Shown: piece by piece, positions 1 through 56,453 of the stretch
Layout: each line of letters starts with the position of its first letter
Numbering within the stretch: position 1 is the stretch's first letter
Notes under the pieces: generated by a model
The model's database searches: none
The model's input: the letters and a program-made list of their open reading frames with translations, nothing else
Told to the model about the DNA's origin: nothing
Translations under genes and position numbers: made by a program
DNA from: Gammaproteobacteria bacterium
GTDB lineage: Bacteria; Pseudomonadota; Gammaproteobacteria; GCA-001735895
DNA length: 56,453 nucleotides
Assembly: GCA_014382695.1 (NCBI GenBank)
Contig: JACNJF010000128.1
Location: 1 to 56,453 of the forward strand
Reading direction: 5' to 3'

Positions 1-148
1 TTTGCACACGGAAGTGCTTATACCCTGAAGGCCAGGGAGGGCCGAGAAGGGTGTTTGCACACGGAAGTGCTTATACCCTGAAGGCCAGGGAGGGCCGAGA
101 AGGGTGTTTGCACATATATGTGCTTATGCTGCGGGCGCATGGATGCGC
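1..148. repeat. Tandem modular hairpin repeat array (left edge)
   Basis: Two identical 53-bp units lie at 1-53 and 54-106, and a diverged third unit starts at 107. Each unit has a first hairpin (GCAC-acggaa-GTGC), a TTAT linker, a second hairpin (CCCTG-aaggc-CAGGG) and a tail GGGCCGAGAAGGGTG. The third unit keeps the architecture with different sequence: a perfect palindrome GCACATATATGTGC at 110-123, then TTAT, then GCGCATGGATGCGC at 135-148. Related units occur at 56138-56320. The array is cut by the window start, so its full length is unknown. It looks like a REP-type dispersed element, but no known family was identified. Confidence 0.85.
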
Positions 149-291
149 AAGAGCAGTATTTGTCATGGATGGTCTTATATCCCGAAACACAGGGGCCAAT
201 AACCCCGACCCACTACAAAAACTTCATTTCCTTATTACCTGATAACTATTTATTCAAAGCGAATAATCATTTTCTGCTTATAATAAATCGC

Positions 292-747
292 ATGGAAAAT
301 CCCAACGCTCTCCGTTGTACCCCATTCATTGCATCCAGCCCACTCTGGTCGCGAGTGCCCGCCCGAGACGAAGACGGTAAGCCTTACAGTGATTTCATGA
401 TGCTCATTCCGGGGCTGAAAAAAGCGAATGAAGCGACGGTGGAAGGCTACCTGTTAAAAATTCGTGATAGCCTGCTCACGTTTGAAAGTGTCGTGGTGTA
501 TGTCGATTTGAATATACGCTTGAATCTGCTGTGGATCAGTATCAAACCGGTACCGGGAATAACCCGCCATATGGTAGAGGCAATACAACGCAATATTCCA
601 CATGCCAGGGTCGTGGCGGGTGATTTCAACCCTGACATCTTAAAAGACAGGCCGCTGTTTAGCGGCTGGTTAACCGGATTCAGGCAGCGGATGAAAAAAA
701 ATCTGCTGCTTATCAGTGCAAAAGTAAAACGCAATGTTGATGAGTGA
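292..747 (+). CDS. Conserved hypothetical protein, 151 aa
   Basis: The product was not assigned to a named family. The ATG at 292 gives a compact soluble protein of 151 residues, with no signal peptide and no clear membrane segment. It alternates hydrophobic strands (around VVVYVDLNIRLNLLWISI) with polar turns and ends in a lysine/arginine-rich helix. The reading frame is open back to 118, but that upstream part lies in the hairpin repeat array and low-complexity DNA, so it was excluded. No good Shine-Dalgarno sequence precedes 292. The gene converges on argH with only 8 bases between the stop codons. The interval 149-291 shows nothing else recognisable. Confidence 0.55.
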   Translation: MENPNALRCTPFIASSPLWSRVPARDEDGKPYSDFMMLIPGLKKANEATVEGYLLKIRDSLLTFESVVVYVDLNIRLNLLWISIKPVPGITRHMVEAIQRNIPHARVVAGDFNPDILKDRPLFSGWLTGFRQRMKKNLLLISAKVKRNVDE

Positions 748-755
748 ATACAGTC

Positions 756-2144
756 TTAACTGATCAGTGCTCTGCACTGCTGAATCTGAAAACGCACCTG
801 TTCGGGGGCGGTTCCTCCAGTAATATTACGCGCATTGACTGAGCCTTCCAGAGTTAGTACATCAAACACATCCTGTTCGATGCGAGCATCAAACTGCTGT
901 AACTCCTGCAGACTGCACTCGGATAGATCTTTTCCATGCTGAATTCCGAAGGCAACGGCGGTGCCGACCACTTCATGCGCATCCCGGAACGCTAGCCCCT
1001 TTTTCACCAGATAATCGGCCAGATCGGTGGCCGTGGCAAACCCCTGCCGGGCGGACTGATACATCGCATCCTTGTTGACCTTAATATTGGGTACCATATC
1101 AGCGAAGGCACGCAGGCTGCCAAGTAAGGTGTCGAGGGTATCGAAGATGGGCTCCTTGTCTTCCTGATTGTCCTTGTTATAGGCGAGAGTCTGGGACTTC
1201 ATCAACGTGAGAAGACAGATCAGATGACCATTCACACGACCGGTTTTGCCGCGCACCAGCTCGGGAACATCCGGATTTTTTTTCTGTGGCATGATCGATG
1301 ATCCGGTGCAGTAGCGATCCGGCAATACAATGAAATTAAACTGGGCAGATGACCAGATCACCATTTCTTCGGCCATACGTGACAGGTGCGTCATGCAGAT
1401 AGCCGCAGCGGCACAGAACTCAATCGCAAAATCACGGTCACTCACCGCATCCAGTGAATTTCTGGAAGGCGCACTGAATTCCAGCAGTTCGGCTGTGAAC
1501 TGACGATCCAGCGGATAGGATGTTCCAGCCAGCGCAGCGGAGCCGAGCGGCAGGATGTTGATACGTCTGGCGCAGTCACTCAGGCGGTCATGGTCGCGCT
1601 CGATCATTTCAAACCAGGCCAGCAGATGATGGCCAAAGGTGATTGGCTGGGCGACCTGTAAATGGGTGAAGCCGGGCATGATGGTATCGGAATGGCTGCT
1701 CGCCAGATCCAGCAGGCCGTTTTGAAAATCGCGCATGCGTTGCTGACAATGCTTGATCTGTTCACGCAGATAAAGGCGTATGTCGGTGGCGATCTGATCG
1801 TTACGTGATCGACCGGTATGCAGTTTTTTACCGGCGTTTCCAATCAATTGAGTCAGGCGTGCCTCAATGTTCATGTGTACGTCTTCCAGCTTGACCGACC
1901 AGATAAACTGATGGTTCACGATTTCCTGCTCGATAGTGGATAAACCGGATTCGATGTCCTGCAGTTCCTGGGCCGTTAACACGCCTATTTTTGACAGCAT
2001 TTTAGCGTGCGCACGGGAGCCCTGGATATCCACCAGGGCCAGCCGTTTATCAAAATTAATCGAGGCGGTAAAAGCTTCTACAAACGCATCGGTAGGTTCC
2101 TGGAAGCGGCCGCCCCACATGCGTGAATCTGTTTGTTTAGTCAT
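756..2144 (-). CDS. argH: Argininosuccinate lyase
   Basis: This is the last step of arginine synthesis: argininosuccinate is cleaved to arginine and fumarate in the cytoplasm. The fumarase/aspartase superfamily signature [12 protein letters not shown] is present near residue 280. The N-terminal SRMWGGRF and the TGRSRNDQ motif that bind substrate are also visible. The length of 462 aa is normal. The ATG at 2144 was chosen; an in-frame TTG directly upstream (2147) adds one residue and is unlikely. The gene is divergent from algZ, as in Pseudomonas, where argH sits next to fimS/algZ-algR. The other arginine gene in the window, argB, lies far away at 13 kb. Confidence 0.97.
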
Positions 2145-2246
2145 CAATATATCCGGTTTAAAGTAATTGGTTCACTGTCGCTAATCCGCTCGGATTGACA
2201 GAATCGTGTATGCTTGCATTGACGGCTACCGTAAATCAAGGCGTTT

Positions 2247-3305
2247 ATGACAAATAATAATTCCAATCCCGATCCAGCGCTGGCTAAGCACAGCTACCTG
2301 CCGGATTTTTGCCATGCGGACACAAATTTAATCCTGATACTGGTGCTGGAATTGATCGCAATTGTACTGGCGATTGCAAGTGCTTCCGCCGCTGGCAGCC
2401 TGACTATCCATCTCGCGTTAATGTCGCTGTATATCCAGTGGACCGGCCTGACCAGTGCCGGGCTGTTATGCTGGTTAGGCAGATCCGGTGTGCTTGACAG
2501 CACCTTCAAGGCAACCCTGTTGAGTGTACTGGTCGTGTTCATGCTGAGTGCCACCATGGCAGCGCTGGCCTATCAGATCAATGATCTGTTGAGGCTGGAC
2601 CTGTTCAGGCAGCAGTCACTGCTGCTGGTGATCACTCAGCATGTATCGGTGAGTCTTATTTTATATGGACTGGCACTGCGTTATTTCTATGTGCAATATG
2701 CGGCCAAAGCGATGATCAAGGCGGAGTCGCATGCACGCTTACAGGCGCTGCAGGCGCGCATTCGGCCTCATTTTCTGTTTAACAGCTTAAATACGATTGC
2801 CAGCCTGACCTATGATGAACCGGAAAAGGCCGAGCATGCGATTGTCAGTCTGGCTGATCTGTTCCGGGCCAGTTTACGCTCTGAAACCCAGATCAGCCTG
2901 AGTGATGAAATCGAGTTGACGCGTGAGTATATAAACCTTGAGTCATTGCGACTGGGGGAGCGACTACAGGTTAACTGGGATGTACAGGCAGACACCGATG
3001 CATGGACACTACCCGCACTGACCCTGCAGCCGTTGGTGGAAAATGCAATCTATCACGGTATAGAGCCGTTGCAGCACGGCGGTGAAATCAACATAGTGAT
3101 ACAGCAGACAGCTGTGCTGCAGATTCAGATAAGCAATCCGATACTACAGAAGTCAACGACGCAGCACCGTCAGGGTAATCAGATGGCACTGGAAAATATC
3201 CGTGAGCGCCTGAGCCTGAGCTTCCAGGGGCGGGCAAAGATTTCACATCTGGTTGAAAATGGACTATATAAAGTAGAAATAAAAATTCCTGTCATCATAA
3301 ATTAA
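2247..3305 (+). CDS. algZ: LytS/AlgZ-family sensor histidine kinase
   Basis: This is an inner-membrane sensor kinase of the His_kinase (LytS/YehU/AlgZ) family, 352 aa. About four hydrophobic segments occupy residues 28-160. The cytoplasmic H-box follows, RPHFLFNSLNTI, with the phosphoacceptor His at about residue 175. The N-box-like LQPLVENAIYHG comes near residue 262, and a short ATPase end follows. The response regulator starts 37 bases downstream, so the two form a pair. The position between argH and hemC matches AlgZ (FimS) of Pseudomonas, which controls alginate and type IV pili there. No alginate or pilus genes are visible here, so the regulon is inferred only by synteny. Confidence 0.9.
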   Translation: MTNNNSNPDPALAKHSYLPDFCHADTNLILILVLELIAIVLAIASASAAGSLTIHLALMSLYIQWTGLTSAGLLCWLGRSGVLDSTFKATLLSVLVVFMLSATMAALAYQINDLLRLDLFRQQSLLLVITQHVSVSLILYGLALRYFYVQYAAKAMIKAESHARLQALQARIRPHFLFNSLNTIASLTYDEPEKAEHAIVSLADLFRASLRSETQISLSDEIELTREYINLESLRLGERLQVNWDVQADTDAWTLPALTLQPLVENAIYHGIEPLQHGGEINIVIQQTAVLQIQISNPILQKSTTQHRQGNQMALENIRERLSLSFQGRAKISHLVENGLYKVEIKIPVIIN

Positions 3306-3342
3306 GATAATCTTTAATTCACGAGTAACTACGGCCTCTATT

Positions 3343-4074
3343 ATGAAAATACTCATTGCGGATGATGAAAAGCCGGCCAGAGATCGATTGAACCGTTTGC
3401 TGGCACCACTAACAGAATATCAGGTGATTGCAGAGGCGACCAATGGCAGTGAGGTTCTGCGCCTGACTGAGCAACTGGAGCCGGATATCATTCTGCTGGA
3501 TATACGCATGCCGGTGATGAATGGGCTGGAGACGGCGCGTCATCTGTATGGCTGCAAAAACCCGCCTGCTATTATTTTTACCACCGCATTTTCAGATCAT
3601 GCGCTGGAAGCGTTTGAAACCCATGCGGTGGATTATCTGTTGAAGCCGGTCAAGCTGGAGCGGTTGCGGGATTCGTTGGCATCGTGTGTACGTTTGAATC
3701 GGGCGCAAACCCGTGAGCGTCTGGACGCGGTCGGATTGCAGGATGTGAGAAAGCATATCTGCGCACGTGTACGGGGCAATCTGGTGTTGATTTCGCTGGA
3801 CGATATCTTTTATTTCCATGCCGAACAGAAATACGTCACGGTACGCCATGCAGGCGGGGAAGTGTTGATCGAAGAACCACTGAAGGCTCTTGAACAGGAA
3901 TTCGCTGAGCAGTTTGTGCGTATACATCGTAACGCCCTGGTCAGACTGGATAAGGTCGCGGGCATGAAAAATAATGTAGAAGGGCATCAGGTTTTTTTTA
4001 CAGAAATTAATGACCGAATGGAAGTTAGCCGGCGTCATTTATCCTCGGTGCGGAAAATCCTCAAAAATCTCTAG
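3343..4074 (+). CDS. algR: LytTR-type response regulator, AlgR-like
   Basis: This is a cytoplasmic DNA-binding response regulator of 243 aa. The receiver domain (about 1-120) has the acidic pair in IADDEKPARD, the phosphoacceptor Asp53 in LLDIRMP, a Thr in FTTAFSD and Lys in YLLKPVK. A LytTR DNA-binding domain follows (about 135-240), with IDDIFYFHAEQKYVTV-like and VRIHRNALV segments typical of the family. It pairs with the kinase upstream. Synteny with Pseudomonas (argH/algZ-algR-hemC) supports AlgR orthology. An intact run of eight T sits in the frame around 3992, which is useful when judging frameshifts elsewhere in the window. Confidence 0.92.
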   Translation: MKILIADDEKPARDRLNRLLAPLTEYQVIAEATNGSEVLRLTEQLEPDIILLDIRMPVMNGLETARHLYGCKNPPAIIFTTAFSDHALEAFETHAVDYLLKPVKLERLRDSLASCVRLNRAQTRERLDAVGLQDVRKHICARVRGNLVLISLDDIFYFHAEQKYVTVRHAGGEVLIEEPLKALEQEFAEQFVRIHRNALVRLDKVAGMKNNVEGHQVFFTEINDRMEVSRRHLSSVRKILKNL

Positions 4075-4141
4075 GCAGTAGAGCGTTTTTTTTTGCCCAA
4101 AAAAGGCGCACTTGCCAGTTTCCGATTGTGCGGAGCTGACA

Positions 4142-4147
4142 TATAAT
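4142..4147 (+). promoter_or_regulatory. Possible sigma70 -10 box overlapping the hemC start
   Basis: A perfect TATAAT at 4142-4147 overlaps the first candidate hemC start codon. The matching -35 position (TTTCCG at 4119-4124, 17-bp spacer) is poor. If the box is real, transcription would begin near 4154 and hemC would be translated from the ATG at 4155 as an almost leaderless message. It may equally be chance. Confidence 0.3.
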
Positions 4148-5087
4148 GCGGCGCATGAAAACATCACTCAAAACTTTAAGGATTGCCACCCGCAGCAGTC
4201 CACTCGCACTTTGGCAGGCCGAAGAAGTCAGTCGCCGTCTTAAAGCCCTGTATCCCGAGCTCGATATCAAGCTGGTTAAAATGAAAACCAAAGGAGACAA
4301 GATACTCGATGCGCCACTCGCCAAGGTCGGTGGCAAAGGGCTGTTCGTAAAGGAACTGGAGGCTGGTATGCTGGAAGGCAAAGCCGATATCGCGGTGCAT
4401 TCGATGAAAGATGTACCGGTTGAGTTTCCGCAGGGGCTTGAGCTGACATTGATTATGCAGCGTGAAGACCCAAGAGATGCGTTCGTGTCAAATAAGTATA
4501 CCAGTCTGTCAGCATTACCCGAGCATGCAGTGGTCGGAACATCGAGCTTACGTCGACAGACCCAGATCAGGGAAAAACATCCGGATATTAAACTGGACTG
4601 GCTGCGCGGGAATGTAAATACACGCCTGAAAAAGCTCGATGATGGCGAGTATGACGCGATTATTCTGGCGGCAGCCGGACTCAAGCGTCTCGGCTTCGAG
4701 TCCCGTATTCGAGCATTTCTGGAGCCGGAAGAAAGCCTGCCAGCGATTGGCCAGGGTGCCATCGGCATCGAAGCGCGCAGTGATGATGAAGCGGTCAGGC
4801 AATTGCTGGCACCGCTGGGTGATGCGGATACCACCTTACGGGTGGTCGCAGAACGCGCCATGAATGAAGCTCTGAACGGGGGATGTCAGGTGCCGATAGC
4901 TGGTTACGCGGTACTGGAAGGTGACCAGCTGTATCTGCGTGGTCTGGTCGGAGAACCGGATGGCAGTAAGGTGCTGCGTGCCGAAATTCGTGGACCGTCC
5001 ACACAGGCCAGGGCACTGGGTATAACGCTGGCACAGGATCTATTGCGCCAGGGTGCAGGTGAGATTCTCGCAAAACTGCATGAGTAA
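4146..5087 (+). CDS. hemC: Porphobilinogen deaminase (hydroxymethylbilane synthase)
   Basis: This cytoplasmic enzyme joins four porphobilinogens into hydroxymethylbilane, the linear tetrapyrrole precursor. Family motifs are clear: [15 protein letters not shown] at the N-terminus, [24 protein letters not shown], and the cofactor-attaching Cys in [12 protein letters not shown] near residue 246. The length is normal at 310-313 aa. Two starts are possible. The ATG at 4146 has a weak GGAG 10 bases upstream. The ATG at 4155 matches homologue N-termini but has no ribosome site and lies just after a TATAAT. hemD overlaps the 3' end, giving a hemCDXY operon with algZR upstream. Confidence 0.97.
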
Positions 5088-5877
5088 ACATCCGGCGCCA
5101 GTGGATGCTCGTGAGCAACATAAAACCTGTCTGGTGACGCGTCCCGCGCACCAGTCAGCTCAACTCAGTGAAATGCTGCAAACGGCAGGCTACAGCGTTA
5201 TCAACTTCCCCACTATCGAGATTCAGGCCGCGCCGAAAAATACCCAATTAGAAGCTTTAACAGATCATCTTCAGTCCATCGATATCGCATTATTCGTCAG
5301 CCGTAATGCGGTTGATTATGCATTCCAGTATCTGGATGCCAAAGCGTTGCCGCAACGGCTGTTACTGGGCGTCATCGGTAAGGGCACCTGGCAGGCCTTG
5401 CAGCGTCACTCAGTCGCTTCAGCTATTATTCCGGCCGACAGCTATAACAGCGAGGGTCTGCTGGCTTCCGCAGCTCTGCAACAGATAAAGGGGCGACAGA
5501 TTGTTATCTTTCGTGGACAGGAAGGGCGCAATCTATTGGGGGATACGCTGGTTGAGCGCGGTGCCAGAGTGGAGTATATAGAAGTTTATCAACGCGCGTT
5601 GCCGGACTACGCTGACGGATATTTCGCAGAATTAAGTGCCGGAGTCTTCCCCGATCTGGCGATATTCACCAGTGCTGAAGGCTTGATAAACTGCTTTCAA
5701 TTACTGAATGAAGCAGAGGCGCAAAGTCTGCGCCAGATACCCTGGTTGTTGATCAGTGAAAGAATGCGTGAAACTGCCCGTCATCTGGGACATAATGCAG
5801 CTATAATTATCGCCAACAGTGCAAGTGACGAAGGAATATTTGACTCACTACAGGAGTGGCAGCAATCACAAAACTGA
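5080..5877 (+). CDS. hemD: Uroporphyrinogen-III synthase
   Basis: This enzyme cyclises hydroxymethylbilane with inversion of ring D to uroporphyrinogen III. The protein is 265 aa, of the diverse HemD family. Visible are [12 protein letters not shown] near the N-terminus, [11 protein letters not shown], the IGKGTWQAL region, and [11 protein letters not shown] in the second domain. The ATG at 5080 overlaps the hemC stop by eight bases (ATGAGTAA), suggesting translational coupling. An earlier in-frame ATG at 5053 lies deep inside hemC and was rejected. hemX begins ten bases downstream. Confidence 0.93.
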
Positions 5878-5887
5878 ATCATCATTC

Positions 5888-7012
5888 ATGAAACAGATAC
5901 CTCAGAAAGAACAACAGAAGCCAGCCGAGTCAGTATCCACTGAGGCGGCATCCGGCGTAGAAAAAACGGCTAAAAAGCGTGGCTTTCTGCTACCCCTGGT
6001 ATTGATACTTATCCTTATCGCTGGCCTTGCTGCTGGCGCCTATCAGGGCTGGATCTTGTTTAACCAGTATCAGCAGCAGAATCAGGCCCGGCTGGATGAA
6101 CTGCAGTCTCAGCTGGCGCAACGTCCATCCAGCACTCAGGTTGAAACCAGTATCAACGGCCTACGCCGCTCTATTGATCAGAGCGCCAGCAGACTGCCTG
6201 CGCTGGAGCAGGGGCAGCGAGACTTAACCAAATCGGTGGAAAAACTGTTTGCGTTATATGCACGCGATAAAAATGGCTGGAAGTTGTCTGAAGTTGAATA
6301 CCTGATGTCTGTTGCGCAGCATAAACTGATCCTGGAAGATGATTTTGAAGGGGCCGCCAGAACCTTGAATGCGGCGAGTGAACGCATTGCAGAACTGGCA
6401 GATCCCGGATTGTTACCGGTCAGAGTCAGGATCAACGAAGAAATCACCCAGCTGAAAACCCGTACTCGACCAGATCTGGTCGGTATGACTCTGACCCTGT
6501 CGCGTCTGGCTCGACAGATCGCTGGCCTGAAACCGGGATATCAACCAAAAGCCGAGGTAGCGAAAGCCTCAACGGCACCAGCCCCTGTCGCAACTCCCGC
6601 CAGCGCAGAACGTCCGCTGGATCAGAAGTTGATTGCATTTATGACCTCGCTGGTGACCATCAAGGGTGTACAGCCAAAAATAGAGGTAATGGAGCAGACC
6701 GTAATTACCGATGTGCGTGAACGCCTGCAGGAAAACCTGAAACTAACACGCTGGTCTGTGCTGGATCGTGATGCGGCTCAGTACCTGAAGTTGATGGAGC
6801 AGAATGTACAGCTGTTCAGTCAAAACTATGATCTGGAAAATGCGTCAAATGCCGATTTCTATCAGTCGTTGCAGCAATTGCAACAGTCGCCGATTCATCC
6901 CGATCTGCCGGATATTACCCAGTCGTTAAGACTCCTGAAGGAAATCCAGGCCAAACGCGAAGCGCCCGTACCCGCCACCCAAAATTCATCACCGGAGGCT
7001 AACAATGGTTAA
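5888..7012 (+). CDS. hemX: HemX family protein (uroporphyrinogen-III C-methyltransferase-like)
   Basis: This is a membrane-anchored protein of 374 aa with a charged cytoplasmic N-terminus, one transmembrane helix at about residues 33-53, and a large, mostly helical periplasmic part with coiled-coil stretches (QYQQQNQARLDELQSQLAQ). It belongs to the HemX family, often annotated as a uroporphyrinogen methyltransferase, although no catalytic site is recognised. A Pro/Ala-rich linker occurs around residues 220-235. The ATG at 5888 was preferred to the open frame beginning at 5819 inside hemD. hemY overlaps the end by eight bases. The hemCDXY order is conserved in gammaproteobacteria; a role in haem synthesis or membrane organisation is inferred from that. 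Confidence 0.88.
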   Translation: MKQIPQKEQQKPAESVSTEAASGVEKTAKKRGFLLPLVLILILIAGLAAGAYQGWILFNQYQQQNQARLDELQSQLAQRPSSTQVETSINGLRRSIDQSASRLPALEQGQRDLTKSVEKLFALYARDKNGWKLSEVEYLMSVAQHKLILEDDFEGAARTLNAASERIAELADPGLLPVRVRINEEITQLKTRTRPDLVGMTLTLSRLARQIAGLKPGYQPKAEVAKASTAPAPVATPASAERPLDQKLIAFMTSLVTIKGVQPKIEVMEQTVITDVRERLQENLKLTRWSVLDRDAAQYLKLMEQNVQLFSQNYDLENASNADFYQSLQQLQQSPIHPDLPDITQSLRLLKEIQAKREAPVPATQNSSPEANNG

Positions 7013-8213
7013 GCTCTTTATCGGTCTGCTGATCATGGTTATCGCCGTGTTGCTGGGCGTGCTGTTTGTAAAAAATGATCCGGGGTTTGTGCTGATTCGG
7101 TATGGCGAGTTTTCACTGGAAACCAGTCTTGCGTTTGGCGTCGTTGCTGTCGCAGTGGCAGGGGTTGCACTGCAGCTGATGTTCCGCCTGCTACTGGCTC
7201 TCTGGCGGTTACCGAAAACACTGGCGCGGCAGGCTGAAAGACGCCGCATCGATAAAAGTCGTAAGCTATTAAATATCGGTCTTATCGATCTGGCAGAAGG
7301 ACGTTTTGAGCAGTCGGAAGCGAAACTGTTAAAGCTGATTGAGCATGCGGAAAATCCCTTACTCAACTACCTGGCCGCTGCCCGAGCGGCACAGAACCTG
7401 AGTAAGTATGATCAGCGCGATAACTATCTGAAGGCTGCCCACGAAGTCAAGCCGGAGGCCGAAATTGCGATCGGTGTAACCCAGGCAGAGCTGCAGCTGT
7501 CTTCTAATCAGACAGAAAGAGCGCTGGCAACCCTGACTCATCTGCGTAGCCTTGCTCCGAGGCATGATTATGTCGTGAAACTACTCGCAAAAGTCTATTT
7601 TCAGATTGAAGAATGGGCTTTATTATGTGATTTACTGCCTGAAGTTCGTAAAAAGAAACTGTTTAAGGAAGAGCAGTTGCAGCAGATGGAAACAAAGGTT
7701 TTTAGTGGTTGTCTGAGTGCTGCGGCCATCAAGGAAGGCGAGTCACTGGAAAAGACCTGGAATAAAATACCCAAAAACTATCAGGCCAACGCGACCCTGA
7801 TATTGCATTACATCCGCTTGTTGAGTCAGCACAGAAAAGATAACAGACGTAGTGAACAGTTGCTGGTCAAGGCGATTGATCAGCAGTGGGACAATCGTCT
7901 GATTGCCTGTTACGGAAAGCTGGAGCTGGAAGATAGTGCCGCACAGCTGGTGACAGCCGAAAAGTGGTTGCAGGATTATGGATCGAGTGATGTGTTACTG
8001 CTGGCACTTGGCCGCATCTGTATCCGTCTTAAGCTGTGGGGTAAGGCGCAGAGTTATCTGGAGGCGAGTATTGGGGTCAGGCCAGGGACTGAAAGCTGCC
8101 TTGAGCTGGCCAGGCTGCTAAATAGTAAAGAGTTAAACGAAGCCAAGGAAGCCTGCAAATTTTACCGTCAGGGACTGGAGCTATGCCAGACAGATACAGA
8201 CAAAGGTGCTTAA
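7005..8213 (+). CDS. hemY: HemY, TPR-containing membrane protein of the haem operon
   Basis: The protein has 402 aa with two N-terminal membrane helices (about 3-22 and 40-62) separated by the family-typical VKNDPGFVLIRYGEFSLETS. A long helical tetratricopeptide-like region extends to the C-terminus. This is the proteobacterial HemY of the hemCDXY operon. It is not the HemY/HemG protoporphyrinogen oxidase of Gram-positive bacteria. The ATG overlaps hemX by eight bases. It is probably an inner-membrane scaffold for late haem enzymes, though its exact biochemical role is unsettled in the family. A 76-bp gap follows before selO. Confidence 0.9.
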   Translation: MVKLFIGLLIMVIAVLLGVLFVKNDPGFVLIRYGEFSLETSLAFGVVAVAVAGVALQLMFRLLLALWRLPKTLARQAERRRIDKSRKLLNIGLIDLAEGRFEQSEAKLLKLIEHAENPLLNYLAAARAAQNLSKYDQRDNYLKAAHEVKPEAEIAIGVTQAELQLSSNQTERALATLTHLRSLAPRHDYVVKLLAKVYFQIEEWALLCDLLPEVRKKKLFKEEQLQQMETKVFSGCLSAAAIKEGESLEKTWNKIPKNYQANATLILHYIRLLSQHRKDNRRSEQLLVKAIDQQWDNRLIACYGKLELEDSAAQLVTAEKWLQDYGSSDVLLLALGRICIRLKLWGKAQSYLEASIGVRPGTESCLELARLLNSKELNEAKEACKFYRQGLELCQTDTDKGA

Positions 8214-8289
8214 CCCACACTACACACTGGCGAATTATCCCTAAATTAATCACTGCCATTGATCGCGCATTGTCGGTTAAGCTCCTACA

Positions 8290-9897
8290 ATGCATAAAAA
8301 TCTTAAAAAGACTCTCACTGAGCTGGTTTTCGATAACCGCTTCACCCATTGTTTACCCGCCGATCCGCTACTGACTAACCGACGCCGACAGGTCAAAAAC
8401 GCCTGTTTTTCATGGGTTGATCCTGCCGATTCAAGTAATCCCGAATTGATTGCCCTGTCGCATGAAATGCTGAATGCGCTTGATCTAGATCCCGAGACAC
8501 TCGATTCTCAGCACTTTCTGCAGGTGTTTGCGGGTAACCAGTTGTTACCGGGTATGCAACCCTACGCGATGTGTTACGGCGGACATCAGTTCGGGCACTG
8601 GGCCGGTCAGCTGGGTGATGGACGCGCGATTATCCTCGGCGACGTGATCAATAATGAACGCCAACGCTGGAGCCTGCAGCTCAAGGGTGCCGGTCCAACT
8701 CCATACTCCAGAACCGCGGATGGCTATGCGGTACTGCGTTCCTCGATCAGGGAATTCCTCTGCAGCGAAGCGATGTTTCACCTGGGAGTACCGACCACAC
8801 GAGCCTTAAGCCTGGTACTGTCCGGTGAAAAAGTGGTCAGGGATATGTTTTATGACGGGCATCCAGAATACGAGCCGGCGGCGATCGTGTGTAGAGTTGC
8901 TCCCAGCTTTACCCGCTTTGGAAACTTTCAGATTCTGACCGCTCAGAATGATATTGAAAATCTGACCCGACTGGTCGACTACACTATCCAAACCGACTAC
9001 CCGCATCTGGGTCCACCCGATAAACAGGTGTATCTCGAATGGTTTAGGGAAATCTGCACGCGGACTGCCGACATGGTCGTGCACTGGATGCGGGTTGGGT
9101 TTGTGCATGGGGTGATGAATACCGACAATATGTCGATTCTGGGGCTGACTATTGACTATGGCCCCTATGGCTGGCTGGAAAACTATGATCCGGACTGGAC
9201 CCCGAATACCACCGACGCGAATGGGCGCAGATACCGTTTCTCTAATCAGTCACAGATTGCACAGTGGAATTTACTGCAGTTGGCCGAAGCTATCTATCCG
9301 CTGATCAACGAAACCACGCCGCTGGAGCTGGCTTTGCAGCATTACAATAATTATTACCAGCAGCAATGGCAGGCGATGATGGCTACCAAGCTCGGTTTTG
9401 CGCACAGTTCAAGCGAGATCGAAATGTTAGCCAAAGGTTTGCTCAAGTTGCTGGAAAGTATCGAAACCGATATGACTCTGTTTTACAGGGCGCTGGCATC
9501 CTTCGACTTACCTGAAACGGATTTTGAAGATAATGAATTGCTGCAGTCGATCTTTGCTAAAGTCTGGTATCAGCCTGAACAAGTGGATGCCAGTTATCTT
9601 GATCAGTTGAAAGCATGGCTTATTCAGTACCGCAAGATCTGCACCTCATTGGCTCTCAGTGAGGCTGACAGAGTCCAACAGATGAATAGTGTAAACCCAA
9701 AGTATGTACTCAGAAATTATCTGGCGCAGCAGGCTATAGATAAAGCGGGTCAGGGTGATTATACAATGGTGCAGGAATTGCTGGAGGTACTCAGAAGGCC
9801 CTACGATGAACAGCCGGAGAAAGAAATATTTGCCGCAAAAAGACCGGAATGGGCACGTCATCGTGCAGGATGTTCGATGCTTTCCTGTAGTTCCTGA
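8290..9897 (+). CDS. selO: Protein adenylyltransferase SelO (YdiU family)
   Basis: This is a pseudokinase-fold enzyme that transfers AMP from ATP to Ser, Thr or Tyr of proteins, known from work on E. coli SelO. Family motifs are clear: YGGHQFGHWAGQLGDGRA, LKGAGPTPYSRTADG, VLRSSIREFLCSEAM, VHGVMNTDNMSILG and IDYGPYGWLE. The length of 535 aa is slightly longer than usual. The C-terminus reads CSMLSCSS, with Cys in the third-last position where some animal and bacterial homologues have selenocysteine (U-S-S). A TACAAT overlaps the start codon; its significance is doubtful. The gene stands alone, 76 bp after hemY. Confidence 0.96.
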   Translation: MHKNLKKTLTELVFDNRFTHCLPADPLLTNRRRQVKNACFSWVDPADSSNPELIALSHEMLNALDLDPETLDSQHFLQVFAGNQLLPGMQPYAMCYGGHQFGHWAGQLGDGRAIILGDVINNERQRWSLQLKGAGPTPYSRTADGYAVLRSSIREFLCSEAMFHLGVPTTRALSLVLSGEKVVRDMFYDGHPEYEPAAIVCRVAPSFTRFGNFQILTAQNDIENLTRLVDYTIQTDYPHLGPPDKQVYLEWFREICTRTADMVVHWMRVGFVHGVMNTDNMSILGLTIDYGPYGWLENYDPDWTPNTTDANGRRYRFSNQSQIAQWNLLQLAEAIYPLINETTPLELALQHYNNYYQQQWQAMMATKLGFAHSSSEIEMLAKGLLKLLESIETDMTLFYRALASFDLPETDFEDNELLQSIFAKVWYQPEQVDASYLDQLKAWLIQYRKICTSLALSEADRVQQMNSVNPKYVLRNYLAQQAIDKAGQGDYTMVQELLEVLRRPYDEQPEKEIFAAKRPEWARHRAGCSMLSCSS

Positions 9898-10000
9898 AAA
9901 AGCGAAATTTTTATTGGCTGCTGCGTGACATTATCACATTCTAATATAATGAATTACTGTATATTGCGCTCATTGTTAAACTTTGAATGAGACCAAAAAA

Positions 10001-10564
10001 ATGAAAAAATCAGTAAGTTCACTCCTCGTTGCTTCCGCTTTAGCTATTTCCAGTCAGGCCGCTATAGCTTCTGGCTGGGAATTTTTTCCAGTACAGAATG
10101 ATGACTACCAGTTCGCTCCTCAGCTGTCCGTTGTTGGCGGAAGCATGAAACCAGCAGATGGTGATAGCGGTTCCATCAGCGGTATCGAACTGGCGATTAA
10201 CTGTCCACTGCTAAAGGCACCGAATGGCGTGATCCGTCAGCAGATCAGTATTACCAACTACGATGAAAGCGGCGTTGAAATTCAGTCGTTTGAATTAAAC
10301 CCGCATTATCAGATCGAAGTTGCACCTGATGTAGCCTTCGGTTTTGGCCCGGGATTTGGTTATCTGACCGCCGATGCTGCTGGTCTGGATGACAGTGCTA
10401 TCACGCTGCAGGCTGGAGCTACTCTAAGCTACACCATGGGCCAGGTTGTAATTGGTGCCGAAGCACGTTATCAGCTGGCGGTTAGTGATATCAAAACAAC
10501 GACTGGTGCCGAGGTTGATCTGGATAACACCCGATTTATGGTTAAACTGGGTTACCGATTCTAA
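10001..10564 (+). CDS. Small secreted outer-membrane beta-barrel-like protein
   Basis: The protein has 187 aa with a clear Sec signal peptide (MKKSVSSLLVASALAISSQA, predicted cleavage near AIA-S at residue 23). The mature part has alternating amphipathic strands and ends RFMVKLGYRF, a terminal Phe pattern typical of outer-membrane barrels. The fold resembles small OmpA/OmpW-like eight-strand barrels, but no specific family was recognised. The ATG at 10001 was used rather than an upstream TTG at 9983, because it starts the signal peptide. A strong terminator follows, so it is probably monocistronic. Confidence 0.8.
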   Translation: MKKSVSSLLVASALAISSQAAIASGWEFFPVQNDDYQFAPQLSVVGGSMKPADGDSGSISGIELAINCPLLKAPNGVIRQQISITNYDESGVEIQSFELNPHYQIEVAPDVAFGFGPGFGYLTADAAGLDDSAITLQAGATLSYTMGQVVIGAEARYQLAVSDIKTTTGAEVDLDNTRFMVKLGYRF

Positions 10565-10589
10565 CTTGAAGTAAAATATTGGTAAACAA

Positions 10590-10622
10590 AACGGCCCCGC
10601 AGCAGTGCGGGGCCGTTTTTAT
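10590..10622 (+). terminator. Rho-independent terminator after the barrel-protein gene
   Basis: A stem ACGGCCCCGC / GCGGGGCCGT with an AGCAGT loop (10591-10615) is followed by TTTTT. The A-rich sequence on the left may let it also serve radC, which converges from the right. Confidence 0.92.
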
Positions 10623-10642
10623 TTGGATCGGGTTGATTGGCG

Positions 10643-11314
10643 CTAAAGCAGGCCACGCTCGGAAAAGCATACCACTTCATCACCGATAATCAGATGGTCG
10701 AGCACGCGTATATCGACCAGTTCGAGAGCCTGGGTCAGGCGTCTGGTGATCTGGATATCGGACTGACTGGGTTCAGCCACACCAGACGGGTGATTATGCG
10801 CCAGTATCACGGCGGCGGCGTTATCTGCCAGTGCCTGTTTCACCACTTCGCGCGGATACACGCTGGCACTACTGATGCTGCCACGAAACAGTTCCCGGTA
10901 GATAATCACCCGATGCTTGTTATCCAGCATCAGACAGGCGAACACTTCCTGTTCATAATCGCGCATCAGGGAATGCAGGTAATGACGCGTCTGTTCGGGG
11001 CTATTAATCGAAACTTCCCGCTGCAGGGCTTCGCCAAGATGGCGTCGGGCCATTTCCAGTACCGCCTGTAACTGCGCGTACTTGGCAGGACCGAGGCCCT
11101 TGTAACTGCAGAAGTCGGATTTACTGCTGGTAAGTAGAGATCTTAATGAGCCAAAGTTGCTGAGTAAATCGCGTGCCAGATCGACAGCGGTTTTCCCCCT
11201 GATGCCGGTGCGTAAAAAGATGGCAAGCAATTCCGGGTCGGACAGGTTGCTGGCACCTTTCAGTAACAGTTTTTCGCGCGGTCTTTCCGCGATTGGCCAG
11301 TGCGTGATTGGCAT
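10643..11314 (-). CDS. radC: RadC family JAB/JAMM domain protein
   Basis: The protein has 223 aa. The N-terminal UPF0758 helical part ([20 protein letters not shown]) contains a helix-hairpin-helix-like segment. A C-terminal JAMM metalloprotease-fold domain follows, with the metal-binding motif HNHPSG and downstream S..D (PSQSD). The historical link to DNA repair is doubtful, so the molecular role remains open. The start ATG at 11314 is preceded by an AGGGAA ribosome site. It is divergent from coaBC with 47 bp between starts, the arrangement common in gammaproteobacteria. Confidence 0.95.
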
Positions 11315-11361
11315 AACATTCCCTTGTTTTTTATTCCTGAAGAACCTGTAAAATAGAGCAA

Positions 11362-12570
11362 ATGACGGACTTGCACAATAAAAAAATTCTTCTCGGTATC
11401 AGCGGTGGCATTGCTGCCTACAAAGCTGCCGAGTTTAGCCGACTGCTGATCAAGCAGGGTGCCACAGTGCGCGTCGTAATGACGGCAGCGGCGCAGGAGT
11501 TTATCCGTCCACTGACCTTTCAGGCACTGACCGGCAACCGGGTGTACTCCGAGTTGTTTGAGGCCGATGCACAAAATGCGATGGATCATATCGATCTGGC
11601 GCGCTGGGCCGATCTGCTGGTGATCGCCCCCGCCAGTGCGAATACCATCGCCAAACTGGCAGATGGTTACGCGGATAATCTCTTGCTGACCATTGCGCTA
11701 GCAACCCAGAGCAGGATTGCACTGGCTCCGGCCATGAACCAGCAGATGTATCAAAACCCGGCGAGTGCCGATAATCTGGCACGATTGCGTGATCGTGGCA
11801 TACAGCTATGGGGGCCGGATGAAGGCCTGCAGGCCTGTGGCGAAACCGGGCCGGGCAGAATGCTGGAGCCTGCCGTTCTGCTTTCCCATGTACAGAGGCT
11901 TTTTCAGCCTGGCCGTCTGACTGGTTGCAGGATCATGATTACCGCCGGGCCAACCCGTGAAGCGATCGATCCGGTGCGTTATATTTCAAATCGAAGTTCC
12001 GGCAAGATGGGCTATGCACTGGCACAGGCGGCGCTGGATGCTGGTGCCGCAGTCACCCTGGTCACGGGTCCGGTATGCCTGCAACCACCCGCTGGGTTGC
12101 GCGTTTTAAAATGCCAGAGTGCGGAAGAAATGTACCAGCAGGTCATGTCCACGATCGGCGAGCAGGATATATTTATTGCCAGTGCTGCGGTCGCCGATTA
12201 CCGGGTAGACACGATCGCCAGCGAAAAGATAAAAAAATCGGCTCCACAGATGCAGTTAACACTGACTAAAAATAAGGACATTCTGGCCGCGGTTGCGGCA
12301 CTCGAGAGGAAACCCTTCTGTGTCGGATTTGCGGCTGAAACCAGTGATCTGGAGCAGTATGCGCTGTCCAAGCTGGAAAAAAAGAAGCTCGATATGGTGG
12401 CCGCTAATCGGGTGGATGATCCGCAATCCGGCTTCGATGTCGACATCAATGCGTTAACGGTATTCTGGACCGATGGCTCGCAGCAGTTGCCGCGCCAGAG
12501 TAAGACGCAACTGGCGATAGCACTGCTTGAGCTCATCGCGCAACGCTATCAGCGCATTCATCAACCCTGA
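11362..12570 (+). CDS. coaBC: Bifunctional phosphopantothenoylcysteine decarboxylase / synthetase
   Basis: This fused coenzyme A biosynthesis enzyme has 402 aa. The N-terminal CoaC flavoprotein (about 1-190) has [10 protein letters not shown], the catalytic His in [11 protein letters not shown], the PAMN motif and the Cys in [10 protein letters not shown]. The C-terminal CoaB synthetase (about 190-400) has [20 protein letters not shown] and the lysine-containing SEKIKK. CoaB condenses phosphopantothenate with cysteine using CTP; CoaC decarboxylates the product. dut follows 17 bp downstream and argB after that, probably as one operon. Confidence 0.97.
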
Positions 12571-12587
12571 CTGAAACCTGTTAAGCA

Positions 12588-13936
<1,349 letters not shown>

Positions 13937-13945
13937 AGAGGTGTC

Positions 13946-13972
13946 GAGGCAGGGGTTCTAATCACCTGCCTC
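13946..13972. terminator. Possible bidirectional hairpin between argB and the DUF4124 gene
   Basis: A perfect 8-bp stem GAGGCAGG / CCTGCCTC with an 11-base loop lies between convergent genes and spans the stop codon of the minus-strand gene. There is no long T run on either side, so termination efficiency is uncertain. Confidence 0.4.
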
Positions 13973-14659
13973 AGCCTTCTCCTTCTGTAACTGTTTCAGT
14001 TCGCGATAACGTATCAGGTCGGTTACATACTGCTGTTTGACTTTTTCGCGCTCATCCATTTTTAACGAAAGATGTTGCTGTTTGGACAGCACCTTGTCCG
14101 TATGGTATTCAATTTTCTGTGCCTGCCCGCCAGCTATAACTTTGCCTTTATCGGTAAAGCGCTGTTTTGCAATTCTTTCTTCGGTTTCCAGTTTTTCCAT
14201 CTCGGACTCAATATTTTTATGTAGCAGGTTGATCACCGAGTCGATAACCGCCAGTCGTTCATCCTGGGCTTCGAGTATTTCTTCTTCATTGGTGAAGGTC
14301 ATCAGTAATACATTGTCATGATGTTCCTGTAACGCGGCCTCTCTGGCTTCTGTTTCGGCTTTTAGCTTCATTTCCCGATCCAGACGTTGCTGCTCATTGC
14401 GTTCACGCTGAATTTCTTCGCGCGATTTTGCGGCTTCCTGAGTAATCAGTATGCGGCCATCCGGGGCAATTTTCTGAAACCGTTTGCTCGACTGTTGCGT
14501 AGGCAGGGTATCGCTATAGCGAATCTGGCCATCTTCCTCGACCCATTTATACAGTGGTGCAGCATACAGTGCAGCAGCAAACCACTGACCCAGCAACACC
14601 GCGCCAGTAAACGCTATGGCGGAGGTTAAAGCGGTTGGAAAGGGCTTGTTTCGATACAT
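13958..14659 (-). CDS. DUF4124 domain protein with coiled coil
   Basis: The protein has 233 aa. A hydrophobic N-terminal segment (about 10-33, signal peptide or anchor) is followed by a DUF4124 motif, LYKWVEEDGQIRYSDTLP. A long, highly charged coiled-coil region (about 80-225) rich in Glu, Lys and Arg comes next. DUF4124 proteins are envelope proteins of unknown function, common in gammaproteobacteria. The location between argB and pyrE is also seen in relatives. It converges with argB. Confidence 0.8.
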   Translation of the reverse strand: MYRNKPFPTALTSAIAFTGAVLLGQWFAAALYAAPLYKWVEEDGQIRYSDTLPTQQSSKRFQKIAPDGRILITQEAAKSREEIQRERNEQQRLDREMKLKAETEAREAALQEHHDNVLLMTFTNEEEILEAQDERLAVIDSVINLLHKNIESEMEKLETEERIAKQRFTDKGKVIAGGQAQKIEYHTDKVLSKQQHLSLKMDEREKVKQQYVTDLIRYRELKQLQKEKAEAGD

Positions 14660-14795
14660 GGGTAAGGGGTTATTCCTGTAGAAATATTGTGATCAGCCTG
14701 TAGCAGTATCCAGCGATTTGGTGATCGACGCAATCAGCATAATTATTATTTCATACTCCAGTCGATAAAACGAGGTCATAAAAAAATGGAAAAGG

Positions 14796-15587
14796 CTAAT
14801 GTATTGATAAATCGAAGGTTACAGGGCCTGAAACAGATTGTATATAGTCACCTCTGGTGTTGCTGAGCAGGGCGGCAACTCCCAGGTTCTGCAGATTCCA
14901 GTCGGTGTTGACGGGGATAACATGCCGCAGTTCGGGAGCCGCAGCCAACAACGGGCTGAGGTATCTTACGACACGCTGATGCTGCAGTTGTCGACCGCCA
15001 TTTTCACCCCTTTTGATAGCGCTGGTCAGATCGTTTTCAAACACCACGAAGCGTATCTGGTAGTCGGATAGAGTCACTATCTGAGAGTTAAGTTGCAACT
15101 CAAACTGCTGTGCTGTCGGCGTCACCGTTAGTTCGAGCCGGGCAGGCGAGTGTTCGCGATTGCTGCTTTGTATCAGTTGCACAACATGCTGGGTGCCGCG
15201 TGCTTCTTTGCCATCGACAAAAAATTCCGGGGTATAGATAGTGCGCTGCTGGTTGTTGCGGGCCAGTTTGCGTTGCCGGGCCGTATAGGCGGGGTCACCA
15301 AAACGATCCTTCCAGCCAATGTAGTCCCAGTAATCAACATGAAATTCCAGCACCAGTGTATCGAGCTCATGCTGCGGAGTTTCAATCAGTTGCTGTAACC
15401 ATGTTTCGGCGGGCGGGCAACTGCTGCAGCCTTCTGAGGTGTACAGCTCAACCAGTGCGCTGCGCTTGAGTGAGCTGTTCAGAGTGATTGAATGTTCTGC
15501 CAGTAGCGAGCCGCTAGCCATACTCAGAATCACGCTGACTAGTGCAGGTAACGCTAATGATTGCATAGAGCTGTTTAACAAAGGCAT
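14796..15587 (-). CDS. DUF1223 family thioredoxin-like secreted protein
   Basis: The protein has 263 aa with an N-terminal signal sequence (hydrophobic to about residue 30, cleavage near LLA-EH). A DUF1223 domain follows with the thioredoxin-like redox motif in YTSEGCSSCPPAE (Cys-Ser-Ser-Cys), then VLEFHVDYWDYIGWKD and YTPEFFVDG, all family hallmarks. It is probably an exported thiol-disulfide protein; the substrate is unknown. A second ATG at 15566 could also start the signal peptide. The gap to the upstream pyrE (56 bp, same strand) is small, so co-transcription is possible. Confidence 0.85.
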   Translation of the reverse strand: MPLLNSSMQSLALPALVSVILSMASGSLLAEHSITLNSSLKRSALVELYTSEGCSSCPPAETWLQQLIETPQHELDTLVLEFHVDYWDYIGWKDRFGDPAYTARQRKLARNNQQRTIYTPEFFVDGKEARGTQHVVQLIQSSNREHSPARLELTVTPTAQQFELQLNSQIVTLSDYQIRFVVFENDLTSAIKRGENGGRQLQHQRVVRYLSPLLAAAPELRHVIPVNTDWNLQNLGVAALLSNTRGDYIQSVSGPVTFDLSIH

Positions 15588-15643
15588 ACAGACTAAGACA
15601 GAAGCTATAGCGGTAGGTTCCGGCTCCAGGTCCGTCGTTCGAC

Positions 15644-16282
15644 TCAGGCGGTACCGTATTGTTGACGATATCGCTGTACCGCCTGCAGCTGACTGGAATC
15701 ACCTTTCGACTCGAGATAGCTCATGATATCGGCCAGCTGGATGATCGGAATCACACGCATGCCGAGCTGCTCCAGTTCTTCGATGGCGGACTGTTGGCCC
15801 TGGCCTTTTTCCTGCCGATCGAGAGCGATAGTGACGGCCACGACTCTGGCCCCTAAAGATTGTATCAGCTGCATCGACTGGCGAATGGCAGTGCCTGCGG
15901 TTATCACGTCATCGATGATCAGGATGTCGCCCTTGATTTCAGCACCGACGATCTGACCGCCTTCACCGTGATCCTTTTTTTCCTTGCGGTCGAAGGCATA
16001 CGGTTTGTTCAGATTAAACTTTCGGTACAGGCTACTGACCGTAATCGCCGCCAGTGGAATGCCCTTGTAGGCGGGGCCAAACAGCACATCAAAATCGAGT
16101 TTAGAATGAGTGATGGCCTGGGCATAGAAATCGCCCAGTGCATCCATGTCCTGACCGGTGTTGAGCAGCCCGGCATTGAAGAAATAGGGACTGACACGAC
16201 CCGATTTGAGGGTGAGTTCACCGAATTTTAAAACCCCACGCTGGATACAGAAATCGAGAAATTGTTGCTGAAATTTGAGCAT
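15644..16282 (-). CDS. pyrE: Orotate phosphoribosyltransferase
   Basis: This enzyme makes orotidine 5'-phosphate from orotate and PRPP in pyrimidine synthesis. The protein is 212 aa, the usual size. Visible are FGELTLKSGRVSPYFFNAGL at the N-terminus, FGPAYKGIPLA, the flexible catalytic loop FDRKEKKDHGEGG, and the PRPP-binding motif ILIIDDVITAGTA. It is divergent from the Crc/ExoIII-like gene, as pyrE and crc are in Pseudomonas. Confidence 0.97.
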   Translation of the reverse strand: MLKFQQQFLDFCIQRGVLKFGELTLKSGRVSPYFFNAGLLNTGQDMDALGDFYAQAITHSKLDFDVLFGPAYKGIPLAAITVSSLYRKFNLNKPYAFDRKEKKDHGEGGQIVGAEIKGDILIIDDVITAGTAIRQSMQLIQSLGARVVAVTIALDRQEKGQGQQSAIEELEQLGMRVIPIIQLADIMSYLESKGDSSQLQAVQRYRQQYGTA

Positions 16283-16403
16283 AGAGCACCTGTCGTTTTA
16301 TGAACTCATGTATGATACCCGATCATTTGAGAACAGGCCGAAATTTGTCGCTGTTTTCGTTTTAAATCCGGTTTCAGGTCTACCGTCTGATGCAATCAAA
16401 CCA

Positions 16404-17180
16404 ATGAAAGTTATTTCGATCAATACCAACGGCATACGCTCTGCTGCGCGTAAGGGTTTCTTCGAATGGTTGCTGGGGCAGGATGCCGATATCATCTGCA
16501 TTCAGGAAACCAAGGCGCAATTCCATCAGTTGGAAGACGAACTGTTTCATCCGCCCGGCTATTTTAATGCCTACTACGATGCCCAGAAAAAGGGCTATAG
16601 CGGAACCGCGATCTACTCCCGCCGCGAGCCGCTGGAAGTGATACGCGGTTTTGGCGACAGTGAGTTTGATAACGAGGGACGCTATCTGGAATTCCGCTAT
16701 AAAAACATTTCCTTCGTTTCCCTGTACGCACCTTCCGGCTCTTCGGGAGAGCATCGTCAGGCATCCAAGGATCGTTTTCTGCATAGCTTCAGGCTGCATC
16801 TGCAATCGCTCAAGCGTAAACGCCGGGAGTTTATCATCAGTGGCGACTGGAATATTGCGCACCGTGAAATCGATCTGAAAAACTGGCGCCCGAATCAGAA
16901 GAACTCGGGTTTTCTGCCGCATGAGCGGGCATGGTTAACAGACCTGTTCGAGCGCGTCGGTTATGTCGATGCTTTCCGCATCGTGGATCAGCGCGCCGAG
17001 CAATACACCTGGTGGTCGAATCGCGGCCAGGCCTGGGATAAGAATGTCGGCTGGCGCCTCGACTACCAGCTGGTGACACCACGCCTGCAGGCAGCGGTTC
17101 AGTCTGCCGAAATCTATAAAGCGCAGCGCTTTTCTGATCATGCCCCGCTGATCATGCAGTATGACTATGAGATTGACTGA
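16404..17180 (+). CDS. Exodeoxyribonuclease III family protein, Crc-like by position
   Basis: The protein has 258 aa of the endonuclease/exonuclease/phosphatase fold. The ATG at 16404 gives MKVISINTNGIR, aligning with ExoIII and Crc; an in-frame extension to 16275 was rejected. It is next to and divergent from pyrE, exactly where Pseudomonas has crc. Unlike Pseudomonas Crc, which has lost nuclease residues, this copy keeps the ExoIII set: Asn7, the Glu in CIQETKAQ (residue 35), Asp and Asn in SGDWNIAH, the Asp in WRLDYQL and the Asp-His pair in FSDHAPL. It shares with Crc the stretches KRRREF, IDLKNW, ERAW and YDYEID-like ends. It may be a working AP endonuclease/exonuclease, a Crc-type regulator, or both. 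Confidence 0.88.
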   Translation: MKVISINTNGIRSAARKGFFEWLLGQDADIICIQETKAQFHQLEDELFHPPGYFNAYYDAQKKGYSGTAIYSRREPLEVIRGFGDSEFDNEGRYLEFRYKNISFVSLYAPSGSSGEHRQASKDRFLHSFRLHLQSLKRKRREFIISGDWNIAHREIDLKNWRPNQKNSGFLPHERAWLTDLFERVGYVDAFRIVDQRAEQYTWWSNRGQAWDKNVGWRLDYQLVTPRLQAAVQSAEIYKAQRFSDHAPLIMQYDYEID

Positions 17181-17203
17181 GTGCAGGATATAGGACACAG
17201 GGC

Positions 17204-18568
17204 ATGAAGAAGCTGATCAGCCAGCATAACTGGGCGCAGTCGTTCCAGGTTTATAAAAACCGCAAGGTGGTTTCGATGCTGTTTCTGGGGTTCTCTGCCG
17301 GGTTGCCGATACTGCTGGTGTTTGGAACCCTGTCGGCCTGGCTGCGCGTGGAAGGCGTGGATAAAACCACGATAGGTTTTGTGAGCTGGGTTGCGCTGGC
17401 CTATGGCTTCAAGTTTATCTGGTCACCACTGGTTGATCGCCTGGCGTTGCCGTGGTTGGGAAAATGGCTGGGACAGCGCAGAAGCTGGATGCTGCTGGCA
17501 CAGATCGGGGTTATCTATGGCTTGATCAGTATGGCCTTGAGTGATCCGGTTAGCGGGTTACAGGCGGTCATCGTGTTTGCGATAGTGACCGCATTTTCAT
17601 CCGCGACTCAGGATATCAGTATCGACGCCTGGCGTATCGAGGCCATCGGTGACGACTTTCAGGGTGCGATGGCGGGTGCCTACCAGCTCGGTTATCGCCT
17701 TGGAATGATCCTGGCTGGCGGCGGAGCTTTCAGTCTCGCGCACTTCTATGGCTGGCCCACCGCCTACCTGTGGATGGCTTTTTTTATGTTGAGTGGGGTG
17801 ATCACGGTATTACTGATCGAAGAGCCGGATCATTCGGAGCGCTTAAAAAATATACAGCTGGAACAGCAGATGTTCGAGCAGTTAAACCTGCTGCAGGGCT
17901 GTCCCTCAGCGCTTGTGCGATTTCAGCAGTGGGTGGTGGCTGCGGTGATCAGCCCGTTTGCCGAATTCTTTGCCCGGAATGGCCTGTTTGCAGTCGTGAT
18001 CCTTGGCTTTATCATGGTGTTCCGCATCAGTGATATTACGCTCGGGGTGATGGCTAATCCGTTTTATATCGATATGGGCTATAGCGAACTGGATATAGGT
18101 CTGGTGACCAAAACGGTAGGCCCGTTCGTGACCATCGGCGGAGCGCTGCTGGGCGGGGTGCTGGTGATGCATTACGGTCGCATGCGGATGCTGATGACGG
18201 GTGCGATTCTGGTGGTGATCACCAATCTGCTGTTCGCCTGGCTGGCTACGCAGGATGCCGAATTAATCTGGCTAATCCTGGTGGTGGGTGCCGATAATCT
18301 GGCTGCGGGTATTGCCACGACGACCTTTATTGCCTATCTATCGGCCTTAACCAATAAGGCTTATACCGCCACCCAGTATGCTCTGTTTAGTTCGATCATG
18401 CTGTTACTGGCCAAGTTCGTGGCCGGCTTTTCCGGTCTGATTGTCGATGCCAGCAGCTATCCGATATTCTTCGCTTATGCCGCCGCATTGGGGGTTCCTT
18501 CGATCGGATTCATTCTGGTTTTGATGCGCCATGAAAACCTGCGCAAGGCGGAAAACTCTGCCCAGTAA
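17204..18568 (+). CDS. ampG: AmpG-type major facilitator permease
   Basis: This inner-membrane transporter of 454 aa has about twelve hydrophobic helices. The N-terminal pattern LGFSAGLPILLVFGTLSAWL, the segment FIWSPLVDRL and SATQDISIDAWRIE are characteristic of AmpG muropeptide permeases, which import anhydro-muropeptides from the periplasm for cell-wall recycling. The cell-wall recycling ligase mpl lies at 34 kb in the same window. The ATG at 17204 follows the nuclease stop by 23 bp, so the two may be co-transcribed. AmpG orthology is good; substrate range is inferred from the family. Confidence 0.88.
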   Translation: MKKLISQHNWAQSFQVYKNRKVVSMLFLGFSAGLPILLVFGTLSAWLRVEGVDKTTIGFVSWVALAYGFKFIWSPLVDRLALPWLGKWLGQRRSWMLLAQIGVIYGLISMALSDPVSGLQAVIVFAIVTAFSSATQDISIDAWRIEAIGDDFQGAMAGAYQLGYRLGMILAGGGAFSLAHFYGWPTAYLWMAFFMLSGVITVLLIEEPDHSERLKNIQLEQQMFEQLNLLQGCPSALVRFQQWVVAAVISPFAEFFARNGLFAVVILGFIMVFRISDITLGVMANPFYIDMGYSELDIGLVTKTVGPFVTIGGALLGGVLVMHYGRMRMLMTGAILVVITNLLFAWLATQDAELIWLILVVGADNLAAGIATTTFIAYLSALTNKAYTATQYALFSSIMLLLAKFVAGFSGLIVDASSYPIFFAYAAALGVPSIGFILVLMRHENLRKAENSAQ

Positions 18569-18624
18569 TAGCGACTGCGGGTATACTATTTTTATCGACC
18601 GCTTATTTATACAGAGTAAGTATT

Positions 18625-19431
18625 GTGAACACAGAAAATGAAAAAAAATCCCCGCCCGTCGTGCTCTGCTTTTCCGGGCATGATGCCACCGGAGGCGCCG
18701 GCATTGCAGCGGATATCGAAGCGATTGCGAGTCAGGGTTGTCATCCCTGCACAGTGGTAACCTGCCTGACGGTTCAGGACAGCATCGATGTATACAGCCT
18801 GGTGCCAATCGATGGAGATATCGTGATTCAGTCGGCACGCGCGGTGCTGGAGGATATACCGGTCGCCGCCTTTAAGCTGGGGCTGTTGGGTAGTGTCGAA
18901 ATCGTCGAAGCGGTGCATTCCATCCTTTACGATTATCAGGATACCCCGGTGATTTTTGATCCGGTACTGGCCAGTGGAGCCGGAAGCAAACTGGCCAATA
19001 GCGAAGTGATCGATGCGATTCGAACGCTGCTGCTGCCAATCACCAATGTATTGACACCGAATGTACCGGAAGCCGCCGCACTGGTACCGCAAGCCGATAC
19101 CACGGCGGCGATGGCGAGCGGACTGATGGATTATGGATGCGATCATGTATTGCTAACCGGAACCCACAGCGATACTCAGCAGGTGGTCAATCGCCTGTTC
19201 CATAATCATCGGGAAATCGACAGCTACGAATGGCCACGCCTGCCGCAGGTATTTCATGGCAGCGGCTGTACCCTGGCGGCAACCCTGTCGGCATTGATGG
19301 CACTGGGTCTGGATCCGCTATCGGCCGCGCGCGAAGCACAGAATTTTACCTGGCAAAGCCTGAAGCATGCACGACGTGTCGGTATGGGGCAGTTGATGCC
19401 GAATCGACTGTTCTGGGCCGATCAGGAATGA
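18625..19431 (+). CDS. thiD: Hydroxymethylpyrimidine / phosphomethylpyrimidine kinase
   Basis: This enzyme phosphorylates HMP twice to HMP-PP for thiamine synthesis. The protein is 268 aa of the ribokinase fold. Motifs are CFSGHDATGGAGIAADIEA, the substrate-contacting TCLTVQDS, VFDPVLASGAG-like VIFDPVLASGAG, LTPNVPEA and the anion-hole HGSGCTLAATLSA. The start is a GTG at 18625. An intact run of eight A follows in frame at 18641-18648, showing that such tracts are not always miscalled in this sequence. thiE overlaps by four bases. Confidence 0.95.
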   Translation: MNTENEKKSPPVVLCFSGHDATGGAGIAADIEAIASQGCHPCTVVTCLTVQDSIDVYSLVPIDGDIVIQSARAVLEDIPVAAFKLGLLGSVEIVEAVHSILYDYQDTPVIFDPVLASGAGSKLANSEVIDAIRTLLLPITNVLTPNVPEAAALVPQADTTAAMASGLMDYGCDHVLLTGTHSDTQQVVNRLFHNHREIDSYEWPRLPQVFHGSGCTLAATLSALMALGLDPLSAAREAQNFTWQSLKHARRVGMGQLMPNRLFWADQE

Positions 19432-20051
19432 CGCACACCCTGGTCGGTTTATACGGTATCACCGATCCGATTTTGTTGCCCGACACTCAGACGTTGATCA
19501 ACGCGGTAGAAGCCGCCCTGCAGGGTGGCATGCGGGTGCTACAGTATCGCGCCAAAAACCTGGATCAAGCCACCCGACTGCAACAGGCAACCGCTTTACA
19601 GGTTTTATGTCAGCGTCATCAGGCGCTGTTTATCATCAATGACGATGTCGCTCTGGCACAGGCGGTATCGGCAGATGGTGTGCATCTGGGACGTGAAGAT
19701 ATGGATATAGCGGCGGCACGTGAACAGCTGGGGAAACAGGCCATTATCGGCTGCTCCTGCTACGACCGGCTCGATCTTGCGCTATCAGCTGAGCAGCAGG
19801 GTGCTGACTACGTCGCTTTTGGACGCTTCTTCCCTTCCAGCACCAAACCTCAGGCCAGTCCAGCCGATCCTGATTTACTGATAACGGCCAGGCAGCAGTT
19901 ACAACTTCCCATCTGTGCGATTGGCGGCATAACGGCGCAAAATGCTGCTCAGCTGCTAGAACGTGGCGCTGACATGATCGCAGTGATCCATGAACTGTTC
20001 GCAGCGCAGGATGTATACCGGCAGGCAAAGCAGTTCAGTCAGTTGATTTAA
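19428..20051 (+). CDS. thiE: Thiamine-phosphate synthase
   Basis: This enzyme joins HMP-PP and thiazole phosphate to thiamine phosphate. The protein is 207 aa, a TIM barrel with VLQYRAKNLD, FIINDDVALA, GVHLGREDMD, the phosphate-loop GRFFPSSTKP and ICAIGGITAQNA. The ATG overlaps the thiD stop as ATGA. In many relatives hemL follows thiE directly; here a signalling block of about 6.5 kb separates them. An upstream extension to 19230 lies inside thiD and was rejected. Confidence 0.95.
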   Translation: MTHTLVGLYGITDPILLPDTQTLINAVEAALQGGMRVLQYRAKNLDQATRLQQATALQVLCQRHQALFIINDDVALAQAVSADGVHLGREDMDIAAAREQLGKQAIIGCSCYDRLDLALSAEQQGADYVAFGRFFPSSTKPQASPADPDLLITARQQLQLPICAIGGITAQNAAQLLERGADMIAVIHELFAAQDVYRQAKQFSQLI

Positions 20052-20384
20052 CGCAATAACTCGGCAGGTAGTTTCACGCAGGAATCGAAAGTAGCGGCAA
20101 TCTTACAGAACTCAACTACAAATAGAATTACCTGACGCATTTTGAGCTGTTTTCTGGCGGCTTAAAAAAAATCAGCTATTTAAGCCGCGCAGGGTTTTGC
20201 GTGGACAGAAGAGATCAGTAGCAGAAATAAAAAACGGTAAACGATACCTGCTACGCGGTTTAACCATTGCAGACAAATATCTTTGCTGTATAACCATACA
20301 TTAATTATGGATAAACTGTGTCTGATTGTATCTCAACTTTAAGCTTCGCAGGGTCATCATCGCTATTCGAGGCGCGGTGCTGCA
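20052..20384. other. Intergenic region with two inverted repeats, left border of signalling block
   Basis: No gene is seen in these 333 bases. A perfect 8-bp inverted repeat GGCTTAAA / TTTAAGCC (20159-20166 and 20179-20186) encloses 12 bases. A 7-bp repeat GTAGCAG / CTGCTAC lies at 20218-20224 and 20248-20254. Neither is followed by a T run, so they are not clear terminators. The region is AT-richer than its flanks and is a natural place for the promoter of the signalling genes. Confidence 0.5.
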
Positions 20385-21491
20385 ATGGCTATTAAAACCC
20401 TGCTGATCGTTGATGATGAGCCGACCAACCTGTCTGTTTTAAGCCGTATATTATCTCCACAGTTTAAGGTGCTGGCGGCCCTATCCGGTGCCAGGGCGCT
20501 ACAGATCGCGATCGCCCATCCAACTCCTGATTTAATACTGCTGGATGTGATGATGCCGGAAATGGATGGTTATCAGGTTCTGTTTTCACTAAAGCAGAAT
20601 CCGCTGACCGCAGACATCCCGGTCATCTTTGTGACTGCGATGGATTCGTCTCCCGATGAAAAGAAGGGCTTTGAGCTGGGTGCGGTTGACTATATCACCA
20701 AACCGGTTCGGCCGGATGTGCTGATAGAGCGGGTTAAGTCACATCTGATGCTTAAGCAGGCGCGTGATTTTATGCACGATAAGAATGAGTTTCTGGAAGC
20801 AGAGATCAAACGTCGCATGGAAGAAAATCTTTTGATACAGAATGTGACGATCCGGGCACTGGCACATCTGGCTGAAACGCGCGATCCGGAAACCGGTGAT
20901 CATATTCTGCGCACTCAGTCTTACGTTGAGGTATTAGCCAGCAATCTGCAGCAACATCCGCGCTTCAAAGATATTTTAACCACCCAGTATATCGATCTGG
21001 TGACCCGCTCCGCTCCGTTACACGATATCGGTAAGGTCGGTATACCAGACAGTATTCTGCTTAAGCCTGGAGCGCTGAGCGATGACGAGTGGGTCATCAT
21101 GCGCTCCCACTCCGGTATCGGGGCCAAAGCGATGGAGCTGTCGGAGAAAGACCTGAAGCAGCCGGTCGAGTTTCTACGGTTAGCGAAAGAAATTGCACAC
21201 TGGCACCATGAGCGCTGGGACGGCAAGGGCTATCCTGATGGCCAGAGTGGTGAGCAGATACCCGTTTCGGCACGCCTGATGGCGCTGGCGGATGTGTTTG
21301 ATGCGCTGATCACGCCACGCGTGTATAAAAAAGCGATACCGTTTGGGCAGGCCAGAGACATTATCATGCAGGAAAAAGGCAAACAGTTTGACCCGGATAT
21401 TACCGACGCTTTTATGCAGAGTTATCAGAAGTTTGTAGCAATCGCGCACCGCTATCAGGTGGAAGCCGTGAGCCTGCAGACAGAAGCTTGA
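20385..21491 (+). CDS. Response regulator with HD-GYP c-di-GMP phosphodiesterase domain
   Basis: The protein has 368 aa. The receiver domain (about 1-125) has the acidic pair in [10 protein letters not shown], the phosphoacceptor Asp54 in [11 protein letters not shown], Thr84 and a Lys in YITKPV. A coiled linker leads to an HD-GYP domain (about 150-350). This has His173, His213-Asp214 in [12 protein letters not shown] and the full [13 protein letters not shown] at 274-286, so the metal site looks complete. It is RpfG-like: phosphorylation should control hydrolysis of cyclic-di-GMP. It is first in a run of four signalling genes; the next ORF starts four bases after its stop. Confidence 0.93.
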
Positions 21492-21495
21492 TGCC

Positions 21496-22083
21496 ATGGG
21501 TAGCAGTATTTTGAGTGCAGATAAGTGGAGTCGAAAAAAACGCGTAGTGGTCTCGGTATTAACCTTGGCTGTTATCAGTACGTGGTTGTTGTATGGATAT
21601 GTGAAGTCATCATCTGCTGCACCGATCCGAGTTGGTGTTTTGCATTCCCTGAGCGGTACCATGGCGATCAGCGAAACGGCCGTTGTCGATGCAACACTGC
21701 TGGCAAAACGCTCACTCAAGAAAATCAATCTGCTGAATCGAATCGAGTGGGTGAAAGATGGTGAAGAGGCGCTCGACTTTCTGTTTCATCGGGGGGTTCA
21801 TGCGCATGAAAAGTCTGATCAACCCAAGGTCGTATTACTCGATTTACGTCTGCCCAAGGTCGATGGCATCGAGGTTTTAAAGGCGATCCGGGCAGAACCG
21901 GCCATGCGTTCTATGCCGGTGGTGATCCTGACATCTTCCAAAGAAAATAAAGATATGCTGGCCGCCTATGATCTGGGAGTGAACAGCTATGTGCCCAAAC
22001 CGATTGCGTTTGATAAGTTTTCCAAAACCGTGGCTGATCTAGGACTGTTCTGGGTGCTGGTCAATCAGGTACCGAACACATAG
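21496..22083 (+). CDS. Chimeric ORF: signal anchor and start of a periplasmic-binding sensor fused to a truncated receiver domain
   Basis: The 195-aa frame is open but composite. Residues 1-42 are a basic N-terminus and one membrane helix (about 17-36). Residues 43-70 ([18 protein letters not shown]...) match the beginning of the urea/amide-type periplasmic-binding domain found at the N-terminus of certain sensor kinases. From about residue 71 the sequence becomes an Rcp1-like response regulator ([26 protein letters not shown], phospho-Asp in [26 protein letters not shown]). The receiver lacks its first strand and acidic pair. The simplest reading is an in-frame deletion that removed most of a sensor kinase and the start of its partner. 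If made, the receiver would face the periplasm, so function is doubtful. Confidence 0.75.
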
Positions 22084-22092
22084 GAATTTAAT

Positions 22093-23397
22093 ATGGTGAC
22101 TACTCCTCTACGTATACTGTTCCTGGAAGATAATCCGAACGATGTTGCACTGTGTCAGCGGATTTTACACAAGTCAGAGCTCAACTTTGAGTCGCTGCGG
22201 GTGGAAACCGAGGAGGCCTATAAGCTGGCACTGGATGAGTTTAATCCGGATTTGATACTGGCCGATTACAACCTGCCAAATTACGATGGACTGAAGGCAC
22301 TTAGCTATTTACGTAGCCAGCATCTGGAATTGCCATTTATTTTCTTGACCGGGGCAATGGGTGAAGATCGTGCGGTCGAAAGCCTGCATCAGGGAGCAGA
22401 TGATTATATTCTAAAGGATCGCCCCGGCCGACTGCCTGAGGCTATACATCGCGCACTGGAGTACAGGCAGCAGCAGACTCAACTGAAGCAGGAAAAGAAG
22501 TTAAGACGGCAGCAGGAACAGATTTTTCGTGCCGCGTTAAACAGCGTGCGTGATGCGTTTATTGTATCCGATGATGAAGGCTATATTCTGGAGTGGAATC
22601 CAGCCGCTGAATCGATGTTTGGGTATACCCGAGAACAGGTGATCGGCAAAGATTTGCATGCCCTGCTGGCACCACAACGCTATCACGCAAAGGCGTATAA
22701 AGGGATGCAACGCTTCAGGGCGAATGGTGAAGGCTCGATCATCGGACAAACCCGCGAACTCATGGCCTTGCGCCAGGATGGCAGTGAGTTCCAGATAGAG
22801 ATTTCGTTTTCCCGTATCAAGGTGGGGGATAATCATCTGGCCGTAGGGCAGGTCAGGGATATCACCGAGAAAAAAGAGTATCTGGCTAAAATTGAGCATC
22901 TGGCACTGTACGATTCGCTCACCGATCTACCCAATCGCCAGCTTTTTATCAATCGTTTACACCATGAAATGGCACAGTTAGCGCGGAGCGGTCAGGGTCT
23001 GGGTCTGTTGTTTATCGATATCGATGGTTTCAAGGAGATTAACGATGTGTATGGGCATGAAACGGGAGATGTGATGTTGAAAGAACTGGCTGATCGGATG
23101 AAGCGAACCATGCGTGAGGGCGATACTATTTCACGTTTAGGGGGCGATGAGTTTGTCGCAATACTGCTGAATGTGTCTGATGAAACCGAATCGCAGTCAA
23201 TACTACTGCGCCTGCTCAAGGTTTGTGCGTTACCGGTGGTGATCGAACAGCAGCCACTCCAGGTCTCTGCCAGCATAGGGGTTACCTTTTATCCGCAGCG
23301 CGAGGAAGTGAGCGCCGAAAGAATATTAAATCAGGCTGATAGCGCGATGTATCTGGCCAAACAGGCGGGCGGAGGCAGGTACTGCATCCACAAGTGA
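22093..23397 (+). CDS. Response regulator REC-PAS-GGDEF diguanylate cyclase
   Basis: The protein has 434 aa. The receiver (about 8-125) has FLEDNPNDVALC, the phosphoacceptor Asp in ILADYNLPNYDG, a Thr in FLTGAMGE and a Lys in YILKDR. A PAS domain follows (about 150-265, NSVRDAFIVSDDEGYILEWN), then GGDEF (about 275-434). The active site reads GGDEF at 350-354 with an RxxD inhibitory-site candidate (REGD) just upstream, so both synthesis of cyclic-di-GMP and product inhibition are plausible. The start ATG follows the chimeric ORF by nine bases. Its receiver closely resembles that of the next gene, suggesting tandem duplication. Confidence 0.93.
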   Translation: MVTTPLRILFLEDNPNDVALCQRILHKSELNFESLRVETEEAYKLALDEFNPDLILADYNLPNYDGLKALSYLRSQHLELPFIFLTGAMGEDRAVESLHQGADDYILKDRPGRLPEAIHRALEYRQQQTQLKQEKKLRRQQEQIFRAALNSVRDAFIVSDDEGYILEWNPAAESMFGYTREQVIGKDLHALLAPQRYHAKAYKGMQRFRANGEGSIIGQTRELMALRQDGSEFQIEISFSRIKVGDNHLAVGQVRDITEKKEYLAKIEHLALYDSLTDLPNRQLFINRLHHEMAQLARSGQGLGLLFIDIDGFKEINDVYGHETGDVMLKELADRMKRTMREGDTISRLGGDEFVAILLNVSDETESQSILLRLLKVCALPVVIEQQPLQVSASIGVTFYPQREEVSAERILNQADSAMYLAKQAGGGRYCIHK

Positions 23398-23424
23398 AAA
23401 CGAAAACCTGAAACCAGCGTTGAG

Positions 23425-26400
23425 ATGAAAAAAAATTTCGCATTCTATTACTCGAAGACAGTCAAACGGATGCTGAGCTGAATCAGCGCGTGCTACGCAA
23501 ATCCGGTCTGGAATTTGAATCGCAACGGGTTGAAACCGAACAGGACTTCATCCGGGCTCTGGACCAGTTTAATCCCGATCTGGTACTGGCGGATTATAAC
23601 CTGCTCAACTATGACGGTCTTAAAGCCTTGCGCGAGTTACGCAAACGTAACCCTCTTTTACCGTTTATGTTTGTATCCGGTGCAATGGGTGAAGAGCGTG
23701 TAGTAGATAGCCTGTTACAGGGTGCGGATGATTACATTATCAAGGATCGGCTGTCGCGCCTGCCTTCTGCGGTTAGACGTGTGTTGGATGAAGTCGAGCG
23801 CAAGCGCACTCTAAAGCTCGCACAGCAGGCCCTGCTTGATAGTCAGGAAAAATACAAGGCACTCTACGATAACGCACCTGTGGCCTATCAATCGCTGAAT
23901 GAGCAGGGCGAGCTGATCGACATCAATCCGGCCTGGCTGAGTTTGCTGGGTTATCAACGCGACGAAGTCATCGGTAAGAGTCTGGGTGAATTTCTTCATC
24001 CGGATTCTATTGGGTACTTTAAAACCAGATTTCCCCAGTTTAAGCAGGAAGGGGTGATCAGTAATGTGCAGTTCCAGATCCGGCATAAACATGGACATTA
24101 TCTGGACATCGAGTATGAGGGTCGCACCACCTTTTTTGAGGATGGACGCTTCGCCCAGACCTACTGTGTGTTTCAGGATATTACCGAGCGTAAGCTGGCC
24201 GAGCAGGCACTGAAACAGGCCTATCGGGTGGTTGAAAATAGTCCGGTGGTACTGTTCCGCTGGAAAGGCGCAGCCGGCTGGCCGGTGGAGCTGGTTTCCA
24301 ACAACGTCAGTCAGTTCGGTTATGCCGCAGAGGATCTGCTGGCGGGCAGGGTCGATTATCAATCGATGATTCATCCGGATGATCTGGCACGGGTTTTATC
24401 CGAAGTGAAGGTGTATCTACAGCAGGGTATCACGGAGTTTCAGCAGGAGTACCGAATCGTAGCGCGCGATGGTCAAATACACTGGGTGGACGACCGCACC
24501 CAGATTGAAAAAAGCGCGGATGGTGATATCGAGTACCTGCAGGGGCTGGTGATCGATATCACCGAACGCAAGCTTATCGAGCAGCAGCTGCTGAAGCTGG
24601 CACAGGCGATGGAGCAAAGCCCTGAAAGTATCGTGATCACCAATACCGATGCAGAAATCGAATTTGTGAATGAAGCGTTTGTACAATCAACCGGATATAG
24701 CCGCGAACAGGCACTGGGTCAAAACCCGCGTATCCTGCACTCGGGGCGTACTCCGGTGGAAACCTACCGCTCTATGTGGGCATCTTTACAGGCGGGCAAG
24801 CCGTGGAAAGGTGAATTCTGTAATAGAAACAGCAGTGGGAAAGAATACTTTGAATTAGCCATCATCGCTCCGATCCGCCAGCCGGATGGCAGCATCACCC
24901 ATTACCTGGCGGTGAAGGAAGATATTAGCGAAAAAAAACGTGCGGGCAGAGAGCTGGATCTGCATCGTTATCACCTGCAGGAACTGGTCGAGCAGCGCAC
25001 CCTTGAGCTGGAAGAGGCCCGGCTCAAAGCCGAGACGGCCAGCCGAGCCAAGAGTTCCTTTCTGGCCAACATGAGCCATGAAATACGTACCCCGATGAAT
25101 GCGATTATCGGCCTGACCCATCTGATGCAGAAAAATCATCCGACCCCAGAGCAGCGCGACCGGCTGGTAAAGATTGATAGTGCCGCCAATCACCTGCTGT
25201 CCATTATTAACGATATTCTCGATATCTCGAAAATAGAGGCTGGCAAGATGCAGCTGGAGCAGTCGGATTTTCATCTGAGTGGGCTGTTCGATCATATCAA
25301 ATCGATGCTGCGTACCCAGGCACTGGACAAGGGCTTAACCATCGGGGTCGACACCAACCATGTGCCGCTGTGGTTACGTGGTGATCCTACCCGCCTGCGT
25401 CAGGCGCTACTGAACTATGCCAGCAATGCGATCAAATTTACCGAAACAGGAGGGATTTCAATACGTGCTGTCAAAAATTGCAGGAACAGGATGAAGAGGT
25501 TCTGGTGCGCTTCGAAGTGCAGGATAGTGGCATCGGTATCTCACCCGCCAATCAGGCAAACCTGTTCAAGGTATTCGGGCAGGCCGATATCTCGACTACT
25601 CGAAAATACGGCGGCACCGGGCTGGGGCTGGTGATCACGCGCCGTCTGGCCGCTATGATGGGAGGTGAGGCCGGGTTCGAAAGTGTGCCAGGTGAAGGCA
25701 GTACGTTCTGGTTTACTGCCCACCTGCGTCGAGGTCTGGGACATTATTCAGAGGCCATCAATCTGCAGCAGGAAGATGCCGAAATGCTGCTGCGTCAACA
25801 GCAAGCGGGTACACCTATTCTGCTGGTGGAAGACAACGCCATCAATCGTGAAGTAGCAACGGAACTGCTGCTGGGTGCTGAGTTGATCGTGGAAACGGCT
25901 AATAACGGGCGTGAAGCTGTTGATAAGGTTCGAGCCAATCACTATGCGCTGGTGCTGATGGATATACAGATGCCGGAAATGGATGGGCTGGAAGCGACAC
26001 AGCTGATTCGATCGATGCCGGGCAAACAGAAACTACCGATACTGGCGATGACCGCCAATATATTTGAAGATGACCGGCAGGCCTGTAGTGCGGCAGGGAT
26101 GGATGACTTTGTCGCAAAGCCGGTGAATCCCGAGCAACTGTTTTCCTGTTTACTAAAGTGGCTGCCAGCCTCTTCAAGACAGAAAAAAGAGGTGCCCGCC
26201 GTAGCAAAAAAAGTGGTGCCGGATGCTGAAAAAGCTTTCTCTAAGCAGTATCAGCAGTTAGCGGCAATAGCCGGGCTGGATCAGAATGCAGGACTGGATC
26301 GCTTACGTGGCGATGTTTCGATCTATCTACGCCTGTTGCGCCAGTTTGCGGCTAACAGTGAGCAGCAAGGTCAAAAGTTGCTGGCCCTGCTGGAGTCCGG

Positions 26401-26833
26401 AGAATTCGATGCGGCACGCCAGCTGGCGCATAGTATCAAGGGTGTTGCTGGAACTCTGGGGCTGGTTCGTTGTGCCGCCGCTGCCAGCAGGATAGAGCAA
26501 AGTTTGGCTCAGCAAGATGCGGCTGCGGTTCCGTTGTTGCTGGAAACGTTAAGCCGGGAACAGCAACAGTTTGTTCAGCTACTGGCCGGGGTTAGCGATA
26601 ACGTGAAACGAGTTGCAGCTGTTTCCATACAACAGATCAGGCCGCTGCTGAAGCAGATGGAAGCTTTCCTCGCGGCAGACGATACCGCTGTCAATGAGCT
26701 ATTCGTAAAATTTGAGAGTGAGTTAACGGCAGCCTTTGGTGAGCCGGTTGAAAAGCTGGGGTTGCAGATTACCTCGTTCGATTATCCGGCGGCACTGCAA
26801 ACGCTTCGGGCTTTATACTCGATGCCCGATTAG
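23425..26833 (+). pseudogene. Hybrid sensor kinase REC-PAS-PAS-PAS-HisKA-HATPase-REC-Hpt, broken by two -1 frameshifts
   Basis: If two bases are restored this is one gene of about 1136 aa. The first break is in an A8 run at 23428-23435: with nine A the ATG at 23425 reads MKKKFRILLLEDSQTD into the receiver domain; without it the only usable start is a GTG at 23490 that misses the acidic pocket. The second break is in an A5 run at 25473-25477, between the N-box ([14 protein letters not shown]) and the G1-box (VQDSGIGIS), so neither fragment carries a whole ATPase. Other domains look sound: three PAS, H-box FLANMSHEIRTPMN, second receiver [11 protein letters not shown], and an Hpt His in [12 protein letters not shown]. 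The downstream open frame runs 25478-26833. Decay, slippage-dependent expression or sequence error are all possible. Confidence 0.8.
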
Positions 26834-26974
26834 AGTTGCGACTGCTTGAACCTTGTGCGGATTGGCCGGATGAAAAAAGTACGTGCCAGAAGTCGAGATG
26901 GCAATCCATCATGGCTTCAACAGAGTAGTACAAACCGGGCGTGTTTTTCCGTAGAATAAGCCGCTTTCATCTTG

Positions 26975-28267
26975 ATGGACAAATCTATGAGCCTTTCCGA
27001 ACAGTTATTTGAGCGCGCCCAGCAATACATCCCCGGTGGAGTTAACTCACCCGTGAGGGCTTTCAAGGGCGTGGGCGGTACGCCAATTTTTATCGAACGT
27101 GCGGAAGGGGCCTATCTATACGATGCCGATGGCAAGGCTTACATCGATTATGTCGGTTCCTGGGGGCCGATGATCTGCGGACACGCCAATCCAGAAATCA
27201 TCGAAGCCGTCAGACAGGCGGCAGCCAAAGGTCTGAGTTTCGGTGCGCCGACCGCACTGGAGATTGATCTGGCAGAAAAAATCTGCAACATCATGCCGGG
27301 CATGGATCAGATCCGCATGACCAACTCGGGTACCGAAGCCACCATGTCGGCTATCCGTCTGGCCAGAGGCTATACTGGACGCGACAAAATCATCAAGTTT
27401 GAAGGCTGTTACCACGGACATGGCGATTCGCTGCTGGTGAAAGCCGGTTCCGGTGCGCTAACCCTGGGTGTGCCGAGCTCACCCGGCATTCCGAAATGCC
27501 TGGCAGAGCTTACCCTGACGCTCGAATACAACAACATCGAACAGGTCAATCAGCTGTTCGCCGAGATCGGTGATGAAATCGCCTGCCTGATCGTGGAGCC
27601 GGTGGCCGGCAATATGAACTGTGTACCACCTGTGCCGGGCTTTCTCGAGTGCCTGCGCGAAAACTGCACAAAACATGGTGCGGTGTTCATTATCGATGAA
27701 GTGATGACCGGTTTTCGTGTCGGACTGACCGGCGCACAGGGGCATTATGGGGTCGAGCCCGACCTGACCACGCTGGGTAAGGTGATTGGAGGAGGCATGC
27801 CGGTGGGTGCGTTTGGCGGCAAAAAAGACATCATGTCCCACATCGCACCGGTCGGACCGGTGTATCAGGCCGGAACCCTGTCCGGTAATCCGATTGCGAT
27901 GACCGCCGGCTTGAAAAACCTGGAAATCATTACGCGTGAAGGGTTCTACGAGTCGCTCACCGAAAAAACCGATTTTCTGGTCGATGGCATTCTGGCCGCG
28001 GCAAAAAGACAGGGTATTGCGATGACCGCCAACAGGGTCGGCGCGATGTTTGGCCTGTTCTTTACCGATCAGGCACAGGTCAAGTCGTTTGCCGATGTGG
28101 GACGCTGTGATATTCAACGCTTCAACAAATTTTTCCATGGCATGCTGGATGCTGGCGTCAATCTTGCGCCTTCCGCCTACGAAGCCGGCTTTGTCAGTTC
28201 GGCACACACCGAGCAGCATCTGCAGCAAACCATCGATGCGGCTGAACAGGTGTTCAAAACGCTTTAA
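26975..28267 (+). CDS. hemL: Glutamate-1-semialdehyde 2,1-aminomutase
   Basis: This PLP enzyme converts glutamate-1-semialdehyde to 5-aminolevulinate, the entry to tetrapyrrole synthesis and upstream of HemC/HemD encoded at 4-6 kb. The protein is about 430 aa. Motifs are [61 protein letters not shown] and the PLP lysine in [16 protein letters not shown]. The ATG at 26975 is used; ATG at 26987 ([12 protein letters not shown]) matches homologues equally well. A TAGAAT at 26953 may be its own -10 box, which would uncouple it from the damaged signalling genes upstream. Confidence 0.97.
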
Positions 28268-28364
28268 GCGGCGCTTGTCTTCAGGTCTTTTTCAGCGGCA
28301 AAAAAGCTGCCGATGTAGCTGTCGGTACACAACGCTGTTGATAGAATAGTCCGTTGGCCCAACA

Positions 28365-28400
28365 AACCCTGTAACTCTTACTGAGTTGCAGGGTTTTTTT
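28365..28400 (+). terminator. Rho-independent terminator downstream of hemL
   Basis: A long stem, AACCCTGTAACTC pairing with GAGTTGCAGGGTT (one mismatch) around a TTACT loop, is followed by seven T. It lies about 100 bases after the hemL stop. Confidence 0.88.
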
Positions 28401-28800
28401 GATAAGGGTCGCTATAAATAGCCATACTCAGAGTTTAACCGGCTCGATTTTTAATCAGCGACGCTATTCATTCAAAGACTGCAGGTATTGCTGTTGTCTT
28501 AGCTGTTTTTTACCCCGTCCCCTTTGATGTGCTCAACCCGACTTCTGACTTTTGAGCGTGAGTGCTTACCCTGCTGCTCTCGATCGCTCAGGGGCTGGTT
28601 TTTGCTCCCTCTGCGCTAAACTTTACTGCGCGGGTTTTTTGGCTCTAATTTCGGTACCTCTATGGGACTCATTTTTGCCGAATAATAGAGCTGCCCTTAA
28701 CTCTTGCCCCCTATACAGGGGGGATTCAAGCGGCCAGGAATATAATATGGTATCGACTGTAATCAAATAACCTATGTAAGTTAATTTTGCGGAGAGAGTT
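28401..28800. other. Noncoding interval upstream of the lipoprotein gene
   Basis: No convincing gene is present. A 72-codon open frame at 28552-28770 has no ribosome site and an unlikely composition. A short C/G palindrome (CCCCCTATACAGGGGG, about 28707-28722) lies near the end. The GGAGAGAG at 28791-28798 is the ribosome site of the next gene. The rest shows no recognised structure. Confidence 0.4.
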
Positions 28801-29877
28801 ATGGAACGTATAAAAAAGTTTGCAGTACTTATAGCGGCAGTGCTTTTATCACTAACATTGATTTCATGTGGCAGCAGTAGCTCTACACCTGCCAGCAGTA
28901 ACACTCCAACAAGCACAACATTATCGGGTACAGCAGCGACCGGAGCGCCGATTGCAGGATTTGTTTATGCTAAAGATGCAACGGGCACAGAAGTTAATGT
29001 CGCGACCGGCACCACCGGTAGCTTTACTCTGGATGTAACTGGAATGACACCGCCTTTCATGGTGAGGGTAGTTCCTGATAACTCTTCAGCGACACTTTAT
29101 TCCTATGCCAGCGCTATTGAGCAGATAGTCAATGTGACACCATTGACTAATTTGACGATGTTTTTAGCCAATAGCAGTGCGAACCTGGATGTTCTGTATA
29201 ACACATGGAATGGCGCAGGTGTAACCGGCGCGGCAGTAATCGCAGCGCAGAAAGTTGTCAATGCTAACTTGCTGGCTGAGTTTACTGCGGCCGGTTTAAG
29301 TGGCAACAGTTATGATTTCATGACCACGGCATTTGCTGCCAATGGTTTGGGTTTTGATGCGGTTCTGGATGCGCTCAAGGTTGTAGTAAATAATACGGCG
29401 GGTAGTTTTACGTTAGCCGATGTCTCCAATGCGCCATTAGGCTTTAATGCGGCTATTGATGTCAGTGCTATTAGCATCGGTGGGGCTAGTGGCTCTGGTT
29501 CTGGTGGGGGCGGTACCTCGTCTGCGCTGAGCTTTGTTCCAGGAAACTGTATTTTGCAAACGAATGGCAACAACCTGTGCACACCGAATGCGGTCGTGGC
29601 ATTTGGCCCCATCACCGTCACCGACACAGGTACGGGTAATACCTGTACCGTCGACTATGATGGCAATGGAACACTCCATTTCGAAGGGGGCGGCCAAACA
29701 GACACCCTGACCGTTACCCAGTTCGCAATTGGTGGCGCTTCTCTCAGCGGTCCGACGAACATAATCGTTACTCCAGGGAGTATTACCCTGCATATCGATG
29801 AGTCAGAGCAGATTGACTTTGTCCTCCGGGTCAATCCGAACTTCTCTACCGTACGGTGCCAGAATATCGCTGGCTGA
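28801..29877 (+). CDS. Putative lipoprotein with carboxypeptidase-regulatory-like repeat
   Basis: The protein has 358 aa. An N-terminal lipoprotein signal ends in the lipobox LISC (Cys at about residue 23), with a Ser/Thr-rich tether (GSSSSTPASSNTPTS) after it. A domain resembling the carboxypeptidase-regulatory-like fold follows (LSGTAATGAPIAGFVYAKD ... GSFTLDVTG). The middle is helical, and a glycine-rich hinge (GGASGSGSGGGG) precedes a C-terminal beta-rich part containing four Cys. The family function is unknown; it is probably a surface or periplasm-facing outer-membrane lipoprotein. A strong GGAGAGAG ribosome site precedes the ATG. It has its own terminator and appears monocistronic. Ser/Thr/Ala/Gly-rich composition differs from neighbours. 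Confidence 0.8.
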   Translation: MERIKKFAVLIAAVLLSLTLISCGSSSSTPASSNTPTSTTLSGTAATGAPIAGFVYAKDATGTEVNVATGTTGSFTLDVTGMTPPFMVRVVPDNSSATLYSYASAIEQIVNVTPLTNLTMFLANSSANLDVLYNTWNGAGVTGAAVIAAQKVVNANLLAEFTAAGLSGNSYDFMTTAFAANGLGFDAVLDALKVVVNNTAGSFTLADVSNAPLGFNAAIDVSAISIGGASGSGSGGGGTSSALSFVPGNCILQTNGNNLCTPNAVVAFGPITVTDTGTGNTCTVDYDGNGTLHFEGGGQTDTLTVTQFAIGGASLSGPTNIIVTPGSITLHIDESEQIDFVLRVNPNFSTVRCQNIAG

Positions 29878-29887
29878 TCGCCCTCAG

Positions 29888-29922
29888 AGAGTCAGGAGGC
29901 AGTGCCTCCTGACTCATTTTTA
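29888..29922 (+). terminator. Rho-independent terminator after the lipoprotein gene
   Basis: A stem AGTCAGGAGGC / GCCTCCTGACT with a three-base loop is followed by CATTTTTAA. The stem is strong and perfectly paired, ten bases after the stop codon. Confidence 0.9.
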
Positions 29923-29982
29923 ATTGCAGGTGCAATCGGGCTAGATTTTAGAGCAGCTCAATTAATTTGAATATTTTTGTGA

Positions 29983-30303
29983 GTGCACGGTAGCCCCACG
30001 CGGACGACTGCAGGGAATATAGCCCATACGCTTGCGGTAAGCTTCAAGCTGGACCTTGAGATCGCCGCCGATCACAGCATCGTGTTTTGCTTTGATGCTA
30101 GTCCCTTTGCTGTTGATAAATGTGCTGGATCACCCAGTAGCGGACCATCAACTAACGCGGCAGTGGAACTGGGGTGCCATGGAGCTAACACGCCAGTAAT
30201 TGCAGGATATGACCCAGATTACGGCATAGATACTGGAGTTGTTGCTGATTTCCTTTGCGAGGTGTTTTGGTCGAAGGGCGCTTTGTTTGGCGACGTTACC
30301 TGA
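29983..30303 (+). CDS. Unrecognised open reading frame, 106 codons
   Basis: A GTG-started frame gives a protein with no recognised motif, no signal peptide and five cysteines. It starts directly after an in-frame stop. No Shine-Dalgarno sequence is visible, and the codon use looks unlike the surrounding genes. It could be a remnant of a transferred or broken gene, or chance. Nothing clearer is seen in either strand of 29923-30337. It converges with the chalcone-isomerase-like gene. Confidence 0.2.
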   Translation: MHGSPTRTTAGNIAHTLAVSFKLDLEIAADHSIVFCFDASPFAVDKCAGSPSSGPSTNAAVELGCHGANTPVIAGYDPDYGIDTGVVADFLCEVFWSKGALFGDVT

Positions 30304-30337
30304 GCGGCAGCTTTTTTTAAAACCGATTCAGACTGAA

Positions 30338-30907
30338 TTATTCCAGCCCGAGCATGCCTTTCTTGAGTTTTTTGTCGGCTGGATGGTTGCCGAGCCATAT
30401 TTCGAGCAGGGCATTCTTGAAGTCTTCGCCCAGAATAATGCCCAGTAGCACATCGTTTTTGCTCAGACTGGTACCTTTATCCGGTACATAGTCAATGATG
30501 TAGCGGTCACCTTTGAGTGCACTTTCATTGAACAGGCCATAAAAGCTGGAAATTTCGGCCTTCAGGGCCTTCAGCTTTTCTGCGGACTGGTTCTTTTCGA
30601 AGCCTTCTTTCCACGCGATCAGCAGTTTTTCCGGGGTGACTTCACTGTAGACAAAATCGAGTTGAATGCGGAACGCATTGGGCTGGGATAATATATCGGC
30701 GACATTGTAGGAGGCTTTTGCCAGATACAGTGAGCCGACATAGATATCGATCCACAGTTTCTCTCTTAAGCCCATGCCGTTCAGAATCAGGGTTTCCTGA
30801 TTGGCGCTGATTATCGTGTCGGCTACCGTTACTCCGGCCAGTTCTTTAGCCTGGGCAGGAGATGCCAGACACAAAAACAACAGAGCCGGAATCAGCAGCC
30901 TGGGCAT
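30338..30907 (-). CDS. Chalcone isomerase-like secreted protein
   Basis: The protein has 189 aa with a Sec signal peptide (MPRLLIPALLFLCLASPAQA, cleavage at AQA-KE). The mature part matches bacterial chalcone-isomerase-like proteins (Chalcone_3-type): ILNGMGLREKLWIDIYVGSL, FVYSEVTPEKLLIAWKEGF and the DRYIIDYVPDKG region. These proteins have the fold of plant chalcone isomerase, but no flavonoid activity should be assumed; some relatives bind fatty acids. It follows the thioredoxin gene by one base, so the two are surely co-transcribed. Confidence 0.85.
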   Translation of the reverse strand: MPRLLIPALLFLCLASPAQAKELAGVTVADTIISANQETLILNGMGLREKLWIDIYVGSLYLAKASYNVADILSQPNAFRIQLDFVYSEVTPEKLLIAWKEGFEKNQSAEKLKALKAEISSFYGLFNESALKGDRYIIDYVPDKGTSLSKNDVLLGIILGEDFKNALLEIWLGNHPADKKLKKGMLGLE

Positions 30908-30908
30908 A

Positions 30909-31265
30909 TCAGCTTTTGCCTTTGGTTTTGCGCACTTCGTCCATGTCCAGAGCCTTGATCTTGGTGATCAGCTCACCAATCGCATTTTCCGGGATACTGC
31001 CAGGCTGAGCAAAGACTAGCATGGATTCTCTGAAAACCATGATGGTGGGTATGGAGCGGATACTGAAATGGGCGGCAATTTCCTTTTCCACTTCGGTATT
31101 GACCTTGGAGAAAATAATATCGGGATGACTCTCCGATGCGGTTTCAAAAATAGGAGCAAACTGTTTACAGGGTCCACACCAGGGAGCCCAGAAATCAAAG
31201 ATGACGATGTTATTGTCTTCGACCAGGGCTTCAATATTTTCTCTTGTTGCAACTACAACTGCCAC
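30909..31265 (-). CDS. Thioredoxin-family protein
   Basis: The protein has 118 aa, cytoplasmic and without a signal peptide. It carries the classical active site WAPWCGPCKQF and the cis-Pro in IRSIPTIMVF. The start is a GTG at 31265 with AGGAG eight bases upstream; the nearby ATG at 31270 is out of frame and leads at once to a stop. It is likely a thiol-disulfide reductase. It differs from TrxA by its short C-terminal tail rich in Lys. It is coupled to the chalcone-isomerase-like gene. The 145 bases upstream are AT-rich and probably hold its promoter. Confidence 0.92.
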   Translation of the reverse strand: MAVVVATRENIEALVEDNNIVIFDFWAPWCGPCKQFAPIFETASESHPDIIFSKVNTEVEKEIAAHFSIRSIPTIMVFRESMLVFAQPGSIPENAIGELITKIKALDMDEVRKTKGKS

Positions 31266-31410
31266 TTCATTAACTCCTGCTTAAATTGATATTTCAGTTT
31301 TAATATTACTAAAACTGACTGGTTTTCTAATATAGATGGATTAGCCAAATTTGACAATTGTTATAAGCAATTCCGAGCTCAACATTGTTACTGGCATGAC
31401 CTGTGATAAG

Positions 31411-31992
31411 TTAGCCGGGTTTTATGTATTGAATCACGCCTAATCGTATCAGTTCGGCGTGTAAAATCATGGCGCGGTCATGACAGATGGGAACTTCCAG
31501 TAACTGCTGCTTGAGCTGGTTGGCGAGTGGTAACAGGTAAATCAACTGATACATGGTGGCGTTAAAATCGAGCGTCTGGGGCGCTGTATTCTTACCCGAA
31601 GAGACATGCTTTAACAGCTCTGACATGTAGTAATACTGATCGGGAACTTCGACATTACAGTCATCTTCGATTAGTTTCACATCAGCCACGATCAGACCGT
31701 TCGGCTGGATTTTGCTGGAGAGTACCTCGAAGCGTTGCTCACCTGCGACGGTAATGCCGAGCAGACCATCGTCACGATTCTGCCAGTCGATCACTCGGGC
31801 GCTGGTGCCAATGTTATAGATGTCGGCATCGCTGCTGGTTTCGGTGCCGCGATAAATGAGTACTACGCCAAAGGCTTTATCTTCGCGCAGGCAGTCGGCA
31901 ACCATATCGGTATAACGCGCCTCAAATACTTTTAGCGGAAGCTTGTTGCCGGGTAGTAAAACGGTTTTGAGTGGAAAAAGGGCCAGTTCCAT
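31411..31992 (-). CDS. Lon N-terminal-like (LON substrate-binding) domain protein
   Basis: The protein has 193 aa and consists of a single LON substrate-binding domain: LALFPLKTVLLPGNKLPLKVFEARY at the start, then DKAFGVVLIYRG and LGITVAGEQRFEVLS. No ATPase or protease domain is present. The ATG at 31992 is chosen because GGAG stands eight bases upstream; ten extra residues from 32022 overlap ubiX and are unlikely. It is last in the mpl-kinase-ubiX group, two bases after the ubiX stop. Function is unknown; peptide or protein binding is a guess from the fold. Confidence 0.88.
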   Translation of the reverse strand: MELALFPLKTVLLPGNKLPLKVFEARYTDMVADCLREDKAFGVVLIYRGTETSSDADIYNIGTSARVIDWQNRDDGLLGITVAGEQRFEVLSSKIQPNGLIVADVKLIEDDCNVEVPDQYYYMSELLKHVSSGKNTAPQTLDFNATMYQLIYLLPLANQLKQQLLEVPICHDRAMILHAELIRLGVIQYIKPG

Positions 31993-31994
31993 AC

Positions 31995-32615
31995 TTACTC
32001 CTGTACCTGCTCGGTTCCCCACCGGGGTGATAGATGGTTGGCGATTTCGAGTTGATCCAGGATGCGGCTGACAACAAAATCGATCAGGTCCTGAACCGAA
32101 TCTACGCCCTGATAAAAAGCCGGGTTGGGGGGCAGGATGATGACGCCAAGGCGGGATAGTTTCAACATGTTTTCAAGGTGCAGGCTGGAAAAAGGGGTTT
32201 CACGCGGGACCACTACCAGTTTCCTGCGTTCCTTGATGATGACGTCGGCGGCACGATGGATCAGATTGTTACTGATGCCCTGTGCAACCGATGCCAGCGT
32301 GCCCATGGAGCAGGGGCAGATGACCATGGCATCGGCCACCGAGGTGCCGCTGGCGACGGGCGCAATCCACTGGTCTTTAGCGTAGACGCGCAGTTGATCG
32401 CTGCTGCAGGCGAAGTGCTGGCATAGTTTCTGTTGCATTTTTTGCGGGCTGGCGGGCAGATTAAGGGCTGTTTCCATTGCCATCACAATCTGCCCCGGTT
32501 GCGAGCAGATAAACTGTACCCTGACCTTGCTCAGCAGTAACTGCTCCAGCAGGCGCAGGGTATAGGGAGCGCCGGAAGCGCCGGTCATGGCGACGGTAAT
32601 GGTTCTGCCGGTCAT
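31995..32615 (-). CDS. ubiX: UbiX family flavin prenyltransferase
   Basis: This enzyme prenylates FMN with dimethylallyl phosphate to make prenylated FMN, the cofactor of UbiD-type decarboxylases in ubiquinone synthesis. The protein is 206 aa. Motifs are VAMTGASGAPY at the N-terminus, VASGTSVADAMVICPCSMGTLA, the RRKLVVVPRETPFS segment and the ILPPNPAFYQ region. The start codon overlaps the kinase stop as ATGA, so translation is coupled. In Pseudomonas ubiX directly follows mpl; here a kinase gene stands between. Confidence 0.95.
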   Translation of the reverse strand: MTGRTITVAMTGASGAPYTLRLLEQLLLSKVRVQFICSQPGQIVMAMETALNLPASPQKMQQKLCQHFACSSDQLRVYAKDQWIAPVASGTSVADAMVICPCSMGTLASVAQGISNNLIHRAADVIIKERRKLVVVPRETPFSSLHLENMLKLSRLGVIILPPNPAFYQGVDSVQDLIDFVVSRILDQLEIANHLSPRWGTEQVQE

Positions 32616-33907
32616 GGTAACAACCCCGTTCTGTCCCGCTCGATGAGCGCCGGGGTGGCTTTGGATAGTCGGCCCACCAGAGTTTCCAGGAAAACCCGAT
32701 AATACTGCAGCTGAGTTTCCAGTGAGGTATTATCCAGTAACGATTTACTCACCAGCATGATGGTGACATCGGTGCGCGCGGTGATTGTGGCGTGGTGCGT
32801 TTCCTGACGGATAAAGGCGGTTTCGCCAAAACAGTCTCCCTGATACATCAGGCCGATGTTTTTATCGTTTCTCCTCACGCTGGCGCTGCCTCTGGTCATG
32901 ATATAAAACGACGATTCTATCTCACCTTCAGAGATAATGGTCTGACCTTTTTTGAAGTCCATCCAGTCACTGGCAGAGACCACTTCATTCACTTGTGCGT
33001 CGCTAAAGCTTTTGAAAAAAGCAAGCTGGCGTAGAGTCGCGTATTTTTCCTTCTGGTCTATCCGTTCACCAACGCCGCGTAAACGACCGTAGGTTCGGGA
33101 TAGGATATCGGCCAGCTGTTCAGCGTTCTGATAACGGTCTTCGATGTTCTTGCTCAGGCATTTTTCCACGATATCAATCACCTGCTGTGGTAGATCAGGT
33201 CGAATAATGGATAGTGAATCCGGCTCCAGCTCGAGTATTTGCTGGGTCAGGCTTTCCAGCGTAGCGGCCTTGAACAGGGGGCGGCGTGCCAGCAGTGCAT
33301 ACATGACTGCACCGAGCGAATAAATATCCGACTGTTCGACCAGACAGGTTTCTTCGTGCAGCTGTTCCGGCGGCAGGTACATCGGACTACCTTTGAGGGT
33401 CTGGTCGCTGCTCTGGCCCTGATCAAAATGGGCGATGCTGAAGTCCATGATTTTTACTTCGCCTTCATGGCTTAGCATGATATTACCGGGTTTCAGATCA
33501 CGATGAATAATGCCCTGACGGTGCACATAATCGAGACCCTTGGCGCACTGATAGATCACATCTATGATCTGATTGGTGGTTAGAACGCGTGGTCCGTTAA
33601 TGAAGTGCTGCAGGGTTTCGCCATCCACAAACTCCATCACGATGTAGTTAAGATTGTCCTGCTGTCCGGCATCGTAGATCGAGATGACGGCAGGATGATG
33701 CATGCGTCCGGCGGCATAGATTTCAGCGAAAAAACCTTCGCGCAGCTTTTGCGCCAGCTGTGGGTTGTTTTGATCGAACTCATGCGAAACCTTGATCGCG
33801 ACTTCACGCTGCACAAACGGGTCAAACGCTTCGTAAACCGCACCCATAGAGCCCTGACCGATCTTCTGTTTGATCTGGTATTTGGATACTTTAAGCGGGA
33901 TAGCCAT
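32612..33907 (-). CDS. Eukaryotic-type Ser/Thr protein kinase with C-terminal cNMP-binding-like domain
   Basis: The protein has 431 aa, cytoplasmic with no membrane helix. The kinase domain (about 10-265) has a glycine-rich loop IGQGSMGAVYEAF, the lysine in EVAIKV (Lys39), catalytic HRDLKPGN (135-142) and SDIYSLGAVMYALL. The metal motif is DFS (155-157) instead of DFG. A cyclic-nucleotide-binding-like domain follows (about 300-395): FFKSFSDAQVNEV and the phosphate cassette FGETAFIRQETHHATITA, where the usual Arg before A-T is His, so ligand binding is uncertain. The gene overlaps mpl by 17 bases and ubiX by four. No PP2C phosphatase is nearby. Targets are unknown. Confidence 0.93.
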   Translation of the reverse strand: MAIPLKVSKYQIKQKIGQGSMGAVYEAFDPFVQREVAIKVSHEFDQNNPQLAQKLREGFFAEIYAAGRMHHPAVISIYDAGQQDNLNYIVMEFVDGETLQHFINGPRVLTTNQIIDVIYQCAKGLDYVHRQGIIHRDLKPGNIMLSHEGEVKIMDFSIAHFDQGQSSDQTLKGSPMYLPPEQLHEETCLVEQSDIYSLGAVMYALLARRPLFKAATLESLTQQILELEPDSLSIIRPDLPQQVIDIVEKCLSKNIEDRYQNAEQLADILSRTYGRLRGVGERIDQKEKYATLRQLAFFKSFSDAQVNEVVSASDWMDFKKGQTIISEGEIESSFYIMTRGSASVRRNDKNIGLMYQGDCFGETAFIRQETHHATITARTDVTIMLVSKSLLDNTSLETQLQYYRVFLETLVGRLSKATPALIERDRTGLLP

Positions 33908-35264
33908 TGCTCCAGGCCCCCCGTCGCTGTTGCAAAGCCTGGATCAGTTTCTGGTGGATGCCGCCAAAGCCTCCGTTACTCATGATGACGATCTGGTCGC
34001 CGGGCTGTACGGTGTCCAGCAGACGTTGAATGATTTGCTCAAGGGTCGGATAGATATGCACCCGATCAGGCTGAGGCGTATCCATCGATTGCAGCTTCCA
34101 TTTGAGCGCGCCATTATCGAAAATGATGACCTGGTCGGCCTGATTGAAAGCGGCACCGAGAGTTTTTTCATGCACCCCCATCTTCATCGTGTTCGAGCGT
34201 GGCTCAAACACCGCGATAAGTTGACCGCGCGTTTGCGCTCGCAGCGCTTCCAGCGTCAGCCGGATGGCGGTTGGGTGATGGGCAAAATCATCGATCAGGG
34301 TGATGTCGTCGATCAGCGCGATGACTTCCTGACGCCGTTTCACCCCCTGATACTGCTGCAACGCTTCCAGACCAACGCTCAGCGGAACGCCGGCATGCTG
34401 TGCCGCGAGCAGGGCAGCGCTGGCATTCAACTGGTTGAACAGCCCGGCCTGTGGCAGATCGAGGGTATAGTTTTTAGCGCCCAGTTTATCCTGTAGCGTC
34501 AGTGTTTGCGGATTCAGTTCGAGAGTGGCCTGCTCGGTACCGAAGCTCTGGGTTTGTGACCAGCAACCCATCGCCAGCACCTGATCGAGGTTTTCATCCT
34601 GGGCGTTATGGACCACCAGTCCCGTCGCGGGCACGATGCGCAACAGATGATGAAACTGGCGTTTGATCGCGTTCAGGTCATCGAAGATATCGGCGTGATC
34701 GAACTCCAGGTTATTCAGGATCAGGGTGCGCGGATGGTAATGCACAAACTTGCTGCGCTTGTCGAAAAAGGCAGTGTCGTATTCATCCGCTTCGATCACG
34801 AAAAAAGGTGACTGACCTAGCCGCGCCGAGCTGTCAAAGTTCTGGGTCAGGCCGCCGATCAGGAAGCCTGGTTGTAGATTGGCGTATTCGAGTATCCAGG
34901 CCAGCATACTGCTGGTGGTGGTTTTGCCGTGGGTACCGGCGACCGCAAGGACCCAGCGCTCCCGCAGCAGGTGTTCATACAGCCACTGCGGGCCGGAGAT
35001 ATAGGGCAGATTCTGATCCAGTATCGCTTCGACCTGTGGATTACCGCGTGAAATCGCATTGCCGATCACGAACAGATCCGCACTGGAATCGAGATTTTCC
35101 ACGCTATAGCCTTCGCGGATATCGATTCCGGCCTGTTGCAGCTGGGTGCTCATGGGCGGGTAGACATTGGCATCCGAGCCCATCACCTGATAGCCCTTTT
35201 CACGTGCCAGCATGGCTATGCCAGCCATAAAAGTGCCACATATCCCCAGAATATAAATTTTCAT
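33891..35264 (-). CDS. mpl: UDP-N-acetylmuramate:L-Ala-gamma-D-Glu-meso-DAP ligase
   Basis: This Mur ligase reattaches recovered murein tripeptide to UDP-MurNAc for cell-wall recycling. The protein is 457 aa. It shows the N-terminal nucleotide-binding IYILGICGTFMAGIAMLA, the ATP loop AGTHGKTTTSS, the EADEYDTAFFDKRSKF segment that distinguishes Mpl from MurC, and DDFAHHPTAIRLTLEAL. It complements the AmpG permease encoded at 17 kb, which imports the muropeptides. It starts at 35264 and ends inside the kinase start region. Confidence 0.96.
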   Translation of the reverse strand: MKIYILGICGTFMAGIAMLAREKGYQVMGSDANVYPPMSTQLQQAGIDIREGYSVENLDSSADLFVIGNAISRGNPQVEAILDQNLPYISGPQWLYEHLLRERWVLAVAGTHGKTTTSSMLAWILEYANLQPGFLIGGLTQNFDSSARLGQSPFFVIEADEYDTAFFDKRSKFVHYHPRTLILNNLEFDHADIFDDLNAIKRQFHHLLRIVPATGLVVHNAQDENLDQVLAMGCWSQTQSFGTEQATLELNPQTLTLQDKLGAKNYTLDLPQAGLFNQLNASAALLAAQHAGVPLSVGLEALQQYQGVKRRQEVIALIDDITLIDDFAHHPTAIRLTLEALRAQTRGQLIAVFEPRSNTMKMGVHEKTLGAAFNQADQVIIFDNGALKWKLQSMDTPQPDRVHIYPTLEQIIQRLLDTVQPGDQIVIMSNGGFGGIHQKLIQALQQRRGAWSNGYPA

Positions 35265-35291
35265 GCTTGTGTTTCGATGATCAAAAATAGC

Positions 35292-35813
35292 TTATAAAAA
35301 ATTGAGTATGATGAATTCGTATATTAATAAGTAGTTAAACGCAATGATAGCGGCAACGATGGTTTTGATCTCAAAAGCACGTTTGAAGATCAATGAAACA
35401 ACCGCCATGTTCCACAGCAGGATTGCCAGATTGAGCTGTACCAGTAATGGATCTGGTGTCTCTGTATTTTGCATATCGGGCAACACGCCTACCAGCAGCA
35501 GGCTGGCGATACTGATGATCAGGTTGATCCCGATCAGGGCCGACAGGGTTTGTAGCAGGCGGCCCTGTTTTTTCTTAAACGTCAGCACCGCATAACTGAT
35601 CAGATATAAAATCAGGATCTCGATCGCGATCTGGACGCCGATCTCAAACAGGTTTTTGACTTCTCCGAGCAGGGCCTGGCCGACCAGTAGATACGCGCCA
35701 ACACTCAATACCAGTGCCGCCGGGCTGTAGGGCAGGCTCGATGGAGACGCCAGAAACAGGCTCATCTGCAGATAAAGTTTGAGGCTAAGCAGCCATGTGC
35801 GGATAGTGTTCAT
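35292..35813 (-). CDS. Small integral membrane protein, unknown function
   Basis: The protein has 173 aa with about four hydrophobic helices (roughly 28-48, 60-82, 92-113, 125-147) and a hydrophobic C-terminal segment to residue 173. No family was recognised with confidence; the profile resembles Yip1-like small membrane proteins. The basic loop FKKKQGR between helices two and three is likely cytoplasmic. It lies six bases after the DsbA-like gene and 27 bases before mpl, so it is part of the same transcription unit. Confidence 0.75.
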   Translation of the reverse strand: MNTIRTWLLSLKLYLQMSLFLASPSSLPYSPAALVLSVGAYLLVGQALLGEVKNLFEIGVQIAIEILILYLISYAVLTFKKKQGRLLQTLSALIGINLIISIASLLLVGVLPDMQNTETPDPLLVQLNLAILLWNMAVVSLIFKRAFEIKTIVAAIIAFNYLLIYEFIILNFL

Positions 35814-35819
35814 AAGCGA

Positions 35820-36455
35820 TCAGGAATCAGAGCTGCGTAGATGGCTGATCTCAGCGAGTATATTCGCTGCGCTCAGGTAATCGAGTTTTAGCGGGTACAG
35901 CTGGTCACCGATCTTTAACACCAGACTGGGATAGCTATTGACGTGGATCGCGCGCACCTGCTCCAGTTCCTCAGCCAGCAGGGTATGGATCTGTTCCGAT
36001 TGCATCAGCTCGGCAAAGGCTTCAGCATCGAGACCGATACGGCTGGCGACTTCGCTCAGGGTATCCAGATCGGAAGGGTTTCTGGCCTGCAGATAATACG
36101 CCTGTTGAATTCCGTAGGTCATCTGATCCGCGCGGTCGGCCAGCTCACGTGCAGCAATGACTGCGCGGCAGGCTGGATAGGTGGAACGACGCGGGGTGTT
36201 TTTGGTCCAGAAATCAAAATTAAAACGGGTGCCGGGGATCACCTGTTGAATGCGCTGCCACGCACCCTGAATATCACGCTGCAGATCGGGAGACATCGGC
36301 TGCTGGCTGTCCGGGGCCAGGCCGCCCACCAGTGTCTGCAGTTGGATATCGGGTGGTAATTGCTGTTTCAGCTGCAGCAGTACCGGACGAAATCCCCAGC
36401 ACCAGCTGCACATCGGGTCATTAACGTAATATAGAATCGTAGTGGCTGGGTTCAT
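35820..36455 (-). CDS. Cytoplasmic DsbA-family oxidoreductase-like protein
   Basis: The protein has 211 aa of the DsbA/FrnE-like thioredoxin fold. The active site is CSWCWGFRP near residue 16, right after the first strand, and there is no signal peptide, so it works in the cytoplasm. Other marks are FDFWTKNTPRRSTYPACRAVIAA, a helical insertion, and the cis-Pro in NSYPSLVLKIG. It is similar to the subfamily that includes YjbH/SpxH-type and 2-hydroxychromene isomerase-like proteins; the substrate is unknown. It is the first gene of the minus-strand group that runs to 31.4 kb. Confidence 0.87.
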   Translation of the reverse strand: MNPATTILYYVNDPMCSWCWGFRPVLLQLKQQLPPDIQLQTLVGGLAPDSQQPMSPDLQRDIQGAWQRIQQVIPGTRFNFDFWTKNTPRRSTYPACRAVIAARELADRADQMTYGIQQAYYLQARNPSDLDTLSEVASRIGLDAEAFAELMQSEQIHTLLAEELEQVRAIHVNSYPSLVLKIGDQLYPLKLDYLSAANILAEISHLRSSDS

Positions 36456-36505
36456 GCAGGGTCATTCCAGGGTTGGTGATTAATAAAAATAACTGACTAC
36501 CCGAG

Positions 36506-36665
36506 TTGATTAAAAAGTCGATAGGGATTCACCACGAAGCTCACGAAGGAAAAAGCAGGTTTGGCTTTGGTTCTGGCTACAGTGGGTCAGTTATCAGCCT
36601 ATTCTACAGTAATAACTTTTGTTCGTGCTCATCGTGTGCTTTGTGGTAGCAAAGCTTTTAATCAA
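36506..36665. repeat. MITE-like element with nested inverted repeats upstream of glyQ
   Basis: Outer ends are inverted copies TTGATTAAAAAG (36506-36517) and CTTTTAATCAA (36655-36665). Just inside, CACCACGAAGCTCACGAA (from 36530) pairs imperfectly with TTCGTGCTCATCGTGTGC-TTTGTGGT (36622-36647). The 160-bp unit has no open frame. Target-site duplication was not evident. The remaining intergenic DNA on both sides (36456-36505 and 36666-36780) holds no gene, only AT-rich sequence that may include the glyQ promoter. Confidence 0.6.
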
Positions 36666-36780
36666 TCCCATACAGTCTGCCTACACAAAGTGACTACAAA
36701 ACTTAATGAGTAACAGGGTACGTTTCTATATACTAACAGGCTATTTTTTTATGTCTCGCCTACTTTAAATTGATTCGTCT

Positions 36781-37704
36781 ATGAGCAAGTTATCCAATTT
36801 CGATGTTAGCACCTTTCAGGGCCTGATTCAGGCCTTACAGACCTTCTGGTCCGAGCAGGGTTGCGTAGTGATGCAACCGCTGGATATGGAGGTGGGTGCG
36901 GGCACTTTCCATCCAGCCACCTTTTTAAGATCGATCGGACCCGAGCCCTGGCGCGCAGCCTATGTGCAGCCCAGTCGCCGTCCTACCGATGGCCGTTATG
37001 GTGAAAACCCGAATCGTCTGCAGCACTATTATCAGTTTCAGGTGCTGCTGAAACCGAGCCCGGATAATATTCAGGAACTCTATCTGGAGTCGCTGCGGGT
37101 GATGGGCTTCGATCCACTCGAACACGATATACGCTTTGTCGAAGACAACTGGGAGTCACCCACGCTGGGTGCCTGGGGACTGGGCTGGGAAGTCTGGTTG
37201 AATGGCATGGAAGTGACCCAGTTTACCTACTTCCAGCAGGTCGGCGGACTCGAATGCCGGCCGGTGTCGGGTGAAATTACTTACGGACTGGAACGTCTGG
37301 CGATGTATATCCAGGGTGTGGAAAGTCTGTACGATCTGGTGTGGGCGCACGGGCCGGATGGTGATGTGACCTACGGCGATGTGTTTCACCAGAACGAAGT
37401 CGAGCAGTCGGCGTATAACTTTGAGCACGCGAATACCGAACAGCTGTTTCACTGGTTCGATGCCTGCGAAGCGGAAAGCCATAAACTGATCGCAGCGAAA
37501 CTGCCGTTACCGGCGTATGAGCAGGTGATGAAAGCTTCGCATACGTTTAATCTGCTGGACGCACGGCATGCGATTTCAGTGACCGAGCGTCAGCGCTTTA
37601 TTCTACGCGTGCGTACCCTGTCACGCGCGGTTGCAGAAGCTTTTTATCAATCCAGAGAAGCGCTCGGGTTTCCTCTGGTTAAGCAGCCGGGAGCGACATC
37701 ATGA
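36781..37704 (+). CDS. glyQ: Glycyl-tRNA synthetase alpha subunit
   Basis: This is the catalytic subunit of the bacterial alpha2beta2 glycyl-tRNA synthetase, charging tRNA-Gly with glycine. The protein is 307 aa, the usual size. Motifs are [19 protein letters not shown], the class II motif region [19 protein letters not shown] and [19 protein letters not shown], then the motif 3 region [16 protein letters not shown]. The ATG at 36781 gives the standard N-terminus although no clear Shine-Dalgarno is visible. The glyS start overlaps its stop by four bases. Confidence 0.98.
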
Positions 37705-39764
37705 GCGATTGTCTGATTGAACTGGGCACCGAAGAGTTGCCACCCAAGGCACTGCTAAAACTATCCACTGCGTTTAGCGAAGGGGTGGTGCGCGGGCTGC
37801 AGAATGCTGGAATCAGGGCGCAGGCAGTCGAGTCTTTTGCGACCCCGCGCCGGCTCGCGATCTTACTCAGGGATATTCCGCTCAAGCAACAGGATCAGCT
37901 GGTGGAAAAGCGCGGTCCGGCGCTACAGGCGGCGTTCGATGCGGCTGGCAATCCGTCTAAAGCAGCGCAGGGCTTTGCGCGCTCCTGCGGGGTTGAGGTA
38001 TCGGCACTGATCCAGAAACAGACCGATAAAGGTAGCTGGCTGTATTTTGAGGAAAAACAGCAGGGGCAGACCCTGCAGGCTTTACTGCCGCCTGTCGTCA
38101 GCGAAGCACTGGCACAATTACCGATTCCGAAGCGCATGCGCTGGGGTGATCGTGCGGATGAATTCGTGCGTCCGGTACACTGGTTGCTGATGCTGCTGGA
38201 TGATCAACTTATTCCCGCCACCATACTGGGCACCGATGCGGGCACCCAGACCTTCGGTCATCGCTTTCATGCACCCGCTGCGATCACCCTGCAACAGGCG
38301 GCAGACTATGAACAGCGGTTAGGTGATTCGGCGTATGTGGTTGCCAGCTTTGAGCGCCGCCGCGACATCATCCGTCAGCAGTTGATAGATAAGGCCGCTG
38401 AGCTGGGTGGCGTGGTCAAGATGGATCAGGATCTGCTGGATGAAGTGACAGCACTGGTGGAATGGCCGGTCGCGATCAGCGGACAGTTTGACCAAGCCTT
38501 TCTGGCGGTGCCGGTGGAAGCACTGGTCACCACCATGCAGGATAATCAGAAGTATTTTGCGGTGTTCAGTGCGGACGGACAGTTACTGCCGTATTTCATT
38601 ACGATTGCAAATATTGACAGTAAAAAGCCTGAACTGGTCGCGCGCGGCAACGAACGGGTGATTCGTCCACGCTTCGCCGACGCCAAATTTTTCTGGGAAC
38701 AGGATCAGAAAGTAACCCTGTCTTCGCGCCTGCAAAGCCTGGAGACGGTGGTGTTTCAGCAACAGCTCGGCAGCATCAGTGACAAGGTGATCCGCATCCG
38801 TGCGCTGGCCGGCACTCTGGCCGAATCACTGGGCGCCGATGTGACGGCGGCAGAGCGCGCTGCAGAGTTATGCAAATGCGATCTGATGACGAATATGGTG
38901 GGTGAATTTCCCAAGCTGCAGGGCATCATGGGCAATTACTACGCGCGTCTGGATGGTGAATCCGATGCGGTAGCGAATGCGATACAGCAGCATTACTGGC
39001 CGCGCTTTGCCGGCGATCAGGTGCCGACTGAAATCAGCGGGCAGTGTGTCGCACTGGCAGACCGTATCGATACCATGCTGGGTATTTTTGCGATCGGGCA
39101 AAAACCAAGCGGGGTGAAAGATCCGTTTGGTCTGCGCCGTGCAGCCCTTGGCATTATCCGTATCATGATCGAAAACAATCTGGCGGTGGATCTGCAGGCG
39201 CTGTGTCAGCAGGCTGCGTCAGGTCTGGCCGACAAGCTGGATGCAAGCCCGGTGGTCGAGGAAGTGGTGGATTATATCTACGATCGGCTGAAGGCCTATT
39301 ATCAGGATCAGCAGATCCGACTGGATGTAGTGGATGCGGTGCTGGTGTGCCGGCCAACGCTACTCACCGATCTGCATCAGCGGGTGCTGGCGGTGAGTGA
39401 GTTTCTGCAGAACGATGCGGCGCTTGCACTGGCCGCCGCTAACAAGCGCATCAGCAATATCCTGAAAAAACAGGAACAGTCAGTAACCACCGAGATCGAT
39501 GCGAACCTGTTGCTGGAGCCGGCGGAAAAAAATCTGTATCGCCAGCTAAGTGATATTCAGCCAGCCGTACAGCAGCATTTCAACAGTGGTGAGTATCTGC
39601 CGGGGTTGAATGCACTGGCGGCGCTACGGCCGGTGGTAGATCAGTTTTTTGATGATGTGATGGTGATGGCGGAGGATGAAAAGCTGCGCATGAACCGTCT
39701 GGCACTACTGCAAAAACTGGCTAACAATTTCTTACAGGCCGCTGATTTTTCCCGTATCCAGTAA
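37701..39764 (+). CDS. glyS: Glycyl-tRNA synthetase beta subunit
   Basis: This is the tRNA-recognising subunit of tetrameric glycyl-tRNA synthetase. The protein is 687 aa. It begins with the characteristic [14 protein letters not shown], then TPRRLAILL, the [17 protein letters not shown] region, DNQKYFAVF and the HD-like region with [23 protein letters not shown]-terminal anticodon-binding-like part ends near residue 680. ATG overlaps glyQ as ATGA, and its own stop overlaps gmhB as TAATG. Confidence 0.98.
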
Positions 39765-40321
39765 TGTCGATGGCTAAACTGGTGATACTGGATCGCGATG
39801 GGGTGATCAATCAGGACTCGGATGCCTTCATCAAATCGGTGGATGAATGGATACCGGTGCCGGGTAGTCTGGAAGCCATCGTGCGCCTGAAAAAGGCCGG
39901 TTATACGGTGGTGGTGGCGAGTAATCAGTCCGGCATAGCGCGCGGTCTGTTTGATCTGTCCACCCTGCAGGCGATACACGATAAAATGCAGCAGGCGCTG
40001 GCGCAGCGTGGCAGTGCCATCGATGGAATTTATTTCTGTCCACACGGGCCGAACGATAACTGTGACTGTCGCAAGCCCAAACCGGGCCTGTTACTACAGA
40101 TCATCGCCGAGTTTAAGGTTAAGCCAGCGGATACTATTTTTGTGGGTGATTCCTACCGAGATATTCAGGCGGCCAGATTTGCCGGCAGTCAGCCGGTACT
40201 GGTGAAATCCGGGAAAGGCAGCAAAACCTTTAACGATCATGGCCCGTTTAGCGATGTGCCGGTGTACCAGGATCTTTCTCACTTTGTCCGAGAGTTTATT
40301 AAAAAAAATCATGAACAATAA
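39764..40321 (+). CDS. gmhB: D-glycero-beta-D-manno-heptose 1,7-bisphosphate 7-phosphatase
   Basis: This HAD-superfamily phosphatase acts in the ADP-heptose pathway for lipopolysaccharide core. The protein is 185 aa. The catalytic motif is VILDRDGVIN (two Asp), followed by VVASNQSGIARG, the zinc-binding cysteines in CPHGPNDNCDCRKPKPG and the metal motif FVGDSYRDIQAA. The start overlaps the glyS stop (TAATG). An alternative start two codons on (MAKLV) is possible. plsC begins inside its 3' end. This order is conserved in Pseudomonas. Confidence 0.94.
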   Translation: MSMAKLVILDRDGVINQDSDAFIKSVDEWIPVPGSLEAIVRLKKAGYTVVVASNQSGIARGLFDLSTLQAIHDKMQQALAQRGSAIDGIYFCPHGPNDNCDCRKPKPGLLLQIIAEFKVKPADTIFVGDSYRDIQAARFAGSQPVLVKSGKGSKTFNDHGPFSDVPVYQDLSHFVREFIKKNHEQ

Positions 40322-41093
40322 TTCATCCGTCCCCGGCGCTTTGTACCGCTTCTGGCTCGTGCTACGCGGCAGTCTGTTCTGGATCGTGTTCCTGCCGAGT
40401 GTACTGTTGTGCGCCCTGCTGCTGACCTTATCCAGCTACTTTCCGATCGGTGTGCGGGTCGGCATTATCAAGGTCTGGATCGTGATGAATCTGAGCTGGA
40501 TCAAGCTTACCTGCGGCCTGGATTATCGGGTGGAAGGGCTGGAAAATATTCCGGCAGAAGGTTTTATTATCATGAGCAAGCATTCCTCTACCTGGGAAAC
40601 CATCGCGCTGCAGTTATTTTTCCGGCCCATGGTATGGGTGGTCAAACGTGAGCTGACCTTTATTCCTTTTTTCGGCTGGGGGTTGAAGGCGATGAATGCG
40701 ATTGCGATCAACCGTGGAACCGGACGTAAGGCGATCAAACAGCTGATCGAAGAAGGGCGTCAACGCATGGACGAAGGACGTATTGTGATGCTGTTTCCGG
40801 AAGGCACCCGCGTGTTACCCGGACAGCATAAGCCGTTCAAGTTAGGGGGCGCGATTCTGGCTGAAAAAACCGGCTATTCGATTCTGCCGATTGCGCATAA
40901 CGCGGGCGAATTCTGGCCCCGTCATAGCTGGATCAAGTGGCCCGGTACCATACGTGTCGTGATTGGTCCACCGATCTCACCGGAAGGCAAAAAGCCCGAT
41001 CAGATCATCCGCGAAGTCGAGCACTGGATCACCGAAACCGGTGAGCAGATCAGCGACAGGGCGCAGCTGAAAAGACTCGGCATCGGCGACTAG
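40311..41093 (+). CDS. Lysophospholipid acyltransferase (AGPAT/PlsC family)
   Basis: This membrane acyltransferase of 260 aa probably acylates lysophosphatidic acid or a related lysolipid. A hydrophobic N-terminal helix (about 15-45) is followed by the catalytic block: SKHSSTWET, an H-x4-E variant of the usual H-x4-D box, then the LFPEGTRV substrate motif and the LPIAHNAGEFWPR region. The ATG at 40311 overlaps gmhB by 11 bases; a longer frame from 40239 lies inside gmhB. The H-x4-E form is common in the glyQS-linked copies, so it is not a sign of inactivity. Confidence 0.92.
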   Translation: MNNNSSVPGALYRFWLVLRGSLFWIVFLPSVLLCALLLTLSSYFPIGVRVGIIKVWIVMNLSWIKLTCGLDYRVEGLENIPAEGFIIMSKHSSTWETIALQLFFRPMVWVVKRELTFIPFFGWGLKAMNAIAINRGTGRKAIKQLIEEGRQRMDEGRIVMLFPEGTRVLPGQHKPFKLGGAILAEKTGYSILPIAHNAGEFWPRHSWIKWPGTIRVVIGPPISPEGKKPDQIIREVEHWITETGEQISDRAQLKRLGIGD

Positions 41094-41175
41094 TTCCACT
41101 TCAACGCTTGCGGAGCCACGGAGAAAGGGTAAAAATGCCTGTATTGTTGTAGCCAGGGAAACCGGACTGAAATCG

Positions 41176-42474
41176 ATGCAAGCTATTCGTCGTACCATTA
41201 TATGTATCCTGTGCGGTCTGCTGCTTGCCTGTAATGATAACCGCAGTGATAGCCTGATTGAGGGCGACAGTGGTTTCTGCAGTGTGCCCGAGCAAAATCG
41301 ATTTGTGCATGAACTGTTGCAGGATGTCTATCTGTGGTATCAGGATGTGCTGCCACAGATTAATTATTTTTCCTTTAGCTCTCCCCTGCAGACGCTGGTT
41401 TCTCTGCGCTCCAAACAGGATCGCTTTTCTACAGTTACCAATGCTGCGGCCTTCGAAAGTCTGTTCAATGAGGGGCAATATCTAGGGTACGGATTTTCGG
41501 TGATGACCGAAGCCGATGGCTCGGCTCGATTACGCTTTGTGTACGATGATTCACCCGCTGGCCGCGCAGGTCTGCAGCGTGGTGATGAAATACTGACGGT
41601 GAATAACCAGAGCGCGCAGTCGATCAGTCTGGCGTTTGCCTGGACAAGCATCTTTGGCCCGGATCAGGAGGGCTATCCGGTGTCCATGCTGGTACGCAAG
41701 AAAGATGGCTCTGTGAGCGATGTGCAGATGCTAAAAACGCTGGTGAATATCAATACCGTGCTGCATACCAGTCTGATCCCGGATGGCAATGAGCAAATCG
41801 GCTATCTGGTGTATAACAGTTTTCTCACCACCTCGAATGCTGAGCTGGCGGATGCATTTGCCACATTGAATGCGGCCGGGGTCAATCGCCTGATACTGGA
41901 TATGCGCTACAACGGTGGTGGTAGTGTAGCGGTGGCCAATACCCTGGCCAGTTATCTGTATACCAATAGCTCGTCTATCCAGCTGTTTGCACGACTGCAA
42001 AATAATGATAAATACCGCTCCCGTGACAGTTTCTATTTGTTCCGTAGTCTGCTCAATCAACTCGACTTACAGCAACTGGTGGTAATCACGACCGCCGCCA
42101 CCTGTTCTGCCAGTGAAATGATTATCAATGGCCTGAAACCCTATCTGAATGTGATGACGGTGGGCAGCACGACCTGCGGCAAACCGGTGGGTATGAATGG
42201 CTACCGGTACTGTGATCAGCTCCTATTACCGGTCAGTTTTGCGGTGTATAACAGTAACAACGAAGGTGATTATTTCAATGGTATCGAAGCGCGTTGCCCG
42301 GCTCAGGATGAGGTGACGGCCGCGTTCGGTGATGAACAGGAAGCGATGCTATCGGCCGCGCTGTACCTGAGCCGGAATGACGCCTGTCAGGCAGTCGCCG
42401 CGCACCGACCGGCAGCTTCAACAGCAACCATTGATACAGACGATTTTGTGAGATCGGTGATCGGTGCGTATTAA
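41176..42474 (+). CDS. S41 family (C-terminal-processing-type) protease, lipoprotein
   Basis: The protein has 432 aa. The N-terminus is a lipoprotein signal with lipobox LLAC (Cys about residue 19). A helical cap follows (LLQDVYLWYQDVLP), then a PDZ domain (about 95-170, DDSPAGRAGLQRGDEILTVN) and the S41 protease core with LILDMRYNGGGSVAVAN and the nucleophile Ser in ATCSASEMIINGL. Additional Cys pairs suggest an exported enzyme. It is related to the CtpA/Tsp fold but closer to S41 peptidases of unknown substrate. The next gene overlaps its end by 11 bases. Confidence 0.92.
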   Translation: MQAIRRTIICILCGLLLACNDNRSDSLIEGDSGFCSVPEQNRFVHELLQDVYLWYQDVLPQINYFSFSSPLQTLVSLRSKQDRFSTVTNAAAFESLFNEGQYLGYGFSVMTEADGSARLRFVYDDSPAGRAGLQRGDEILTVNNQSAQSISLAFAWTSIFGPDQEGYPVSMLVRKKDGSVSDVQMLKTLVNINTVLHTSLIPDGNEQIGYLVYNSFLTTSNAELADAFATLNAAGVNRLILDMRYNGGGSVAVANTLASYLYTNSSSIQLFARLQNNDKYRSRDSFYLFRSLLNQLDLQQLVVITTAATCSASEMIINGLKPYLNVMTVGSTTCGKPVGMNGYRYCDQLLLPVSFAVYNSNNEGDYFNGIEARCPAQDEVTAAFGDEQEAMLSAALYLSRNDACQAVAAHRPAASTATIDTDDFVRSVIGAY

Positions 42475-43105
42475 GGTTCTGTTGCTACTATTACTACTGT
42501 TACCGCTATCAGCATCGGCTTACTGGACAGGAATCGCGGCCTTCGTCGGCGAAAGTCAAAGTGACTGGCGTTATGCGGGCGGCATCCGACAGGCGCGCCT
42601 GAATCAGTATGGTCTGCAGGTGGAAGAAAAAACCGCGCTCGATCTGCGGGTGGGGGCGAGTGCGGGACAGTTCAGCCTGCGCCTGCTGGAGCAGAATGAT
42701 GTGAACCTGGCGGATAAGTTTTACGGACAGTTTATCTCGTTTTATCTACGCCTGCCGGTCAGAATAAATCACCTGTTGAGTCTGCACGGAAAACTTAACT
42801 ATCAGTTTAATCTGGGCAAAAAAACACTCGATACGCTGGAGACGGAAGTCAGCTGGAATGAAATTTCTTTCGACCTGGGGCTCAATATTCAGCTCGGCGC
42901 GCTCGCGATCCGGCCGTTGATGAATTTCCGCTCGCTCAACGGGGACACCAGCGAACAATCCGTAGCACGTGTGTTCAGTCTGGATAAGCAGCGCAGTAGC
43001 GGGCTGCAGCTGGATTACCTGCTGGAGCCGGCAGCCTATGTGCGACTCACCGGCACGTTTGAAGATAACCCATCACTACAGATCAGTTTTGTGCGGGAGT
43101 ATTAA
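42464..43105 (+). CDS. Putative outer-membrane beta-barrel protein
   Basis: The protein has 213 aa with a signal peptide (RIKVLLLLLLLLPLSASA, cleavage near SA-YW). The mature part alternates hydrophobic strands with turns and ends in QISFVREY, an aromatic C-terminus typical of barrel proteins. No named family was recognised. The start is a GTG at 42464, inside the end of the S41 protease gene (11-base overlap), which implies translational coupling and perhaps a joint envelope function. Confidence 0.72.
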   Translation: MRIKVLLLLLLLLPLSASAYWTGIAAFVGESQSDWRYAGGIRQARLNQYGLQVEEKTALDLRVGASAGQFSLRLLEQNDVNLADKFYGQFISFYLRLPVRINHLLSLHGKLNYQFNLGKKTLDTLETEVSWNEISFDLGLNIQLGALAIRPLMNFRSLNGDTSEQSVARVFSLDKQRSSGLQLDYLLEPAAYVRLTGTFEDNPSLQISFVREY

Positions 43106-43162
43106 TAACAGGGGTGCTCTACACGCGTCCTGTATCAGTAAAAAATAGAGGAGGAAACCACC

Positions 43163-43558
43163 ATGTCTTCAGCCGTAACCCGAGTAACCGCCGCCGACAG
43201 TTCGCTGGCACTGGAGCATTTTTCCCGGCTGCTACAGTTTGAAACCGATTGCTGGGATGTGCATCATGCCATCAGTAACCAGAAGCAGGATTTTGTGCTG
43301 CTGGATGTACGTTCCGAGCAGGCTTATGCGGCAGGGCATATCGAACAGGCGATTAATCTACCACACCAAAAGATCACCGCACAGGCGCTACAGGGGTATC
43401 CGGCTGACACGCTGTTTGTGGTGTATTGTGCCGGGCCGCATTGTAATGCGACCGAAAAAGCAGCGATCAGGCTGGCCGCACTGCAACGGCCGTTGAAAAA
43501 GATGATCGGCGGTGTGTGTGGATGGCTCGATGAAGGGTTCGAGTTAATTTCGTCATAA
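43163..43558 (+). CDS. Single-domain rhodanese-like protein
   Basis: The protein has 131 aa. The rhodanese fold shows the entry motif FVLLDVRSEQAYAAGHI, then NLPHQ and the active-site loop VVYCAGPHCNATEKAA, with the catalytic Cys and a second Cys close by. Sulfur transfer between thiosulfate-like donors and thiols is likely, but the donor and acceptor are unknown. A strong GAGGAGG ribosome site precedes the ATG. The protein is cytoplasmic. The following 213 bases contain no gene; a TATACT at 43597 could be a -10 box for the next gene. Confidence 0.93.
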   Translation: MSSAVTRVTAADSSLALEHFSRLLQFETDCWDVHHAISNQKQDFVLLDVRSEQAYAAGHIEQAINLPHQKITAQALQGYPADTLFVVYCAGPHCNATEKAAIRLAALQRPLKKMIGGVCGWLDEGFELISS

Positions 43559-43777
43559 GACCCAGCGATGACTGTAACGCTAATTTTAAATAGGGCTATA
43601 CTCTAACGTACAAAAGTCTCCTATAGCGTACAGATTTATGAGTGGTTTTGTATCGCATGACCTCATTTCCCCGGCCGGTTTTTTTAATCCTGCGGAAATG
43701 TCCAGTAGTATCCCTCCAGTTACTTATCCATGTGACTTGAACGCCTCTGTGCAGATCGTTGTACTCCACCTGTGCGC

Positions 43778-46700
43778 ATGAAAAAAACAACGCAGCGGAT
43801 TTTACTGTTAGCGCTGATCGCTACCGCTTTGAGCGGAATCCCTGTTTCACTGGTTGCCGGGCACCCGCCTCCAGGCCCTGAAAATATCCCGCTGCCGAAT
43901 CAGGTGCCTAACATTGCGCTGGATCATACTCATTCGATCTCCTGGCTGGATATCTGGGTGCAGTACAGTCAACTGTTAGTTACCGGCATCCTTGCGTTGC
44001 TGGTGATCGGTCTACTGTTATGGCTACTGGCCTCCAGAAACCGGCAGCTCAGAGAAAGTCAGCAGACACTCATCGATACGCTGGGAGAGCAGGACGCTAT
44101 TTTTGCAGCCATTCCAGAGTTGATGTTTGAAATGGATATGGAAGGTCGTTATCTGAATGTATGGGCACGAAATCCGGATGAACTGTCGGCCAGCCGATCA
44201 CTGCTGCTGGGGCGTAGCGTATTTCAGGTGATGCCTCTGGAGCAGGCAGAACAGGTGATGCAAGCGTTACAGCAAGCGGACAGGCAGGGCCAGTCACACG
44301 GCTATCAGATCAGGCTGGGGGAATATGCAGAAGAAAAGAATTTTGAGCTTTCGGTCAGTCTGAAAAGCTCGAATGTGAGCCCGCACTGCTTTGTAGTGCT
44401 ATCACGCGATATCAGCGCACAGATCCGTAGTCAGAAGCTGTTAACAGCCAGTCAGGAGCGCTATCAGGGGCTAGTTGAAAGCATGGCGGCAGGGGTCTCT
44501 ATCTTTCGCGCAGTGGATCAGGGTGCAGATTTTGTATTGATCGACTTTAATCAGGCGGGAGAAAAAATAGAGCAACTGAGAGCGCTGGATGTGATCGGGA
44601 AAAGGCTCTACGAAGCCTTCCCGCATGTCAGGGTTTATGATTTTCTGGCGCTGCTGCAACGCGTGCATAGCAGTGGCGATGCGGAGAATTTTCCGATGAG
44701 TTTTTACCAGCATGGACGACTGAGTGGGTGGCGCGATTACTTTATCTACCGTCTGCCGGGCTCTGAAGTGGTGGCCATTTTCACCGATGAAACGGAGCGT
44801 AAACTGGCCGAACAGAATCTTGATGACAGTCAGTCACTCAAGCAGCTTATTATTCAGGCGGTACCGGATTTGATGTGGCTGAAGGATGTGAATGGAGTTT
44901 TTCTTTCCTGTAACCATGAGTTCGAACGATTCTACGGGGCCACCGAAGCGGAGATCAAGGACAAAACCGATTATGATTTTGTGGATAAAAAGCTGGCTGA
45001 TTTTTTCCGTAACAATGATATGGCTGCAATGCAGGCGGATCGCCCCCTGATCAACGAAGAGTGGATCCGTTATGCGGATGATGGTCATCAGGTATTACTC
45101 GAAACCACTAAGGTTCCACTTAAAACTGCGAATGGGAAAATACTCGGTGTACTGGGTATAGGACATGACATTACGGAGCGTTACCGTGCGGATGAAGAGC
45201 GGCGACTGGCCGCCAGTGTATTCACTTATTCGCAGGAAGGGATACTGATTACCGATGTGGAAAACCGGATAATCGATGCCAATCCCGCCTGCCTGAGCCT
45301 GACCGGTTATGCCAAAACAGAATTGTCCGGTCAAAACCCACGGGTGTTAAATTCGGGACAACAGACAGAGGATTACTTCCGCCAAATGTGGGAGACGCTG
45401 GGTCGTGATGGTCACTGGCAGGGAGTAATCGTCAACCGTAAAAAAAGCGGGGAGCTTTATACCGAGCGCTTGAGTATCGATAAAGTTCATAATGCAGCGG
45501 GTGAGTTGACCCATTATGTTGCCGTGTTTGCCGATATCAGTTATCTGAAGGAGCAGGAGCAGGCGCTTGAGTTTGTCGCCTTCAACGATGCCCTCACCGG
45601 TCTGCCAAACCGGGTGTTATTACGTGATCGTATCCAGCAGGCGATTAGCCTGAATGCGCGCGATAAGAAACAGCTTGCTGTTTGTTACCTGGATCTAGAC
45701 GGCTTTAAAGCGATCAATGATGCGCATGGGCACACGGCCGGTGATGAGGTGCTGATCGAAGTGGCTGCGCGTTTGAAGCAGGTGGTGCGCAAGGCTGATT
45801 CGGTTGCGCGTCTGGGCGGCGATGAGTTTGTGTTACTACTGCTCAACCTGCGCGGACAGTCTGAGCTGGATCAGACCATTAGCAGGGTGCTGGACGAAGT
45901 GGCCAGACCCTGTCTGCTGAGCTCGGGCGAGAAGGTGAGGGTTTCTGCAAGTATCGGCATCAGCGTTTATCCGCTGGATGATGCGGAACCGGATTCGCTT
46001 TTAAGACATGCCGATCAGGCCATGTATAGGGCTAAAAAACAGGGTAAGAATCGCTACTGTTACTTTGATCCGAATGAAGAGCAGATGGCGAATAAAATTC
46101 ATCATCTGCATATGGAGATTGAGTCTGCGATCAACAACAATGAATTCGTTTTGTATTACCAGCCTCAGGTCAATATGCTGAGCGCTGAAGTGGTCGGGGC
46201 CGAGGCTCTGATTCGCTGGAATCACCCTGTGCGCGGCTTGCTGAGCCCGATCGAATTTCTACCCGCGATAGAGAACAACCCGCTGATTGTGGCGCTGGGC
46301 AAGTGGGTACTAGAGCAGGCCATGCAGCAGTTACAGCGCTGGAAGCAGGATGCTATCCAGACAAAAATCAGTGTCAATATTGCCGCCCTGCAGCTGCGCC
46401 AGGAAGACTTTGTGAAGTCGCTGTCATCCTTGCTGGATAAATATCCTGATATATCTCCGGCCCAGCTGGAGCTGGAAATACTGGAAACGGCAGCGCTGCA
46501 TGATATCCAGCATGTGAGTCAGATTATCCGCCAGTGTGCAGAGCTGGGAATCCTGTTTGCGCTGGATGATTTTGGTACGGGTTATTCATCGCTGAGCTAT
46601 CTGAAACAGTTACCGGCACACACCTTGAAGATCGACCAGAGTTTTATTCGCAATCTGCTGGATGACCCGGATGATATGGCGATCGTAGAAGGTATCCTCA

Positions 46701-47272
46701 GTTTAGCGCGTGTATTTGGGCGTAGCGTGATCGCTGAAGGGGTGGAAACGGTGCGTCATGGCAGTCGGTTGCTGAATATAGGCTGTGAGCTAGGGCAGGG
46801 TTATGGCATCGCGCGGCCGATGCCGGCGGCTGATTTCGCTGGCTGGATGCGGCATTTTAAGCAGGTGCCTGAGTGGCAGAATATCCGTCAGAAACAGGTC
46901 AATGATGTCACGAACGCGATATTAATGAAGGCGGTTGAACATCATGGCTTTGTGACAAAAGTATTAAATGCGATGAATGCCAATGCTGCGGCGAATCTGC
47001 CTCCCAGGCTTGCAGACGCGCATTCCTGTCAATTTGGTCAGTGGCTGGATAGCGAGGGTGCCGGGTTATTCAGGACCCCACAGGATTATCAGCAGATGGT
47101 TGCGGATCATGCCAGAATTCATGTGTTATGCCAGCAGATAGCACTCCAGATGGAGCAGGGGGATGTTGTTTCGCAGCAATCGACAGGCCGGCAATTACGC
47201 GAATTAAGTCATCAGATACTGGATTCTCTACACAATATGCGTGTAAGCGATGGAACCAACCCCGTAATCTGA
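43778..47272 (+). CDS. Membrane-anchored PAS-GGDEF-EAL protein with C-terminal CZB domain
   Basis: The protein has 1164 aa. It has an N-terminal signal anchor, a short periplasmic stretch, and a membrane helix at about 63-86. About four PAS-like domains follow (roughly 95-590), then GGDEF (GGDEF at 680-684, RKAD as RxxD inhibitory-site candidate) and EAL (EAL at 809-811, LDDFGTGYSSL, LKIDQSFI, AEGVE all intact). The last 110 residues form a CZB zinc-binding domain: His1055/1056, the Cys in SCQFGQWLDSEG and the paired His in DHARIH, four ligands as in E. coli DgcZ. It likely makes or degrades cyclic-di-GMP in response to several inputs including zinc. The ATG at 43778 is preferred to a GTG at 43772. 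Confidence 0.92.
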   Translation: MKKTTQRILLLALIATALSGIPVSLVAGHPPPGPENIPLPNQVPNIALDHTHSISWLDIWVQYSQLLVTGILALLVIGLLLWLLASRNRQLRESQQTLIDTLGEQDAIFAAIPELMFEMDMEGRYLNVWARNPDELSASRSLLLGRSVFQVMPLEQAEQVMQALQQADRQGQSHGYQIRLGEYAEEKNFELSVSLKSSNVSPHCFVVLSRDISAQIRSQKLLTASQERYQGLVESMAAGVSIFRAVDQGADFVLIDFNQAGEKIEQLRALDVIGKRLYEAFPHVRVYDFLALLQRVHSSGDAENFPMSFYQHGRLSGWRDYFIYRLPGSEVVAIFTDETERKLAEQNLDDSQSLKQLIIQAVPDLMWLKDVNGVFLSCNHEFERFYGATEAEIKDKTDYDFVDKKLADFFRNNDMAAMQADRPLINEEWIRYADDGHQVLLETTKVPLKTANGKILGVLGIGHDITERYRADEERRLAASVFTYSQEGILITDVENRIIDANPACLSLTGYAKTELSGQNPRVLNSGQQTEDYFRQMWETLGRDGHWQGVIVNRKKSGELYTERLSIDKVHNAAGELTHYVAVFADISYLKEQEQALEFVAFNDALTGLPNRVLLRDRIQQAISLNARDKKQLAVCYLDLDGFKAINDAHGHTAGDEVLIEVAARLKQVVRKADSVARLGGDEFVLLLLNLRGQSELDQTISRVLDEVARPCLLSSGEKVRVSASIGISVYPLDDAEPDSLLRHADQAMYRAKKQGKNRYCYFDPNEEQMANKIHHLHMEIESAINNNEFVLYYQPQVNMLSAEVVGAEALIRWNHPVRGLLSPIEFLPAIENNPLIVALGKWVLEQAMQQLQRWKQDAIQTKISVNIAALQLRQEDFVKSLSSLLDKYPDISPAQLELEILETAALHDIQHVSQIIRQCAELGILFALDDFGTGYSSLSYLKQLPAHTLKIDQSFIRNLLDDPDDMAIVEGILSLARVFGRSVIAEGVETVRHGSRLLNIGCELGQGYGIARPMPAADFAGWMRHFKQVPEWQNIRQKQVNDVTNAILMKAVEHHGFVTKVLNAMNANAAANLPPRLADAHSCQFGQWLDSEGAGLFRTPQDYQQMVADHARIHVLCQQIALQMEQGDVVSQQSTGRQLRELSHQILDSLHNMRVSDGTNPVI

Positions 47273-47983
47273 TCAGAGCTTCCCGAATTCATCCTTCCTT
47301 TTTGCATAGGTTTCAACCAGTGCCTCGATACTGGCCTTATCAAAATCCCTTAATCCACTTAATACCATGCGTTTGCAGCCACGGCCAACTTTCTGTCCAT
47401 CACTCAGCAGGTTATATTCGAGGTTGATACTGCCACGCTTTCCGTTCACCTGCAGCGAGTTGTGAAACAGCTCAAGATGGATGTGTTGAATATCCAGGGT
47501 ATCCAGCTCGAAGCTCATGCTTTCATAGATGATGAGTGGTCGTTCAGTATTGATCATCACATTTTTTTCGGCCATCAGTGGCACAATAATGTGCGGAAAT
47601 GCCTGGCTGGAAAATTCTACGTAACTTTTAGTGAGTGAATTGATGAGTCCCGCATGACTGGTAGACTTGCCGCTACATTCAATCGCCAGATATTTTTTTT
47701 CTTTTTCATCCATAATAGCCAGATGTTCTGTATCACAGTCCGGCAGTATGAGCCGGGTATCATCACCGACCATGCCGGAAAAATTGAAGATCATTTTCTG
47801 ACGCAGACCATACAGATGAATAATCGCTGAAAATAAAAGATCGCCCGGTACGCAAAATCGCTTGGAGTCTGTATCGTGGATCGGGTTAAAATCCCCCGCC
47901 ACTTTTTTTGCAAAATCACTGGCCTGCTGGCGCGTGAAAGAAAGCGTTGAGTTTTGCGTGAGAAAATAATCTTCGATATTCAT
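47273..47983 (-). CDS. DUF3581 family protein
   Basis: The protein has 236 aa, from the ATG at 47983 (MNIEDYFLTQ); a 35-residue extension to 48088 is unlikely. The N-terminal SFTRQQASDFAKKVAGDFNPIHD and KRFCVPGDLLF fit the DUF3581 family and also resemble the hydration-type hot-dog (MaoC-like) signature, so a hot-dog fold is inferred. Function is unknown. Its stop codon directly abuts that of the GGDEF-EAL-CZB gene, sharing the palindrome TGATCA. The 250 bases between its start and the ABC-F gene contain no other gene. Confidence 0.85.
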   Translation of the reverse strand: MNIEDYFLTQNSTLSFTRQQASDFAKKVAGDFNPIHDTDSKRFCVPGDLLFSAIIHLYGLRQKMIFNFSGMVGDDTRLILPDCDTEHLAIMDEKEKKYLAIECSGKSTSHAGLINSLTKSYVEFSSQAFPHIIVPLMAEKNVMINTERPLIIYESMSFELDTLDIQHIHLELFHNSLQVNGKRGSINLEYNLLSDGQKVGRGCKRMVLSGLRDFDKASIEALVETYAKRKDEFGKL

Positions 47984-48234
47984 GGGTGTTGATTCATTCA
48001 GGGATGAAAACCGGGAATGGTAACATGAGGCCTTTGCCTGGATGAAGATTTTGTTCAGAGGCGCAGGCAAAAAACGCATGGAAAACATCGTTTACGCAGA
48101 GTCAATGAGTATCTAAGGTGGTTTTAACGCAGGGTCAGGACAAAGATCTTTCGTGTAAGGCTCTCATCATGAAAGTATTCAGGCAGGCGGTTACACCATT
48201 CTTTCTTTACTAATGACTTTTAGCTGGAATAACA

Positions 48235-50145
48235 ATGTTAAAACTTGAAAAACTGTCCTTACGCAGAGGCGCTCTGCTACTGTTCGAAGACGTTACCCTG
48301 AGTATTACGGCAGGCAATAAGCTGGGGCTGACCGGTGCCAACGGCTGTGGAAAATCCTCTTTATTGAGTCTTATCCTGGGTGAATTACACCCGGATGAAG
48401 GTGATTTTTATCTCAGCCCCGAGTGGGTAGTGGCGCATGTGGCGCAGCAGTCAGAGGCTTCTAATCGTGCTGCCATCGAAGTGGTGATGGATGGCGATCA
48501 CGAATTGCGTGCTCTTCAGCAGCGTTTGCTAAAAGCGGAGCAAGCTGCGGATGGTGATGAGATATCCGCCTGCCATATCAGGCTCGAAGAGATCGATGGC
48601 TATCAGGCCTACAGCCGAGCGGCGCGCCTGTTAACCGGTCTTAGCTTCAGTGAAGCCGATATGCAGCGCCCGATGAGTGATTTTTCCGGTGGTTGGCGCA
48701 TGCGTCTGAATCTGGCGAGTGCGCTGATGTGCCGTTCCGAACTGCTGTTGCTGGATGAGCCGACCAATCACCTCGATCTGGATGCTGTGATCTGGCTCGA
48801 GCAATGGCTGAAACGTTACCCCGGCACCCTGATCATGATTTCACACGATCGTGATTTTCTGGACTCGGTAGTGACCAGTATTGCGCATGTTGAGCAACAG
48901 CATATCCAGCTGTATCGGGGTAATTATTCGGCGTTTGAACGATTACGTGCGGAGCGTCTGGGGCAGCAGCAAAGCAGTTTCGAAAAGCAGCAAAAAACCA
49001 TCAAGCATATGCAGTCCTTCGTCGATCGTTTCAAGGCCAAGGCGAGCAAGGCAAAGCAGGCGCAGAGCCGGGTCAAGGCACTCGAGAGAATGGCGCTGAT
49101 TGCACCGGCGCATGTTGATTCTCCGTTTAACTTTGAATTTGCCGAGCCCGATGTACTGCCGAGTTTCCTGATGCGTATCGATGAAGTGTCGGCGGGTTAT
49201 GCTGAGGTCAGGATTCTGGACAAGGTCAATCTAACCCTGCTGCCGGGTGAGCGCATCGGTCTACTCGGCCTGAACGGTGCGGGTAAGTCGACCCTGATCA
49301 AATTGATTGCAGGCGAAATCGAGCCGCAAAAAGGCGTGATTGAACGTGCCAAGGATCTGAAAGTTGGTTATTTCGCCCAGCATCAGCTGGAACAGCTGGA
49401 TTCGAATGCGTCCGCGTTGTTACATCTGCAGCGTATCGATAGCAAGGCGCAGGAAAAGCTGATGCGTTCGTTTCTGGGTGGATTTAATTTTCAGGGTGAT
49501 AAGGTGCTGGAACCGGTCGGGCCTTTTTCTGGTGGAGAAAAAGCACGTCTGGTGCTGGCCCTGCTGATCTGGCAAAAGCCCAATCTACTGCTGCTGGATG
49601 AGCCGACCAATCATCTCGACCTGGAAATGCGTCTGGCGCTGAATAATGCGCTACAGGAGTTTGCCGGTAGCGTGATACTGGTCTCGCATGATCGCCATTT
49701 ATTACGCACGGTGTGTGATGATCTATTGCTGGTGGATTCTGGAAAGGTACAGACCTTTCAGCAGGAAGTGGATGATTATCCGCGCTGGCTGGCGGAGCGA
49801 CGTGGACAGAAGGATGAGCCAGCGGGATTAAACAAGACACCGGTACTGGATCGCAAGGAGCAAAAAAAGCGCGAGGCGGAATTTCGTAAAACCATACAGC
49901 CGCAGATCAGTCGGCAAACCAGGCTGGAACGGGCGATCGAAAAAATTGAACAAAAACAGACCGAGGCCGAAGCGCAGTTAGCGGACTCGACTACCTATGA
50001 CGATGCCAACAAGGAACGACTGCAACAACTGTTGTTTAGCCAGGCCGACAATAAGCGTCAACTGGAGGATCTGGAAATGGAGTGGTTTGAAATCAGCGAA
50101 CAAATCGAGCAGTTACGCAGTGATTTTGAACAGCTTTCGGCTTAG
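48235..50145 (+). CDS. yheS: ABC-F family ATPase, YheS-like
   Basis: This soluble duplicated ATPase of 636 aa acts on the ribosome, as ABC-F proteins do. Each half has a Walker A (LTGANGCGKSSL; LLGLNGAGKSTL), a signature (FSGGWRMRLN; FSGGEKARLVL) and Walker B (LLLLDEPTNHLDL in both). The linker between halves (KHMQSFVDRFKAKASKAKQA) is the P-site tRNA-interaction motif. A charged C-terminal coiled coil (about 550-636) follows, and there is no membrane domain. The long C-terminal extension and linker favour YheS over EttA or Uup. It is the only gene on the plus strand here until the lipoprotein. Confidence 0.93.
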   Translation: MLKLEKLSLRRGALLLFEDVTLSITAGNKLGLTGANGCGKSSLLSLILGELHPDEGDFYLSPEWVVAHVAQQSEASNRAAIEVVMDGDHELRALQQRLLKAEQAADGDEISACHIRLEEIDGYQAYSRAARLLTGLSFSEADMQRPMSDFSGGWRMRLNLASALMCRSELLLLDEPTNHLDLDAVIWLEQWLKRYPGTLIMISHDRDFLDSVVTSIAHVEQQHIQLYRGNYSAFERLRAERLGQQQSSFEKQQKTIKHMQSFVDRFKAKASKAKQAQSRVKALERMALIAPAHVDSPFNFEFAEPDVLPSFLMRIDEVSAGYAEVRILDKVNLTLLPGERIGLLGLNGAGKSTLIKLIAGEIEPQKGVIERAKDLKVGYFAQHQLEQLDSNASALLHLQRIDSKAQEKLMRSFLGGFNFQGDKVLEPVGPFSGGEKARLVLALLIWQKPNLLLLDEPTNHLDLEMRLALNNALQEFAGSVILVSHDRHLLRTVCDDLLLVDSGKVQTFQQEVDDYPRWLAERRGQKDEPAGLNKTPVLDRKEQKKREAEFRKTIQPQISRQTRLERAIEKIEQKQTEAEAQLADSTTYDDANKERLQQLLFSQADNKRQLEDLEMEWFEISEQIEQLRSDFEQLSA

Positions 50146-50232
50146 TGGCACTCTGCAGGTGTAACCGGTGTGAAGGAACTTGCACGGGGAGAAACTGGTC
50201 TTGAATAATAGGTTGATAGAAGAGGCACACCG

Positions 50233-50895
50233 ATGAATTTTACTAAATTGATACTATTAAGCGTTCCGGTACTGCTGCTAAACGGCTGCGCATCGATGCA
50301 GCTAGAAACGGACAGTACGGCTTTCTATACCGCAGATTACAATGCGCAAGGTAGCATTAGCGTGGTAGCGTCGAATGCGGACGTGAATGACTCTCTGGAG
50401 TTCGCAGCCTATAAGCAGAAGTTTGAGGGTAGATTGGCGCACGTTGGTTATCAGGTAGTACAGGATGCTGATCAGGCAGATTTTATCGCGCTGGTGGCCT
50501 ACGGCATCGACCATGGCAAGACCTCCAATATAACAACTCCGATATTCGGCCAGACCGGCGGAGGCGCGAGTTACTCATCAGGTACTATCAACACGACGAC
50601 GGGTAATACCAGCTACACCGCGAGCAGTTACCGGATGCCAACCTACGGTGTGGTCGGGGCAGTGAATAGTACCTCGACCGTGTATAACCGGGCGATCGCG
50701 ATGGATATAGTCGTCGCCAAATCTCTTAAGTCTGGCAAGGTGCAGAAAGTGTATGAAGGGCGTACCAAAAGTCTGGGTAGTTGCTCGGTGATCGTTGAAG
50801 TGTTCGATGAAATGCTGGAAGCCATGTTTAGTGGCTTTCCCGGCGAAAACGGGCGTAATCGTCAGATGCGAATTGCAGGTGAGTTTAACTGCTGA
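50233..50895 (+). CDS. DUF4136-like lipoprotein
   Basis: The protein has 220 aa. A lipoprotein signal ends with lipobox LNGC (Cys about residue 19). After it, FEGRLAHVGYQVVQDADQADFIALVAYG is typical of DUF4136-type proteins. A glycine/serine/threonine-rich middle (about 100-140) separates it from NRAIAMDIVVAKSLKSGKVQKVYEGRTKSLG. It is probably anchored in the outer membrane facing the periplasm; the role is unknown. It stands alone, convergent with recQ. Confidence 0.8.
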   Translation: MNFTKLILLSVPVLLLNGCASMQLETDSTAFYTADYNAQGSISVVASNADVNDSLEFAAYKQKFEGRLAHVGYQVVQDADQADFIALVAYGIDHGKTSNITTPIFGQTGGGASYSSGTINTTTGNTSYTASSYRMPTYGVVGAVNSTSTVYNRAIAMDIVVAKSLKSGKVQKVYEGRTKSLGSCSVIVEVFDEMLEAMFSGFPGENGRNRQMRIAGEFNC

Positions 50896-50976
50896 ACCAG
50901 GAGCCTGTAACATCCTGAAGTAGATTGCTTTATTCGGCCGCTACGGTTTTTTATCCATCGATAGCAGGGCGCTTGC

Positions 50977-53109
50977 TCAGTCCACACCCATGCTGGCTTT
51001 TACGCAGTTTAAAATGCTGTAGTCGTACTTTTCCTGCAGCGATTCATAGACGTTTTTCATGCGGAAAACCTCCTCACCCTGAGCCAGCTCGATAGCGTAG
51101 ATAAGCTGTTCAGTTTCGGATTTGTTGAGTGGTATAACATCCTCCAGCTTGACCAGATCGAGTTCTATTGCGGCACTCAGATGGTTATAGATGGTATTGA
51201 TCGACAGCTCCCTGAGTTCGGCGATCTGTTCGGGCCGGTTATTTTGCAGGAACAGCTGCAGGGTTTCATTCACCGTATTGGTTAAATTGTTGTCGAGTGT
51301 TTGATCCAGCGGAAAGCGGGCGATGATATCCAGGATTTCGCTTCCATACAGCTCCAGTTTTCTGGCACCGATGCCGGAGATAGTCTGTAACTGCGCCGCA
51401 GACGTCGGACGATGTAGGCTTAGTTCCTGTAGTGTTTTATCGTGCAGAATGACGAAAGGAGGAACCCCCTGCTTTTCCGCCAGCAGCCTGCGCTGTTCTC
51501 GCAGAGCATCGAACAGCGGTTGATCGGCGATACGCACTCTGGATTTTGAGGTTTTCCCGTGCGCCGTCTTTTCGGCTTCAGCCTTTTCTGCAACCTTGCG
51601 CAACAGTAGTGTTTCATCACCTTTCAGCAGCGCTTTACAGTGGCTGGTGAGCTGTATTGCGCCATGACTTTCGGCGTCGCTGCGGATGTAACCGAGGGCA
51701 ATCAGCTGGCGGTAAATGCTATGCCATTCCGCACTGGATAAAGACGTGCCAATGCCAAAGGTGCTGACACGATCATGCCCGTTCTGGCTTATTCTGCTGT
51801 GAACTTTGCCAAGCAGGACATCAATCAGATAATTAACCCCGAAGCGCTGACCGGTTCGATAGACACAGGACAGCGCCATCCGAGAAGCTTCTGTCGCATC
51901 CCAGGTTTGCGGAGGTGAAACACAGTTGTCACAATGCCCACAGGGCTTGTCCATGGCTTCATCAAAGTAATTGAGAATGGTCTGTCGACGGCAGCGTGTC
52001 TGTTCGCACAGCCCGAGCATGGCTTCCAGTTTATGGTGCAGGTTACGCTTGTGACTCTCCGAGGCATCGCTGTCCTGAGACATCTGGCGCAGGGTGATGA
52101 TATCCTGCAGGCCATACGCCAGCCAGGCGTTAGCGGGTTGACCATCGCGCCCGGCACGGCCGGTTTCCTGATAATACGATTCGATATTTTTGGGTAGATT
52201 AAGGTGCGCAACAAAACGTACATCAGGCTTGTCTATGCCCATACCAAAAGCAATGGTAGCAACAATAATGACGTTTTCCTGTTGCAGGAACTGGCGCTGA
52301 TTATCGGCTCTGATCTGTTTATCCAGTCCAGCATGATAGGGCAGCGCGGTACGCCCTTTGGACACTAGCCAGTCGGCAGTGCTTTCCACCTGCTTACGTG
52401 ACAGGCAATACACGATGCCGGAGTCCTGGGCGTGTTTACGGCTGATAAAGTTCCAGAGTCGCTGCCGGTTGTTCTGGCCTTCACTAATCTGGTAAAAAAT
52501 ATTAGGGCGGTCAAAGCTATGTACAAACTTGCGCGCCTGTTGCAGATTCAGCTGTTGCTCAATTTCAAACCGAGTACGCTGATCCGCCGTCGCCGTTAAG
52601 GCAATCCGTGGGACCTCTGGAAACAGGTCATGCAGGCGGTAAAGGTTCTGATAGTCGCGCCGAAAGTCGTGTCCCCACTGTGAAACACAGTGGGCTTCAT
52701 CGATGGCAAAAAGGGCAATTTCGCATTGCCCTAGCAGCTGCAAAAAATCTTCCGTCATGGCGCGTTCGGGAGCTACATACAGCAGGTCGATAGTACTATC
52801 GATCAGTTGCTGTCTAACCTGTTGCTGTTGTGCGTTAGTCTGGGTCGAGTTTAAAAAGGTGGCTTTGACCCCATTTTGCTCAAGGGCGTCAACCTGATCC
52901 TGCATTAATGCAATCAGCGGGGAGATGACGATGCCTACCCCTTTACGTGCAATCGCCGGAATCTGGTAGCAGACCGATTTGCCTCCGCCGGTGGGCATCA
53001 GCACGAGAGCATCCTGACCACTGATCAGGGTTTCAATGATTTCCTGTTGCTGGAAGCGGAAGCTCTGGTATCCAAAGCGGTTGCTTAATATGTCCAGTGC
53101 CTGTGACAT
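50977..53109 (-). CDS. recQ: ATP-dependent DNA helicase RecQ
   Basis: This superfamily 2, 3'-to-5' DNA helicase acts in recombination and repair. The protein is 710 aa, longer than the typical 600-610 of E. coli RecQ. It has the Walker A MPTGGGKSVCYQIP, the DEAHCVSQWGHDFR motif II, GRAGRDGQPA motif VI and the zinc-binding cysteines (CRRQTILNYFDEAMDKPC, CDNC). A winged-helix RQC and an HRDC domain (about 545-610) follow. The extra C-terminal 100 residues contain a helix-turn-helix-like part (ELRELSINTIYNHLSAAIEL). It is divergent from ychJ with 40 bp between them. Confidence 0.96.
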   Translation of the reverse strand: MSQALDILSNRFGYQSFRFQQQEIIETLISGQDALVLMPTGGGKSVCYQIPAIARKGVGIVISPLIALMQDQVDALEQNGVKATFLNSTQTNAQQQQVRQQLIDSTIDLLYVAPERAMTEDFLQLLGQCEIALFAIDEAHCVSQWGHDFRRDYQNLYRLHDLFPEVPRIALTATADQRTRFEIEQQLNLQQARKFVHSFDRPNIFYQISEGQNNRQRLWNFISRKHAQDSGIVYCLSRKQVESTADWLVSKGRTALPYHAGLDKQIRADNQRQFLQQENVIIVATIAFGMGIDKPDVRFVAHLNLPKNIESYYQETGRAGRDGQPANAWLAYGLQDIITLRQMSQDSDASESHKRNLHHKLEAMLGLCEQTRCRRQTILNYFDEAMDKPCGHCDNCVSPPQTWDATEASRMALSCVYRTGQRFGVNYLIDVLLGKVHSRISQNGHDRVSTFGIGTSLSSAEWHSIYRQLIALGYIRSDAESHGAIQLTSHCKALLKGDETLLLRKVAEKAEAEKTAHGKTSKSRVRIADQPLFDALREQRRLLAEKQGVPPFVILHDKTLQELSLHRPTSAAQLQTISGIGARKLELYGSEILDIIARFPLDQTLDNNLTNTVNETLQLFLQNNRPEQIAELRELSINTIYNHLSAAIELDLVKLEDVIPLNKSETEQLIYAIELAQGEEVFRMKNVYESLQEKYDYSILNCVKASMGVD

Positions 53110-53149
53110 GATAATATGAGGTTCCCTGTAGACGATTGAGAAAAATAAT

Positions 53150-53602
53150 ATGGACTGTCCGTGTCAATCCGGTGATCGTTACGATCGTTGCTGTGGTCGT
53201 TTTATATCACATCAGCACAACGCTGGAAACGCTCAGCAACTGATGCGCTCCAGATATACTGCCTTTGCACTAAAGCGGCAGGATTATATCATCGAAACCT
53301 GGCATGTGGATTATTGCCCAGCAGGATTACAAATGGATGATGCGATCAAATGGGTAAGGCTCGACATTTTAGACCAGCTTGAGCAGGACAATTCGGCAAT
53401 GGTTGAATTTGAAGCGGGTTTTCTGCGGAATGGCAGACTGGACGGGTTGCATGAAAGAAGTGAGTTTGTGTACCAGCAGGGGCGCTGGTGGTATACCTGC
53501 GGAAAACACCTGCCGCTTTCCCATAAGCCCCGCAAGCCGGGAAGCAATGAAGGCTGTCCCTGTGGCAGCGGGGTTAAATATAAGCGTTGCTGTGGCCGGT
53601 AG
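53150..53602 (+). CDS. ychJ: YchJ family SEC-C motif protein
   Basis: The protein has 150 aa with two SEC-C zinc motifs: CPCQSGDRYDRCCG at the N-terminus and CPCGSGVKYKRCCG at the C-terminus. The YchJ-type NTF2-like core is between (LMRSRYTAFALKRQDYIIETWH, GRWWYTCG). The C-terminal motif CPCGSG..Y..CCG is the same as that of SecA, which suggests protein or ribosome contacts, but the function is not established. It shares a short divergent promoter region with recQ and converges on the hemerythrin-like gene with two bases between stops. Confidence 0.95.
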   Translation: MDCPCQSGDRYDRCCGRFISHQHNAGNAQQLMRSRYTAFALKRQDYIIETWHVDYCPAGLQMDDAIKWVRLDILDQLEQDNSAMVEFEAGFLRNGRLDGLHERSEFVYQQGRWWYTCGKHLPLSHKPRKPGSNEGCPCGSGVKYKRCCGR

Positions 53603-53604
53603 AT

Positions 53605-54024
53605 TTAAGACTCGTTATCTACCAGCAGTGGGAATATCTTTTCTTCTTCGAAATTCAGTCTTTCGCAGACCAGTCGGAAAATTTCCGACGATTCATCCAC
53701 ATACCGGGCGTGATCCTGTTCTTTGTGTGGCTTGCGACACCAGCCTCGGTTGTACTCATTAAAAATTCTTCTTAACTCAAGGGTGTTGCCAAGAAATTTA
53801 TCCGCAATTTTCTTTGCATCAGAGGTGTGTTGTTTCAGCAGGTCCTGATATACGGAACGATCTTCGTGGGCCAGATGAGCCATGACCTGAGAGGTAAATC
53901 TTTCCAGTAGTTCACACACGATGGTATTGTGCCTGAGCGTGTACTGATTCAGCGAGATGCCGAGAATATTACATAAATCGCGTATTTCCTTGTTTTCTAC
54001 TTTGAATTCTTCGATGGGTATCAT
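53605..54024 (-). CDS. Hemerythrin-like (HHE) domain protein
   Basis: The protein has 139 aa, a four-helix HHE-type iron-binding protein. Metal-ligand candidates are a His in YTLRHNTIV, the pair in AHLAHEDRSVYQDLL, a second block around the His-rich PHKEQDHARYV and the terminal FEEEKIFPLL. AGGAG precedes the ATG at 54024 at a good distance. It may sense oxygen, nitric oxide or store iron; nothing in the neighbourhood decides which. The 265 bases upstream are noncoding, with a GGGCC/GGCCC inverted repeat near 54230-54250 but no clear terminator. Confidence 0.85.
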   Translation of the reverse strand: MIPIEEFKVENKEIRDLCNILGISLNQYTLRHNTIVCELLERFTSQVMAHLAHEDRSVYQDLLKQHTSDAKKIADKFLGNTLELRRIFNEYNRGWCRKPHKEQDHARYVDESSEIFRLVCERLNFEEEKIFPLLVDNES

Positions 54025-54289
54025 TAGCCAGCTCCTGAGTGATATTTTTATATTTTTGTGTTGTTACGATCCATGCGTTCAGCCGTTTCGGGGTGAGGGA
54101 AATTTGGATGTGTATATTTATTAAGCCCTGAAATCAAACCTTTAGCCGGATTGATAGGGCTGGTAATCCGTTTTTCCTGATGGATCGTTTTATGGCCTGT
54201 AATTTACTACCTGGAATCCCCGTAACAGGGCCTGTTTTACCGGCCCAAAGACATTATCACAGGCTGTTGTTAACTACAATTAACCCAGG

Positions 54290-55738
54290 TCAAGATTTTA
54301 TATTTTTAATCACGCTGGCGAGTTCCTCCAGCGCCAGCTCCAGTTCCTGATTCCAGGGGTTACCACAGTTAATCCGGATATAATTTTTAAACTTACGGGT
54401 GGCTGAAAACAGCATCCCGGGAGTAATGCCAATATTCTTTTCCAGAGCCTGGGTGTAGACCTCAAAACAGTCGATATGGCGGGGTAGCTCCACCCACAGC
54501 ACAAAGCCTCCCTGTGGAGCCGAAATCCGGGTGCCTTCGGGGAACAGGCGCGCGATCATAAAACGGGCTTTTGCCACCTGTTCGCGAAAGGCTTTGCGTA
54601 ATCTAACCAGATGACGTTCGTACTGGCCGCTTTGCAGAAACTCAGCCGTAGCGAGCTGCTGCAGGGAGGGTGAGGCAGAAGAGGTGGCCTGTTTCCATTC
54701 CAGCAGTTTTTCATGGTAGCGTCCGGCGAGAATCCAGCCCATGCGAAAACCCGGAGCCAGCGTTTTGGAAAAAGAAGAGCAGGACAGCACCCGATTTTCG
54801 CTATCGTAATTTTTCATAATGCCGGGGCGTGTATCGCCAAAGTACAGATCGCCATATACGTCATCTTCAATCAGTGGAATCTGTTGCGTGTTGAGGATTT
54901 CCATCAGGCGTTTTTTATTCGCTTCCGGCATCAGGGAGCCGGTTGGGTTGTTAAAATTGGGTACCAGCAGCATCGCCGTGATATCCATCGTGTCCAGCGC
55001 ATATTCGAGCGATTCCAGATTGATGCCGGTCTCGGGGTCGCTGTCGATTTCGAGTGCCAGCATGCCCAGCTTTTCAATCAATCTTAGTACCGAGAAGTAG
55101 GTGGGTGACTCCACTGCAATAATATCGCCACGGCGGGCGACGGTATGCAGCGCCAGTGATAGCGCTTCGGTCGCTCCCGATGTAATGATTACATCATCCG
55201 CCGACAGGCTAAGCCCCTGATCTGCATAGCGTAGTGCGATCTGTGAGCGCAGCCTATCGTGGCCGGGAGGAAAGCAGTAATCCAGACTGGTTGCTGGAAA
55301 TCGGCTCAGTACACTTCGCGTTTCCCGGATTAGTGCTTTTTCTGGCATCAGTTCCATGGAAGGTCTGGCTGCGGCAAAAGGGGCAATCCTGGGATTATTA
55401 GAAATTGCGAAAACTTCTTCAAACAGTTGCCCGAAACGAACCTTGCGTGGCTGACAGTTGGCTGAAATGATGGGCTTGGGTGTTTTGATGGACTGGTCGT
55501 GATGCGCGCTCACATAAAAACCAGACTGGGGGCGAGCCTTGAGTACGCCCTTGTCTTCCAGAGACAGGTAGGCCTGGCTGATGGTGGAGATGCTGACCTT
55601 GAGGGTGTTGCTTAATTTGCGTAAAGAGGGCGCGCGATCGCCAGCTTTCAACGTACCCTTGTCAATAAGCGTCATTACATAGCTCGAGACCTGGTCGTAT
55701 TTAAAGTTGTCTTGCTGCTGCCTGGGGCTAGCATCCAT
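54290..55738 (-). CDS. MocR-family PLP-dependent transcriptional regulator
   Basis: The protein has 482 aa. An N-terminal GntR-type winged helix (about 10-78; APSLRKLSNTLKVSISTISQAYLSLEDKG) is fused to a type I aminotransferase-like domain. PLP-site residues include TSGATEALS, NFNNPTGSLM and the PLP lysine in SSFSKTLAPGFRMGW. MocR proteins act as PLP-responsive regulators and usually do not transaminate. The regulator is divergent from a DUF1127 gene, a common pairing in proteobacteria. The regulated function is not evident from neighbours. Confidence 0.93.
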   Translation of the reverse strand: MDASPRQQQDNFKYDQVSSYVMTLIDKGTLKAGDRAPSLRKLSNTLKVSISTISQAYLSLEDKGVLKARPQSGFYVSAHHDQSIKTPKPIISANCQPRKVRFGQLFEEVFAISNNPRIAPFAAARPSMELMPEKALIRETRSVLSRFPATSLDYCFPPGHDRLRSQIALRYADQGLSLSADDVIITSGATEALSLALHTVARRGDIIAVESPTYFSVLRLIEKLGMLALEIDSDPETGINLESLEYALDTMDITAMLLVPNFNNPTGSLMPEANKKRLMEILNTQQIPLIEDDVYGDLYFGDTRPGIMKNYDSENRVLSCSSFSKTLAPGFRMGWILAGRYHEKLLEWKQATSSASPSLQQLATAEFLQSGQYERHLVRLRKAFREQVAKARFMIARLFPEGTRISAPQGGFVLWVELPRHIDCFEVYTQALEKNIGITPGMLFSATRKFKNYIRINCGNPWNQELELALEELASVIKNIKS

Positions 55739-55853
55739 AACAATCCTAAAACTGTATCGGTAATATTTATAGATAATTGTAACTGTTATAGTGACAGATT
55801 GCCCGCTATTCTTTACTCATCGTAATCGTATCGTTTTTTAAGGAGGTCTTGTT
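55739..55853. promoter_or_regulatory. Divergent control region of the MocR regulator and DUF1127 gene
   Basis: AT-rich spacer with two AACTGT direct repeats starting at 55750 and 55781, 31 bases apart, close to three helical turns. MocR proteins are known to bind spaced direct repeats next to their own gene, so these are operator candidates. The second copy runs into TATAGT, a possible -10 box. The AGGAGGT at 55841-55847 is the DUF1127 ribosome site. Confidence 0.4.
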
Positions 55854-56057
55854 GTGGCTACATTCATATTACAGAAAAAAGCAGATGTTTTTTCCTGGTT
55901 GCTGAGGTTGTCGGCAGTATCCTCTTTTATTCAGGTATGGATAGAGCGTCACCATCAGCGTAGGCAACTGAGCGGGCTGGATAGTCGTCAGCTGGCAGAC
56001 CTTGGATTAAATGCAGAGCAGGTTTTACTTGAGACACAGAAACCGTTCTGGAAATAG
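55854..56057 (+). CDS. DUF1127 small protein
   Basis: The protein has 67 aa. The C-terminal DUF1127 motif is clear: RHHQRRQLSGLDSRQLADLGLN. The N-terminus has a hydrophobic helix-like region. The start is a GTG at 55854, six bases after a perfect AGGAGGT. DUF1127 proteins are small Arg-rich proteins; in some bacteria they bind RNA or affect phosphate and nitrogen metabolism, but the role here is unknown. It is followed by its own terminator. Confidence 0.9.
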   Translation: MATFILQKKADVFSWLLRLSAVSSFIQVWIERHHQRRQLSGLDSRQLADLGLNAEQVLLETQKPFWK

Positions 56058-56105
56058 AGCTTCTCAAAGGTATCAATCAACATCCCCCTCGATACCTATT
56101 TTATA

Positions 56106-56137
56106 GCCCTCAAGCGAAAGCGCGAGGGTTTTTTTTT
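56106..56137 (+). terminator. Rho-independent terminator after the DUF1127 gene
   Basis: A stem CCCTC plus GCG pairs with CGC plus GAGGG, with a small AA bulge and an AAAG loop (56107-56127), and is followed by nine or more T. It abuts the right-hand hairpin repeats. Confidence 0.88.
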
Positions 56138-56320
56138 GCCCAGGGACGGGCTTATGCCCTGAAGGCCAGGGGCAGATATTTGCTCCTGCAATATCTGCAT
56201 TCGCTACGTCCGTGTAGCTTAGGGCCGAGAAGGGTGCTTGCCCAGGGACGGGCTTATACCCTGAAGGCCAGGGGCAGATAATAGCTCCATACATAACCCG
56301 CATTCGCTACGCCCATAAAT
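56138..56320. repeat. Modular hairpin repeat array (right edge)
   Basis: Two related units begin at 56138 and 56240 (period 102). Both carry GCCC-agggac-GGGC, then TTAT, then CCCTG-aaggc-CAGGG, as in the left-edge array. Unit one continues with two more hairpins, GCAGATAT/ATATCTGC (56172-56198) and GCTAC/GTAGC (56203-56218), and the tail GGGCCGAGAAGGGTG. Unit two starts the same insertion but has lost the pairing and ends near 56320 without the tail. A minus-strand open frame through it (56073-56303) is an artefact of the repeat. The remaining 56321-56453 shows nothing recognisable. Confidence 0.8.
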
Positions 56321-56453
56321 CTTTATGACAAACTGTACTGCCTCGCTATCTATTACTAAAATACTGTACTGTTCAGGGGGGCAAATTAAAGACACTAATA
56401 AAGGTATATTTTTAGCCCGCCAGCATTCTGTTAAGCTTTCACAATCTAGTTGG

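Follow-up and report, generated by a model that had tools for sequence, protein, structure and literature searches.

The window studied here carries at both of its edges a dispersed, REP-like repeat of twin hairpins, in which the two hairpins of a unit form a predicted CsrA/RsmA-binding pair and may serve as a decoy for this regulator in read-through RNA, a reading that we regard as about evenly poised between right and wrong. The window is the whole of contig C175 (56,453 bases) of genome G000 of a marine bacterium, a 3.99-Mb draft assembly in 238 contigs with a completeness of 95.9%, and both its ends therefore break inside or beside repeat arrays.

Repeat units in the window and pairing of their stems

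The repeat unit is about 53 nt long and consists of TTT, hairpin A, the linker TTAT, hairpin B and GYTT, in this order. In hairpin A, four base pairs carry a loop of six bases. Hairpin B is built of a 5-bp outer stem (ACCCT/AGGGT), an internal loop with GAA on one side and GAGA on the other, an inner stem of 4 bp (GGCC/GGCC or GCCC/GGGC) and again a loop of six bases. Matches to covariance model R1 placed three units at positions 1-161 and two more at 56135-56279, all on the plus strand; the left-edge feature, initially read as ending at 148, thus runs to 161. Unit 1 (1-53; 81 bits), the pairing of which is supported by the covariation tests below, contains hairpin A at 4-17 (GCAC, loop ACGGAA at 8-13, GTGC), the linker at 18-21 and hairpin B at 22-52. 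In the latter, the outer arms ACCCT (22-26) and AGGGT (48-52), the internal loop (GAA on the 5' side and GAGA on the 3' side) and the inner GGCC arms (30-33 and 40-43) enclose the loop AGGGAG (34-39). Unit 2 (54-106) is identical to unit 1. Unit 3 (107-161; 63.8 bits) has GCAC/GTGC in hairpin A, with a loop decayed to ATATAT (114-119), the TTAT linker at 124-127, and a hairpin B with outer arms ATGCTGC (126-132) and GCAGTAT (153-159), inner GCGC arms (135-138 and 145-148) and the loop ATGGAT (139-144). The altered second stem that had been noted for this third copy holds for the inner GCGC/GCGC pairing, but the outer ATGCTGC/GCAGTAT arms change too. An open frame of 151 aa from its ATG, without a Pfam match, lies downstream of the left-edge array on the same strand (292-747).

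At the right edge, a DUF1127 gene of 67 aa (55854-56057, plus strand; Pfam PF06568, 39.7 bits) is followed by an intrinsic terminator, CCCTC...GAGGG with a T9 run (56107-56137, plus strand), directly 5' of the array; the T9 run was measured, and the stem was read by eye, the stem finder scoring only 3 bp. Of the two units behind it, one is interrupted and one truncated. Unit 4 (56135-56239; 63.6 bits) has hairpin A GCCC/GGGC with the loop AGGGAC (56142-56147) and a hairpin B with its 5' arm from 56156 and its 3' arm, GGCC-GAGA-AGGGT, at 56223-56235; about 52 nt of other sequence (56171-56222) interrupt the hairpin B loop. Unit 5 (56237-56279; 28 bits) is decayed or interrupted and consists of hairpin A (loop AGGGAC) and the 5' half only of hairpin B. 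An insert of about 50 bp at one point of the hairpin B loop was also observed at loci L011, L037, L040 and L041; it is built of TCC-loop hairpins, which equal GGA loops on the opposite strand.

The sequence-only reading of the window had proposed a constant TTAT linker and first stems that differ between copies in a compensating manner, and both the linker and the variants GCAC/GTGC and GCCC/GGGC are present as described. The compensating changes are real and lie far beyond shuffled expectation. For 15 unit sequences taken directly from the own genome, 97.9% of the cells were paired, with 33 double-change cells against 10.5 in shuffled alignments, and the covariation score reached 0.564 against 0.218, being equalled by none of the 500 shuffles and far lower for slid structures; these shuffles preserve column make-up, not relatedness. 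The signal persisted in 100 distinct units from G000 and its relatives (94.8% paired; 302 double-change cells vs 79.4 shuffled) and in 45 units that came for the most part from other families in the class (98.2% paired; 112 vs 32.8), two alignments of model matches fitted to the model, which lean towards it. What is preserved is the fold and not the letters, with paired positions varying together, as had been claimed. The second stem as originally drawn, CCCTG/CAGGG, was unsupported (covariation 0.162 vs 0.147 shuffled). Pairing of ACCCT with AGGGT is supported instead, and so the supposed 'GGGCCGAGAAGGGTG tail' is actually the 3' arm of hairpin B.

In the stems, G-U pairs outnumbered A-C mismatches (60 vs 13 and 14 vs 6), also when the outermost pair of hairpin B was excluded (27 vs 13 and 12 vs 6); this excess favours selection on plus-strand RNA, part of it being inflated by covariance models that themselves prefer G-U pairs and consensus loops. 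Adjacent units of a tandem array often pair with each other in the fold of lowest predicted energy.

Loop letters and known CsrA-binding RNAs

The most constant feature of the unit, overlooked in the sequence-only reading together with its likeness to CsrA/RsmA sites and the post-terminator placement, is the pair of six-base ANGGAN loops. Both are closed by a C-G pair and match the published CsrA/RsmA motif, CANGGANG in a hairpin loop. In the 100 distinct units, loop A reads A91, N, G93, G89, A93 and loop B A98, N, G99, G96, A96; the closing C and G are kept, and mid-stem positions are free (about 0.35-0.6 bits). Two publications give the optimal RsmE/CsrA site as (A/U)CANGGANG(U/A) (PMC6849547) and the SELEX-derived CsrA site, whose core the loop letters equal, as RUACARGGAUGU, favoured within a hairpin loop (PMC4347634). 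Two copies of CANGGANG occur in 60 of 104 units, with a GGA-to-GGA spacing of 25-26 nt in 57 of these 60, a distance that would allow a single CsrA dimer to clamp a unit. ACARGGATGT was found in 23 of the 104 units and the full 12-mer in three. These published rules suggest that the units bind CsrA/RsmA. The own genome encodes one csrA gene, with an ordinary CsrA sequence.

A scan for structure only (fold plus TTAT, loop letters ignored) returned 62 distinct units, compared with 3 hits when the sequence was reversed and 0.7 when it was shuffled. ANGGAN occupied loop A in 57 of them, loop B in 58 and both loops in 55, although the scan is not fully independent because most loci came from loop-aware models. 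The array windows (33.4 kb) contained 162 same-strand ANGGAN hairpins with a stem of at least 4 bp, against a single one in the flanking control (61.6 kb); hairpins with NTCCNT loops, representing the opposite strand, were also enriched (21 in 33.4 kb vs 3 in 61.6 kb).

Among described RNAs, the closest idea is TwoAYGGAY (RF01731), a proposed CsrA binder for which a motif analysis reports two CsrA-binding matches, and one stem of which contains tandem G-A pairs (PMC4333381). The unit shares with it two GGA-loop hairpins, and the internal loop of hairpin B keeps the letters G..A and G-A (G96, A79, G94 and A95 in 100 units, counted as letters and not as pairing). The strict AYGGAY sequence stands in both loops of 12/104 and 14/45 units. 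The unit was not assigned to TwoAYGGAY because the RF01731 model matched neither the own genome at E ≤ 10 nor short array stretches; TwoAYGGAY is, moreover, described as an RNA, whereas the unit is a dispersed repeat behind terminators. No Rfam family reached its gathering score in the window, and permissive Rfam scans near arrays yielded only terminator-like or other weak matches, with a weak CsrC match at one locus (L245; 23 bits against a gathering score of 61). The sponge RNAs CsrB/CsrC and RsmX/Y/Z likewise carry several GGA-loop hairpins able to titrate CsrA/RsmA. They are, however, single dedicated sRNA genes, whereas the units are spread over many loci, in the own clade mostly with their terminator upstream and with one downstream at only 4/80 loci.

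The nearest tested precedent (PMC8144298) is provided by RrA, RrB and RrF of Escherichia coli, which arise by read-through past the first terminator of highly transcribed operons, a position like that of the units, and which CsrA bound in vitro via GGA motifs. As described there, these are three near-identical copies in rRNA operons between two terminators; the units, in contrast, follow many unrelated genes, show repeat-like turnover and usually have no second terminator.

Genomic position, distribution and turnover

In the own genus and its sister genus g2, an intrinsic terminator lies directly upstream of the array on the same strand at 63/80 loci, compared with a downstream terminator at 4/80, an opposite-strand terminator at 3/80 and, in other genera, an upstream terminator at 1/12 loci. 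Of 95 units (83 of the unit matches in relatives and 12 own loci), 59 started no more than a few bases from a stretch of at least five T residues. Units away from a T-run were mostly second units, at contig ends or from other genera, and some units followed a T-run without an evident terminator stem. Among 31 matches read from the order and class searches, mostly from other families, 8 lay directly behind a terminator-like structure and 23 did not; some matches were embedded in different repeats or capped long palindromes.

This placement bears on two other explanations. The hairpins could back up termination or shield 3' ends, stopping read-through or exonucleases, with the loops serving folding stability. 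Such a role fits the own-clade units directly behind intrinsic terminators and the strong folding of seven stretches (z of -2.0 to -5.8); we consider it unlikely, as it leaves ANGGAN in both loops unexplained and agrees poorly with the 23 matches outside terminator-like contexts and with the rarity of a second terminator downstream of the arrays. Another possibility is that the units act in cis, as a CsrA switch on the downstream gene, and not in trans as a decoy. The longest downstream frame is codirectional at 43/80 loci, and the left-edge array of the window precedes a codirectional frame. That frame is convergent at 25/80 loci, however, and no long frame is nearby at 12/80, while the arrays follow the terminator of the upstream gene and are not tied to one downstream gene; a cis switch thus appears quite improbable.

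An NCBIfam scan of 20 upstream genes gave 12 matches above the curated cut-off, 5 below it and 3 genes without a match. The former comprised ribosomal proteins S20, L9, L27 and type B L31, ApbC, AprA, peroxiredoxin, phosphoribulokinase, CcoP, SoxA, a BufA2 metallophore and a globule sulfur oxidation protein; the sub-cut-off matches were EF-G (a fragment only), SspA, an MMPL-type transporter, a small heat-shock protein and a weak CXXCW-motif match. Judging from their names, the upstream genes would be highly expressed. Orthologous upstream genes were reused across genomes, namely those for L9 in four, aprA in four and L31 in three. A proline-alanine-rich protein, similar to a sulphur globule protein below the Pfam cut-off only, was encoded upstream of arrays at seven loci in six genomes, including g2. 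A link to tRNA genes was rejected, as only one of the 15 loci scanned for it lies among such genes (L147 of G004, with a unit at 1226-1279 between two genes of a tRNA cluster).

Several flanking structures were observed beside the units. In a third genus of the family, some units adjoin tRNA genes or pieces like tRNA 3' ends, and at loci L184, L191-L194 and L232 the unit in several cases stands between flanking arms, for example GCAAAATCGC / GGCGATTTTG (both by eye). In G007, units at L159 (1224) and L160 (1207 and 2679) are nested between the palindromic repeat arms TTCCCACGC / CGTGGGAACG. In other families of the class (L247, L249 and L253), the unit tips a long imperfect palindrome, which resembles integron attC architecture; this lead was dropped because a search for repeats at six loci of the class revealed no direct repeats of the cassette kind.

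The repeat is widespread. Neither outcome that would have refuted the sequence-only reading occurred: covariation persisted in the larger sets, judged by shuffles that do not correct for relatedness, and the genome-wide searches called for there showed the copies to be numerous. Model R1 had 28 matches at E ≤ 1 in the own genome and matches at E ≤ 0.1 in 21 of 57 genomes (the own included); model R2, at E ≤ 0.001, matched 22 of the order's 41 genomes and, in the class, at least 81 of 369 genomes and at least 63 of 271 genera; these counts are minima, limited candidates having been scored per genome (15 in the class search). Arrays probably break assemblies, leaving the repeats under-counted. 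Contigs of several relatives were likewise seen to terminate at such arrays. An exact pattern search found the unit on contigs of the MAGs SI039_bin4 (presumably from Saanich Inlet) and MO_103.B18 and of an uncultured Thalassolituus MAG. The phage-like contig L225 (IMGVR_UViG_3300042196_000075) carries one complete unit (2743-2798, scoring 68 bits), which follows a terminator-like hairpin and is situated between the genes for the major tail and tape-measure proteins. It was the only convincing unit among five viral contigs matched by a short-pattern search, and individual units used as BLAST queries gave no convincing match to phages, plasmids or E. coli genomes.

At the rplI site, arrays are present in G000, G001, G004 and G005, and the site is empty in G002, G003 and G007 and without an array in the g2 genomes G008 and G010 (L9 was found in 35 of 36 genomes, and 30 sites were read). 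Units from the same locus in different genomes were as similar (identity 0.655) as units from different loci of one genome (0.663). Since same-locus identity is no higher and empty sites exist, no single copy is essential; since the same loci recur with copies no more alike, positions are reused and copies replaced, as in REP elements. Empty sites and weak locus-specific similarity represent REP-like turnover.

REP and BIME elements are short clustered intergenic palindromes with compensating stem changes and, if linked to a RAYT transposase, a GT(A/G)G head (PMC2817692). The unit shares with them multi-copy intergenic palindromes preserved by compensating changes and differs in having two unequal hairpins and the head TTTG (T74, T81, T91 and G92 of 100 units), in agreement with the initial view that it belongs to no recognised GTAG-type class. 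As to the REP-associated transposase gene suggested as a further check, a single Y1_Tnp gene is present in the own genome, but its flanks are without units, the nearest array lying about 5 kb away. By its head sequence and by the lack of a unit-flanked transposase gene in the own genome, the unit is judged not to be a RAYT-type REP.

If the repeat were instead a mobile element acting solely as DNA (REP/MITE or IS200/IS605-type), its hairpins would be ends for a hairpin-binding transposase, with the loops and linker as the contacts of this enzyme, the T-runs as its target and the CsrA likeness as coincidence. Tandem copies, genome-specific subfamilies, the empty rplI sites, the opposite-orientation hairpins nearby, the Y1_Tnp gene, and own-clade units that mostly start at a T-run, sometimes without an evident terminator stem, all agree with this explanation, a serious rival that is possible but on the unlikely side. 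Besides the head sequence and the unit-free flanks of the Y1 gene, it is opposed by stems that differ greatly within one array yet stay paired, which would be odd for freshly transposed ends, and by constant loop letters that equal the CsrA motif, closing C-G pair included.

Putative decoy function

In the CsrA/RsmA decoy reading, each hairpin would present a C-ANGGAN-G site, and a CsrA dimer would bind the unit with one loop per subunit. In the own clade, where the units, often in tandem, sit just past the T-run of a terminator, polymerase read-through would produce a 3' extension with several CsrA sites; this extension would act as a small CsrA decoy, in an amount tracking transcription of the upstream gene. 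Transcription would occur by read-through, and titration of CsrA may be the selected benefit. Termination upstream means that the hairpins would occur only in read-through RNA, which counts against a decoy, as do the pairing between adjacent units in predicted folds, the enriched opposite-strand hairpins, the small share (8 of 31) of matches behind terminator-like structures outside the own clade, and the dispensability of single copies.

A broader version, which we regard as doubtful, is a distributed CsrA/RsmA sponge, in which mobile hairpin pairs scattered in many gammaproteobacterial genomes would together set CsrA activity through their summed read-through; in the own clade, such pairs would stand behind the terminators of growth genes, and the phage-like contig would carry one. 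What appears new is CsrA-site RNA hairpins that would be organised and spread like REP elements. A search of the open-licence PMC literature found no description of these repeats, which is weak evidence of absence.

If CsrA does bind the units, what would otherwise be taken for REP debris would amount to an extensive and hidden reserve of binding sites for a global regulator, present in roughly one fifth of the Gammaproteobacteria sampled. Such binding would also offer a testable explanation of why certain short palindromic repeats retain their fold, and the expression of ribosomal, elongation-factor and sulfur-oxidation genes would be tied to the titration of CsrA.

Follow-up and report, generated by a model that had tools for sequence, protein, structure and literature searches.

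The signalling island between thiE and hemL

The window, the whole stretch of 56,453 nucleotides that we analysed, carries a short run of signalling genes between thiE and hemL. In one ORF of this run, the N-terminal end of a periplasmic binding protein is joined to most of a receiver domain. The features of the region are:

20052-26959, + strand: signalling island between thiE and hemL, not at this place in seven congeners
20385-21491, + strand: first island gene, a response regulator with a receiver and an HD-GYP-type phosphodiesterase domain (RR-HD), apparently intact (ORF; Pfam Response_reg and HD_5; motif by inspection)
21496-22083, + strand: chimeric ORF, 195 aa, ATG start, TAG stop
21496-21705, + strand: 5' part of the chimera (codons 1-70), derived from a periplasmic binding protein of the sensory UrtA-like type (Pfam, class-wide binding-protein matches, UrtA matches in the PDB)
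21697-21705, + strand: junction zone, codons Leu68-Leu69-Ala70 (alignment of Rcp1-like receivers; comparison with the binding proteins of loci L064 and L208)
21709-22080, + strand: 3' part of the chimera (codons 72-195), an Rcp1-like receiver that begins midway through alpha-1 (Pfam; 65% identity to a receiver of Ca. Thiodictyon syntrophicum)
22093-23397, + strand: receiver-PAS-GGDEF protein (RR-PAS-GGDEF), GGDEF motif intact, starting 9 bases after the chimera stop (ORF, Pfam)
23425-26833, + strand: hybrid kinase, receiver-PAS-PAS-PAS-HisKA-HATPase-receiver-Hpt, frameshifted (HATPase_c split over two frames in Pfam)
23428-23435, + strand: A8 tract close behind the ATG at 23425; owing to it, this ATG and the receiver are in different frames
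25466-25481, + strand: frameshift at an A5 tract or close to it, within the HATPase region (tblastn with the hybrid kinase of locus L203)

Compared with seven congeners, this species alone carries the island between thiE and hemL. In the seven others no such operon lies before hemL, whose upstream neighbour is thiE, thiD or an AmpG-like gene; some of these contigs are short, and in one genome (G006) two other ORFs intervene. This synteny suggests that the island was acquired by horizontal transfer. Its composition does not mark it as foreign (GC 0.509, against 0.513 in the rest of the window).

The last gene of the island is broken. In the tblastn search with the L203 hybrid kinase, residues 153-437 aligned in one frame up to 25466 and residues 442-811 in another frame from 25481. 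The A8 tract at 23428-23435 is probably a further frameshift, less certain than that at 25466-25481, as another start is usable; the receiver frame reads EKKFRILLLEDSQTD upstream of its first in-frame GTG at 23490. The tract could also be read as phase-variable. General sequencing error was rejected as the cause of the frameshifts, because 93 comparisons with congener proteins over 18.9 kb of the window revealed no frame switch in the flanking genes.

Make-up of the chimeric ORF

The original prediction described 21496-22083 as an in-frame chimera, and this is borne out by the ORF and by the Pfam and PDB matches. Residues 44-70 match positions 1-27 of the 363 positions of the Peripla_BP_5 profile (E 2e-6), and residues 72-179 match positions 16-110 of Response_reg (E 2e-17), which identifies the second half as a homologous receiver. 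Likewise, the UrtA structures 7s6e, 7s6f and 8hic pair with residues 43/44-69, and Rcp1, RcpA, RcpB and bacteriophytochrome response regulators pair with the chimera from residues ~62-73 to 189-195. The 27 profile positions do not amount to a complete Peripla_BP_5 domain, and HisKA and HATPase_c are absent (Pfam), so that the protein is not a sensor histidine kinase either. Its 5' part runs from a basic N-region, with the stretch KWSRKKR, through a hydrophobic helix of about 20 residues (~17-36) into beta-1, loop and alpha-1 of the binding protein (~44-70). To judge by inspection of this N-terminus, Sec targeting and export of the chimera are plausible.

The receiver half retains Asp116 (21841-21843), Thr146 (21931-21933) and Lys168 (21997-21999), at columns that are invariant in the receiver alignment. 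The acidic DD pair of the beta-1/alpha-1 loop is gone, as the original prediction had stated; in the alignment to Rcp1-like receivers, the chimera has nothing that corresponds to the VEDN of the relatives. The receiver had also been described as missing its first strand. This holds for its own beta-1, but the fused piece supplies the binding protein's own beta-1/alpha-1 unit. The join, which had been placed near 21703-21711, does keep the frame and lies slightly further upstream, at 21697-21705. Around this point the binding proteins read like DATLLAIEQIN and the receivers like DAELALRALKK. Because Leu-Ala is common to both parent families here, the exact joining base cannot be fixed. A short repeat at the join, as suggested by these protein sequences, could have served the deletion discussed below.

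The chimera protein was searched against 57 relatives (overlapping with 41 family genomes), 369 class genomes, 72,556 plasmids and 50,697 phages. The strong matches span the receiver half only, and the N-terminal 71 residues match binding proteins only. Homologues of identical architecture, which according to the original prediction would indicate an established family, were found nowhere in the family, class, plasmid and phage sets: no other record in them has both halves together. The class set is a sample, from which records of the same species were possibly left out, and absence from it is not proof of absence. A peptide-pattern scan of 84,980 GTDB species genomes was poorly directed, returning mostly unrelated receivers and UrtA proteins, and yielded no second fusion. 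A literature search for deletion-fusion genes found nothing close.

The probable parents and the proposed deletion

The closest receiver, that of Ca. Thiodictyon syntrophicum, aligns with chimera residues 69-193. A PAS-HisKA kinase gene ends 3 bases before it, and the gene of a receiver-PAS-HisKA-receiver-Hpt protein (L203) comes after it. The receiver-PAS part of this downstream protein is 52% identical to the RR-PAS-GGDEF protein of the window, and the protein matches the hybrid kinase of the window at its end with 47% identity. Throughout the class, Rcp1-like receivers occur intact, frequently in the order PAS-HisKA kinase, receiver, RR-PAS/GGDEF gene. The stretches taken upstream of the kinase-receiver loci in the class contained no Peripla_BP_5 gene. 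At two kinase-Rcp1 loci the kinase is immediately preceded by another kind of ORF, whose start is signal-like (L257 7023-7880 and L264 2672-3643); possibly, these encode other sensory periplasmic proteins. Two Rcp1-like receivers elsewhere carry an internal stop codon (G141:C125:16434-16877 and G313:C7:723694-724140), and loss of the receiver may thus recur.

The original prediction traced residues 1-70 to a sensor kinase, an assignment with which the relatives do not agree. Nearly all N-terminal matches in the class at E<=1e-5 lie in frames of 320-575 aa, as expected for stand-alone binding proteins. The best of them (genome G257, 52%) is a stand-alone binding protein of 453 aa between two larger signalling ORFs, and in several relatives the binding-protein gene stands beside a histidine kinase. 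The gene order is binding protein, kinase and small receiver at locus L208, and RR-HD, binding protein and hybrid kinase at L209. In the window, RR-HD directly precedes the chimera, as it precedes the binding protein at L209. On the strength of these stand-alone genes beside kinases and the shared RR-HD order, we prefer a separate binding-protein gene, and not the kinase itself, as the probable 5' parent.

A variant of the same deletion, whose confidence overlaps with that of our preferred explanation, would start from a single chain of binding protein and kinase. A kinase gene normally adjoins the receiver gene, and a fused gene would therefore fit the geometry. Yet we consider a single-chain parent rather unlikely, because stand-alone binding-protein genes beside kinases were found repeatedly, whereas a Peripla_BP_5-kinase fusion was not found among the N-terminal matches in the class, in a search that could have missed one. 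The only longer frame, of 828 aa in genome G124, was rejected as a fusion of binding protein and kinase; it is an UrtA-like protein whose frame is extended upstream by a long spurious stretch. UrtA-like domains also begin at residue 421-442 of frames of 811-838 aa at L120 2862-5294 (a Phycisphaerales MAG) and L098 10983-13496 (Rhizobacter), where the N-termini are either genuinely extended or lengthened by a spurious frame upstream.

With the binding-protein gene as a separate 5' parent, the ancestral order, pieced together from several genomes, was probably RR-HD, UrtA-like binding protein, PAS-HisKA kinase, Rcp1-like receiver, RR-PAS-GGDEF and hybrid kinase. A deletion of ~3 kb would have taken the binding-protein gene from codon ~71 onward, the whole kinase gene and some 20 codons at the start of the receiver, with the frame kept by chance at the Leu-Ala stretch common to both genes. 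The spacing at L208, one relative, implies a loss of 3257 bases (~3.3 kb). The missing parts are absent from the organism's own genome, which is 96% complete: at E<=1e-40 its only binding-protein body is UrtA on contig C111, it has no further Rcp1-like receiver that is similar to a comparable degree, and it lacks a partner-type kinase (best identity 35%, versus 45-48% for the partners in relatives). The half-matches, these absences and the L208 spacing support the earlier suggestion that the ORF is the fossil of a kilobase-scale deletion. An intact version in relatives, for which that prediction had called, was found in part. Both parent types occur separately, but the full ancestral layout is present in no single family, class, plasmid or phage record searched.

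Deletion remnant, artefact or working protein

We consider it likely that the chimera is a non-functional product of a ~3-kb deletion in a decaying, horizontally acquired signalling operon. Such a protein would be unable to bind ligand. Moreover, with the acidic pair lost it would hold no Mg2+ and hence would not be phosphorylated normally. It would be sent to the Sec pathway and, to judge by the lost domains and the frameshift nearby, is most likely unfolded and degraded, the ORF being a pseudogene. The receiver half contains no stop and looks like normal receivers, which indicates either that the decay is recent or that the ORF is still under some selection. Since the ORF is open to its end, ribosomes may still reach the closely following RR-PAS-GGDEF gene. 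If the chimera is a remnant, it illustrates how an acquired sensory operon loses its input half while output genes of the c-di-GMP type (HD, GGDEF) stay open, and it cautions annotators against naming the ORF a membrane response regulator.

The main rival explanation is an assembly error, in which distant pieces of the operon were misjoined and the real genome still has the binding protein, the kinase and a full receiver. The genome is a draft of 238 contigs, and both nearby frameshifts lie at poly-A tracts, where they could be sequencing errors. However, the window has other A7-A8 tracts, and no comparison with congeners shows a frame switch in the flanking genes. Furthermore, the binding-protein body and the partner-type kinase would then be expected somewhere in a genome that is 96% complete but were found nowhere else in it, and for a k-mer misjoin the plausible overlap, Leu-Leu-Ala with at most ~9 bases, is short. 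An artefact therefore seems distinctly improbable. A further alternative is that the ORF encodes a working pseudo-receiver, membrane-anchored or exported, in which beta-1/alpha-1 of the binding protein completes the CheY-like fold and which acts by protein-protein contact. Its ORF is open and the D, T and K positions are kept. In addition, the first unit of either parent is beta-1/alpha-1 of a doubly wound fold, and it has been proposed that binding proteins descend from a CheY-like ancestor (PMC10601554).

AlphaFold2 models were built from a 24-row alignment and from a 9-row alignment of residues 41-195; the mixed alignments A2 and A4 were misaligned and were dropped. The 24-row model has a strand (45-49), a helix (60-76) and a strand (82-86) through the join. 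Foldseek aligned this model to Rcp1 over ~150 columns of its 195 residues (TM 0.58 by query, 0.77 by target), a length which suggests that the binding-protein strand is modelled in the beta-1 slot of the receiver. The 9-row model is at odds with this, showing a hairpin at the fused N-terminus, and in both models the pLDDT of this N-terminus is low (~33-46). Moreover, the chimera is known from a single species, and its operon contains another gene that is broken. We therefore regard a working pseudo-receiver as very unlikely, and the new exported receiver-fold protein that the original prediction had offered as its second option gains no positive evidence from a single species, a decaying operon and a join without a confident fold. 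Slimmer still is the chance that the ORF encodes a naturally arisen hybrid, part binding protein and part CheY-like receiver, with its join in the first helix, where the topologies match, and with the ability to fold and function outside the cytoplasm. Should such a hybrid fold, nature would have supplied a test of whether the two protein groups share an origin, as has been proposed.

Pseudo-receivers are defined as receivers that lack at least one of the five active-site residues DD, D, T and K (PMC12632262). The chimera, without the DD pair, formally fits this definition. However, it lost these residues by N-terminal truncation and replacement in a one-off gene, and not by substitutions in a whole domain.

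The receiver half is homologous to Rcp1, RcpA and RcpB (1i3c, 1k68, 1k66) and to the bacteriophytochrome response regulators 5ic5 and 5brj, to which the chimera is 39-40% identical in the structural alignment. It shares with them the D, T/S and K positions, and the related genes in relatives stand after a kinase gene. It differs from these regulators in lacking its own beta-1 and the acidic pair, and in carrying a foreign membrane-targeting N-terminus. Similarly, the chimera resembles UrtA/AmiC-type binding proteins (Peripla_BP_5; 7s6e, 7s6f, 8hic) in the first 27 profile positions, but the ligand-binding body, 336 of the 363 positions, is missing. Deletion-fusion pseudogenes occur in decaying acquired islands. 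The chimera is like them in that neighbouring genes appear to have been joined in frame with a further broken gene beside them, and differs only in the pair of genes involved.
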